Source: Candidatus Iainarchaeum sp. (lineage in GTDB: Archaea > Iainarchaeota > Iainarchaeia > Iainarchaeales > GW2011-AR10). Taken from it: DNA of 33,953 nt. The stretch lies in NCBI GenBank assembly GCA_016198165.1, contig JACQJF010000049.1, positions 1 through 33,953 on the forward strand, read 5' to 3'. Under the pieces are notes generated by a model, which worked only from the letters and a program-made list of their open reading frames with translations, was not told where the DNA came from and did not search any database. Shown here in pieces: positions 1-33,953 of the stretch; within the stretch, counting starts at the first letter, position 1; each line of letters starts with the position of its first letter. The position numbers and the translations under genes were made by a program.

Positions 1-7
1 CGTCCAG

Positions 8-37
8 ATGCCCCGCGCTCTTGGCGCGGGGTAATTC
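8..37. repeat. Dispersed hairpin element, copy 1
   Basis: A perfect 8-bp stem (CCCCGCGC at 11-18, GCGCGGGG at 24-31) is preceded by ATG and runs into GGTAATTC. The same layout, ATG then stem-loop then GGTAATAC, recurs at 6031-6062 and 11079-11108 with different stem sequences. It lies just downstream of the ileS stop codon, so it could also act as a transcript-end hairpin for ileS. Membership in the repeat family is inferred from the shared flanks. Confidence 0.5.
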
Positions 38-45
38 ACTTTTTT

Positions 46-2892
46 TCAGGCTTTTTTTACTTCCACGTAAAAGCTCTTGTCAAGGAGTTTTTCCAGTTTT
101 CCGCCCGCGTTTTTTGTCACGGTCAGGGTTTCTTCCTCAAGCCTTTTGCGGAATTTTTCCAGGAACTCTCTGTCATCACAATCAATGAGGAGGATTGCCT
201 GTTCGCGGGGGTTTAACCCGGCTTGTTTTCTTTTCTCCTGCACCTGCCTGCGCAGTTCCGTGAATTCCCACTCGCCGCGCAGGTCATCGTCGACCGTTTT
301 TTCAATGAACAATGCGAATGCGGCTGTTTCTTTTTCCGCGAAATCGCCTGTGGGTTTTTCCGTTGACTCATTTATTTCCATGACATTGCACATGCCTGCA
401 AGCACTTTGAGGGTTTTTGACAATTCGTGCCCGGTTTTTGTTTTCACGACGAGTTTTTTGAGGGGCCAGCGCCTTCGGAATCCAAGCTCTTCGCGCAGGC
501 TGAATGCCGCCTGTGCGGCTTCTTTTGCAAGGCCCATTTCCTTTTCAAGCGCTTCATCAATTTCATGCTCTATTGGACAACAGAGTTCGAGCAGGTGCAC
601 CGATTCGGCCGCTCCTTTGTCTTTCACCTGCCGGTAATAGTGCTCTGCAAAGTGTGGCATGAGGGGTGCAGTCAGGCGCAGAAGCGAGTGGATTGCCTCT
701 TTCAGTGCAAATGCGGCTCCGCTTGCGCTGCTCGTGTCTTCCCTGTCGCGGATAATCTGTATGTATGTCCTGCTCAGGTCTTCGAGTATGAATTCCTGGA
801 GCAAAGTGGTTGTTTTCGAGAAAGTGTAGTTGTTGTAGTTTTCCAGGCATTCTTTTTCAAGTTTGCCAAGCCTGCTTAAAAGCCACTTGTCTTCAGTTAA
901 AAGCCCCGGTTTTTTGGAAGCCTTGTCCGCGTAGTATGTCATGTAATAGTTGAGCGTGTTGTGGAACGTGTTTGCAATGCGCGCAATTTCCTTGAAAGCG
1001 TTCCAGTCAAACGAGAAATCCTCGCCCCTGGATTCTGACGCGAGAAAGTAGCGCAGGAAGTCGCGGTTGTGTTTTGCAATCGCTTCATGGGGCGTGATTA
1101 TGTTTCCCTGGCTTTTGCTCATCTTGTTGCGGTTCATGTCAAGCACCAGGCCGTGCATGGCGATTGCCTTGAATGGCTTTTTGTCAAAGGAAATCACGCT
1201 CGTGATGAGTTGTGAGTTCCACCATCCCCTTATCTGGTCCTTGCCCTCGATGTTGAGGTCAGCGGGCCAGAATTTTTCAAACTCCCCCTTTTTCTGCGGG
1301 TATCCAAGCGAGCTCCAAGAGGCCGGGCCGGAGTCAAACCACACGTCCAAAACTTCCGGCACGCGCTTCATTTCGCCGCCGCACCTGCACTTGATTGTCA
1401 CTTTGTCTATCCATGGCTTGTGCAGTTCAAAATCGTTTTTTGTCCCGGAGAGTTTTTTGAGTTCCTGTTTTGAGGAAACGACCTTTTTCTCCCCGCATGC
1501 ACCGCAGACCCATATTGGGAGGGGCGTGCCCCAGTAGCGCTGCCTTGAAACCGGCCAGTCGGATAGGCTTTCAAGCCAGTTCTCAAACCTTGACCTGCCG
1601 TAAGGTGGTGTCCAGTAGACTTCCTCGTTGAGCTCCATGAGGCGCTTCCGTATGCCAGTTATCCTGAAGAACCACTGGGGGCTTGCAAGCATTAAAAGCG
1701 GGTTTTTGCATCTCCAGCAGAAGGGGTAATCATGCGTGTACTTTTCTTCAAGCAGCACCGCGCCTTTTTCCTTTAAGTCCTTGATTATTTCCGTGTTTGC
1801 TGGCCTTGCTTTTTTTCCCTCGTATTTTCCGCCCAGTTTGTTGAATGTCCCGTTGAGTTCCACGGGCACTATGACAGGCAGGCCGTGTTTTGTTCCTTCC
1901 TCGAAGTCTTCTTTGCCGTGCCCTGGCGCGGTGTGGACAAGGCCGGTTCCTTGCGCGAGGTCCACGTATTTTTCGCTTGGAATCACCCTGTAAGCTCCCT
2001 TCAATTCCCCGACATTGATTAGGTCCTTGAGCGGGTTTGTGTATTCGAGGCCGACGAGCTGTTTTCCGCTGAACTCTTTTTTCACTTTGAACTTTGCCCT
2101 CATTTTTGCAGCCACTTTTTCAACCATGGCCTTTGCAATTATGAGTGTTTGGCCATCGTGCTCTGCTTCAACGTAGTCGAAACCCGGGTTGGCCATTACC
2201 CCCGTGTTTCCGGGGAGCGTCCATGGCGTGGTTGTCCAGATGACGAGAAACTTTCTGTTTTCTCCCCTGACTGGAAATTTTACGTACACCGAGTCGTCTG
2301 TCTGTTTTGCATACTCGATTTCGTTGAATGCAACCGCGGTTTCGCACCTCGGGCACACGTGCACGGAGTACTTGCCGAGGTAAAGGAGGCCTTTTTCGTG
2401 CGCGCGGGAAAAAGTCCACCACATTGACTCGATGTACCTGTCGTCAAGCGTGAGGTACGGGTTTTCCCAGTCCATCCACACGCCAAGGTCGTAGAACTCG
2501 CCGTTCATGATTTCGATGAATTCGGTTGCGAATTTTTTGCATTCGTTGACGAACTTTTCCACGCCGAATTCTTCTATCTGTTTCTTGTTTTTGAAACCCA
2601 GCTTTGCCTCGACCTTGTTTTCAATGGGCAGGCCGTGCGTGTCGTATCCAGGCTGGTCGCGTACTTCAAATCCCTGCATTCGCTTCATCCTCATTGCAAT
2701 GTCCTTGAGGACTTTGTTGAGGGCGGTTCCCATGTGGATGTGCCCAGAGGCGTATGGCGGGCCGTCAATTAGGTAAAAAGTTTTTTTCGCGCCTTTGTTT
2801 TTCGTGCGCGCTTTTTGCGGTACGCGGTTTTTTTCCCAGAATTGCCGCACTTCCTCTTCCGCGGCCAAAGAATAGGGTTTTAGTGTCTGCAT
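46..2892 (-). CDS. ileS: Isoleucyl-tRNA synthetase
   Basis: Class I aminoacyl-tRNA synthetase that charges tRNA-Ile with isoleucine in the cytoplasm. The 948-residue product shows the HIGH-type motif HIHMG at residues 51-55, after PPYASG, and the KMSKS signature at 590-594 followed by QGN. Between them is the large CP1 editing insertion with several CxxC pairs (CPRC, CWRC, CGAC) that probably bind zinc. The last 250 or so residues are the helical anticodon-binding region. At 948 residues it is somewhat shorter than many archaeal IleRS proteins, mainly at the C-terminus. The ATG at 2892 is the natural start, since the motif spacing from it is normal. A tRNA-Ile gene lies upstream on the same strand, separated by a hairpin-rich leader of about 170 nt, so the two may be co-transcribed. 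Confidence 0.97.
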   Translation of the reverse strand: MQTLKPYSLAAEEEVRQFWEKNRVPQKARTKNKGAKKTFYLIDGPPYASGHIHMGTALNKVLKDIAMRMKRMQGFEVRDQPGYDTHGLPIENKVEAKLGFKNKKQIEEFGVEKFVNECKKFATEFIEIMNGEFYDLGVWMDWENPYLTLDDRYIESMWWTFSRAHEKGLLYLGKYSVHVCPRCETAVAFNEIEYAKQTDDSVYVKFPVRGENRKFLVIWTTTPWTLPGNTGVMANPGFDYVEAEHDGQTLIIAKAMVEKVAAKMRAKFKVKKEFSGKQLVGLEYTNPLKDLINVGELKGAYRVIPSEKYVDLAQGTGLVHTAPGHGKEDFEEGTKHGLPVIVPVELNGTFNKLGGKYEGKKARPANTEIIKDLKEKGAVLLEEKYTHDYPFCWRCKNPLLMLASPQWFFRITGIRKRLMELNEEVYWTPPYGRSRFENWLESLSDWPVSRQRYWGTPLPIWVCGACGEKKVVSSKQELKKLSGTKNDFELHKPWIDKVTIKCRCGGEMKRVPEVLDVWFDSGPASWSSLGYPQKKGEFEKFWPADLNIEGKDQIRGWWNSQLITSVISFDKKPFKAIAMHGLVLDMNRNKMSKSQGNIITPHEAIAKHNRDFLRYFLASESRGEDFSFDWNAFKEIARIANTFHNTLNYYMTYYADKASKKPGLLTEDKWLLSRLGKLEKECLENYNNYTFSKTTTLLQEFILEDLSRTYIQIIRDREDTSSASGAAFALKEAIHSLLRLTAPLMPHFAEHYYRQVKDKGAAESVHLLELCCPIEHEIDEALEKEMGLAKEAAQAAFSLREELGFRRRWPLKKLVVKTKTGHELSKTLKVLAGMCNVMEINESTEKPTGDFAEKETAAFALFIEKTVDDDLRGEWEFTELRRQVQEKRKQAGLNPREQAILLIDCDDREFLEKFRKRLEEETLTVTKNAGGKLEKLLDKSFYVEVKKA

Positions 2893-2908
2893 TCAAAACC
2901 AAGCTCTC

Positions 2909-2992
2909 ATATTACCGGGGCCTGTGCAGGGCTAGCGGCCAAGGGTAATACTGTCCTACCGCCCCGTCGCAGACGGGGCCATGCACGCGGTG
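2909..2992 (-). repeat. Dispersed hairpin element, copy 2
   Basis: On the minus strand this reads ACCGCGTGCATG, an 8-bp stem (GCCCCGTC/GACGGGGC, plus positions 2961-2968 and 2972-2979), then a GGTAGGACAGTATTACC linker, then a GC-rich segment closed by GGTAATAT. The TATTACC and GGTAATA ends form an inverted repeat around 2909-2949. The linkers match copy 4 near 11.1 kb almost exactly, while the stem differs but remains complementary. It occupies the leader between tRNA-Ile and ileS. Confidence 0.65.
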
Positions 2993-3032
2993 TGACAACA
3001 AACAGGCAACTGAACAATAACTTCAATGTTTC

Positions 3033-3062
3033 TTTTGCCGGTTTGTTGCGGACGCAACCGTT
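3033..3062 (-). repeat. 30-nt hairpin repeat (partner at 26033)
   Basis: The minus strand reads AACGGTTGCGTCCGCAAC followed by AAACCGGCAAAA. Nearly the same sequence occurs on the plus strand at 26033-26064. The core TTGCGTCCGCAA is an interrupted palindrome. It lies a few nt downstream of tRNA-Ile. What it does is unknown. Confidence 0.6.
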
Positions 3063-3065
3063 CAT

Positions 3066-3177
3066 GGGAATAGGAGGATTTGAACCTCCGACACGTGGCG
3101 CGCTTACGCCAATCAACAAAAAAATTTCCTGAAAGGTGTTATAAGACCACTGCTCTACCAGGCTGAGCTATACTCCC
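3066..3177 (-). tRNA. tRNA-Ile(UAU) with a 39-nt intron
   Basis: A complete cloverleaf can be drawn on the minus strand. The acceptor is GGGAGTA/TATTCCC, the D stem GCTC/GAGC, the anticodon stem GTGGT/GCCAC, and the T arm GGAGG-TTCAAAT-CCTCC. The mature tRNA is 73 nt without CCA. The anticodon loop reads C-T-TAT-A-C once an intron at plus 3101-3139 is removed, giving anticodon UAU and splicing at the canonical 37/38 position. The intron junction forms a textbook bulge-helix-bulge: the 4-bp central helix is CTTA/TAAG, with 3-nt bulges TAA and CGC. The inner helix (CACC against GGCG) has one mismatch. ileS follows downstream. Most archaea read AUA with an agmatidine-modified CAU tRNA, so a UAU tRNA-Ile is uncommon. 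Confidence 0.9.
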
Positions 3178-3220
3178 GAAAAAGCAAGAAATTACCTGAA
3201 TAAACTCTCCACCAAAAAGG

Positions 3221-3229
3221 GTTAAATAC
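3221..3229 (-). promoter_or_regulatory. Candidate TATA box for tRNA-Ile
   Basis: The minus strand reads GTATTTAAC about 45 nt upstream of the tRNA 5' end, which would place transcription initiation in the short leader. It is AT-rich within a mixed-composition region. Motif recognition only. Confidence 0.35.
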
Positions 3230-3273
3230 TTTATCTGCAGGCGCTCGTAGCACTTGCCTTTCCCTGTGGGTGG

Positions 3274-3312
3274 AAAATAAAAAAAAGAAGAAAAAAAGGG
3301 AGGTTTTTTTTT
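3274..3312 (-). terminator. U-tract terminator after the TM-helix protein gene
   Basis: Downstream of the stop at 3324 the minus strand has an A-tract, CCTCCC, and then two long T runs. Archaeal RNA polymerase commonly terminates at such U-tracts. A similar T-rich tail follows the thermosome gene. Confidence 0.45.
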
Positions 3313-3323
3313 GGGGAATGTTT

Positions 3324-4010
3324 TTATTTGATGTTTTTCCTGAATTCCTGGATGAATGACCTTGCATCATCCCTGAATGCAAGCCCTATGCTCAACCCGA
3401 ATATGAGTGCGAGCGTGAGCACGAATGCCCCGAATGCCAGGAGGAAAACGCTTTCAAGCACGAAAATGTCTATTCCGACTGCCCTCAGTGAAACGAGAAC
3501 CATGACATAAACAACCGTGAATTCAATTATGGTGCCAATGGTTTTCTTGTACTTGTGGTCAGTTGCTTCGAACTTGTTTCTCACGAACCTTCCAAGCAGC
3601 ACTCCCATTGTCACTACTATTGCTGCAAACAATGCGAGCGGTGCAAAGTAAGTGACTGCGTTCATGAATGTCCTGATTGAGGCAAGTCCCACAAACTCTG
3701 TTGACTGTGCAATGAAAATGATTATTATGTACCATTTTATGAATGACCCTGCAAGGCTTGAGAGTTCTACTCCTCCGATGGAGTCGTGGAGATGGTGCTG
3801 TTCGGCCCATTCATCGAGCTTGAGTGCTTTCAGCGCGTTTTTGACAACTATTTTTGCAAAGTACCCAATGACCCATCCTATGATTATCAGGAGGACTGCC
3901 ATTGCGATTCCCACAATCACCTGGGGCAATTGTGCAAAAATTTTCCTTTGCGCTGTCAAAAGAGCGTCCCAGAGCAATGATAGAGTATAATCCAAGTATG
4001 TTGTCGCCAT
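3324..4010 (-). CDS. TM-helix membrane protein related to MscS channels, without the MscS beta domain
   Basis: The 228-residue protein has about five hydrophobic segments, near residues 30-52, 88-110, 115-140, 158-180 and 185-212. Two glycine-rich helices of the type seen in conserved TM-helix (PF05552) proteins are present. The segment VGLASIRTFMNAVTYF and the C-terminal GLSIGLAF-RDDARSFIQEF also resemble that family. The family is usually annotated as mechanosensitive-channel related. The cytoplasmic beta-rich MscS domain that would make a full channel is absent, so its role as a pore is uncertain. The ATG at 4010 places the first helix after a short amphipathic N-terminus. It stands alone on the minus strand with a T-rich terminator behind it. 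Confidence 0.7.
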   Translation of the reverse strand: MATTYLDYTLSLLWDALLTAQRKIFAQLPQVIVGIAMAVLLIIIGWVIGYFAKIVVKNALKALKLDEWAEQHHLHDSIGGVELSSLAGSFIKWYIIIIFIAQSTEFVGLASIRTFMNAVTYFAPLALFAAIVVTMGVLLGRFVRNKFEATDHKYKKTIGTIIEFTVVYVMVLVSLRAVGIDIFVLESVFLLAFGAFVLTLALIFGLSIGLAFRDDARSFIQEFRKNIK

Positions 4011-4149
4011 TTGAAAAAATCACTAATTGAAGTAGACATAACTAATATATAAGCTTTACTGGCCGCTGTTTTTTTTTCCACCGGTGGCGCTGTAAAAAAA
4101 ATCTGCGGGATTTATTTTTTGGAAATTTTTTTCCCCTCTCGGAATCTGT

Positions 4150-4180
4150 CCGGGGGCAAAATAAAAAAAAAGAAAATAAT
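4150..4180 (-). terminator. U-tract terminator after the thermosome gene
   Basis: After the stop codon at 4194 the minus strand runs into ATTATTTTC followed by nine T residues and ATTTTGCC. This is a plausible archaeal U-tract terminator without a strong hairpin. Confidence 0.45.
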
Positions 4181-4193
4181 TTGGAATGGAGTT

Positions 4194-5852
4194 TTACATG
4201 TCCATTCCTTCCATTCCGCCCATGCCGCCGCCCATTCCGGGTGGCATTTTTCCGCCTCCGCCTTTGCTGCTTCCTGCGATGATGTCATCTATTCTCAGGA
4301 GCATTTCCGCGACTTCGGTGGCACTCGTGATTGCCTGTGTTTTGACTGACAATGGCTCAAGCACTTTTTTGCTTTTCATGTTCTCAAGCTTTGCCGCAAA
4401 CACGTCAACCCCGATAAACTGGCCGCCTTTTGCAGAGTGCTTGGAGCGCAATGACACTAAAGTGTCAAGCGGGTCCATTCCAGCGGTTTCTGCCAGTGTG
4501 CGTGGGATTATTTCGAGTGTTTCGGCGAATGCCTCGATTGCGAGCTGTTCGCGGCCCCCGACGGTCTTTGCATAGTTGCGGAGCCTGTGTGCGACTTCGG
4601 CTTCGCAGCTTCCGCCGCCTGCAAGGACTTTTCCATCGCGCAGTGCTGCGGTTGTGGAGCCGATTGCGTCAGTGACTGCGCGTTCTGCCTCGTCTATGAC
4701 GTGCTCTGTCCCGCCCCTGATTAGGAGTGAGACTGCTTTTGGGTTCTTGCACCCTTCGATGAAAGTCATGCTGTCCCCTGCGATTTTTCTTTCGCGAACA
4801 ACCTGTGCTTTTCCGAGGTCCTGTGCTGAAAGGTCCTTTATCCTTGAGACTACGCGTGCGCCTGTTGCGCGGGCGAGTGCATCCATGTCGGATTTTTTCA
4901 CCCTGCGCACTGCAAGGACTCCTTCTTTTGCGAGGTAGTGCTGTGCAATGTCGTCGATTCCCTTCTGGCAGACAAGGACATTTGCCCCCGCTTTTTTCAC
5001 GGTTTCAACCATGTCGCGCAAAATTTTTTCCTCCTGTTCGAGGAATGCCTGCATTTGCTCCGGGTCGGAAATGCTGATTTTAGTGTCGGTCTCTGGTCCC
5101 TTGATTTCAAATGCCGCGTCGACGAGCGCGATTTTCGCGTCCTCGATTCTTTTGGGCATGCCTGAGTGGACGACTTCCTTGTCGACGATTATGCCTTTCA
5201 CGAGTTCGGAGTCTGCCATTGACCCGCCTGCTTTCTTCTCGACTTTGATGTTTTCCTTGTCGATGACTGTTTTTCCTTCCTCTTCGACCGCGACCTGCCT
5301 TACCGCGGTTACGACGAGTCTTGAAAGCTCCTGTGCGCCATCGGCATTCTTGCCGGTCATTGAAGTGAGGGCGATGTCTTCAAGGGTTTTTGAGTCCTTG
5401 AGGTTGAGTGCCTCGGAAATGTCCGCGTACTCTTCCTTTGCCCTCTTGGCTGCAAGCCTGTATCCCTTGATTATGACCGAAGGGTGGATTTCGTCGTCCA
5501 AAAGCTTTTCGGCTTTCTCCAACAGGCCGCCTGCGAATACTGCCGCAGTGGTCGTGCCGTCGCCGACTTCGCTGTCCTGGGTCTTTGCAACCTCCACCAT
5601 CATTTTTCCTGCCGGGTGGTCAATGCTCATCTCGCCAAGGATTGTCGCCCCGTCGTTTGAAATAGTGATGTCCCCAAGGTCATCGACAATCATTTTGTCC
5701 ATTCCCTTCGGGCCAAGCGTGCTCCGCACGGCGTTTGCCACTGCTTTGGCTATGAGGATGTTTATTCTCTGGGCATCCCTGCCCTTTACTCTCTTGCTTC
5801 CCTCTGTCAGGAAGATAACAGGCTGGTTATAGCCCTGTTGATTGTCAGCCAT
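4194..5852 (-). CDS. thsA: Thermosome subunit (group II chaperonin)
   Basis: ATP-driven cytosolic chaperonin that forms a double ring and folds proteins in a closed cavity. The 552-residue product has [10 protein letters not shown] near residue 43, the conserved ATP-binding GDGTTTAAV near residue 97, and a C-terminal Gly-Met-rich tail ([12 protein letters not shown]) typical of thermosomes. Length and composition match the family. The ATG at 5852 is preceded by a strong ribosome binding site, GGGAGGG at plus 5863-5869. Possible TATA elements on the minus strand lie at about 5950-5957 and 5968-5978. Only one subunit gene is present here; others may exist elsewhere. Confidence 0.98.
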
Positions 5853-5949
5853 TGAAAAAAATCCCTCCCATTTTTTTGCTTGTTTTTCAAAAAAAAAAGC
5901 TGAAAAAAACGCTATTTTTTCGCATTGATTTTTTTTCTGCGAATTAACC

Positions 5950-5978
5950 TATTTTAAGCCTGAAAACCTTTAAAAAAC
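5950..5978 (-). promoter_or_regulatory. Candidate thermosome promoter
   Basis: The minus strand contains TTTTTTAAAGG and, 10 nt further downstream, TTAAAATA. Either could serve as the TATA box, giving a 5' leader of about 60-90 nt before the ATG at 5852. I cannot tell which is used. Confidence 0.35.
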
Positions 5979-5999
5979 TAATGACTTTTTTGCTGGATA

Positions 6000-6062
6000 T
6001 GGGCTGCAGGCGTCAGCCCGCACCGCGGTTTATGCGCCATCTTGCGATGGCGCGGTAATACA
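6000..6062 (+). repeat. Dispersed hairpin element, copy 3
   Basis: Two hairpins are joined by a conserved linker. GGGCTG/CAGCCC (6001-6006, 6014-6019) is followed by GCACCGCGGTTTATG, then the perfect 8-bp stem GCGCCATC/GATGGCGC (6034-6041, 6046-6053), then GGTAATAC. The ACCGCG...ATG linker and the GGTAATAC end match copies 2 and 4, but both stems have their own sequence. It lies between the divergent thermosome and kinase genes. Confidence 0.65.
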
Positions 6063-6120
6063 ATCCTGAAATCAAAGCGTTTTTTCTGCTTTAAATTTTC
6101 TTTGCAGGGTCATTTTTTTT

Positions 6121-6693
6121 ATGAAGGAAAGTTTTGTCGTGGATAACCGGGTTTTTTTTGTCGTTGAAAAGATTTCCAAGGGTTATACAAGCGACGTTTT
6201 TTTGGTTGAAGACAAAAACCACAAGCGTTTTGCCCTCAAGGCGGAAAAGCAAAAGTCCCCGCGCAGGGACATGGCTGGAAAAGAGGCCCTTCATCTTTTG
6301 TTTGTGAACGGTTTTGGAATCGGGCCGGCACTTGAATGCTTTGACACGGCACAGCGCGTGGTCGTGCTTGAGCTTGTGGATGGCATGACTTTTGACCGCT
6401 GGCTGTTCCAGAAAAACCCTTCGAAAAAAGTTTTGTCGGCTTTCGTGGAAGAGCTTTTGGAGCAGGGCGGGGCCCTTGACCGAATCGGTATCTCGCATGG
6501 CCAGTTGGCTGGAAAAGGACGCAACATCCTTGTGGCAAAAAACCGGCCCGTGATAATCGACTTTGAAAAAGCTTCCTCCACGAGGCGGTGCAGGAACGAA
6601 AACCAGTTGCGCGCGCTTCTCTTTGAGAACCCCGGCTCTGCGGTTGCGAAAAAGGTCAGGGAAATCCTTAATAATGGAAAAAACCATGAGTAG
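6121..6693 (+). CDS. Predicted small Ser/Thr protein kinase (COG2112-like)
   Basis: A 190-residue protein with a minimal protein-kinase-like fold. The N-lobe has a glycine-loop-like ISKGYTSDVFLVED (residues 18-31) and the VAIK-type lysine in FALKAEK (about residue 40). The C-lobe has GISHGQLAGKGRNILV, an HxxL...N catalytic-loop equivalent, and VIIDFEKAS in the DFG position (about residue 157). Archaeal kinases of this compact type (COG2112, related to the RIO/Bud32 group) have that layout. The usual catalytic Asp of the HxD motif appears as Gly-Gln, so activity is uncertain. The next gene starts inside its 3' end, indicating translational coupling. Target unknown. Confidence 0.65.
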   Translation: MKESFVVDNRVFFVVEKISKGYTSDVFLVEDKNHKRFALKAEKQKSPRRDMAGKEALHLLFVNGFGIGPALECFDTAQRVVVLELVDGMTFDRWLFQKNPSKKVLSAFVEELLEQGGALDRIGISHGQLAGKGRNILVAKNRPVIIDFEKASSTRRCRNENQLRALLFENPGSAVAKKVREILNNGKNHE

Positions 6694-6979
6694 ACTTTGG
6701 TGCGAGGTGAAATCCGGTTTGCCAGGAAATAGAAAACGCGTTAAGCCAAAAAGAGCAATCCCAAAACGACAAATTGCTTCAAATATTAAAAAGATAAGGT
6801 ATCAAATAATCCGCTCTGAATCGATTCTTGCTGGCTTGAGGAAAAATCGTGCCAAACTTGTTTCAGATTGGGCAGCCAGCCATCCACGATACCAAAGGCC
6901 ACGCACATCAGAACAAGCAAAGCAACAGAAGCTGGAATATACTGAACATGTGGGTCTTTTGAGGGCACTTGACATGTAA
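6674..6979 (+). CDS. Small basic hypothetical protein
   Basis: Starting at ATG 6674 (or the second ATG at 6686) gives about 101 residues. The open frame extends further upstream, but that part overlaps the kinase gene and has no start signal. The product is rich in Lys/Arg (KRVKPKRAIPKRQIASN) with a helical middle section, and has no motif I recognise. The start lies 20 nt before the kinase stop codon, so the two are probably co-translated. It resembles the other small basic helical proteins at 7124 and 15838 in style, not clearly in sequence. Confidence 0.5.
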   Translation: MEKTMSRLWCEVKSGLPGNRKRVKPKRAIPKRQIASNIKKIRYQIIRSESILAGLRKNRAKLVSDWAASHPRYQRPRTSEQAKQQKLEYTEHVGLLRALDM

Positions 6980-7123
6980 ATAAATGCAAATGAAGTGGTG
7001 CTTGCATCACAGAGGACGGCGCTTAATCTGCTGGAAGAGCCTCGGGATTGATGCGGGGGATTGAGTTTTTCTTGTTTTGTGTGAAAAAAACCGTGGAATT
7101 ATTTTTTTTGCCGGTGGTGAAAA

Positions 7124-7528
7124 ATGTCTAGGGCTTTTAGGAGAAGGGTCAGGAGACAATTGGCTAAGGTGACGCCGGGTTTTGCAAGGAAACCTATTTT
7201 TAATGCGCATGTCTGGCTCTTGAGAAAAAAACAGGCAATGCGGCTTAAATCGGAAATAAGGGAGTTGAGGAAAAAGCTGGAAAGGGAAAATCTCCTCAGA
7301 GGCCAGGAACTGGCTCTGCTTAGAAGTGCAGCTGATGGGAGTAGGCGAATTTACCCTGGATATGTGCGCGGGGATTCCGGCGAGTATCTATCTCTGCGGA
7401 GGACTAAGTTTGATTTGGCTGCAGCTCAAAAAAACAGTGCTGAGTACATTGCAGAGTTGTCAGCCCAGCTTGAAGGAAAACAAGAAAGGCTTGGAGCGCT
7501 TTTAGCCAGGTTCAGAAAAGGAAAATAG
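7124..7528 (+). CDS. Small basic coiled-coil hypothetical protein
   Basis: 134 residues beginning with a very basic segment (RAFRRRVRRQLAKV), then a heptad-like helix at about residues 38-68 (MRLKSEIRELRKKLEREN) and a second helix at about 105-130 (AELSAQLEGKQERLGAL). A ribosome binding site, GGTGGTGAAAA, directly precedes the ATG. No catalytic motif is visible. The basic N-terminus suggests nucleic-acid or ribosome contact, which is inference. The neighbour on the opposite strand is a histone-fold-like gene. Confidence 0.6.
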   Translation: MSRAFRRRVRRQLAKVTPGFARKPIFNAHVWLLRKKQAMRLKSEIRELRKKLERENLLRGQELALLRSAADGSRRIYPGYVRGDSGEYLSLRRTKFDLAAAQKNSAEYIAELSAQLEGKQERLGALLARFRKGK

Positions 7529-7541
7529 CGCGTTGGTGTTT

Positions 7542-7922
7542 TCATTTCACGAATTTTCTGTCGACTTCGTTGATTAACACGTCGCAGGCTGCCTTGATTG
7601 ACTCAAGCTGCTTGATGATTCTTTCTTTTTCCTTTTCGATGTCCTGGAGGTTCTCATAGGGTTCCACGGCATCGCGAAGCATTGCCCCATCAACATAGGT
7701 GTATGGGTGTGAATCCATTTTTTTCGCGATTCTTTCCACGATTTTTGCAAGCCAGATGTTCATCTGGTCCTTTACCTGGCCTTTTATCTGCTTGCCAGGG
7801 GTCAGGTGTTTTCTGAGCATGTTGACAATCGTTGCCCGTGGAAATGGGAGTTTTGACTCGTCTATTTCGGTTTCATCCCCCGTTTCAACTGCCGTTTGCG
7901 CAAGTTCTTCCTTTACTTCCAA
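7542..7922 (-). CDS. Probable histone-fold protein with C-terminal coiled coil
   Basis: About 126 residues from the TTG at 7922, which sits 6 nt after an AGGGGTG ribosome binding site; an in-frame GTG at 7931 lies inside that site. After an acidic N-terminus the protein reads LPFPRATIVNMLRKHLTP, like helix 1 of archaeal histones. A long central helix follows (QVKDQMNIWLAKIVERIAKK), then TYVDGAMLRDAVEPY in the place of loop 2 and helix 3. The last 40 residues (IEKEKERIIKQLESIKAAC) form a predicted coiled coil. Archaeal histones are about 67 residues long, and variants with a C-terminal coiled coil have been described. The role would be DNA binding or bridging. The assignment rests on helix pattern and short matches. 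Confidence 0.6.
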   Translation of the reverse strand: MEVKEELAQTAVETGDETEIDESKLPFPRATIVNMLRKHLTPGKQIKGQVKDQMNIWLAKIVERIAKKMDSHPYTYVDGAMLRDAVEPYENLQDIEKEKERIIKQLESIKAACDVLINEVDRKFVK

Positions 7923-8137
7923 AAAAAACACCCCTGCCTGATTTTTTTTTTAAAAACCTAAAAAAGCCTGAAAAAAGCCTTCGACTAAATAGGATTATTT
8001 TGCTCCGATAAGTTTTAAATTGGATTTAATCCGGCCTGTTTCAGGGTTTTTCGGGCCGTTTCCTTGGGAACGTTTTAATACCTTTTGATGGAATCTGTTC
8101 AATATTCATTCCATTGATTTTTGGGGGGGTTATTTTT

Positions 8138-8518
8138 GTGGAGGCAGCAAAAAACAATCTGGTTCTTTCCTTTTCACAGTCTGAAGACATAGTAGGGGAA
8201 ATCAAGAAGTTCATGGAAACCGAAAAAGTCGATTACGTGGAATTGCTGTCCGCAAAAGGAAAAGTAATGGACTTCACGGTCCTGTGCTCCGGGCAGAATG
8301 CGGCCCTGACACAGATGTCTTTTCGGGAAGAATTCGGCGTCCGCGCGATTTCAGGGAAAATAGAGAAGGCAAACGGCAGGTTTGTGCCAAACATCTACAT
8401 TTCGCTTTCAAAGGACGGCGTGGGCTCTTTCTCGGGCCAGCTTGTGAAAGCACTTGCGACAGAAGGCCTTGAAGTGAGGCTCCGAAAAATCAACCTTAAA
8501 AAAATAATCAACGGTTAA
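8138..8518 (+). CDS. PPC (DUF296) domain protein
   Basis: 126 residues from GTG 8138. A GGGGGGGT ribosome binding site at 8123-8130 rules out the longer reading. The fold pattern matches the plants-and-prokaryotes-conserved domain: LVLSFSQSEDIVGEIKKFM, then VELLSAKGKVMDFTVLC, then GVRAISGKIEKANGRFVPNI, then GSFSGQLVK near the end. In many prokaryotic members histidines in the strand after the glycine loop bind metal; here that strand is NIYISLS, so the ligands are missing. Family members are linked to DNA binding in plants and are mostly uncharacterised in archaea. It lies 37 nt upstream of rpoK on the same strand, so co-transcription is likely. Confidence 0.7.
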   Translation: MEAAKNNLVLSFSQSEDIVGEIKKFMETEKVDYVELLSAKGKVMDFTVLCSGQNAALTQMSFREEFGVRAISGKIEKANGRFVPNIYISLSKDGVGSFSGQLVKALATEGLEVRLRKINLKKIING

Positions 8519-8555
8519 AAGCAAAACAGTTTTTTTTCAAGGAGAGTGTATTTCT

Positions 8556-8759
8556 TTGGATTCATTGACAAGATTTGAGTTAACACGCATTGTGAGTGCA
8601 CGTGCACTCCAGTTGTCCTATGGCGCGCCAGCGCTTGTGAAGGCGACAAAAGACAAGTCAAACTTTGACATCGCCAAAAAGGAAATCGAGGACCAGGTGA
8701 TACCGTTTGTCGTGCTGCGCAAGCTTCCAAACGGCGAGACAATCAGGGTAAGCCTCTGA
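8556..8759 (+). CDS. rpoK: DNA-directed RNA polymerase subunit K (Rpb6 homologue)
   Basis: A 67-residue protein with the subunit K signature: LTRFELTRIVSARALQLSYGAP at the N-terminus, then IEIA-type residues (FDIAKKEIEDQVIPFVV) and LPNGETIRVSL at the end. Subunit K helps hold the RNA polymerase core together. The start is a TTG at 8556, placed 9 nt after AAGGAGAG at about 8538-8545, which is a clear ribosome binding site. Length is normal. It follows the PPC-domain gene on the same strand. Confidence 0.93.
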   Translation: MDSLTRFELTRIVSARALQLSYGAPALVKATKDKSNFDIAKKEIEDQVIPFVVLRKLPNGETIRVSL

Positions 8760-8786
8760 AATCTTTTTTCCTCAAAGTCTTTTTTT

Positions 8787-9479
8787 TCACTCCAGGTGTT
8801 CAAGCACCCTTTTTTCGAGCCCTTCTGCCTGTGCAGAAGAAATTTTTTCTATTGCGCACCTCCAGTGGACTGAAACGAGTTCCCCTTTTTCCGCGGTTAT
8901 CCCAAAAGGGTTTTCAAGCAATGTTTTTTTCCGCATGAATTTTCCGTTCAGGCCGTCGAGCCTGCAGTCGACTGCGGTTATGGTTTCAGGCGTGCATTCA
9001 ATGACTTGTGCGGGCAGGGCCAGGCAGTTTGAAAAGTTTTCAATTGTTTTTTCAACCTTGTCCGTGACAAACCTGATGCGCAGGACGTGGAAAGCATGAT
9101 CCAGGAAAACATCCCCGTTGATTTCACCGGATATTTTCTTTGCTCTTTTCACGTCAAGGCCTTTTTTCGTGAGTGCCTCAAGTACAAACCGCCTGGCTTT
9201 TTCCGCGCTCACTTTTCCGAGTTCTCCTGTGCCCCAGTAGTGCGAGATTGTCTGTTCGTCGAACTCTTCAAGGCCGAATTCCCTGGCCAGGAATTCGTAG
9301 TACGAGAAAAGAATGGGAAAGCCCCGTATCTGTGCCATTATTTCCCCCGTTTTTTCCCATGCGGGGCGCCTTGCAAACCCTGCAAAGTCAAGGTGCGCGT
9401 TTTTCGGCCCGCAGTAGTTTTTCATGTTAGTCGGGTAACTATAGCGGCAGCTTTGCGCAAGGCCGTTGGTTGTAATCAT
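8787..9479 (-). CDS. Uncharacterised protein, DUF6390-like
   Basis: 230 residues with a conserved-looking N-terminus, RYSYPTNMKNYCGPKN, that resembles the start of DUF6390 proteins. A central helical part follows (AREFGLEEFDEQTISHYW), and the C-terminus contains HAFHVLRIRFVTDKV and LVSVHWRCAIEKIS. No catalytic motif is recognised. The ATG at 9479 overlaps the stop of the upstream transporter gene by 4 nt (ATGA), so the two are translationally coupled. The product begins before the conserved YCGP motif, which supports this start. Confidence 0.6.
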   Translation of the reverse strand: MITTNGLAQSCRYSYPTNMKNYCGPKNAHLDFAGFARRPAWEKTGEIMAQIRGFPILFSYYEFLAREFGLEEFDEQTISHYWGTGELGKVSAEKARRFVLEALTKKGLDVKRAKKISGEINGDVFLDHAFHVLRIRFVTDKVEKTIENFSNCLALPAQVIECTPETITAVDCRLDGLNGKFMRKKTLLENPFGITAEKGELVSVHWRCAIEKISSAQAEGLEKRVLEHLE

Positions 9480-10432
9480 TGGGTTTCACGGGGGAACGTG
9501 AAAGGGTTTTGCCGTGTTGAAATGCTTTTCGAATAGCCTATTGCAAGTATCACGCCCGCGATTATGAGGCCCGCGGATACCAGTTCAATGGTTTTTGGCA
9601 TTGCCCCGTTGAACAGGAAGGAAAACGCGAGTGTGACCGGCTGGCCAAGGAGAAGTATTGCCGCGGCTTTGCTTGCCTCGACGTGCTTGAGGCCGTTGTA
9701 GAGGAAAAAAACGTAGAAGAACAATGGCACGGCGGTTGCCAGGCCCCAAAAGAGCGTTGGGCCGTCAAATGCCAGGAACTGGTTTCCCTGGCCTGTTGCA
9801 AATAGCAGGCCGGCAAGCACTATCGAGCCAAAGAACATCCTGCCAAACGCCACCTGGTTCCCGGAAAGCTCTCGCAGTGCCCATTTGCTTAAAACGTTTT
9901 CAATCGCCCACAAAATGATTGCAGTGAACAGCAGGAGTTCTGGGAACCCAACGCCAAGCAAGTTTTGTGCCAGGAGAAAATTCCCGGCAAGCAATAGGAG
10001 GCCGCCTGCAAGGAATCCCTTGGAGATTTTTTCCCTGAGGAAAACGACTGCAAGGATTGTCACAAAGGCAAAGAGCGTTGCCTTGTGGAAAAAACCAGCG
10101 ACGACACCATACGGCGTGGAATAGATTTCCGAACCGATTTTTATAGCGTAAAAATAAAGCCAGAATGGAATGCTTCCGCCGATTATTCCGATGGCGGCAA
10201 GCTTTGCCCATTGTTTTGCCGGGAGTTTTTTGAGTGAATTGAATTCCTTTGCAAGAAAAAGAAGCCCCAAGAGTAAAAAAGCGACTATGATGTTTTTCGT
10301 TGTAGTGAAAACAAACGGGTTCAGTCCCTTGACTGCGAGGCTGTTGAAGTAGATGGAGAAACCGCTTACAAGCGCGGTCAGGAAAACGAATGCAAGGCCT
10401 TTTTGGTAGTTGTCCAAGAAAAAATCACTCAA
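9476..10432 (-). CDS. EamA/DMT-family transporter
   Basis: A polytopic membrane protein of about 318 residues with ten hydrophobic helices and the internal duplication typical of EamA permeases. The first repeat begins near GLAFVFLTALVSGFSIYF and the second near GFPELLLFTAIILWAIENV, with a GQPVTLAFSFL motif in the penultimate region. Substrate unknown; family members export amino acids, nucleosides or other metabolites. The open frame extends to TTG 10501, but that part overlaps the small upstream ORF. TTG 10432, overlapping that ORF's stop (TTGAGTGA), puts 11 residues before the first helix and is preferred. The stop overlaps the next start by 4 nt. Confidence 0.85.
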   Translation of the reverse strand: MSDFFLDNYQKGLAFVFLTALVSGFSIYFNSLAVKGLNPFVFTTTKNIIVAFLLLGLLFLAKEFNSLKKLPAKQWAKLAAIGIIGGSIPFWLYFYAIKIGSEIYSTPYGVVAGFFHKATLFAFVTILAVVFLREKISKGFLAGGLLLLAGNFLLAQNLLGVGFPELLLFTAIILWAIENVLSKWALRELSGNQVAFGRMFFGSIVLAGLLFATGQGNQFLAFDGPTLFWGLATAVPLFFYVFFLYNGLKHVEASKAAAILLLGQPVTLAFSFLFNGAMPKTIELVSAGLIIAGVILAIGYSKSISTRQNPFTFPRETQ

Positions 10433-10601
10433 GAAAGCCAAAAAACTTTTTTTTCGCGGACTCGAAAAAGCCGAGCCTTGGCTTGTGCGGGTGGTCTGCA
10501 ATTATCTCATTTATCTTGTTATAATACTCCGGGTCTTTTTTCGCCAGTTCCTCATGCTTTAGGTTGATGAGCTCGCTGTATGAAACTTTCTGCTTCTGCA
10601 T
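10425..10601 (-). CDS. Small hypothetical protein upstream of the transporter
   Basis: A 58-residue ORF starting at ATG 10601, preceded by a GGGGG ribosome-binding-like run about 10-14 nt upstream and an AT-rich promoter-like stretch at 10620-10645. It begins MQKQKVSYSELINLKHEEL and is charged, probably helical, with a basic aromatic C-terminus (ESAKKKFFGFLE). Its stop overlaps the preferred TTG start of the transporter gene, suggesting coupling. No family recognised. Codon composition resembles neighbouring genes, which favours it being real. Confidence 0.55.
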   Translation of the reverse strand: MQKQKVSYSELINLKHEELAKKDPEYYNKINEIIADHPHKPRLGFFESAKKKFFGFLE

Positions 10602-10649
10602 TTCAAAAAACCCCCAAATAATAAATGCTCTTTACTATTAAATTCTTTT

Positions 10650-11033
10650 GTGGAGCCAAGAAAAGTCCTCGTTTTCGGGAATATACTGCTCAAAGAGGAT
10701 TCCCTTCCCCTGCGCATTATCCCTGCGCTGCGGGAAAAACTGCCGGGTGTTGATTTTGCGGTTTTTGACCCCAACGAACAGCTTGAAAAAGAAGGGCATG
10801 ACCTCGTGATTCTTGACACCGCGCTTGGGATAAAAAAGGTCACCTTGTTTTCCGAAAAAGACCTTGCACGGCTTGAAACCGAGAAGCGCTACTCCGCGCA
10901 CGACTTTGACCTCGGTTTTTCCCTGCGCTTTCTTTTGAAGCTTGGCAAGATAAAGTCCGTGAAGATAATAGGTGTCCCGCCACGCTACCCGGAGAAAAAG
11001 GCAGTGGAGGAAATAGCTGAAATACTTGGATAG
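10650..11033 (+). CDS. HyaD/HycI-like hydrogenase maturation protease family protein
   Basis: A 127-residue alpha/beta protein starting at GTG 10650. It begins VLVFGNILLKEDSLPLRI, matching the GN-x-L-x-x-D-x-G opening of the M52 (COG0680) maturation peptidases. LVILDTALG follows in the second conserved Asp position, then SAHDFDL, equivalent to the conserved His region. Known members cut the C-terminus of hydrogenase large subunits and bind nickel through Asp/His residues. No hydrogenase gene is in the window, so the substrate may be different or encoded elsewhere. The conserved glycine after the first acidic residue is Ser-Leu here. Confidence 0.7.
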   Translation: MEPRKVLVFGNILLKEDSLPLRIIPALREKLPGVDFAVFDPNEQLEKEGHDLVILDTALGIKKVTLFSEKDLARLETEKRYSAHDFDLGFSLRFLLKLGKIKSVKIIGVPPRYPEKKAVEEIAEILG

Positions 11034-11056
11034 CTCCGGAGAGATCCGAAGAACCC
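11032..11056 (-). repeat. Degenerate tRNA-3'-end-like repeat
   Basis: The plus strand TAGCTCCGGAGAGATCCGAA is close to TAGCCCCAGAGAGATTCGAA at 11170-11189. It begins on the stop codon of the HyaD-like gene. On its own it is weak; it is listed because three better copies lie downstream in the same orientation. Confidence 0.35.
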
Positions 11057-11168
11057 TTGCGCGGGTTCACGGCGCGTATGTGCCCTTTCTGTGAAAGGGC
11101 GGTAATACTGTCCTACTGCACCACTGAAAGTGGTGCCATGCACGCGGTACACCCGACCGCAATCGGGT
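11049..11168 (-). repeat. Dispersed hairpin element, copy 4 (four hairpins)
   Basis: Four hairpins in a row with conserved linkers, in plus coordinates: GAACCC/GGGTTC (11051-11056, 11063-11068); GCCCTTTC/GAAAGGGC (11082-11089, 11093-11100); GCACCACT/AGTGGTGC (11118-11125, 11129-11136); ACCCGA/TCGGGT (11151-11156, 11163-11168). On the minus strand the linkers are ACCGCGTGCATG and AGTAGGACAGTATTACC, the same as in copy 2. It sits between two tRNA-like repeats at the left edge of the toxin-antitoxin island. No ORF crosses it convincingly, so it may be a structured RNA or a cruciform-forming DNA element. Confidence 0.7.
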
Positions 11169-11170
11169 AT

Positions 11171-11209
11171 AGCCCCAGAGAGATTCGAACTCTCGCCTTC
11201 CTTTGTCCT
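11171..11209 (-). repeat. tRNA-3'-end-like repeat (putative att site)
   Basis: On the minus strand GAGAG-TTCGAAT-CTCTC is a perfect T arm with the canonical T loop, followed by TGGGGCT, which looks like an acceptor 3' strand. No matching 5' half is present nearby, so this is not a complete tRNA gene. The homology with the copies at 12320 and 13139 continues outside the T arm (TTTGTCC on the plus strand). It marks the left edge of the AT-rich toxin-antitoxin island. Confidence 0.7.
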
Positions 11210-11249
11210 TTTTGACACGTTTTGAATGCCGAATTTTGCTTAAGTAAAC

Positions 11250-11257
11250 TTTAAATA
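11250..11257 (+). promoter_or_regulatory. TATA box of the wHTH/RelE pair
   Basis: TTTAAATA lies about 21-30 nt before the two candidate ATG codons at 11278 and 11287. At normal archaeal spacing the transcript would start almost at the start codon, so the antitoxin mRNA may be leaderless, which favours the second ATG. Confidence 0.45.
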
Positions 11258-11277
11258 TTGTTATCATATATATTTAT

Positions 11278-11562
11278 ATGATTGTTATGGAAGCGAGAAC
11301 CACTGTTTTACATTACCCTCGCCTTGACACGGTTTTGATGGTAGAGGAAGCAATAAAAAAAGCGAAGGATTACCCTTCAAGGACGCAGTTATGGAAAAAA
11401 CTCCCAAAGAAAGTAATGTACCAGACTTACAAAACCGTTATAGATTACCTTATTAATTCAAGAAAAGTAATTCTTACAAAAGACGACAAACTTGTCTGGA
11501 TATTTGCCGACTCGCCAAAAGCCAGAAATCTCATTGAAAAAAGTGTTCCGGCACATGCATGA
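11278..11562 (+). CDS. Winged-helix-like antitoxin of a RelE-type pair
   Basis: 94 residues (91 if translation starts at ATG 11287). The middle reads YPSRTQLWKKLPKKVMYQTYKTVIDYL, a helix-turn-helix-like pattern, followed by SRKVILTKDDKLVWIF, which fits a wing hairpin. It overlaps the toxin gene by 8 nt, the standard arrangement in which a DNA-binding antitoxin precedes its toxin. The antitoxin would neutralise the toxin and repress the operon. The DNA is AT-richer than the surrounding housekeeping genes, consistent with acquisition. The antitoxin role is inferred from position and fold pattern. Confidence 0.65.
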   Translation: MIVMEARTTVLHYPRLDTVLMVEEAIKKAKDYPSRTQLWKKLPKKVMYQTYKTVIDYLINSRKVILTKDDKLVWIFADSPKARNLIEKSVPAHA

Positions 11563-11899
11563 AATACGCTACTCGGAAGAATTCAACAAAGACTATGTGA
11601 AATTAAGGGAAAAGGCGGACAAGGGCAACGGTGAAGCAAAATACCTGCTTGAACTCATAAGCAAAGCAACCGCAAAACTTGCCTTAAACCGGGAGGCAGG
11701 TAAAAAAATTCCACACAAACAATGGCCAAGAGAATACATTGACAAGCATGACGTTACAAACCTCTGGAAACTCAACCTTGACTCATACTGGCGGCTCGTT
11801 TACACAATAACCGGAACAGAAGTCAGCATGTTCCTGATTTACCTGGAATACTTAAACCACAAAGAATATGACAGAAAATTCAAGTACAAAACGAGCTGA
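11555..11899 (+). CDS. RelE/ParE-superfamily toxin
   Basis: 114 residues from ATG 11555; a longer frame exists, but MHEIRYSEEFNKDYVKL is the natural RelE-type opening (strand 1 then helix 1). The family features continue with a long helical hairpin (YLLELISKATAKLAL), DVTNLWKLNLDSYWRLVYTI, and a C-terminal YLEYLNHKEYDRKF. RelE toxins cut mRNA on the ribosome; which catalytic residues are used varies, and here Arg, Lys and Tyr residues in the last third are candidates. The start overlaps the antitoxin stop. The last 15 codons are duplicated, in diverged form, at 13021-13065. Confidence 0.8.
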   Translation: MHEIRYSEEFNKDYVKLREKADKGNGEAKYLLELISKATAKLALNREAGKKIPHKQWPREYIDKHDVTNLWKLNLDSYWRLVYTITGTEVSMFLIYLEYLNHKEYDRKFKYKTS

Positions 11900-11904
11900 A
11901 AAAA

Positions 11905-12222
11905 TTATTTTTTGTCAGTTACACGCCTGCCAGAAGAAATTCGTCTATCACTTCCAAGTCTTCTATCAAAAAAAACTATGCGATGATCTTGATACCTCTC
12001 AGGGTGGGCAAGAATTTCTCCTAAGCCTACTTCTTCATCAAACAATCTCCTGTTCCTAACAAACACTCTTGAAGGCTTGATTTTCAACCGTAAAAAATCT
12101 TGCAAACCCATTGAAACATAAGACTGTTCCTCTTCGCCCAAGATATTAATACGTCCAACTTGCTTCCTTCTTCTGTTAACTGGATGGCGCCTTGGATTTA
12201 CCATTCGATGAATTAACGGCAA
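11905..12222 (-). CDS. Hypothetical Arg-rich protein in the toxin-antitoxin island
   Basis: About 105 residues from TTG 12222, which follows an AGGTGAT ribosome binding site; GTG 12231 overlaps that site. The protein has a basic N-terminus (NPRRHPVNRRRKQVGR), a middle part with EEEQSYVSMGLQDFLRLKI, and a C-terminal repeat-like run DRRLGSDRRISSGRR. A TATA-like CTATATATG lies upstream on the minus strand near 12250. It is convergent with the RelE toxin, whose terminator falls in its 3' end. I recognise no family. It may be cargo of the same mobile cassette. Confidence 0.5.
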   Translation of the reverse strand: MPLIHRMVNPRRHPVNRRRKQVGRINILGEEEQSYVSMGLQDFLRLKIKPSRVFVRNRRLFDEEVGLGEILAHPERYQDHRIVFFDRRLGSDRRISSGRRVTDKK

Positions 12223-12319
12223 AAAAATCACCTAAATACCATACCACTATAGCATATATAGAAGTAATGCCTGTTAAAATTTCAAAAAAAAACCTGCAAA
12301 ATTTGTTTGTAGGCGTGCC

Positions 12320-12375
12320 AAATCGGACGATAGCCCCCAGAGAGATTCGAACTCTCGTGGGTAGTTGTCCGATTT
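12320..12375 (-). repeat. tRNA-3'-end-like repeat inside a long inverted repeat
   Basis: The T arm GAGAG-TTCGAAT-CTCTC (minus strand, plus positions 12340-12356) with acceptor-like TGGGGGCT is enclosed by the 9-bp inverted repeat AAATCGGAC (12320-12328) and GTCCGATTT (12367-12375). Extra CCC/GGG pairing lies between them, so the whole 56 nt folds as one rod-like hairpin. It separates the RelE-type and PemK-type cassettes. Its right arm GTCCGATTT recurs at 13172-13180, and its left flank TGCCAAATCGGAC is the reverse complement of sequence there. Confidence 0.7.
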
Positions 12376-12464
12376 AGTACAGCAGGAACAAAAAAATTCA
12401 GGCTCTCGCTTTTTATGCAAACCATTTTAATTTGGTTGCACATAATAGTTATAAATTGGTTTAA

Positions 12465-12653
12465 ATGGGTAATGAAAAAAGCGTGACTTTAATCCAAGTT
12501 TACAAAAAACTTGAAAACCTTGAAAAATTAATCAAAAAAATTGAAAAACATGAAACCCAAGATGGAAGAAAGGAAATTCATTTCCTGAAAGCTTCCGAGT
12601 CAAGTATTGCATTTTGGGACAACGAAGAAGACGAGATCTGGAATGAGTTATAA
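12465..12653 (+). CDS. PemI-like antitoxin
   Basis: A 62-residue protein with a coiled-coil N-terminal half (IQVYKKLENLEKLIKKIEKH) and a C-terminal tail SSIAFWDNEEDEIWNEL. This type of tail, FWDN-x-EDE-(V/I)-(W/Y), is common in short antitoxins paired with PemK/MazF toxins. It probably inserts into the toxin's RNA-binding groove. The toxin start overlaps the last 11 nt. There is no separate DNA-binding domain, so autoregulation may be weak. Base composition is AT-rich like the rest of the island. Confidence 0.75.
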   Translation: MGNEKSVTLIQVYKKLENLEKLIKKIEKHETQDGRKEIHFLKASESSIAFWDNEEDEIWNEL

Positions 12654-12987
12654 CCAACGCGAAATTGTGCTTGTACCATTTCCATTTACCGACCTCTCTT
12701 CAATCAAGCAAAGACCCGCATTAATAATTTCAACAAATTCTTTCAATGAAAGAGAAGATGTTTTTGTTCTTGCAATAACTTCAAAAATCAAGCAAGACAA
12801 GTTTCGCATAACAATTTCTCAAAAAGAACTTGAAACCGGAAACCTGCTTTTGACAAGCCAAGTCCGATGCGACAAAATCTATACAATCAACAAATCAATA
12901 ATAAGAAAAAAAATAGCAAAAATAAACGAAGAAACCTTTGAACAAATTATTGCTTTTTTTGAAAAAACCTATAAAAACAAACAATAA
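12643..12987 (+). CDS. PemK/MazF-family toxin endoribonuclease
   Basis: 114 residues from ATG 12643; the reading frame is open further upstream, but that part overlaps the antitoxin. It begins YNQREIVLVPFPFTDLSS and continues KQRPALIISTN, the hallmark opening of PemK/MazF proteins, in which the Arg-Pro after the loop is near the active site. VFVLAITSKI and LLLTSQVRCDKIYTI follow in the order expected. These toxins cut single-stranded mRNA at short motifs. The gene overlaps its antitoxin by 11 nt. Its downstream flank carries the relic of another RelE gene. Confidence 0.9.
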   Translation: MSYNQREIVLVPFPFTDLSSIKQRPALIISTNSFNEREDVFVLAITSKIKQDKFRITISQKELETGNLLLTSQVRCDKIYTINKSIIRKKIAKINEETFEQIIAFFEKTYKNKQ

Positions 12988-13020
12988 AACTTATGGCCGA
13001 AATAAAACGTAGAAAATTTA

Positions 13021-13065
13021 GGCCACAAAAACTACGACAGAAAACTCGGATACAAAACGAGCTGA
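13021..13065 (+). pseudogene. Remnant 3' end of a second RelE-type toxin gene
   Basis: In frame this encodes GHKNYDRKLGYKTS and a TGA stop, matching the intact toxin end NHKEYDRKFKYKTS at 11855-11899. DNA identity extends into the shared tail ACGAGCTGAAAAAATTATTTTTT. Upstream there is a stop codon at 13003 and no further similarity, so only the last codons survive. It indicates a former RelE cassette at this place. Confidence 0.75.
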
Positions 13066-13138
13066 AAAAAATTATTTTTTTGGTTTTTGTACAGATTTAC
13101 TGGAAAGAAGTTTTCGGAGTTTTCTTTTAGCTCTTTTA

Positions 13139-13180
13139 ATAGCCTCGGGTAGATTCGAGTTCTCGTGGCTTGTCCGATTT
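13139..13180 (-). repeat. Diverged tRNA-3'-end-like repeat (right edge of island)
   Basis: AGCCTCGGGTAGATTCGAG on the plus strand, then TTCTCGTGGCTTGTCCGATTT, aligns with 12331-12375 in the same orientation, including the GTCCGATTT arm, although the T-arm pairing is partly lost. It closes the AT-rich island about 260 nt before cdc6. Confidence 0.55.
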
Positions 13181-13222
13181 GGCATTGCTGTTATAAAAAA
13201 TTGCAGGGTAGGGGGAATTTGG

Positions 13223-13273
13223 GAGTTAAGGAAAAAGCAAACAAGAAACAGGAGGTTTTTTTTTCCTTAACTC
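13223..13273. repeat. 14-bp perfect inverted repeat
   Basis: GAGTTAAGGAAAAA at 13223-13236 pairs with TTTTTCCTTAACTC at 13260-13273 around a 23-nt loop that contains AGGAGG. Weaker outer pairing (AATTTGGGA at 13216-13224 and TCCCAATT at 13282-13289) extends the symmetry. It could be an origin dyad, a terminator or a structured RNA. Confidence 0.6.
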
Positions 13274-13340
13274 TTTTGTCTTCCCAATTTGTGAGCTTTG
13301 AACAATTATCCTTTTTGGGGTTTTTTAAACGCACGGGACA

Positions 13341-13365
13341 CCGCATTGCCGGTGCGGTTTTTTTT
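13341..13365 (+). terminator. GC hairpin followed by a T-tract
   Basis: CCGCA (13341-13345) and TGCGG (13353-13357) form a short GC stem that is followed directly by eight T residues. It has the form of an intrinsic terminator on the plus strand, although no gene ends nearby on that strand. It would shield cdc6 from transcription out of the toxin-antitoxin island. Confidence 0.45.
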
Positions 13366-13438
13366 CCCTGTCTTTTTTCCGCTAAACCTATTTTAACACC
13401 CTGCAAGCATAATTATTTGTGGCAGGCCGTTTTTTTTT

Positions 13439-14569
13439 ATGAAGTCGAATATTTTTGAGAAGCTGGGGGTGGATGGAAGCGTGTTTTTGGATGAGCGCCA
13501 CCTTTACCCTGATTTTGTCCCGGAAAAGCTTTTGCACCGGGACCGGGAAATCGAGGGCCTTGCGCGCATCTTCAACCTCCTTGTGAAGGGCAGAAAGCCT
13601 CACAATGTTTTCATAACCGGCCCGACAGGCGTGGGGAAGACGACTGTTGCGAGGTTTGTCTTAAGCGAGGCAGAAGAATTCACTGAGCGCGTCAAGAGCC
13701 TTTACCTGAATTGTTTTGAATTCAATTCGCGCCACTCGGTTCTTTCAGGCATCACGAATTTTCTTGGCCGGGCTTCCCCGAGGCGGGGCATTGCAACTGA
13801 CGAGATTTACACGTCAATGCTAGAGTCCCTGTCCAAAGCCGCTTTTTCGCCGATAATTGTGCTTGACGAGGCTGACCAGTTGTTTGTGTCCTCTGAAGGG
13901 CAGAAGCTGTTGTATGACCTGCTTCGCGTCACGGAGTTTGGAAAGAATTCTTTTTGCCTTGTATTGGTTTCAAACAACGAGTCGCTTGCTTTTTCGCTTG
14001 ACGAGCGCGTGAGGAGCTCCCTTGGCGAGGAAACAATCAGGTTTTCACCTTATTCTCCAGAACAGTTGAAGGACATTTTCCGCGAGAGGGTGGGTCTTGC
14101 GTTTTTGCCGTCAAGCGTTGAAGAGGAGGTCATTGGTTTTGTCGCAGCCAAGTGCGCGCTCCTTGGCGGGGACTGCAGGATTGGAATCGAGACTCTCCTC
14201 AAGGCGGGGCGCGAGGCGGAAAAGCACGGCTTGCGCAAAGTGTCGCTTGTTCACGCGAAAAAGGCCTTTGAGTCCGTTGAAGGGGCTTCGCTCCTCAAGG
14301 GCGTGAAATACTTGTCCGCTGCGGAGAAAACGATTCTTTCGATTGTCGCAAAAAACGGTGAAATCAAGTCCGGCAGGGTTTTTGAATTATTTTCAGGGTC
14401 TTTTTCACAGGGCATGTCTGAGCGCAGGCTGCGCGACCTGTTGAACGGGCTTGAGAAAAAGGGTTTTCTATTATCTGAACAGATAATTCTTGGCAACCAG
14501 GGCAAGACACGGTCGTTTAAGTGCATGGTTCCGGCCGGCCTTTTGCTCAAAGAGATTTCAAAAAACTGA
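13439..14569 (+). CDS. cdc6: Orc1/Cdc6 replication initiator ATPase
   Basis: 376-residue AAA+ protein that binds origins and recruits the MCM helicase. Walker A is GPTGVGKTT at residues 61-69, Walker B is IIVLDEADQLF at 139-149, and sensor-1 (VLVSNNESLAF) and sensor-2/arginine regions (DERVRSSLGEETIRFSPY) follow. The C-terminal 90 residues form the winged-helix DNA-binding domain (EKTILSIVAKNGEIKSGRVF). Length is normal for archaeal Orc1/Cdc6. The ATG at 13439 follows an eight-T run. The gene stands alone, downstream of the hairpin-rich intergenic region. Confidence 0.95.
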   Translation: MKSNIFEKLGVDGSVFLDERHLYPDFVPEKLLHRDREIEGLARIFNLLVKGRKPHNVFITGPTGVGKTTVARFVLSEAEEFTERVKSLYLNCFEFNSRHSVLSGITNFLGRASPRRGIATDEIYTSMLESLSKAAFSPIIVLDEADQLFVSSEGQKLLYDLLRVTEFGKNSFCLVLVSNNESLAFSLDERVRSSLGEETIRFSPYSPEQLKDIFRERVGLAFLPSSVEEEVIGFVAAKCALLGGDCRIGIETLLKAGREAEKHGLRKVSLVHAKKAFESVEGASLLKGVKYLSAAEKTILSIVAKNGEIKSGRVFELFSGSFSQGMSERRLRDLLNGLEKKGFLLSEQIILGNQGKTRSFKCMVPAGLLLKEISKN

Positions 14570-14643
14570 CTGCAAGCAGGCCGAAACCAATAAAAACTTG
14601 TTAAGCCAACATTAATGGTACAAACTCTGAAGGCTTGGCTGTA

Positions 14644-15498
14644 ATGGTTGAAGAAGCAAAAGTTCCGTTGGAAATCAAAAAAGAGATAAAGTCTGCCAGT
14701 ATAAAGGCAAAGTCTGCTGACACAAAGGCTGAAAAGGCGCTTTCCCAGGATGAAACGCAGAAGTCTGAACTCAAAAAGCTTGCACAGGACGTGGCTTCCC
14801 TGAAAAAAAAGGGCGCAAAGAAAAAGCAGTTGAGCGAGTACAATCTCTTTGTTAAGCGCCAGTTGCAGCAGGGAAGGACTTTTTTGCAGGCAGTGCGCCT
14901 GTGGAAGCGCCAGCAGAAGGCTACAAAGTCCCTGCGCAAAAAAACAATAAAAAAGATTGCCAAGCCTATAAAGAAGAAAACCGTGAAAAAAGTCGCCAAG
15001 CTCAGGAAAAAGGCGAAAAAAACAGTTGTGAAAAAGAAAACAATTGCAAGGCCGAGATTGAAAAAGAAATCAAAAGCCCTGCCAAGGGTTTCTTCTGTTA
15101 AAAAAGTTATCCACACTTTGCGAAAGCGCAGTGCGGGGCTTGTTTTTTCAAGCGAGCAAATGAAATCCTTGTCCGAAAAAATCGTGGGCCTTGAAAAAAA
15201 ACTCGGCTCTGCGCAGATGCATGTTTCACAAAACACCACGTCCCCTTTTTTCCTTGACCTGCTTGGCTCTGTTTCATCAGAGGGAACGCATGAGGTTTCA
15301 GACGAGGAAATCGCGTTAAAGCTTGCAGGCCTTTACTTCAAGGAAGTCGCCAGGCTTGGCTTTAAGCGCTCCCTTGAACTTGACTCCGTAATCAATGCGT
15401 ACTTTTATTCCCTTGCAAGAATCAGGAGAAAGGACACCGAGTCAAAGGAAATAATCAGTGCTGTCAGGGATTCGAATATCAGCTCCAAGGGCTTTTGA
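14644..15498 (+). CDS. Lysine-rich chromatin-like protein with HMG/SAP-like and C-terminal paralogous domains
   Basis: 284 residues from ATG 14644. Three parts can be seen. Residues 1-60 are a charged helical segment. Residues 63-88 read LSEYNLFVKRQLQQGRTF and continue AVRLWKR, a YN-x-F...W pattern like short HMG/YABBY-type DNA-binding modules. Residues 91-145 are extremely Lys-rich with KK-x-VKK-type repeats, like linker histone H1 tails. Residues 218-262 (SDEEIALKLAGLYFKEVARL and on) form a domain that is repeated in the next gene. No catalytic motif is seen. A role in DNA compaction is inference. The next gene begins 9 nt after its stop, so they form an operon. Confidence 0.65.
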   Translation: MVEEAKVPLEIKKEIKSASIKAKSADTKAEKALSQDETQKSELKKLAQDVASLKKKGAKKKQLSEYNLFVKRQLQQGRTFLQAVRLWKRQQKATKSLRKKTIKKIAKPIKKKTVKKVAKLRKKAKKTVVKKKTIARPRLKKKSKALPRVSSVKKVIHTLRKRSAGLVFSSEQMKSLSEKIVGLEKKLGSAQMHVSQNTTSPFFLDLLGSVSSEGTHEVSDEEIALKLAGLYFKEVARLGFKRSLELDSVINAYFYSLARIRRKDTESKEIISAVRDSNISSKGF

Positions 15499-15507
15499 GG
15501 TGAAAAA

Positions 15508-15831
15508 ATGAAGAAAAATATTTCAGACGAGGAAGTGGCTTTCAAAATAGTGAACATTTATTTCGAGGAAATCGCACGCCTTGGTTTTAAGAGAAGCCTT
15601 GACCTGGATGCAATAATCAACGCTTATTTTTACACGCTTCAGCGCATAAAAAACAAGGACAAGCTCCTGGTGGAAATGGGCAAAAAAGTCATGGAGGAAG
15701 AAGCGCGCCTCAAGACCCAGTCCAGGGAAGAAATGATTCCTTCGATGCAGGAGCGAGCCCCAGGCATGCAGGCGGAAACTTCTTCCGGTACAGAAGGCCT
15801 AAAAGCCCTACCCACTGAAAAAAAACTGTAA
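15508..15831 (+). CDS. Small protein sharing the C-terminal domain of the preceding chromatin-like protein
   Basis: 107 residues. Residues 4-50 (ISDEEVAFKIVNIYFEEIAR, then LGFKRSLDLDAIINAYFYTL) match residues 218-262 of the upstream protein at most positions, so the domain was duplicated. The rest is a Met/Glu/Gln-rich low-complexity tail. A clear ribosome binding site, GAGGTGA, precedes ATG 15508. The domain is predicted helical, with alternating hydrophobic positions suited to dimerisation, so the two proteins might heterodimerise. That is inference; I know of no named family. Confidence 0.65.
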   Translation: MKKNISDEEVAFKIVNIYFEEIARLGFKRSLDLDAIINAYFYTLQRIKNKDKLLVEMGKKVMEEEARLKTQSREEMIPSMQERAPGMQAETSSGTEGLKALPTEKKL

Positions 15832-15837
15832 GGCTAA

Positions 15838-16125
15838 TCAGTATTTCCCGCGCTTGCCTTTTCCCGTGGGATTTTGCTTGTAAATCTCTATTTTGGCGTG
15901 TTTAATATAACTTCTGGAGATTTCTCTTCCTGTTTGGATTTCTTCTCTTGTTTTTTTGGCTAGTCCTCTCAATGCCTTTGAATTCTTTTCCAAACTCCTG
16001 AGTTCAGATTCCTTTGCAGTTTCTCTCAACCTCCTTGCAACCCTATTCAAGGCTTTAGCGTATTCAATATGAGGCCGTGCAAGAGGCGGTATTACTCTTT
16101 TCTGTGGTTTTCTTGTGATTGGCAT
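15838..16125 (-). CDS. Small basic helical hypothetical protein
   Basis: 95 residues, strongly basic at both ends (ITRKPQKRVIPP and QNPTGKGKRGKY), with a long charged helix between (ALNRVARRLRETAKESELRS). The ribosome binding site GAGGTGA is followed by an A-tract and ATG 16125. It starts 6 nt after the stop of the DUF4389 gene on the same strand, so the two are co-transcribed. No domain recognised; nucleic-acid or ribosome association is possible given the charge. Confidence 0.55.
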   Translation of the reverse strand: MPITRKPQKRVIPPLARPHIEYAKALNRVARRLRETAKESELRSLEKNSKALRGLAKKTREEIQTGREISRSYIKHAKIEIYKQNPTGKGKRGKY

Positions 16126-16131
16126 TTTTTT

Positions 16132-16419
16132 TCACCTCAGTTCTTCCGGTATAATTGGCGGCCTTTCATCGGTTGAGCACATGAGGTATGCCGTCATTTT
16201 TGCGCGGTAGCCAATGCTCATTGCGACAAACCTGCTTATGCTCAAAAACTTTTTCCCGAGGAAAAGGATGCTCAAAACGTTCACTATGAATGCAATGCCT
16301 CCGATTATTCCAAGGATTGCCGAAACGATTATGAGTGGTATCCAGTACACAAGCCTCACCAAGAGCTCTACACGGCTTGCTTTTTCCTGTTCCTTTACCT
16401 GAAAATCAATCGTCTGCAA
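16132..16419 (-). CDS. DUF4389 membrane protein
   Basis: 95 residues with two hydrophobic segments (LLVRLVYWIPLIIVSAILG and IAFIVNVLSILFLG), followed by GKKFLSISRFVAMSIGYRAK and MTAYLMCSTDERPPI. The order of hydrophobic pair, short Gly-Lys turn, R-x-x-A-x-x-x-x-Y and TDE-x-PP is that of DUF4389 proteins, usually found as a lipid- or surface-related membrane domain of unknown function. Translation starts with TTG 16419 behind GAGGTGAG and a T-run. It heads a two-gene operon with the small basic protein. Confidence 0.75.
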   Translation of the reverse strand: MQTIDFQVKEQEKASRVELLVRLVYWIPLIIVSAILGIIGGIAFIVNVLSILFLGKKFLSISRFVAMSIGYRAKMTAYLMCSTDERPPIIPEELR

Positions 16420-16462
16420 AAAAACTCACCTCGACATATGGTGTGCTTTTGAAGAATTAAGC

Positions 16463-17653
16463 TTATCCTTTGAACACGATTTCAATCGCATCGCGGTGCT
16501 TGAGCACGTGTTCGCGCCCCACGACCATTTTGGTTTTGGAGTCAATTGCGCGGATGAACCCGTTCCCGATGTCTGTGTGGAGCTTGAAGGCAAAGTTGAG
16601 TGCAGTTGACCCGTTGGGAATCAGGAAACAGTCCGGGATGTAGTTTCCATGCTGGTCTTTGAGTTTTCCGCCTGCCGGGAACACCGCGATGTACTTCAGT
16701 TCTTCGAAAACCGTTTTGTCAAGCACTTCCTGCACGCCAGTTGAACCGAATTTTTCCAAAACATTTGCCTTTATGTAATCCAGGCCTTTTTTTTGCTTTT
16801 CCTCCAATGCCTTGAGTTCTTTGAACCCCCTGTCACCAGGCATGTACTCGATTGCTTCTTCTTTTGAAGCGCGTTTGAGTGCAAGTTCTGAAACCGCGCT
16901 GCAGCCAATGACCAGGGTGTCGGGGTATTTTTCCTTTATCCTTTCCACGTTTTTTTCAGCACCGGGCAAATCAATCTTGTTTGCGGCAACCACCATCGGC
17001 TTTGTCGCCTTCCTTAATTCAACAGCAAAGCTCATGGTGTCCTCGTCCGTCCAGGTGAAGAGTTTTTTGTCCAGTAGCCCTGACTTGTTCAGCGCGGTTT
17101 CAATTGTGTGCACGGTTGCCCCGATTCCGGATAGGCTCTGCTGCATTGCCTCAAAGAGCTTTGCCTTGGAGTCAATCGGGTGTTTGCCGAACTTTGGCCA
17201 GTTTTTTTTGATTACTCCAAAGAACCATTTGTCTATTTCCTCGCGCAGGAATGAAACAAAGTTCACCGGGTCATAAGTGCCGGGCGGGACGGTTTCGCCT
17301 TTCTCGTTGGTGCTCCCGCTTGCGTCAATCACCTGTATAAGTGCGTCTGCACGCGAAAGGTCGGACAGAAACTGGTTGCCCATTCCCTTTCCCTCACTAG
17401 CCCCAGGCACGAGTCCGGCAACGTCTATAAGCTCGACTGGGACAAAGCGTGTCCCGTTTTTGCAGTACCCTGTTCTAGGGTTGCATTGGACGCCAAATTC
17501 GCGGTCAATGCACTGTACGCGCACAAAACCCACCCCCACGTTGGGTTCAATCGTGGTAAAGGGATATGAAGCCATGGGCACGTTCAAAAGCGTTGCCGCG
17601 TTGAAAAAAGTGCTCTTACCACTCGAAGGTGCACCTACCAAACCGATCTGCAT
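16463..17653 (-). CDS. ychF: YchF/OLA1-family GTPase (archaeal type) with TGS domain
   Basis: 396-residue P-loop NTPase of the Obg-related YchF group, which bind ribosomes and can hydrolyse ATP. G1 is GAPSSGKST at residues 7-15, G3 is DVAGLVPGASEGKGMGNQFL, G4 is NKID (ANKIDLPG), and SAVSELAL lies in the G5 position. The C-terminus (VFPAGGKLKDQHGN to EIVFKG) is the TGS domain. YchF proteins typically replace the G4 specificity, but NKID is intact here. Length agrees with archaeal members. The start is ATG 17653. It is not coupled to a neighbour. Confidence 0.93.
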   Translation of the reverse strand: MQIGLVGAPSSGKSTFFNAATLLNVPMASYPFTTIEPNVGVGFVRVQCIDREFGVQCNPRTGYCKNGTRFVPVELIDVAGLVPGASEGKGMGNQFLSDLSRADALIQVIDASGSTNEKGETVPPGTYDPVNFVSFLREEIDKWFFGVIKKNWPKFGKHPIDSKAKLFEAMQQSLSGIGATVHTIETALNKSGLLDKKLFTWTDEDTMSFAVELRKATKPMVVAANKIDLPGAEKNVERIKEKYPDTLVIGCSAVSELALKRASKEEAIEYMPGDRGFKELKALEEKQKKGLDYIKANVLEKFGSTGVQEVLDKTVFEELKYIAVFPAGGKLKDQHGNYIPDCFLIPNGSTALNFAFKLHTDIGNGFIRAIDSKTKMVVGREHVLKHRDAIEIVFKG

Positions 17654-17711
17654 TATCTCACCTTTAATTAAACGAATTTTTTGCTCCGCTATTGTTTTTA
17701 ATTCAACTGAA

Positions 17712-18104
17712 TCAGATTAGTTCTTTCTTTATTTTGTCGAATTTTTCAAAATGTTTGTCTTTTGTTAAAACCGTAAGGCCGTTTTCTTCTGCGATAGCGG
17801 CTATAATACAGTCAATTAGCCCAACCTGTTTTACCTTTTTGCCAGTTGATTTGTTGACTTGAACCCAGAGTTCTCCAGCCAGTTCTTCCGAAAATCTTGT
17901 TGTATGCACTATTTCCGATGATATTTCAATTCTCGAAATTTTTTGGGCTACATCGATTTTGTTTAAATGGCACCATTTGCTTATTTCGGCAATGCTGGCA
18001 CTTGCTGTAAACAAGGAGACATTAAAAAGTTTTATAACAACCTGTTTTCCTTTTGGTGTTTCTTGAAATATTTCTATCCAAACAGATGTATCGACCAAAT
18101 ACAC
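17712..18104 (-). CDS. vapC: VapC-type PIN-domain toxin ribonuclease
   Basis: 130 residues. The PIN fold opens with MYLVDTSVWIEIF (catalytic Asp 5), has the second acidic site in ASIAEISKW, and the C-terminal acidic cluster in GLIDCIIAAIAEENGLTVLTKD, with Asp-x-x-x-x-x-Ala and Thr-x-Asp as usual. VapC toxins cut tRNA or rRNA. The start is GTG 18104, which overlaps the antitoxin stop (TAGTG) by one nt. Length is typical. The pair stands between ychF and tRNA-Gly. Confidence 0.93.
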   Translation of the reverse strand: MYLVDTSVWIEIFQETPKGKQVVIKLFNVSLFTASASIAEISKWCHLNKIDVAQKISRIEISSEIVHTTRFSEELAGELWVQVNKSTGKKVKQVGLIDCIIAAIAEENGLTVLTKDKHFEKFDKIKKELI

Positions 18105-18310
18105 TAGAATTCCCTGTCCTCTTCTTCCCTTTTGAAAGGCTTTGTTCCTTTGGCAGAGCCAAGCAATTCCAAAAGTGCCTCTTTTTGCCTTGGTTTAATT
18201 ACTGAAAATTTGACTCTTTGGTTGAATTTGAGCCTGTTTTTTTCCAGGTCTTTTTTGGAAATTGAAATTGCGGCAGAATTCCCCACCCTGATAACTTTTC
18301 CTTCAAGCAT
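18104..18310 (-). CDS. vapB: VapB-type AbrB/MazE-fold antitoxin
   Basis: 68 residues from ATG 18310, which lies 5 nt after a GAGGTG ribosome binding site; the longer frame lacks one. LEGKVIRVGNSAAISISKKDLE is the swapped-hairpin DNA-binding motif of AbrB/MazE proteins, and the charged C-terminus (KPFKREEEDREF) would wrap the toxin. It overlaps vapC by one nt. A perfect 12-bp palindrome 18 nt upstream of the start is the likely autoregulatory operator. Confidence 0.88.
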   Translation of the reverse strand: MLEGKVIRVGNSAAISISKKDLEKNRLKFNQRVKFSVIKPRQKEALLELLGSAKGTKPFKREEEDREF

Positions 18311-18327
18311 TAAAACACCTCTAAGTA

Positions 18328-18339
18328 ATAACATGTTAT
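18328..18339. promoter_or_regulatory. Candidate VapB operator
   Basis: ATAACATGTTAT is a perfect 12-bp palindrome immediately upstream of the vapB ribosome binding site, overlapping the AT-rich promoter. Dimeric AbrB-fold antitoxins bind such sites. Inference from position and symmetry. Confidence 0.5.
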
Positions 18340-18404
18340 AACAAGTTTTTATTCTTTTCCACGTTACGGTTTTAAAGAAATTCCAGTTTAATTTTCTTTG
18401 AATC

Positions 18405-18475
18405 GCAGCTGTGGTTCAGTGGCAGAATGAAACCTTCCCAAGGTTTTGATGCGGGTTCGATTCCCGCCAGCTGCA
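18405..18475 (+). tRNA. tRNA-Gly(CCC)
   Basis: Intron-free cloverleaf: acceptor GCAGCTG/CAGCTGC with discriminator A, D stem GTTC/GAAT, anticodon stem AACC-type pairs AAACC/GGTTT around TTCCCAA, and T arm GCGGG-TTCGATT-CCCGC. The anticodon is CCC, reading GGG codons. CCA is not encoded. The next ORF begins 4 nt after the tRNA, so RNA processing must separate the tRNA from any downstream message. vapBC is divergent on the left. Confidence 0.95.
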
Positions 18476-18478
18476 TTT

Positions 18479-19354
18479 ATGCCGGAAAGCAGGGGAAAAA
18501 GAAGTATTTTTTCTGTCAGGCCGTATTTAAGGCGAATTGGAGCGCGAAATAGTGGAAGCCTTGCAAAAAGATGGCATTCAAAAATTCCTGAATATTCAAG
18601 TGGTTCTGCCAGGGAAACAGCTTCTTGGCTAAAGTTTCCGCGTTTTGGGAAACTTTTCATTGCATCCTTTGCAGACCGGCAATCAGTTGGCAGGAGCAAG
18701 CGTATTCTCATGTCCATTATTAGTTCTCCTTATGAATCTCCCTTGAGTTTATCATTATTATTTGGGGGAAAGTTAGATCGTTTCGATGCACGCCTGGGTT
18801 TTGACAGTGAAGCCGTATATATTGAAGCTCTTCAGGGTCCGAAAGATTCTTCTGACAAGGCAAATTGGATTCGCCAGGAACTTGGCATGCCTTGGCCAGA
18901 TTTTTTGCTTAGACAGATTGAAGAACACGCAAGAGGGCTTGGGTTTCGTTATGTGAGAATTCATGACCCTTCAACAAGCCTTTATTTCAATATGCTTACA
19001 GAAACCGTGCCGCTTTCGAATGCAGAGTTTAAAAAAATTAAACGGCGTGTTGACTCCCTGGTTAAATGGGGAGAACGGCAAGGGCCATTGGAGTTATCTG
19101 ATGAAGAAATAACTGCATTAAAAATGGTTAAGCAAAAAGAAGGCGTGCGTTTAGTTGGCAGAAAAATTTTTTTGGAACGCACGCTGAATCCTAGCGAAAG
19201 GGAGGCGTTTTGGGCCAGGTTCGAGCGGGCTGTCGAGATCCAGCAAAGCACTGTAAAACTGCAGCAAAGAATAAAAAGTTTCATTAACCGAGTGGCAAAA
19301 AACAATGGCTACACAAAGAAGGGGGATATTTTCCAAAAAAGCTTAAGCCTGTAA
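18479..19354 (+). CDS. Hypothetical protein, unknown family
   Basis: About 291 residues from ATG 18479, the first start after tRNA-Gly; another in-frame ATG at 18710 would give 214 residues and avoids the odd Arg/Ser-rich N-terminus. The part after that has LGFDSEAVYIEALQG, LGMPWPDFLLRQIEEHARGL, GFRYVRIHDPSTSLYFNML and a helical basic C-terminus (RIKSFINRVAKNNGYTKK). The alternation of strands and helices is compatible with a small alpha/beta fold, but no catalytic motif is identifiable. The N-terminal 77 residues may be untranslated sequence or a fast-evolving extension. Confidence 0.5.
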   Translation: MPESRGKRSIFSVRPYLRRIGARNSGSLAKRWHSKIPEYSSGSARETASWLKFPRFGKLFIASFADRQSVGRSKRILMSIISSPYESPLSLSLLFGGKLDRFDARLGFDSEAVYIEALQGPKDSSDKANWIRQELGMPWPDFLLRQIEEHARGLGFRYVRIHDPSTSLYFNMLTETVPLSNAEFKKIKRRVDSLVKWGERQGPLELSDEEITALKMVKQKEGVRLVGRKIFLERTLNPSEREAFWARFERAVEIQQSTVKLQQRIKSFINRVAKNNGYTKKGDIFQKSLSL

Positions 19355-19373
19355 AATCCAGGGGCGTGCAAAA

Positions 19374-19778
19374 ATGAAACCCCATGAGCAAATCCTCCTT
19401 TCCGCAAAAACCATTGCCGTGGTTGGCTTGTCGCGCGACCCGAAAAAAGACTCTCACTCCGTGGCAAAGTACTTGCAGGAAAAAGGCTACAAAATAATCC
19501 CGGTCAATCCATCTGGCGGGGAGCTGCTTGGTGAAAAAGTTTACACATCTCTTTCCGAAATAAAAGTGCCGGTTGGCATAGTGGATGTTTTCAGGCCTTC
19601 AGAGGAATGCGCAGAAATCGCGGAGCAGGCAATCAAACTCCGCCCAAAAATGGTGTGGCTGCAGCTTGGAATAACCAGTGAAAAAGCACGCGAAATCTGC
19701 GAAAAAGCAGGGGTTGTTTTTGTGCAAAACCACTGCATCCGCACCGAACACAAGCGCCTGGCTGGCACAGGGTTTTAA
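19374..19778 (+). CDS. CoA-binding domain protein (YccU/COG1832 family)
   Basis: 134-residue Rossmann-fold protein. It opens with TIAVVGLSRDPKKDSHSVAKYL, the CoA-binding signature, followed by KIIPVNPSGGELLGEKVY, VDVFRPSEE and KMVWLQLGITSEKA, ending CEKAGVVFVQNHCIRTEH. All blocks of the stand-alone CoA_binding_2 family are present. Members bind CoA or nucleotides; the physiological role is not well defined. It lies 26 nt upstream of rfcL on the same strand. Confidence 0.9.
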   Translation: MKPHEQILLSAKTIAVVGLSRDPKKDSHSVAKYLQEKGYKIIPVNPSGGELLGEKVYTSLSEIKVPVGIVDVFRPSEECAEIAEQAIKLRPKMVWLQLGITSEKAREICEKAGVVFVQNHCIRTEHKRLAGTGF

Positions 19779-19804
19779 CTAATTTATCGCCCTTTTTTTC
19801 GTGT

Positions 19805-21151
19805 ATGGGTAGTTTGTGGACGGAAGAGTTTTTTCCCAAGAATTTTGAGGAATTCATTGGGAACAGCGAAGTCGTTGAGAATTCCGTTAAATGGGCCAGG
19901 TCCTGGCAGGACGGAAAACCACAAAAGCCGCTCCTATTGTTTGGCGCGCCCGGCACAGGCAAAACCTGCCTTGTTTATCTTCTTGCAAGCCATTTCAAGT
20001 GGTCTGTCTTTGAGATGAACAGTTCGGATTCGCGCGACAAGGACTCAATCGAGAGAACCGCGTCAGCCGCGGCCATGAACTCTTCGCTTTCAGGTGAAAG
20101 GCGCCTTGTCCTGTTTGACGAAATCGACTGCATTTTGTCGGATGACCGTGGGGGCATTGGGGCAATCCTATCGGTTTTAAAGGAAGCAAAAAACCCGGTC
20201 ATCCTCACTGCAAATGACCTTTACTCTGACAAAAAACTTGCCCCGCTGCGCGAGTACTGTGAAAAGGCGGAGTTCAAAAAAATAAATTATCTTTCAATTG
20301 CAAAACGCCTGCGCGAAATTCTTTCGCTTAAAGGCGTGGAGTTTGACGAGGAGGCAGTCAAAGAGCTTGCGAAAAACTCCAGCGGGGATTTCCGCGCGGC
20401 CTTGCTTGACTCACAGTCGCTTGCGCTTTCCGGAAAAATAGGGAAAAAAGACATAGAGCTTTTTTCAGGGCGCGAGCGTGAGGAAAAGATTTTCTCCGTT
20501 CTCTCAAAGGTTTTTTTCGGTAAAACGAGTGACGAAATCCGCAGAGCCGTTTTTTATTCTGACGTAAACCAGGATCTTCTTATGCGCTGGGTTGAGGAAA
20601 ACATTCCGCGCCAGTTCCGGGGCGAGGATATAGCGCAGGCTTTCAACCGCCTCAGCCGGGCAGATGTTTTTTCCGGCAGGATAATGCGCAGGCAACACTA
20701 TGGCTTCATGAAGTATACGGGGGATCTCCTGACGCTTGGGGTGAACTCCGCAAAAACCACAAGCACCCACTCGTTTAACCCTTTCACTTTTCCAACCCTT
20801 CTTTCAAAACTTTCCCGCTCAAGTGCCGAGCGTGAGACGAGGAAAAGCGCTTCGCTGAAAATAGGGCGGAAAACGCATGCATCCGTAAGGAAAACAAGCG
20901 TTGAATCAATGCCTTTTCTTCCGGTTATTCTTGGGGACAAGCAAAAGGCTGCGCTTTTTTTTGCGGAATTCGATTTTTCCGCCCAGGAAGCCGGTTTTTT
21001 GGTTGGGGCAAAGCATGACTCGAAAAAAGTTGAAAACCTGCTGGCTGAGGCGGAAAAAATAAAGGCAGAAAGGCTGGTTCAAAAAAACAAAAAAGCTTTC
21101 CCGGCGATTGCACAAGAGGATTTTTCAGAATCCCAGACAAGGCTATTCTAG
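19805..21151 (+). CDS. rfcL: Replication factor C large subunit
   Basis: 448-residue AAA+ ATPase of the clamp loader, which opens and loads PCNA. Walker A GAPGTGKT is at residues 47-54, Walker B LVLFDEID at 101-108, and sensor-1 VILTAND and the SSGDFRAALLDSQSL region follow, as in archaeal RfcL. The helical collar is the C-terminal half. The protein ends ESQTRLF, which resembles a minimal PCNA-interacting (PIP) peptide. It is a little short compared with many archaeal RfcL. The last 9 nt overlap the 3' end of pheT on the other strand. The small subunit is not in the window. Confidence 0.95.
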   Translation: MGSLWTEEFFPKNFEEFIGNSEVVENSVKWARSWQDGKPQKPLLLFGAPGTGKTCLVYLLASHFKWSVFEMNSSDSRDKDSIERTASAAAMNSSLSGERRLVLFDEIDCILSDDRGGIGAILSVLKEAKNPVILTANDLYSDKKLAPLREYCEKAEFKKINYLSIAKRLREILSLKGVEFDEEAVKELAKNSSGDFRAALLDSQSLALSGKIGKKDIELFSGREREEKIFSVLSKVFFGKTSDEIRRAVFYSDVNQDLLMRWVEENIPRQFRGEDIAQAFNRLSRADVFSGRIMRRQHYGFMKYTGDLLTLGVNSAKTTSTHSFNPFTFPTLLSKLSRSSAERETRKSASLKIGRKTHASVRKTSVESMPFLPVILGDKQKAALFFAEFDFSAQEAGFLVGAKHDSKKVENLLAEAEKIKAERLVQKNKKAFPAIAQEDFSESQTRLF

Positions 21152-22786
21152 TGGAACTTCTACAACGATTGTTTTTTCCTCTAAACCAAAGTTGCTCAGC
21201 GTGTCACTGTTTATTTCCCCTATGAAGCCTTCGCGCCCGTTTACAAGCACTTTTGCGCTTCTGCCTTTTTCAAGGAACGGCTCTTCTGCTTCAAGGGTTT
21301 TCAGTTCAAGGCCCATGGTTTTGCAGAAGGACTCAAGCATGGATTTTGCGCGCGTAAAATCAGCGTTTTTCTCGCAAACAACCATGCAAACAGTGTCGGT
21401 TTCGTTTACACCTGTTTCCTGTGTAGGGTCTATTGCAACTGTTTTCCCGACTTCAAATATCCTTTGTGGGAGGGGGTTGTGCTTGTTTTTGTTCAAAAAC
21501 TCCAATAACTCTGGAAATATTCTTTTCCTGAAAACACAGTAGTTTTGTGACATCGGGTTTTCAATTTCCACAAGCTCCTCGTTTTTGAGCCCAAGGGCGG
21601 CTGCTTGTTTTTCTTTTGAAGTCAGGTTATAAGTCAAAACTTCCTGCAGTCCCATACCAACGCATGCTTCGCGGCAGTTCTCCTTCAAAATTGTCTGGGG
21701 CAGGAGGTTTCCGCGCGTTAAGAGCCCGGTTTTTTGGGGTGTTATTTTGTCGTAGCCCATGGAAATCAGGATGTCTTCTATAGCATCTATGGGGTGAAGG
21801 ATGTCGTGCCTGTACCCTGGGTATGCCGCTTCTATTTTTTTGCCTTTTATTTTTGGCTCGTACCTTGCACTTGACAGGAGTCTCGAGATTTCTTTTGCAT
21901 TCATTTTTTTTCCACAGATTTGCTGGACATAATCAATGCCAAGCGAGATTTTTTTGTTTTCAAGCCTTGGCGTCACGATTGTTTTTTTCCCGTATCTTAT
22001 TTTCACCTGGTGGACCTGCGCCCCGCGCTCTTGGAATGCAAGGGCCATTACGAGGACCGCGGTGTCGACTATCTCTTGTTTGTTGCCGGTTGCTTCGAGG
22101 AATACGTTTTTCGTGCCGGTCATTATCCTCCCTGTTTTTTCAGAATTGATGATTGGCGGGAGTGAAAGGATTTCCCCTTTCGAGTCAATCCACAGGGGGT
22201 ACTTTTCCTGCCCGCGTAAAAGGTGCCCGAATTCTTTTCCTTTTGCGTGCTTTTCGAGTATTTCCTCAAGCGAGAGTTCTTCTGTAGAATCAAGTGCCCT
22301 GAATTTTTTTTCTCGCGGAGAAAATCCCTTATAGTGAATCGGGGGCGTGATTCTGTCAAACTCGTATACTCCGAGTGCGGCTTCTTTTCTCCTGCGGCCA
22401 AATGTTTGCGCGATTTTTTCCTGCAATTGTATTACCTGTTCCAAAAATTCCGGGGTTATTTTCGCGTTTTTGATTACAGCCGCGCTTGCGCATGTCCTTG
22501 CGCGTGTCGATTCATGGTCTACGATTACTTCAATAAGCGGTTTTGCGAATTTCTTTCTCGGAAGGCCTTTTTCCTTCCCAAGTCTTGCGCGAAGCTCGCG
22601 TGCGATTCCTTCAACGCTCCACAGGTCAGGTCGATTGGTCTCCTTCACGTCAAGGGTTATCCTGTCGCCTTCAGCCTTGTCCACCTCGCCCTTGACAAAA
22701 AGCAAGGCGTTTTCGAGTTCTATCTGGGAGAACTTTTTTCCCACGAGCCCTTCGAGGTCTTTTTTGCTGAACTGTATGGTCGGCAT
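21143..22786 (-). CDS. pheT: Phenylalanyl-tRNA synthetase beta subunit
   Basis: 547 residues, the size of the archaeal/eukaryotic-type beta subunit. The N-terminal part has TNRPDLWSVEGIARELRARL (B1/B5-like region), the middle HYKGFSPREKKF and GTKNVFLEATGN (B3/B4 editing region), and the C-terminal part the catalytically inactive class II-like core (VLTYNLTSKEKQ, RIFEVGKTV). It forms a heterotetramer with PheS and charges tRNA-Phe. Its ATG overlaps the stop of the preceding unknown gene (TAATG). The operon is pheS-unknown-pheT. Confidence 0.95.
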   Translation of the reverse strand: MPTIQFSKKDLEGLVGKKFSQIELENALLFVKGEVDKAEGDRITLDVKETNRPDLWSVEGIARELRARLGKEKGLPRKKFAKPLIEVIVDHESTRARTCASAAVIKNAKITPEFLEQVIQLQEKIAQTFGRRRKEAALGVYEFDRITPPIHYKGFSPREKKFRALDSTEELSLEEILEKHAKGKEFGHLLRGQEKYPLWIDSKGEILSLPPIINSEKTGRIMTGTKNVFLEATGNKQEIVDTAVLVMALAFQERGAQVHQVKIRYGKKTIVTPRLENKKISLGIDYVQQICGKKMNAKEISRLLSSARYEPKIKGKKIEAAYPGYRHDILHPIDAIEDILISMGYDKITPQKTGLLTRGNLLPQTILKENCREACVGMGLQEVLTYNLTSKEKQAAALGLKNEELVEIENPMSQNYCVFRKRIFPELLEFLNKNKHNPLPQRIFEVGKTVAIDPTQETGVNETDTVCMVVCEKNADFTRAKSMLESFCKTMGLELKTLEAEEPFLEKGRSAKVLVNGREGFIGEINSDTLSNFGLEEKTIVVEVPLE

Positions 22787-23283
22787 TATACTGGCCGCCT
22801 TGGTTTTTTTTTCTTCAATACTTCATTTGAAATTGTTCTTATTCTTCTTTTTCCGTTTCGTAACAACTGTATGTCTTTCCTTATTTTTTCTAAAGTATAT
22901 TTTTCTAGGAACACAAACAGTCCTTTAATTCTTTCATGATCACTCATAAAAGCCGTTATTAAATACCGTGTTTCCTCCTCATTTAATCCTTTTTGCGATG
23001 CAGTGAACTTTAGTCTATTTAATGTATCCTGCCTTCTTAATGCAAACCCGTGTATTTCTTCTGCTTGTCTCTTTCCGCCTTTTGCATCATTTATCCATCT
23101 CGTTAAACTTGTAGAACCATAGTCTAATCCATTGCGTATGATTGTATCTAACTGTTTTGCTTGTAGTGGGTCATTTGGATTAAAATTTTTAAACAAAAAA
23201 GTTGCGTCTGAAGGTGTTAACCAGTTATTTTTTACAGCCATTTTTAGCCAAGGATTGTCTATGTATGATTTTTGAACTGCCAT
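22786..23283 (-). CDS. Hypothetical protein inserted between pheS and pheT
   Basis: 165 residues from ATG 23283, which overlaps the pheS stop as TAATG; the same TAATG overlap joins its own stop to pheT. It reads AVQKSYIDNPWLKMAVKNNW at the start, has many helices, and ends basic (KRRIRTISNEVLKKKKPRR). The DNA is clearly AT-richer than pheS and pheT, with A/T-ending codons, which suggests later acquisition, yet both junctions are seamless. No domain recognised. It could be an unrelated passenger or a factor linked to PheRS. Confidence 0.65.
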   Translation of the reverse strand: MAVQKSYIDNPWLKMAVKNNWLTPSDATFLFKNFNPNDPLQAKQLDTIIRNGLDYGSTSLTRWINDAKGGKRQAEEIHGFALRRQDTLNRLKFTASQKGLNEEETRYLITAFMSDHERIKGLFVFLEKYTLEKIRKDIQLLRNGKRRIRTISNEVLKKKKPRRPV

Positions 23284-24716
23284 TAATCGGTCACCGTTTT
23301 TGTTTTCCGAAGCCACGCTAAATCGTCCGAGAATAGGTGGCGTATGTCGCTTATGCCAAGCTTGAACATTGCAAGGCGGTCAAGCCCCATGCCCCATGCA
23401 AGCACCGGGCCTTTGATGCCGAGGTTCTCGGTTATCTCCGGCCTGAAAATGCCTGCTCCGGCGAATTCTATCCAACCGAGTTTCGGGTGGCGCGCGCTAA
23501 GCTGGCAGCTCGGTTCCGTGAACGGGTAATAGTCGGGGATGAATTTCACGTCTGTAGCGCCTGCGATTTCCTGTGCAAAGTCTTTCAGTATGCCGAGGAG
23601 CTTTGGAAAATTCAATCCCTCGCCCACGATGAAGCCGTCAAGCTGGTTGAATTCAAGAAGGTGCGTCGCGTCCAATACATCGGGCCGAAAGCACCTGTTT
23701 ATGACAAAGAATTTTGCCGGTGGTTTCACGCCCTCGGTCATTTTGCGTGCGTCCGCGCTTGTCCCGTGCGCGTTTGGCATGAGCCTTGAGGCTATTTCTT
23801 CGCTCCACGCGTATCCCCATCCGCGTGAGAGTGTTTTTCCACCCGTTTCGTGTGCGGCTTTCACTGCGTTTACTTTTGCCTTGTCCGGCAGTTTTCCGTG
23901 GACTGGTTTTTTGAGTTTGTAAGTGTCTGTCCATGTGCGCGCAGGGTGGTTTTGGGGCTGGAACAATACGTCAAAATTGTAAAACTCCTGGGTAATAAGC
24001 CGTTCGGGCATTTCTTCAAAACCCATTTCAGAGAGCTTTCTTTTGATTGATTCCAAAAATTTTTGGTAGGGCTGTTTTTTTCCAGCAAAAATTTCCGGCA
24101 CGGGGTCAAAAATGTTGAAGTGGCGTTCCGAAACCGCGCCAAGCATTTGTTTTGCCTTTTCACCTTCAGGAGTCAGGCCTGCGCTTACCTGTGCAATTTC
24201 TTTTTGTTCCACGATGCCGCGCTTGACGAGTTCTTTTAATAGTTCTTGCTCGCTCTCTTCGAGTCCGCCGGTTCCTTTTTCGGGAATTTTTTCCACGAGT
24301 TTTTCTTCAGGCAGCGTGTCTGTCAGGAACTCCTCTCCGACGCTTGTCAGGCTGATTGCACCTCCTTCAATTGAGATGAGGTTAAGTTTTTTTAGTTTTC
24401 CAAGGCAAAAACTCAGTTCTTTTTCCCCGAGTTCTTTTTTCATTTCATCAATGGTTTTTTTTCCGTTTGAGAGAATATTCAGCATTTTCCGTTCGGCAAG
24501 CTCTCCTGCCTTGTTTGCCTGGAAAACTGTTGTTTTTTGTTCAAGCAGTTCCACGAGCCCTTTTTGGGAGAGCCATTGGAGTGCGCGCCTGACTGAGTCC
24601 ACATGCACCCCTGACTGGCGTGCAATGTCTTTGAAGGCTTTTTTTTGCAGGGTTATGGCGTTAAGCGTTCTTCGTTCAATGTCACTTAGCTGTAACACCG
24701 TTTTTTCAAGGTTCAA
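23283..24716 (-). CDS. pheS: Phenylalanyl-tRNA synthetase alpha subunit
   Basis: 477-residue catalytic subunit, class II. The N-terminal 150 residues contain winged-helix-type tRNA-binding repeats (LSDIERRTLNAITL, ARQSGVHVDSVRRALQW). The core shows FYNFDVLFQPQNHPAR (motif 1/2 region), FFVINRCFRPDVLDATH, and motif 3 as GMGLDRLAMFKLG. The length is typical of archaeal PheS. The start appears to be TTG 24716, since a GAGTG-T-run precedes it in the same style as other TTG starts in this window. It heads the pheS-unknown-pheT operon. Confidence 0.95.
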   Translation of the reverse strand: MNLEKTVLQLSDIERRTLNAITLQKKAFKDIARQSGVHVDSVRRALQWLSQKGLVELLEQKTTVFQANKAGELAERKMLNILSNGKKTIDEMKKELGEKELSFCLGKLKKLNLISIEGGAISLTSVGEEFLTDTLPEEKLVEKIPEKGTGGLEESEQELLKELVKRGIVEQKEIAQVSAGLTPEGEKAKQMLGAVSERHFNIFDPVPEIFAGKKQPYQKFLESIKRKLSEMGFEEMPERLITQEFYNFDVLFQPQNHPARTWTDTYKLKKPVHGKLPDKAKVNAVKAAHETGGKTLSRGWGYAWSEEIASRLMPNAHGTSADARKMTEGVKPPAKFFVINRCFRPDVLDATHLLEFNQLDGFIVGEGLNFPKLLGILKDFAQEIAGATDVKFIPDYYPFTEPSCQLSARHPKLGWIEFAGAGIFRPEITENLGIKGPVLAWGMGLDRLAMFKLGISDIRHLFSDDLAWLRKTKTVTD

Positions 24717-24786
24717 GCAAAAAACACTCTTTTTTTTGGCTTCTTTTGCAGGTTATTTATTATTTTGTTTTGTTAAAACATTTATT

Positions 24787-25206
24787 ATGACTTATTATTT
24801 GATTGACGCGGCTGTTTTGCTCAACGACGAGCAGTTTGCATTCATGCCTGGCAAAAAGTACGTTACAACGTCCCTTGTGGCCATGGAGATAAGGGACTTT
24901 CGCAGCCGCGCCCTTTTGGACAATGCCCTAAAGAACAATTTTTTGCGCATAATCGACCCGAGTTCTGAAGCCCTGCATAAGATAACTGATTTGGCTGCAA
25001 ACATCGGTTTTAGGCTTTCAAAAGCGGATTTTTCCCTTCTTGCCCTTGCCCTCGACTTCAAATCCAAGAGAAAGCGTGTCAGGGTCGTCACGGATGATTT
25101 CAGTGTCCAAAACCTGCTTTTAAGGCTCAGGATTTCTTTTGACTCTGTTATCCAGGGCCGCATAAAAGAATTCCGGGTTTTGAGGAAAAAAAGCTTAGGC
25201 TTCTAG
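24787..25206 (+). CDS. Nob1-like PIN-domain protein lacking the zinc ribbon
   Basis: 139 residues from ATG 24787; the frame extends much further upstream, but that part is antisense to pheS. It opens YYLIDAAVLLND (catalytic Asp), has SLVAMEIRDF, LSKADFSLLALALDF and VVTDDFSVQNLLLRL, which closely follow the archaeal Nob1 (COG1439) pattern (TDDYS-x-QN). Nob1 cleaves the 3' end of 16S rRNA precursor. The C-terminal zinc ribbon normally present is missing and the protein has no cysteine. The gene overlaps the 3' end of the opposite-strand gene by 12 nt. It may be a minimal Nob1 or a paralogue. Confidence 0.75.
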   Translation: MTYYLIDAAVLLNDEQFAFMPGKKYVTTSLVAMEIRDFRSRALLDNALKNNFLRIIDPSSEALHKITDLAANIGFRLSKADFSLLALALDFKSKRKRVRVVTDDFSVQNLLLRLRISFDSVIQGRIKEFRVLRKKSLGF

Positions 25207-25992
25207 GTCTATTTCTTCTTCCGGCCGTGAATGCTCCAATTCCGAGTGCTTCACGACATAGTTCTCTATTTTTTCCGTGACTGCCTTTCTTTTAGCGTAA
25301 ATAACCGTTGCCACCACCACGGCAATAACCAATAGAATGAAGTTTGGCGTGCTTGAGGCAAATTCCCGCAGTGCCTCAAGTATGTTGAAAGTCGAGGAAA
25401 GCGGTTTTTGCACCGAGTACTCAAGCTTAAACGAGCTTGTCCTGATTCCGCTTAGGAAAATGTCGTTGTTTTCCACTCTTATGCCTGCTGTGGGTTCGAG
25501 TGAAATTATTTCCGCGTTTTTCGGGATGCTGATTTTAACTGAAGTGTTTTCAGGTATGAATATGAGCCCCTCGACTTCAAATGCAAGCAGGTTTTTTGCC
25601 GGCACTGACCAGATTGTCTGCCTTGGTTCTTCTTTGGTTATCTGTGCAAACCTGTTTGCAAGGATATAGTTCAGGAAAAGCGTGCGCGTTTCCTCTTCGT
25701 ATGCAACAGAGGATTTTTCAATAATGTTCTGCACTACCTGCCCGATGCGCGGGTAAAAAAAATTGTAGTCTGACTGCCATGCAAGCAGGCTTGAGGAATT
25801 CCGCGTCGCGTTTTCCTTGAATTCAAGGACTTCCCGTGTAGTGCCAAAGTCAAGGGTGTATTTTTCGACCACGCTTGCAAACCCGGCCTCGTCAACTTCT
25901 ATTTCCACAAGATGGGTGCTCACTTCCAGTGAGTGCACAAACAGCGGCATTAAAAAAAACGCGATTGCAACTGCTGCAAGCAGGTTTTTCAT
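25195..25992 (-). CDS. Surface-anchored protein with signal peptide and C-terminal TM helix
   Basis: 265 residues from ATG 25992, where KNLLAAVAIAFFLMPLFVHS is a typical signal peptide; the longer frame would put 14 residues in front of it. The exported part is beta-rich (STHLVEIEVDEAGFASVVEKY, SVKISIPKNAEIISLEP) with several N-glycosylation-like NxS/T sites. A helix at about residues 218-238 (NFILLVIAVVVATVIYAKRK) anchors it, leaving an acidic cytoplasmic tail. Archaeal surface proteins of this layout are common. Function unknown. Confidence 0.7.
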   Translation of the reverse strand: MKNLLAAVAIAFFLMPLFVHSLEVSTHLVEIEVDEAGFASVVEKYTLDFGTTREVLEFKENATRNSSSLLAWQSDYNFFYPRIGQVVQNIIEKSSVAYEEETRTLFLNYILANRFAQITKEEPRQTIWSVPAKNLLAFEVEGLIFIPENTSVKISIPKNAEIISLEPTAGIRVENNDIFLSGIRTSSFKLEYSVQKPLSSTFNILEALREFASSTPNFILLVIAVVVATVIYAKRKAVTEKIENYVVKHSELEHSRPEEEIDLEA

Positions 25993-26032
25993 GCAAATAC
26001 TAAGTGTGTTTTTGGTTAAAATCCTTTCCCCC

Positions 26033-26064
26033 AAACGGTTTGCGTCCGCAACAAACCGGCAAAA
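26033..26064 (+). repeat. 30-nt hairpin repeat (partner at 3033)
   Basis: AAACGGTTTGCGTCCGCAAC followed by AAACCGGCAAAA is nearly identical to the minus strand at 3033-3062. GGTTTG and CAAACC form a stem around CGTCCGCAA. Two copies 23 kb apart suggest a dispersed element. Confidence 0.6.
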
Positions 26065-26245
26065 AAAACAATTACGGCCATTTGTTCCCTTGCTTGTTTA
26101 TTGTATGTTTCAATTGGCAAAGTTTTGGTGGACCCTGCAAAGGGTTCAGATTGAGTGAACTCGCGCAAGATGTTCGGGTAAACCTTTATATTCCGCAAAA
26201 ACTTTACTTTACTAGGCTCACTTACATGCAAGAACTGGTTGTTTC

Positions 26246-26929
26246 ATGAGGATAGAGTATTTCGGTCACTGTTTTTTCCGCGTTAGTTTCGGGAAAACCA
26301 GTGTTTTGTTTGACCCTTTCATAAACACCGACCTGCCGGGGACACGCATGAAGAGGCTTGTCGGGTGTGCAGTGAAAGAGCGCGATGTCGGTAAGAGCGA
26401 TGTGGCGGTCATTTCAAGTGATGACTTTGACCACTTTGATTCAAAGGCCCTGCGTTTTTTTGCGGACAGGGATAACTGCATCATAATAGCCCATGACTCT
26501 GCACTTGACAAGCTTGAGGTTTCCCCGCACCTGAAAAAACCGGTGAGGGTGAATGATTCTTTTTCCATGCGCGGGATAGACTTCCGGGTCCTGCCTGCGC
26601 ATTGTCCCGGGTGTTTTTACCCGCTGAGTTTTATTGCAAGCAAGGATGGTGAAAGCGTTTTTTTCCCCGGGAAGACTGCCCTGATGGATAATTTCAGCGA
26701 GGTCCGTGCGAATGTCGCGATTCTCCCGATTGGGGGTGGCATGGGTATGGACGTGGTTGATGCGGTGAGGGCCGTGAAAACAATCAAGCCTGATTATGTC
26801 ATTCCGATGCATTACAACACTTTTGACTCCATTAAGGCAAACCCGCTTGACTTTAAGGCGCGCATAGAGAAAAGCATCCTGAAGACAAAGCCGGTCATCC
26901 TGAAGGAAGGCAGTTCATTCAGGATTTAG
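26246..26929 (+). CDS. Metallo-beta-lactamase-fold protein (COG2220-like) with altered metal site
   Basis: 227 residues. IEYFGHCFFRVSFGKTSVLF-DPF opens the UPF0173-type MBL fold, and PMHYNTF near residue 190 is the family's last metal-site motif. The first motif should be H-x-H-x-D-H, but here it reads S-D-D-F-D-H (about residues 57-62), so two histidines are lost. The GD(T/S) motif is GKT. AHCPG and MHYN remain. It is therefore either a divergent hydrolase with a different metal arrangement or a non-catalytic member. A TATA-like CCTTTATATT lies at about 26181. Confidence 0.75.
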   Translation: MRIEYFGHCFFRVSFGKTSVLFDPFINTDLPGTRMKRLVGCAVKERDVGKSDVAVISSDDFDHFDSKALRFFADRDNCIIIAHDSALDKLEVSPHLKKPVRVNDSFSMRGIDFRVLPAHCPGCFYPLSFIASKDGESVFFPGKTALMDNFSEVRANVAILPIGGGMGMDVVDAVRAVKTIKPDYVIPMHYNTFDSIKANPLDFKARIEKSILKTKPVILKEGSSFRI

Positions 26930-26939
26930 TGCGTGCGAT

Positions 26940-27656
26940 TCACTGTATCTGTGGCAAAGTTTTTTCCGCTGCCGGGAGGTCCTGCATGTCCCCAAGGTGG
27001 ATGTAGGGGCCGATGTGTTTTTTCGGCACTACTATCCCGCCTGCCTGGATGAGTTTTTTTATCGAGTCGACGAGTTCAAACTCGTTTCTTTCACTCAGGG
27101 CGGTTTCGCGGATTGCACTGAAAATGAGTTTGTCAAACCGGTATATCCCCATTGAAACGCTTTTGCTTGGCTCCTGTCCAGGCGACGGCTTTTCTATGAT
27201 GTCAGCCACTTTGCCATTCTGTATTTTGAGGCACCCGTACCTCCACGTGTCTTCAACTTCCTGTGTAAGTATAATGCCGTCGGTAATGTCGAATTCGTCC
27301 GTCTGGCTGAGCTCTTTCAGGGTTTCAGTGCTTACAATGACGTCCCCGTTGAGTGCAACGAATTTCCCGTCGACGAAGTCTTCCACGAGGCTCAAGGCAT
27401 GCGCGGTTCCGAGTTGTTTTTCCTGGACGAAATAATTGAGTTTCATTTTCCGGAATTTTTCGCCAAAATGTTTTTCAATGGCTTCTTTTTTGTATCCGAC
27501 AACCAGGTGTGTTTCCTCAAAACCGGCTTTTTCGAGCTTTGAAAGCAGGTGTTCAAGGAATGGTTTTCCGGCAACCCGTATCATTACCTTTGGCACGCTG
27601 TCAGTCAGTGGCCGAAACCGGACTCCCTTTCCTGCGGCCATGACCACTGCAATCAT
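26940..27656 (-). CDS. Sugar-1-phosphate nucleotidyltransferase
   Basis: 238 residues from ATG 27656 (a TTG lies two codons upstream). It begins IAVVMAAGKGVRFRPLTDSVPKVM, the pyrophosphorylase signature G-x-G-x-R-x(n)-PK that binds the nucleotide. FVALNGDVIVS is the conserved GD motif for metal binding, and IYRFDKL and NEFELVDSI follow. It makes NDP-sugars from sugar-1-phosphate and NTP for surface glycans, related to GlmU/RmlA. The C-terminal acyltransferase of bifunctional GlmU is absent. It is a single-domain form. Confidence 0.9.
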   Translation of the reverse strand: MIAVVMAAGKGVRFRPLTDSVPKVMIRVAGKPFLEHLLSKLEKAGFEETHLVVGYKKEAIEKHFGEKFRKMKLNYFVQEKQLGTAHALSLVEDFVDGKFVALNGDVIVSTETLKELSQTDEFDITDGIILTQEVEDTWRYGCLKIQNGKVADIIEKPSPGQEPSKSVSMGIYRFDKLIFSAIRETALSERNEFELVDSIKKLIQAGGIVVPKKHIGPYIHLGDMQDLPAAEKTLPQIQ

Positions 27657-27706
27657 TTGCAATCAAGAAAAATTAGTGCCTGGTTGAATATTAAGCTTGT
27701 GTTGAG

Positions 27707-27746
27707 TCCGTGCGTGGAACCCCCTGGTCAGGGTTCATTAGTCCAT
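27707..27746 (-). repeat. Dispersed hairpin element, degenerate copy 5
   Basis: CCGTGCGTG, then the stem GAACCC/GGGTTC (27717-27722, 27731-27736), then CATTAGTCCA recalls the ACCGCGTGCATG-stem-CAGTAGGACA order of copies 2 and 4. Similarity is partial. It lies between radC and the nucleotidyltransferase gene and may also act as a terminator for radC, since it overlaps the last codons. Confidence 0.35.
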
Positions 27747-28421
27747 GGCGTGGCTTTCAACAAAACTATAGTACCTGTTTTTGGCGAGGATGACGTGGTC
27801 AACCAGGGTAATTTCAAGTTTTTCAAGTAGTTTTTTCAGTTCCGCAGTTGTTTTTTTGTCTTCGTCTGTGGGGGCGACGTTTTGCGAGGGGTGGTTGTGG
27901 CAGATGATTATGCCGGCTGCGCCGTGCTTTAACGCTTCCTGGACCAAAGAACGGGGGTTGATTGTGGTGCTGTCGAATCTTCCTTTTGAAACTGATTCTG
28001 AAATAATCTGGTTTTTTTTGTCAAGGAAAACCACTGCAGTGCTTTCTTCTTTTGCTTCCGAGAGTTCGCCTTCGAAGAAATCAAAAACGTCTTTTGCGCA
28101 AAAAACCCGTTTTTTTTGCCGGATTTTCTGTTTTTTCATGCGCTTGTGGATTTCAAAGCAGGCTTTCAGCCTTGTTGCCTTTGCGGCTCCAATGCCGTTT
28201 ATTTTCATGAGCTCGCTTAAATTTGCATCTGAAAGCCCTGCAAAGCTTTCGTATTTTTTTAAAAGAGTGCGTGCAAGGTCAACGGCGGAGACGTTTTGGC
28301 TCCCGTTTCCAAGAAGAAGGGCCACGAGTTCAGAGTCAGTCAGGGCTTTTTCGCTTTGGAAAATCATTCGTTCCCTAGGCCTCTCGCTTTCAGGCCAGCC
28401 GGGAATGCCGTGTTTGCCCAT
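27738..28421 (-). CDS. radC: RadC-like JAB-domain protein
   Basis: 227 residues. The N-terminal helix-hairpin-helix region has ALTDSELVALLLGNGSQNVS and INGIGAAKATRL. The C-terminal JAB/MPN part has VFLDKKNQII and the motif HNHPS (His 175, His 177) with Asp 188 in the expected H-x-HPS-x8-D position. All zinc ligands appear intact. RadC is widespread in bacteria and scattered in archaea; its role in DNA repair is not settled. The full-length, normal architecture suggests a functional gene, possibly acquired from bacteria. It ends on the minus strand near a hairpin. Confidence 0.93.
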   Translation of the reverse strand: MGKHGIPGWPESERPRERMIFQSEKALTDSELVALLLGNGSQNVSAVDLARTLLKKYESFAGLSDANLSELMKINGIGAAKATRLKACFEIHKRMKKQKIRQKKRVFCAKDVFDFFEGELSEAKEESTAVVFLDKKNQIISESVSKGRFDSTTINPRSLVQEALKHGAAGIIICHNHPSQNVAPTDEDKKTTAELKKLLEKLEITLVDHVILAKNRYYSFVESHAMD

Positions 28422-28486
28422 GCATTCAATTTGTTTCTTTGTTCTACAAAAAAAGCTTTTCGGAACCGGGTTTCCGCTGCGCTTTG

Positions 28487-28738
28487 TTAAATTGATTTCT
28501 TTAGGTATTCTTTGCCTTTTTTTGTAATTGAGTAAACCCGGTAATTGTGCCTTTTTGGCGTTTTGCAGTCGACAAACCCGTGGTCTTTGAGGTCAAGCAG
28601 GACTTGGCTTATTGTTGAGCGGTGGTTGTCAAGTTTCTTTGCAAGCTCTGTTGGCGTCAGAGCGTTTGTTTCAAGTGCCTTTAGGACGTGTTTCCTGTTT
28701 TTGCTGCTTTTCAGGTAAACCAGTTCATACCAGTCCAT
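28487..28738 (-). CDS. Winged-helix transcriptional regulator
   Basis: 83 residues from ATG 28738. The longer frame upstream crosses the divergent promoter and is rejected. KHVLKALETNALTPTELAKK gives an HTH, then STISQVLLDLKDHGFVDCKT is the recognition helix, and YRVYSITKKGKEYLKK the wing. The layout matches ArsR/MarR-like archaeal regulators. It is divergent from the KaiC-like operon, sharing the 140-nt intergenic region, so it probably controls that operon. Confidence 0.85.
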   Translation of the reverse strand: MDWYELVYLKSSKNRKHVLKALETNALTPTELAKKLDNHRSTISQVLLDLKDHGFVDCKTPKRHNYRVYSITKKGKEYLKKSI

Positions 28739-28791
28739 GCTATTGAAAGTGAATTGGCCGTTCAAATAGATTGGTAGAATAAACGTAGAGA

Positions 28792-28801
28792 GTTTATAAA
28801 C
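28792..28801. promoter_or_regulatory. Shared divergent promoter element
   Basis: GTTTATAAAC is a perfect 10-bp palindrome with a TATA core lying between the divergent regulator and KaiC-like genes. It could be the TATA box for either side or the regulator's binding site. A second TATA-like GCATATACTT follows at 28811. Confidence 0.45.
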
Positions 28802-28877
28802 ATAATGTAGGCATATACTTTTGTTTTTTTGAATAAAATTTCCGCAAAATTTTTTCGTCAAAAATGGGGTTTGGGTA

Positions 28878-29483
28878 ATGGCTCGTGTCAGGACTGGAAT
28901 ACCTGGTTTGGATGGCCTCATCGGGGGCGGTTTTGAAAAAGGCTCCATTGTGGAGGTTGCGGGCAGTGAGGGGGCACTCAAGTCTACTTTTGGCCTCCAG
29001 TTTGCCATTGAAGGGGTTAAAAGGAATGAAAAAGTTGTTTATGTCTCCCTTGAAGAGCAAAAAGAGAGTTTTGAAAGCACTGCCAGGGTTTTTGGCTGGG
29101 AAAAAAATTTTTCAAGAATCGATTTTCGCCATATTGACGTAAAGCAGGTGATTGCAAGCCTTGGGGTTTCATACAATGCTGATGGCCCGGAACATCTTGC
29201 AAAAAAACTGCTTCAGACTTTTGATGGCGGCATTGACAGGCTTGTCCTGGATTCTGCCACCACGCTTGCGCTTTATTCTTCAAGAACTTCCGTAAAGCTG
29301 ACGGGGAGCAAAAAATGGGGTTTTGTAAAGCCAAGCTGCGGGGACATCAGGGTAATGCTTTATTACCTGTCAAGCGAACTCAGGGAGTCAGGCAGCACCG
29401 TTGTTTTTCTGGCTGAAAGCGGGAAAGGCGAGCTCTATGTTGCCGAAGAGGTGCTGAAGTATGTTTGTGACGCAAAAATCTAG
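28878..29483 (+). CDS. KaiC-like RecA-superfamily ATPase, ended by an in-frame amber codon
   Basis: 201 residues before TAG at 29481-29483. RTGIPGLDGLIGGGFEKGS is the KaiC-family opening. The Walker A position reads GSEGALKST (residues 29-37), with Leu instead of the usual Gly before the Lys. VVYVSLEEQKES holds the catalytic Glu pair and RLVLDSATTLAL is Walker B. The protein stops where other family members still have a final beta-hairpin, and that missing part is encoded in the same frame after the TAG (29484-29624). It heads an operon with a V4R gene and an unknown gene. It may be a nonsense mutant, a readthrough product, or a sequence error. Confidence 0.85.
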   Translation: MARVRTGIPGLDGLIGGGFEKGSIVEVAGSEGALKSTFGLQFAIEGVKRNEKVVYVSLEEQKESFESTARVFGWEKNFSRIDFRHIDVKQVIASLGVSYNADGPEHLAKKLLQTFDGGIDRLVLDSATTLALYSSRTSVKLTGSKKWGFVKPSCGDIRVMLYYLSSELRESGSTVVFLAESGKGELYVAEEVLKYVCDAKI

Positions 29484-29624
29484 CTGAAAAAAAGTTCGCT
29501 TGGAACAGAATCCCCAAGGACAATAATTATCCGCAAAATGAGGCACACAAGCCATCCGTTGGACGAAATGTCACTGCTTATTACAAAAGGCGGTCTGCAG
29601 GTCAGGGAGCTTTCGGGTAAATGA
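29484..29624 (+). other. In-frame C-terminal extension of the KaiC-like gene after TAG
   Basis: The 46 codons after the amber codon read LKKSSLGTESPRTIIIRKMR and continue HTSHPL...ITKGGLQV, then TGA at 29622-29624. The IRKMR-x-T-x-H pattern followed by an (I/F)-x-IT-x-x-G-(I/L)-x-V end is the usual C-terminus of archaeal KaiC-like ATPases. The TGA lies one nt before the ATG of the V4R gene. I infer that the full-length gene is 28878-29624. Confidence 0.8.
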
Positions 29625-29625
29625 T

Positions 29626-30258
29626 ATGCTTGCGGAAAAAATACGCCAATACATTTCCTCCAGGTACCTGCGGTTTGGCGAAGAAGAAATATGGTTCGGA
29701 AAAGAACGGGTTTTGTTTTATTTTGCGCCGCATCTTGCAGAAGAATTTTCAATAAACCGCCGAATTTTCGGGTTGAAGTATTGTGCGGCGTGTTTTCTTG
29801 CCGGGCGCACTGCGGGCCATGCTTTTGTGGAAAAACACGGCGTACCTCTCAAGAAAATCCTGACTCCGGTTGTTGAACTGAGCTGCACTGTCCTTACTGC
29901 TTTTGGTTTTGGTTCTTTCCGGACACTCAAGGTCAGGGAAGAAGGCTTTATGGTTGTTGCCGGAAAATCCACTCTTGCAAAAGAAATCAAGCAGAAAATG
30001 TTTTCACAAAAACCGGTTGATTTTGCCCTCGCGGGGGTATTTGCCGGGGCACTCTCGTGTTTTTCTTCGGAAAAATTTTATGCAGTTGAAACAAAATGCT
30101 GTGCCCAAAAAAACGTGGATGAATGCGTGTGGGTTGCAGGAACGGAAAAATCCATTCTTGGCCATGTAAACGAGTTTTCCCCCGAGAACCTTATGTGGGC
30201 AAAAGAGTTTTTGGCCGAAGTAAAAACGCTTGAAAAAGAGGCAGGTGGCGCCCCGTGA
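29626..30258 (+). CDS. V4R-domain protein
   Basis: 210 residues. The C-terminal half shows the V4R (4-vinyl reductase) small-molecule-binding pattern: FALAGVFAGALSCFSSEKFY, then AVETKCCAQKNVDECVWV, where two cysteines flank a loop as in V4R domains. The N-terminal half includes FGLKYCAACFLAGRTAGHAF. The domain is thought to bind hydrocarbon or other small ligands in regulators and photosynthesis-related proteins. The ATG at 29626 lies 1 nt after the extended KaiC-like frame, and the stop overlaps the next start (GTGA). A sensory role beside the ATPase is inference. Confidence 0.75.
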   Translation: MLAEKIRQYISSRYLRFGEEEIWFGKERVLFYFAPHLAEEFSINRRIFGLKYCAACFLAGRTAGHAFVEKHGVPLKKILTPVVELSCTVLTAFGFGSFRTLKVREEGFMVVAGKSTLAKEIKQKMFSQKPVDFALAGVFAGALSCFSSEKFYAVETKCCAQKNVDECVWVAGTEKSILGHVNEFSPENLMWAKEFLAEVKTLEKEAGGAP

Positions 30259-31427
30259 TTTCAGGGAACCCCCGGGTTGAAAATTTGTCGGGGCAGGCTG
30301 AAAATAGCCTGTGGTCTTTGGCTTTGCGGGATTTTTGGGATTATGTGCAGAAAAATCCTTCAATGCCGCTTCGTTTCCTGGAGTCAGGCATAACTGATGT
30401 CATGAACGGCCCAAGGAGTGAGTTTAATTTGTTCCTGATTCCTGACGGAAACGCGAGGATGGCTGCAGTGAAAATACTCCAAAAGGAGCATGGGTTGCCG
30501 GTTATTGGAGAAAACATGGCTAAAACGCTCAAAAAACTTGAAAAAGGAATCAATGAAATCCTCAGGCATCCCGAAGAATATCTTGGGCTTGTTGAATATG
30601 AATATCAGAGAAGCGGTTTTGCAACATCCCTGCTTTCCAGGGAGCTTCAAAGGCACAGTTTTGGCGACCAGGTAACCTGTGTCTACAATGAAATAAACCG
30701 CCAGGACAGGGTGTACTTTGACATTTTTGAGAAAATGCTTAACGGCATAGGCCAGGCGAATGTCGACCTTCTTCTGGCAAGCAGGGTAAAATGTTTTGTC
30801 GTTGGAAGCGATGCGGAAAAATGGGCCGGGAAAATAAATAACCTGGAAGTGCTGTCAAGGCCCCCTGAAAAGTCCAAGTCAAGAGTGATAATCATAGCGG
30901 GCCTCTATTCCAATCCGAAAAAGGCGCTCAAAAAAATCGAGGATGAAGCGGAAAAAATTTTCCAGGAGTTTCCGGATGATTCAGAAAAGCGCTGCTGCGG
31001 CCTTGTAAACGAAGCTATCGGGGACATCATTGATGAGCGGCTTGAAAAATATGCAAGGGAATCAAACGTTTTCCTAAGGCCCACGCATGTAAGGATTTCA
31101 GGAATGTATTCATCAGCCTACAATAACGCGGCGATGGGTTTTTTGTTTTCGCCTTTCAGCAGTTTTAACCCTGCAAGCCTTGCAATGCAGCTTTTGGGCG
31201 CGTGGAAAACAGATTTTGACCGCCTGAGTAAAAGGCTTGACATTTATTCCCCTGAAAGCTATGCGCTTTGGATGAATCATTTCGGCGACAACAGCATGGC
31301 CGCTCCAAAAGACTTTAACGCTGTCCTGCCATGCAAAAGAAACCCGCCGTTTCTTTCAAAAATAAGCAAGTGGAGTGAAAAAGACCTGGAAAAAGAAATA
31401 AAACCGTTTTACAGCGGGAAAATCTGA
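30255..31427 (+). CDS. Hypothetical protein of the KaiC-like/V4R operon
   Basis: 390 residues starting at GTG 30255, overlapping the V4R stop by 4 nt. The N-terminal part is mixed helix and strand (LRFLESGITDVMNGPRSEFN, LFLIPDGNARMAAVKIL). A central charged region follows (NPKKALKKIEDEAEKIFQEF), and the C-terminus holds a moderately hydrophobic stretch (AMGFLFSPFSSFNPASLAMQ) and ends basic. No nucleotide-binding or catalytic motif is recognised. A pair of Cys at about residue 246-247 (KRCCGL) recalls the CC in the V4R partner. The tight coupling argues that it acts with the ATPase and the V4R protein. Confidence 0.65.
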   Translation: MISGNPRVENLSGQAENSLWSLALRDFWDYVQKNPSMPLRFLESGITDVMNGPRSEFNLFLIPDGNARMAAVKILQKEHGLPVIGENMAKTLKKLEKGINEILRHPEEYLGLVEYEYQRSGFATSLLSRELQRHSFGDQVTCVYNEINRQDRVYFDIFEKMLNGIGQANVDLLLASRVKCFVVGSDAEKWAGKINNLEVLSRPPEKSKSRVIIIAGLYSNPKKALKKIEDEAEKIFQEFPDDSEKRCCGLVNEAIGDIIDERLEKYARESNVFLRPTHVRISGMYSSAYNNAAMGFLFSPFSSFNPASLAMQLLGAWKTDFDRLSKRLDIYSPESYALWMNHFGDNSMAAPKDFNAVLPCKRNPPFLSKISKWSEKDLEKEIKPFYSGKI

Positions 31428-31470
31428 CTTGCCCGTTGCCGGAATGTAACTGCATTTCGATGCAAACCTA

Positions 31471-32382
31471 TCATAATTCGATTTCCAGAAAGTCCGTTGC
31501 AGCCACGACGTCGCCGAATTCCTTTCTTGCCTCGTTTTCGAGTTTTTTTTCCTCCTTGTGGCGGGAACTCAGGTGGGTGAGTGCGAGTTTTTTGCAGCCT
31601 GTTTCAGCCGCGACTTTTCCCGCTTCGCGTGCAGTGGAGTGCCTTGTTTTTATCGCGCGCGACAATAATTCTTCGCTGAAGGTGGCTTCGTGTATGAGCA
31701 GGTCGGATTCCTTTATCTCACTGTAATAGCTTTTTGCTGGGCGCGTGTCAAACACGATGCTGATTTTTTTCCCCAAAACGGCTTTTGACTCGTCCATTAC
31801 CTGTTTTGGGTAAAACTTTTTTCCACTGACTTCTATGGATTCGCCTTTCTGGAGTTTTCCCCAAAGCGGCCCCTCGGGTATGCCGAAGTCGAGTGCTTTT
31901 TGGCGCTGGAACTCGCCCTGCTTGTCTTCTTCCTTGAATGCAAAGCCAAAGCATTCCACTTCGTGCCGCAGTGGAAAAGAGCGCACAAAGTAATCCGCGC
32001 CTTCAAGGCAAACGCCTTTACCAAGCTCGGCAAACCTGATTTCAAAATTCACGTTCATGATTGAGGCGTGTATTGCCTGCATCGCCATTTTTTTGATTCC
32101 GCTTGGCCCGAAAATCGTCAGTGGGTAGTCCCGCTGGTGGATGCTCATTGTAGCCACGAGGCCGGGTATCCCAAGCACGTGGTCTGCGTGCAGGTGCGAG
32201 ATGAAAATGCTTTTTATTTTGAGCATGGAGACGCCCGCCGCAAGCATCTGCCTCTGCGTGCCCTCCGGGCAGTCGAAGAGGAACCACTCGCCTTTGCGCT
32301 TGAGTGCCACGCTTGACAATCCCCTTTCCTTTGTCGGGGTCGAGGCTGCGGTTCCCAAAAAAACTACTTTTATTTTTTCCAT
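31471..32382 (-). CDS. rnz: Ribonuclease Z (tRNA 3'-end endonuclease)
   Basis: 303 residues, a metallo-beta-lactamase-fold nuclease that removes the 3' trailer from tRNA precursors. The motif HLHADH at residues 63-68 binds zinc, FDCPEGTQRQ is the conserved N-terminal loop, FPLRHEVECFGF carries the next His, and IHEATF, HSTAREAG and LTHLSSR complete the metal site and the family's HST motif. Length and architecture match the short-form RNase Z. It is relevant here because the genes for tRNA-Ile and tRNA-Gly lack an encoded CCA. TATA-like GATTTAAAC lies upstream on the minus strand at about 32410. Confidence 0.97.
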   Translation of the reverse strand: MEKIKVVFLGTAASTPTKERGLSSVALKRKGEWFLFDCPEGTQRQMLAAGVSMLKIKSIFISHLHADHVLGIPGLVATMSIHQRDYPLTIFGPSGIKKMAMQAIHASIMNVNFEIRFAELGKGVCLEGADYFVRSFPLRHEVECFGFAFKEEDKQGEFQRQKALDFGIPEGPLWGKLQKGESIEVSGKKFYPKQVMDESKAVLGKKISIVFDTRPAKSYYSEIKESDLLIHEATFSEELLSRAIKTRHSTAREAGKVAAETGCKKLALTHLSSRHKEEKKLENEARKEFGDVVAATDFLEIEL

Positions 32383-32551
32383 GAGACAAGAAATAGGGCG
32401 GCAAAAAGTTTAAATCACGAGCCAGGCGGCCTTATCCTATTTTTTCCAAGCATTTTTTGCACTAGTATCCTGTTGCACTGCTTTTTTTTCTTTTTACTCT
32501 TTTTTTTGTACCAGAATCCTTTATTAATTATTACAAGGCAATGGATATTTC

Positions 32552-33601
32552 ATGGCGCGCAAGGAAAAAAACAGGAAACTTGTAAAGCCTGTTGTCGAGG
32601 GTGTTTTTGAAAACACTGCAGGCATACCTGTGCCAGGAAAGCTCGTTGACCAGGTCGTGGGGCAGGAAAAAGCCGTTGAGATAATCAAAAAGGCTGCTGC
32701 ACAGAAAAGAAACGTACTGCTTGTAGGCCTTCCAGGGACCGGGAAAAGCCTCATTGCACAGGCAATGGCAGAGATTCTCCCAGTCAGCGAGCTTCAGGAC
32801 GTGCTTGTTTACCCCAATCACCAGGACCCGAACACCCCGCGCATACGGAAAGTCGTGGCAGGAGAGGGGAAAAAAATCGTTGAAAAGGGAAAGCTCGAAG
32901 CCCGCGCCCAGGAAGACAACCTGCGCCTGGTGAGCCTCGTTTTTCCAATGGCGTGGCTTTTGATAAGCTTTGTTTTCTGGAAACTCGGCTGGATACCAGA
33001 TGTAGTGTACGCCGCGACACTGATTGTCGGAGTTCTCTTGTTCATCGGCTTTGCCCTCGGCTCACAGGTCCGCACAAAGTCAACAGCCAGCGTGCCAAAA
33101 CTCTTGATTGACAATAATTCAAAAAAAATCGCGCCATTCATTGACGCAACGGGTGCGCGCGCAGGGGCACTGCTTGGTGATGTTCGCCACGATCCACTTC
33201 AATGCTTTGTTAACGTGAATCAGTTAATTGTAGCTTCTGCTGATGGGTCTAAAGAGTTGATTTCATTTGAAGCTTTGTGGGGAAGAATTACAGGAAAGCA
33301 CCCGGAACTTATCGAAAAACACGAGAATGGTTATGAAGCAATAGTTTTTCCAAAAGAAGAAAACGCTTATACTTATGGTTTTAAAGATGGTCAAGTTGTT
33401 TTGTCAAGAATTTATTCAATGAACCGAAAACCACACAATGGGAAAATTGTTGACATTAACCTCAATGGAAAAACCCTTTCAGTCACACCTGAACATAAAA
33501 TTGTTACAAAGTCAAAAAGCAAGCAGGCGGAAAAAATCTCCCAAATGGATAAATTAATTTTTTTGAGCACTGAAAAAGAACTGGTTCCAGCTGTTGCTTA
33601 A
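32552..33601 (+). CDS. lonB: LonB-type membrane protease, N-terminal part fused to an intein N-half
   Basis: 349 residues. Residues 1-217 are archaeal LonB: LVDQVVGQEKAVEIIKKAA, Walker A GLPGTGKS at 59-66, two membrane helices at about 127-146 and 151-169, and the sequence up to ARAGALLGDVRHDPLQ. In intact LonB this is followed by SGGLGTPAHERVE and the Walker B and protease domains. Instead, an intein begins at Cys 218 and the frame ends 132 residues later with a stop. No protease domain follows in the window. The ATG at 32552 has no clear ribosome binding site. Archaeal Lon is a membrane-bound, ATP-dependent protease and usually essential, so the rest is probably encoded further downstream. 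Confidence 0.9.
   Translation: MARKEKNRKLVKPVVEGVFENTAGIPVPGKLVDQVVGQEKAVEIIKKAAAQKRNVLLVGLPGTGKSLIAQAMAEILPVSELQDVLVYPNHQDPNTPRIRKVVAGEGKKIVEKGKLEARAQEDNLRLVSLVFPMAWLLISFVFWKLGWIPDVVYAATLIVGVLLFIGFALGSQVRTKSTASVPKLLIDNNSKKIAPFIDATGARAGALLGDVRHDPLQCFVNVNQLIVASADGSKELISFEALWGRITGKHPELIEKHENGYEAIVFPKEENAYTYGFKDGQVVLSRIYSMNRKPHNGKIVDINLNGKTLSVTPEHKIVTKSKSKQAEKISQMDKLIFLSTEKELVPAVA
33203..33601 (+). other. Intein N-terminal half (candidate split intein)
   Basis: Codons 218-349 of the lonB frame. The first residue is Cys, the nucleophile; CFVNVNQLIVASADG corresponds to block A and GKTLSVTPEHKIVTK to block B with T-x-x-H. The segment continues EKISQMDKLIFLSTEKELVP and stops. That end position is where known naturally split inteins such as DnaE Int-N end. 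Homing-endonuclease blocks and the C-terminal blocks F and G are absent. The DNA is AT-richer than the lonB part before it. Confidence 0.85.
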
Positions 33602-33783
33602 TTTGCTAGACTTCTTTATGTGTTACTTATTTCGCACCGGAAGTGACCTCTTTCCAAAACAACAAATACAGTTTTGACCTAATCAAGTGAATAGCATGTT
33701 ATTGGCATTAATCGGTATTTAAATGAAAAAATAGTGTTTTGGTAGTGAATATATTTAAATTCTTTTTGTGCAACTATTAGGTA

Positions 33784-33953
33784 ATGAATGTTATTTGGAC
33801 AAGGCATGCAAGGGAGAGATTTTTTGAGCGCGCCTTGATGTATGGAATCGGCGTAGGTGAGGCCGAACAAAACATTTTAAGGCAAAGGGTTAAGGAAAAA
33901 CAAAAGGACGACAAAATTAAAACAATCTTTAAAATAATGGATTATTATTTTAC
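33784..33953 (+). CDS. DUF4258-like small protein, partial at window end
   Basis: 56 codons from ATG 33784 to the window edge without a stop. It begins NVIWTRHARERFFERALMYG, and the (T/S)-x-HARER-x-x-ER opening is typical of DUF4258 and related small toxin-like proteins. A TATA-like ATATATTTAAAT lies about 30 nt upstream. The preceding 182 nt (33602-33783) are AT-rich with no gene visible. It is not a continuation of the intein frame. Confidence 0.5.
   Translation, partial: MNVIWTRHARERFFERALMYGIGVGEAEQNILRQRVKEKQKDDKIKTIFKIMDYYF

Follow-up and report, generated by a model that had tools for sequence, protein, structure and literature searches.

The tRNA-Gln-derived sites and the genes between them

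The window analysed here is a 33,953-nucleotide stretch of DNA from Candidatus Iainarchaeum sp. (contig JACQJF010000049.1), a small groundwater-type archaeon. Positions 11170-13190 hold an array of two toxin–antitoxin (TA) cassettes bounded by copies of a tRNA 3' end, with core-to-core lengths of 1162 and 808 bp. The array and its left flank comprise the following features.

11031-11050, minus strand: partial tRNA-Gln 3' end that starts at the T-loop (minus-strand sequence TTCGGATCTCTCCGGAGCTA) and forms the outer end of two RU repeats in inverted orientation, placed from aligned junctions
11046-11114, plus strand: RU structured repeat, copy 1 of the inverted pair, supported by covariation (82.9 bits, E 9e-20, from a model whose own alignment includes this copy)
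11104-11173, minus strand: RU structured repeat, copy 2 of the inverted pair (61.5 bits, E 6e-14, this copy also being in the model's own alignment)
11170-11195, minus strand: site 18a, displaced tRNA-Gln 3' end, left (attR-like) end of cassette 1, one mismatch to TAGCCCCGGAGAGATTCGAACTCTCG
11203-11217, plus strand: arm P of site 18a (TTGTCCTTTTTGACA)
11278-11562, plus strand: wHTH-like antitoxin of cassette 1, its family conserved beside the toxin
11555-11899, plus strand: RelE/ParE-type toxin of cassette 1
11905-12231, minus strand: small ORF of 108 amino acids in the tail of cassette 1
12318-12335, plus strand: arm P' of site 18b (CCAAATCGGACGATAGCC)
12332-12357, minus strand: site 18b, tRNA-Gln 3' end at the junction of the tandem cassettes, flanked by both arms (attP-like)
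12365-12379, plus strand: arm P of site 18b (TTGTCCGATTTAGTA)
12465-12653, plus strand: PemI-like antitoxin of cassette 2
12643-12987, plus strand: PemK/MazF toxin of cassette 2
13007-13079, plus strand: 3'-terminal remnant of a RelE toxin gene, downstream of PemK
13140-13164, minus strand: site 18c, degenerate tRNA-Gln 3' end (5 mismatches in 25) that closes cassette 2 on the right
13170-13184, plus strand: arm P of site 18c (TTGTCCGATTTGGCA), with a shorter spacer

A perfect T arm (GAGAGATTCGAACTCTC; GAGAG-TTCGAAT-CTCTC on the minus strand) stands at 18a and 18b. In the window a 23-mer with up to six mismatches occurs three times against 0.07 on dinucleotide shuffles, and two exact occurrences of a 17-mer compare with an expectation of 0.12 that already allows up to three mismatches; the repeats are real and exceed chance. 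Judged by their sequence they are the T arm and acceptor end of tRNA-Gln, and most loci of relatives that bear the same 26-mer contain an intact tRNA-Gln. The sequence-only reading, which had counted three clear repeats and one weak one, was right about the sites and wrong in the tally: there are two clear copies, one degenerate and one partial, the last (11031-11050) matching from the T-loop onward only. Sequence shared beyond the T arm on the TTGTCC/GATTT side, which it had ascribed to all copies, is indeed present as the arm TTGTCCGATTTGACA at 11203, 12365 and 13170, but is missing from the 11032 copy. Likewise, 18a, 18b and 18c do enclose cassettes, whereas the 11032 copy was rejected as a cassette boundary, being the end of the inverted pair of RU, a different structured repeat. 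Its statement that the array region contains no 5' tRNA half stands. The stretch 11031-11050 has its homologue in a relative from a third genus (G003), at the corresponding position downstream of tRNA-Gln(TTG). A tRNA-Glu-like gene at 11032-11170 was also rejected; that interval is the inverted RU pair.

The assignment of a wHTH/RelE pair to the first cassette and a PemI/PemK pair to the second is borne out by Pfam matches of the toxins, the predicted fold of the wHTH protein and the position of the PemI-like gene. The wHTH-like antitoxin has no match in Pfam or NCBIfam; it is predicted to form an H-H-H-E-E winged helix (mean pLDDT 75) and finds weak winged-helix matches in the PDB. The toxin beside it passes the Pfam ParE_toxin cut-off and falls just under that of RelE_StbE; its start, ATG 11555, was taken from the reading frame (the listed ORF starts at 11492). 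The PemK start, ATG 12643, was chosen in the same way (listed ORF from 12607), and its product matches PemK_toxin with E 3.5e-21. The PemI-like antitoxin, for which a family search gave no significant match, is named for its position, preceding and overlapping PemK. The remnant behind PemK is 78% identical to 11841-11913 and also matches RelE tails at other loci, which suggests from sequence an exchange of cargo within a RelE cassette. The type II toxin families represented are thus ParE_toxin and PemK_toxin, both over cut-off, in the window and PIN_2 in a cassette elsewhere in the genome (C15). As had been claimed, no integrase lies inside the cassettes, which consist of TA genes and small ORFs. 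Phages and viral contigs yielded no relatives of the antitoxin. Most same-family TA pairs lie outside tRNA-Gln or arm sites; the 28 other loci in the phylum carry no arm, one unrelated T arm being found among them.

Paired arms and further copies of the core

The junctions in this genome and in archaeon GW2011_AR10 (AR10), a same-family relative with a complete chromosome, contain an extra inverted repeat formed by arms CAAATCGGACAA and their complement, with the T-loop as the centre of symmetry. Arm P stands 7-8 nt right of the core at 11203 and 12365 and follows a shorter spacer at 13170, and its inverted partner stands left of the core at 12318; with up to one mismatch, the 12-nt arm is confined to these sites within the 34-kb window. 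Both arms are present at 12318-12379, where 9-bp arms lie 38 nt apart with the T-loop central (18.5 of 38), as expected for the junction of two tandem insertions. The arms are putative integrase binding sites.

Five more copies of the core lie outside the window, four in this genome (C8, C20, C45 and C15) and the fifth, a displaced copy, in AR10. Arm P accompanies the core at five sites in this genome (18a, 18b, 18c, C45 and C15), and at four of them a TA pair comes next (RelE, PemK, RelE and PIN); the repeat does therefore recur beside TA genes elsewhere, at C45 (RelE), at C15 (PIN) and in AR10 (wHTH/RelE), as the sequence-only reading had proposed to check. C8 and C20 have arm P' and the core without a tRNA 5' half, and C45 is without a right-hand site, so that these copies are rearranged. 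Among 87 genomes of the phylum, arm P' with the core was found in three and the core with arm P in two, all belonging to one family.

Occupied and uninterrupted tRNA-Gln loci in relatives

The AR10 locus (L079) holds an intact tRNA-Gln(CTG) at 5414-5488, directly followed by a 1.14-kb cassette (1142 bp) with the same wHTH and RelE genes (4370-5010) and then by a displaced tRNA-Gln 3' end (4273). The displaced end is in the right orientation, and the arms (P' at 5402, P at 4306) lie on the element side at both ends. The hallmarks of tRNA-integrated elements, an intact tRNA at one end and an equally oriented, displaced 3' fragment at the other, are thus both present in AR10; the window contains displaced ends only. 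This order supports the earlier proposal of serial insertion at a tRNA-derived att sequence. The displaced copy is a hybrid, with G at position 49 like the elements and G at 65 like the host, which suggests a crossover inside AGAGTTCGAATCTCT, a point on which the intact copy gives no confirmation. A search of AR10 for phage-integrase-family (PF00589) genes gave XerA, at 978 kb, and no other.

The C45 cassette is 92% identical to that of AR10 over 743 nt of DNA, a match that begins at the core and stops just past the toxin stop codon. Since the neighbouring pdxS shares only 72% amino-acid identity between the two genomes, this cassette, by sequence comparison, moved horizontally.

Uninterrupted, cassette-free targets are present in two relatives. 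The left flank of 18a aligns with the downstream flank of tRNA-Gln(TTG) in G003 (score 91 against at most 27 for shuffled sequence) and by this likeness is its ancestral downstream flank, and the C15 flank matches that of tRNA-Gln(CTG) in G001, the nearest genome. The left flanks of C45, C15, C18, C8 and C20 have no DNA match in G001, which therefore offers no clean empty-site comparison; homology with G001 resumes immediately to the right of both 18c and the C45 cassette. The two comparisons envisaged by the sequence-only reading were accordingly answered in part: relatives supply uninterrupted loci but no left-flank match in G001, and an intact tRNA with this 3' end, tRNA-Gln, exists in relatives but was not found in the 961 kb assembled for this 67%-complete genome. 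The tRNA-Ser of this genome occurs in both occupied and empty-looking forms.

Probable mode of insertion and possible origins of the cassettes

We consider it probable that the array arose by tandem, non-autonomous, site-specific insertions at the tRNA-Gln T-loop, with serial accretion and a tyrosine integrase acting in trans. Small elements would enter the 3' end of tRNA-Gln by recombination at the T arm, each bringing its own copy of the tRNA 3' end, which would restore the tRNA and displace the old end downstream; repeated insertion would give a tandem array. The arms flanking the core would serve as integrase binding sites and, because the elements carry a TA pair and no integrase, the enzyme would be that of another element in the cell. 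Addiction to the TA pair may protect the DNA from loss. In favour of this account, suitable integrases are present in the lineage next to tRNA genes or T arms; this genome encodes two integrases (C16 and C46). Against it, the array is not seen attached to a tRNA, the assembled genome having yielded no intact tRNA-Gln; its tRNA-bearing end was lost or lies off the contig. Searches of the 87 phylum genomes, viral contigs, phages and plasmids also yielded neither an integrase-bearing element with these arms nor a larger element with them that could be an ICE or IME parent, and the rearrangement of C8, C20 and C45 and the usual location of same-family TA pairs away from such sites likewise weigh against it. 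Split or trans-spliced tRNA halves were rejected, as the T arms stand beside TA genes without a 5' half and an intact gene adjoins the copy in AR10; a role of the T arm as a processing signal for TA transcripts was rejected because it lies on the strand opposite to the TA genes.

The cassettes might instead be larger integrative elements that have shrunk, losing the integrase and keeping the att ends and the addictive TA pair, and that are now mobile with a neighbour's help or not at all. Such relics would resemble CIMEs, which have lost their integration genes, retain attL and attR and accrete in tandem at att sites (PMC5704250). The RelE remnant behind PemK points to rearrangement within a cassette, sites 18c, C8, C20 and C45 are incomplete, and the TA unit common to other families measures only ~650 bp (window 11250-11904) and has no arms. 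Yet the three known lengths, 1142 bp in AR10 and 1162 and 808 bp for cassettes 1 and 2, are all close to 1 kb. The sequence common to C45 and AR10 runs from the tRNA end to the toxin stop and no further, which is consistent with transfer of an already small element, and no gene remnant of a larger element was recognized between the sites; we regard shrinkage as rather unlikely. The cassettes resemble CIMEs in being att-bounded, without integration or transfer genes and lined up in tandem at a target gene's 3' end (PMC5704250); they differ in their ~1-kb size, in holding little besides a TA pair, in their archaeal host and in having no known parent ICE or IME. CIME-type mobilization is putative here. 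That each TA pair is a minimal mobile unit, as first proposed, holds for the pair as cargo; its status as the unit is not established, because a larger element may have decayed around it and the 28 other same-family loci carry no arm. A ~1-kb, integrase-free, TA-only family that passes between genera and inserts serially at the tRNA-Gln T-loop through a recombinase in trans, like an integron with a tRNA gene as acceptor, is a possibility that we advance tentatively.

Homologous recombination between tRNA-Gln fragments among which TA pairs had landed, with no site-specific recombinase, would suit the several copies away from tRNA genes and the flanks, which suggest rearrangement where G001 homology resumes beside 18c and the C45 cassette. 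It would not be expected to yield arms at fixed spacing symmetric about the T-loop, nor the exact AR10 arrangement of one intact tRNA, one correctly oriented displaced end and element-side arms at both ends, and we think it improbable. An integron-type array, in which attC sites cluster in the absence of an integron integrase and the tRNA likeness is incidental, would explain TA cassettes in tandem and in one orientation, separated by sites foldable as hairpins, and archaea do have integrons and attC clusters (PMC9668308). The core nevertheless has the sequence of tRNA-Gln and in AR10 adjoins an intact copy of that gene, and no scanned lineage integrase reaches the integron-integrase cut-off (four lineage integrases and AR10 XerA are under the TIGR02249 cut-off or unmatched, this genome being incomplete). 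The R boxes of attC sites follow the consensus RYYYAAC / GTTRRRY; compared by eye with this consensus, the outer arms AAATCGGAC / GTCCGATTT have no such boxes, and this reading is very doubtful indeed. A metagenome assembly artefact, to which the several copies near contig ends might point, is hardly credible given the same architecture in the complete AR10 chromosome and the mid-contig position (34 kb) of 18a to 18c.

TA pairs are scattered through archaeal genomes by movements mostly not understood. Here the traces of movement are legible: precisely defined ends, a tRNA as target, arms that may bind a recombinase and, in another genus, a nearly identical copy. Integrated elements of Thaumarchaeota likewise occupy archaeal tRNA 3' ends, and one of them is reported to carry a VapBC pair; unlike the cassettes, the smallest cryptic one listed is 2.6 kb and the integrase is their most conserved gene (PMC6563490). 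The tRNA-Thr locus of Caldiarchaeum also combines a mobile element at an archaeal tRNA gene with tRNA fragments scattered in the genome, but its insert is 1.8 kb with a predicted recombinase and the fragment is a 5' one (PMC3293823). Mycobacteriophage Ms6 has its attB at the same type of position, in the T-loop of tRNA-Ala at the gene's 3' end, although the cassettes are integrase-free (PMC1762012). Archaeal integrons and attC clusters without IntI similarly line up small-gene cassettes in one orientation and may move in trans, whereas the site here is tRNA-derived and has neither attC boxes nor IntI (PMC9668308). If the cassettes moved at their present size, they would rank with the smallest tRNA-integrated elements on record and would show that a lone TA pair can act as a selfish integrated element with a borrowed integrase. 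AR10 shares with the tRNA-targeted islands of Islander a regenerated tRNA on one side and a displaced fragment on the other (PMC4383910); Islander demands an integrase inside the island, and the cassettes, having none, would be filtered out, as searches with this requirement miss such elements.

tRNA-Gln 3′ ends and paired arms

The target assembly (G000; archaeal, 961 kb, 66 contigs, of which C18 is the window) has an estimated completeness of 67%, and its relatives are Diapherotrites: G001 belongs to the same genus, and archaeon GW2011_AR10 (AR10; complete chromosome CP010424.1) and NC_groundwater_502 (G003) belong to the same family. The T-arm-like repeats at 11170, 12332 and 13140, noticed in the sequence-only reading, are genuine and exceed chance expectation; their minus-strand sequence is CGAGAGTTCGAATCTCTCYGGGGCTA or a degenerate form of it. 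An intact tRNA gene with this 3′ end was recovered in the relatives, in which most occurrences of the 26-mer terminate an intact tRNA-Gln gene, with CTG or TTG anticodon. In the target, a search of the assembled tRNA genes revealed no intact tRNA-Gln. Further tRNA-Gln 3′ ends lacking the 5′ half occur on target contigs C8, C20, C45 and C15. A second conserved piece lies outside the tRNA end, and the two arms that it forms around the tRNA-derived core are inverted copies of CAAATCGGACAA.

Arms flanking the core
Arm P, right of the core, 7–8 nt away: TTGTCCGATTTGACA
Arm P′, left of the core: CCAAATCGGACRATAGCC

Both 9-bp arms are present at 12318–12379, spaced 38 nt apart with the T-loop central (18.5 of 38). 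In a comparison of 87 genomes from the phylum, only three have arm P′ with the core (the target, AR10 and G003) and only two have the core with arm P (the target and AR10). On C8 and C20 the P′ arm and core are present and the tRNA 5′ half is absent. The AR10 locus (L079) reads as follows.

AR10 locus in plus-strand order
L079:4273, displaced tRNA-Gln end
L079:4306, arm P
L079:4370–4660, wHTH antitoxin
L079:4657–5010, RelE toxin
Between RelE and arm P′, small ORF
L079:5402, arm P′
L079:5414–5488, minus strand, intact tRNA-Gln(CTG)

This order is what integration at the 3′ end of a tRNA gene typically leaves behind, with the gene restored on one side and a fragment displaced on the other (for the principle, see PMC4383910). 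The cassette measures 1142 bp from core to core and contains no integrase gene; the only phage-integrase family gene found in AR10 is XerA, distant from the cassette.

The tandem array and movement of cassettes

Array in the window
11170–11195, minus strand, site 18a: core, arm P on one side
Cassette 1, 1162 bp: wHTH/RelE
12332–12357, minus strand, site 18b: core, arms on both sides
Cassette 2, 808 bp: PemI-like/PemK, then the 3′ remnant of a lost RelE gene (13007–13079)
13140–13164, minus strand, site 18c: degenerate core, arm P

The other side of site 18a is homologous to the downstream flank of the G003 tRNA-Gln(TTG) gene (alignment score 91; shuffles at most 27), and the toxin–antitoxin (TA) cassette is absent from the matching position in G003. 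The two-armed form of 18b is what the junction of tandem elements should look like. Since a RelE tail lies behind PemK, the cassette 2 element appears to have had its cargo swapped in place. Right of 18c, the array lacks its tRNA end, and homology to G001 starts at 13197. In G001 (C43) topA and cdc6 are near each other, whereas in the target they lie on C15 and C18, respectively, each contig bearing one tRNA-Gln fragment site; this split points to a rearrangement at these sites.

One cassette was horizontally transferred. The C45 cassette matches that of AR10 at 92% identity over 743 nt, from the tRNA end to just past the toxin stop, and the proteins it encodes show 94 and 97% identity, whereas the adjoining pdxS is 72% identical to AR10 and 92% to G001. 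On C15, arm P is present together with a PIN-type toxin pair truncated by the contig end, and the C15 flank matches that of the G001 tRNA-Gln(CTG) gene.

Carrier element and integrases

The wHTH/RelE family occurs in 57 of the 87 genomes, and the unit common to different families is approximately 650 bp (window 11250–11904). None of 28 further wHTH/RelE loci has the arms, and the one T arm among them is unrelated; the tRNA ends and arms therefore belong to a carrier element in the target's family and not to the TA module. An antitoxin from a different family of the phylum (G067:C81:3081–3356) is 87% identical to that of the window and has neither tRNA ends nor arms, so other routes of TA-pair spread also exist.

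The tRNA-Gln origin, the attL/attR geometry (in AR10), the paired arms and the integrase-free cassettes are established. A tyrosine integrase would be supplied in trans, and TA addiction would account for the persistence of the cassettes. Other elements are known to integrate at a T-loop, for example Ms6 (PMC1762012). The lineage has tyrosine integrases that adjoin tRNA genes or T arms. In the target, one lies behind a tRNA-Ser gene (G000:C46:1515–1598); the same gene with the same 5′ flank (G000:C24:35–118) is followed by different, empty-looking sequence, which suggests that the population includes both occupied and empty states of an integrated element. A candidate for the trans-acting enzyme is a second tyrosine integrase (G000:C16:1969–3336; 455 aa), which is 43% identical to the first and near which no T arm was found. 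The elements may have travelled at a size of 1 kb, or they may be shrunken relics resembling cis-mobilizable elements (CIMEs; PMC5704250); no larger element with the same arms was found.

In G003, two intron-bearing tRNA-Gln genes (L080 and L081) are each followed by an RU-type unit (see below), a partial tRNA 3′ end and arm P′, beyond which lie uncharacterised ORFs truncated where the contigs end; elements that share this arm may differ in cargo.

The RU repeat

The copy at 11032, previously grouped with the cassette-bounding repeats, is instead part of an inverted pair of units of a separate structured repeat, RU.

RU copies in the window
2947–3012
5996–6067
11046–11114
11104–11173

RU forms two hairpins with possible loop pairing (a pseudoknot), shows strong covariation (69 cells changed on both sides versus 19 in shuffles) and matches no Rfam family. 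It is abundant in Diapherotrites, with at least 56 copies in the target, 37 in G001 and 15 in AR10, and is enriched near tRNA genes: eight of the target copies are no more than 150 nt from a tRNA gene or a tRNA-like match (0.66 expected; p ~3e-7). Other copies lie inside tRNA introns. A tRNA gene missed by ARAGORN is present at 3065–3177 (minus strand); it is probably intron-bearing, as the tRNA-model match covers 113 nt.
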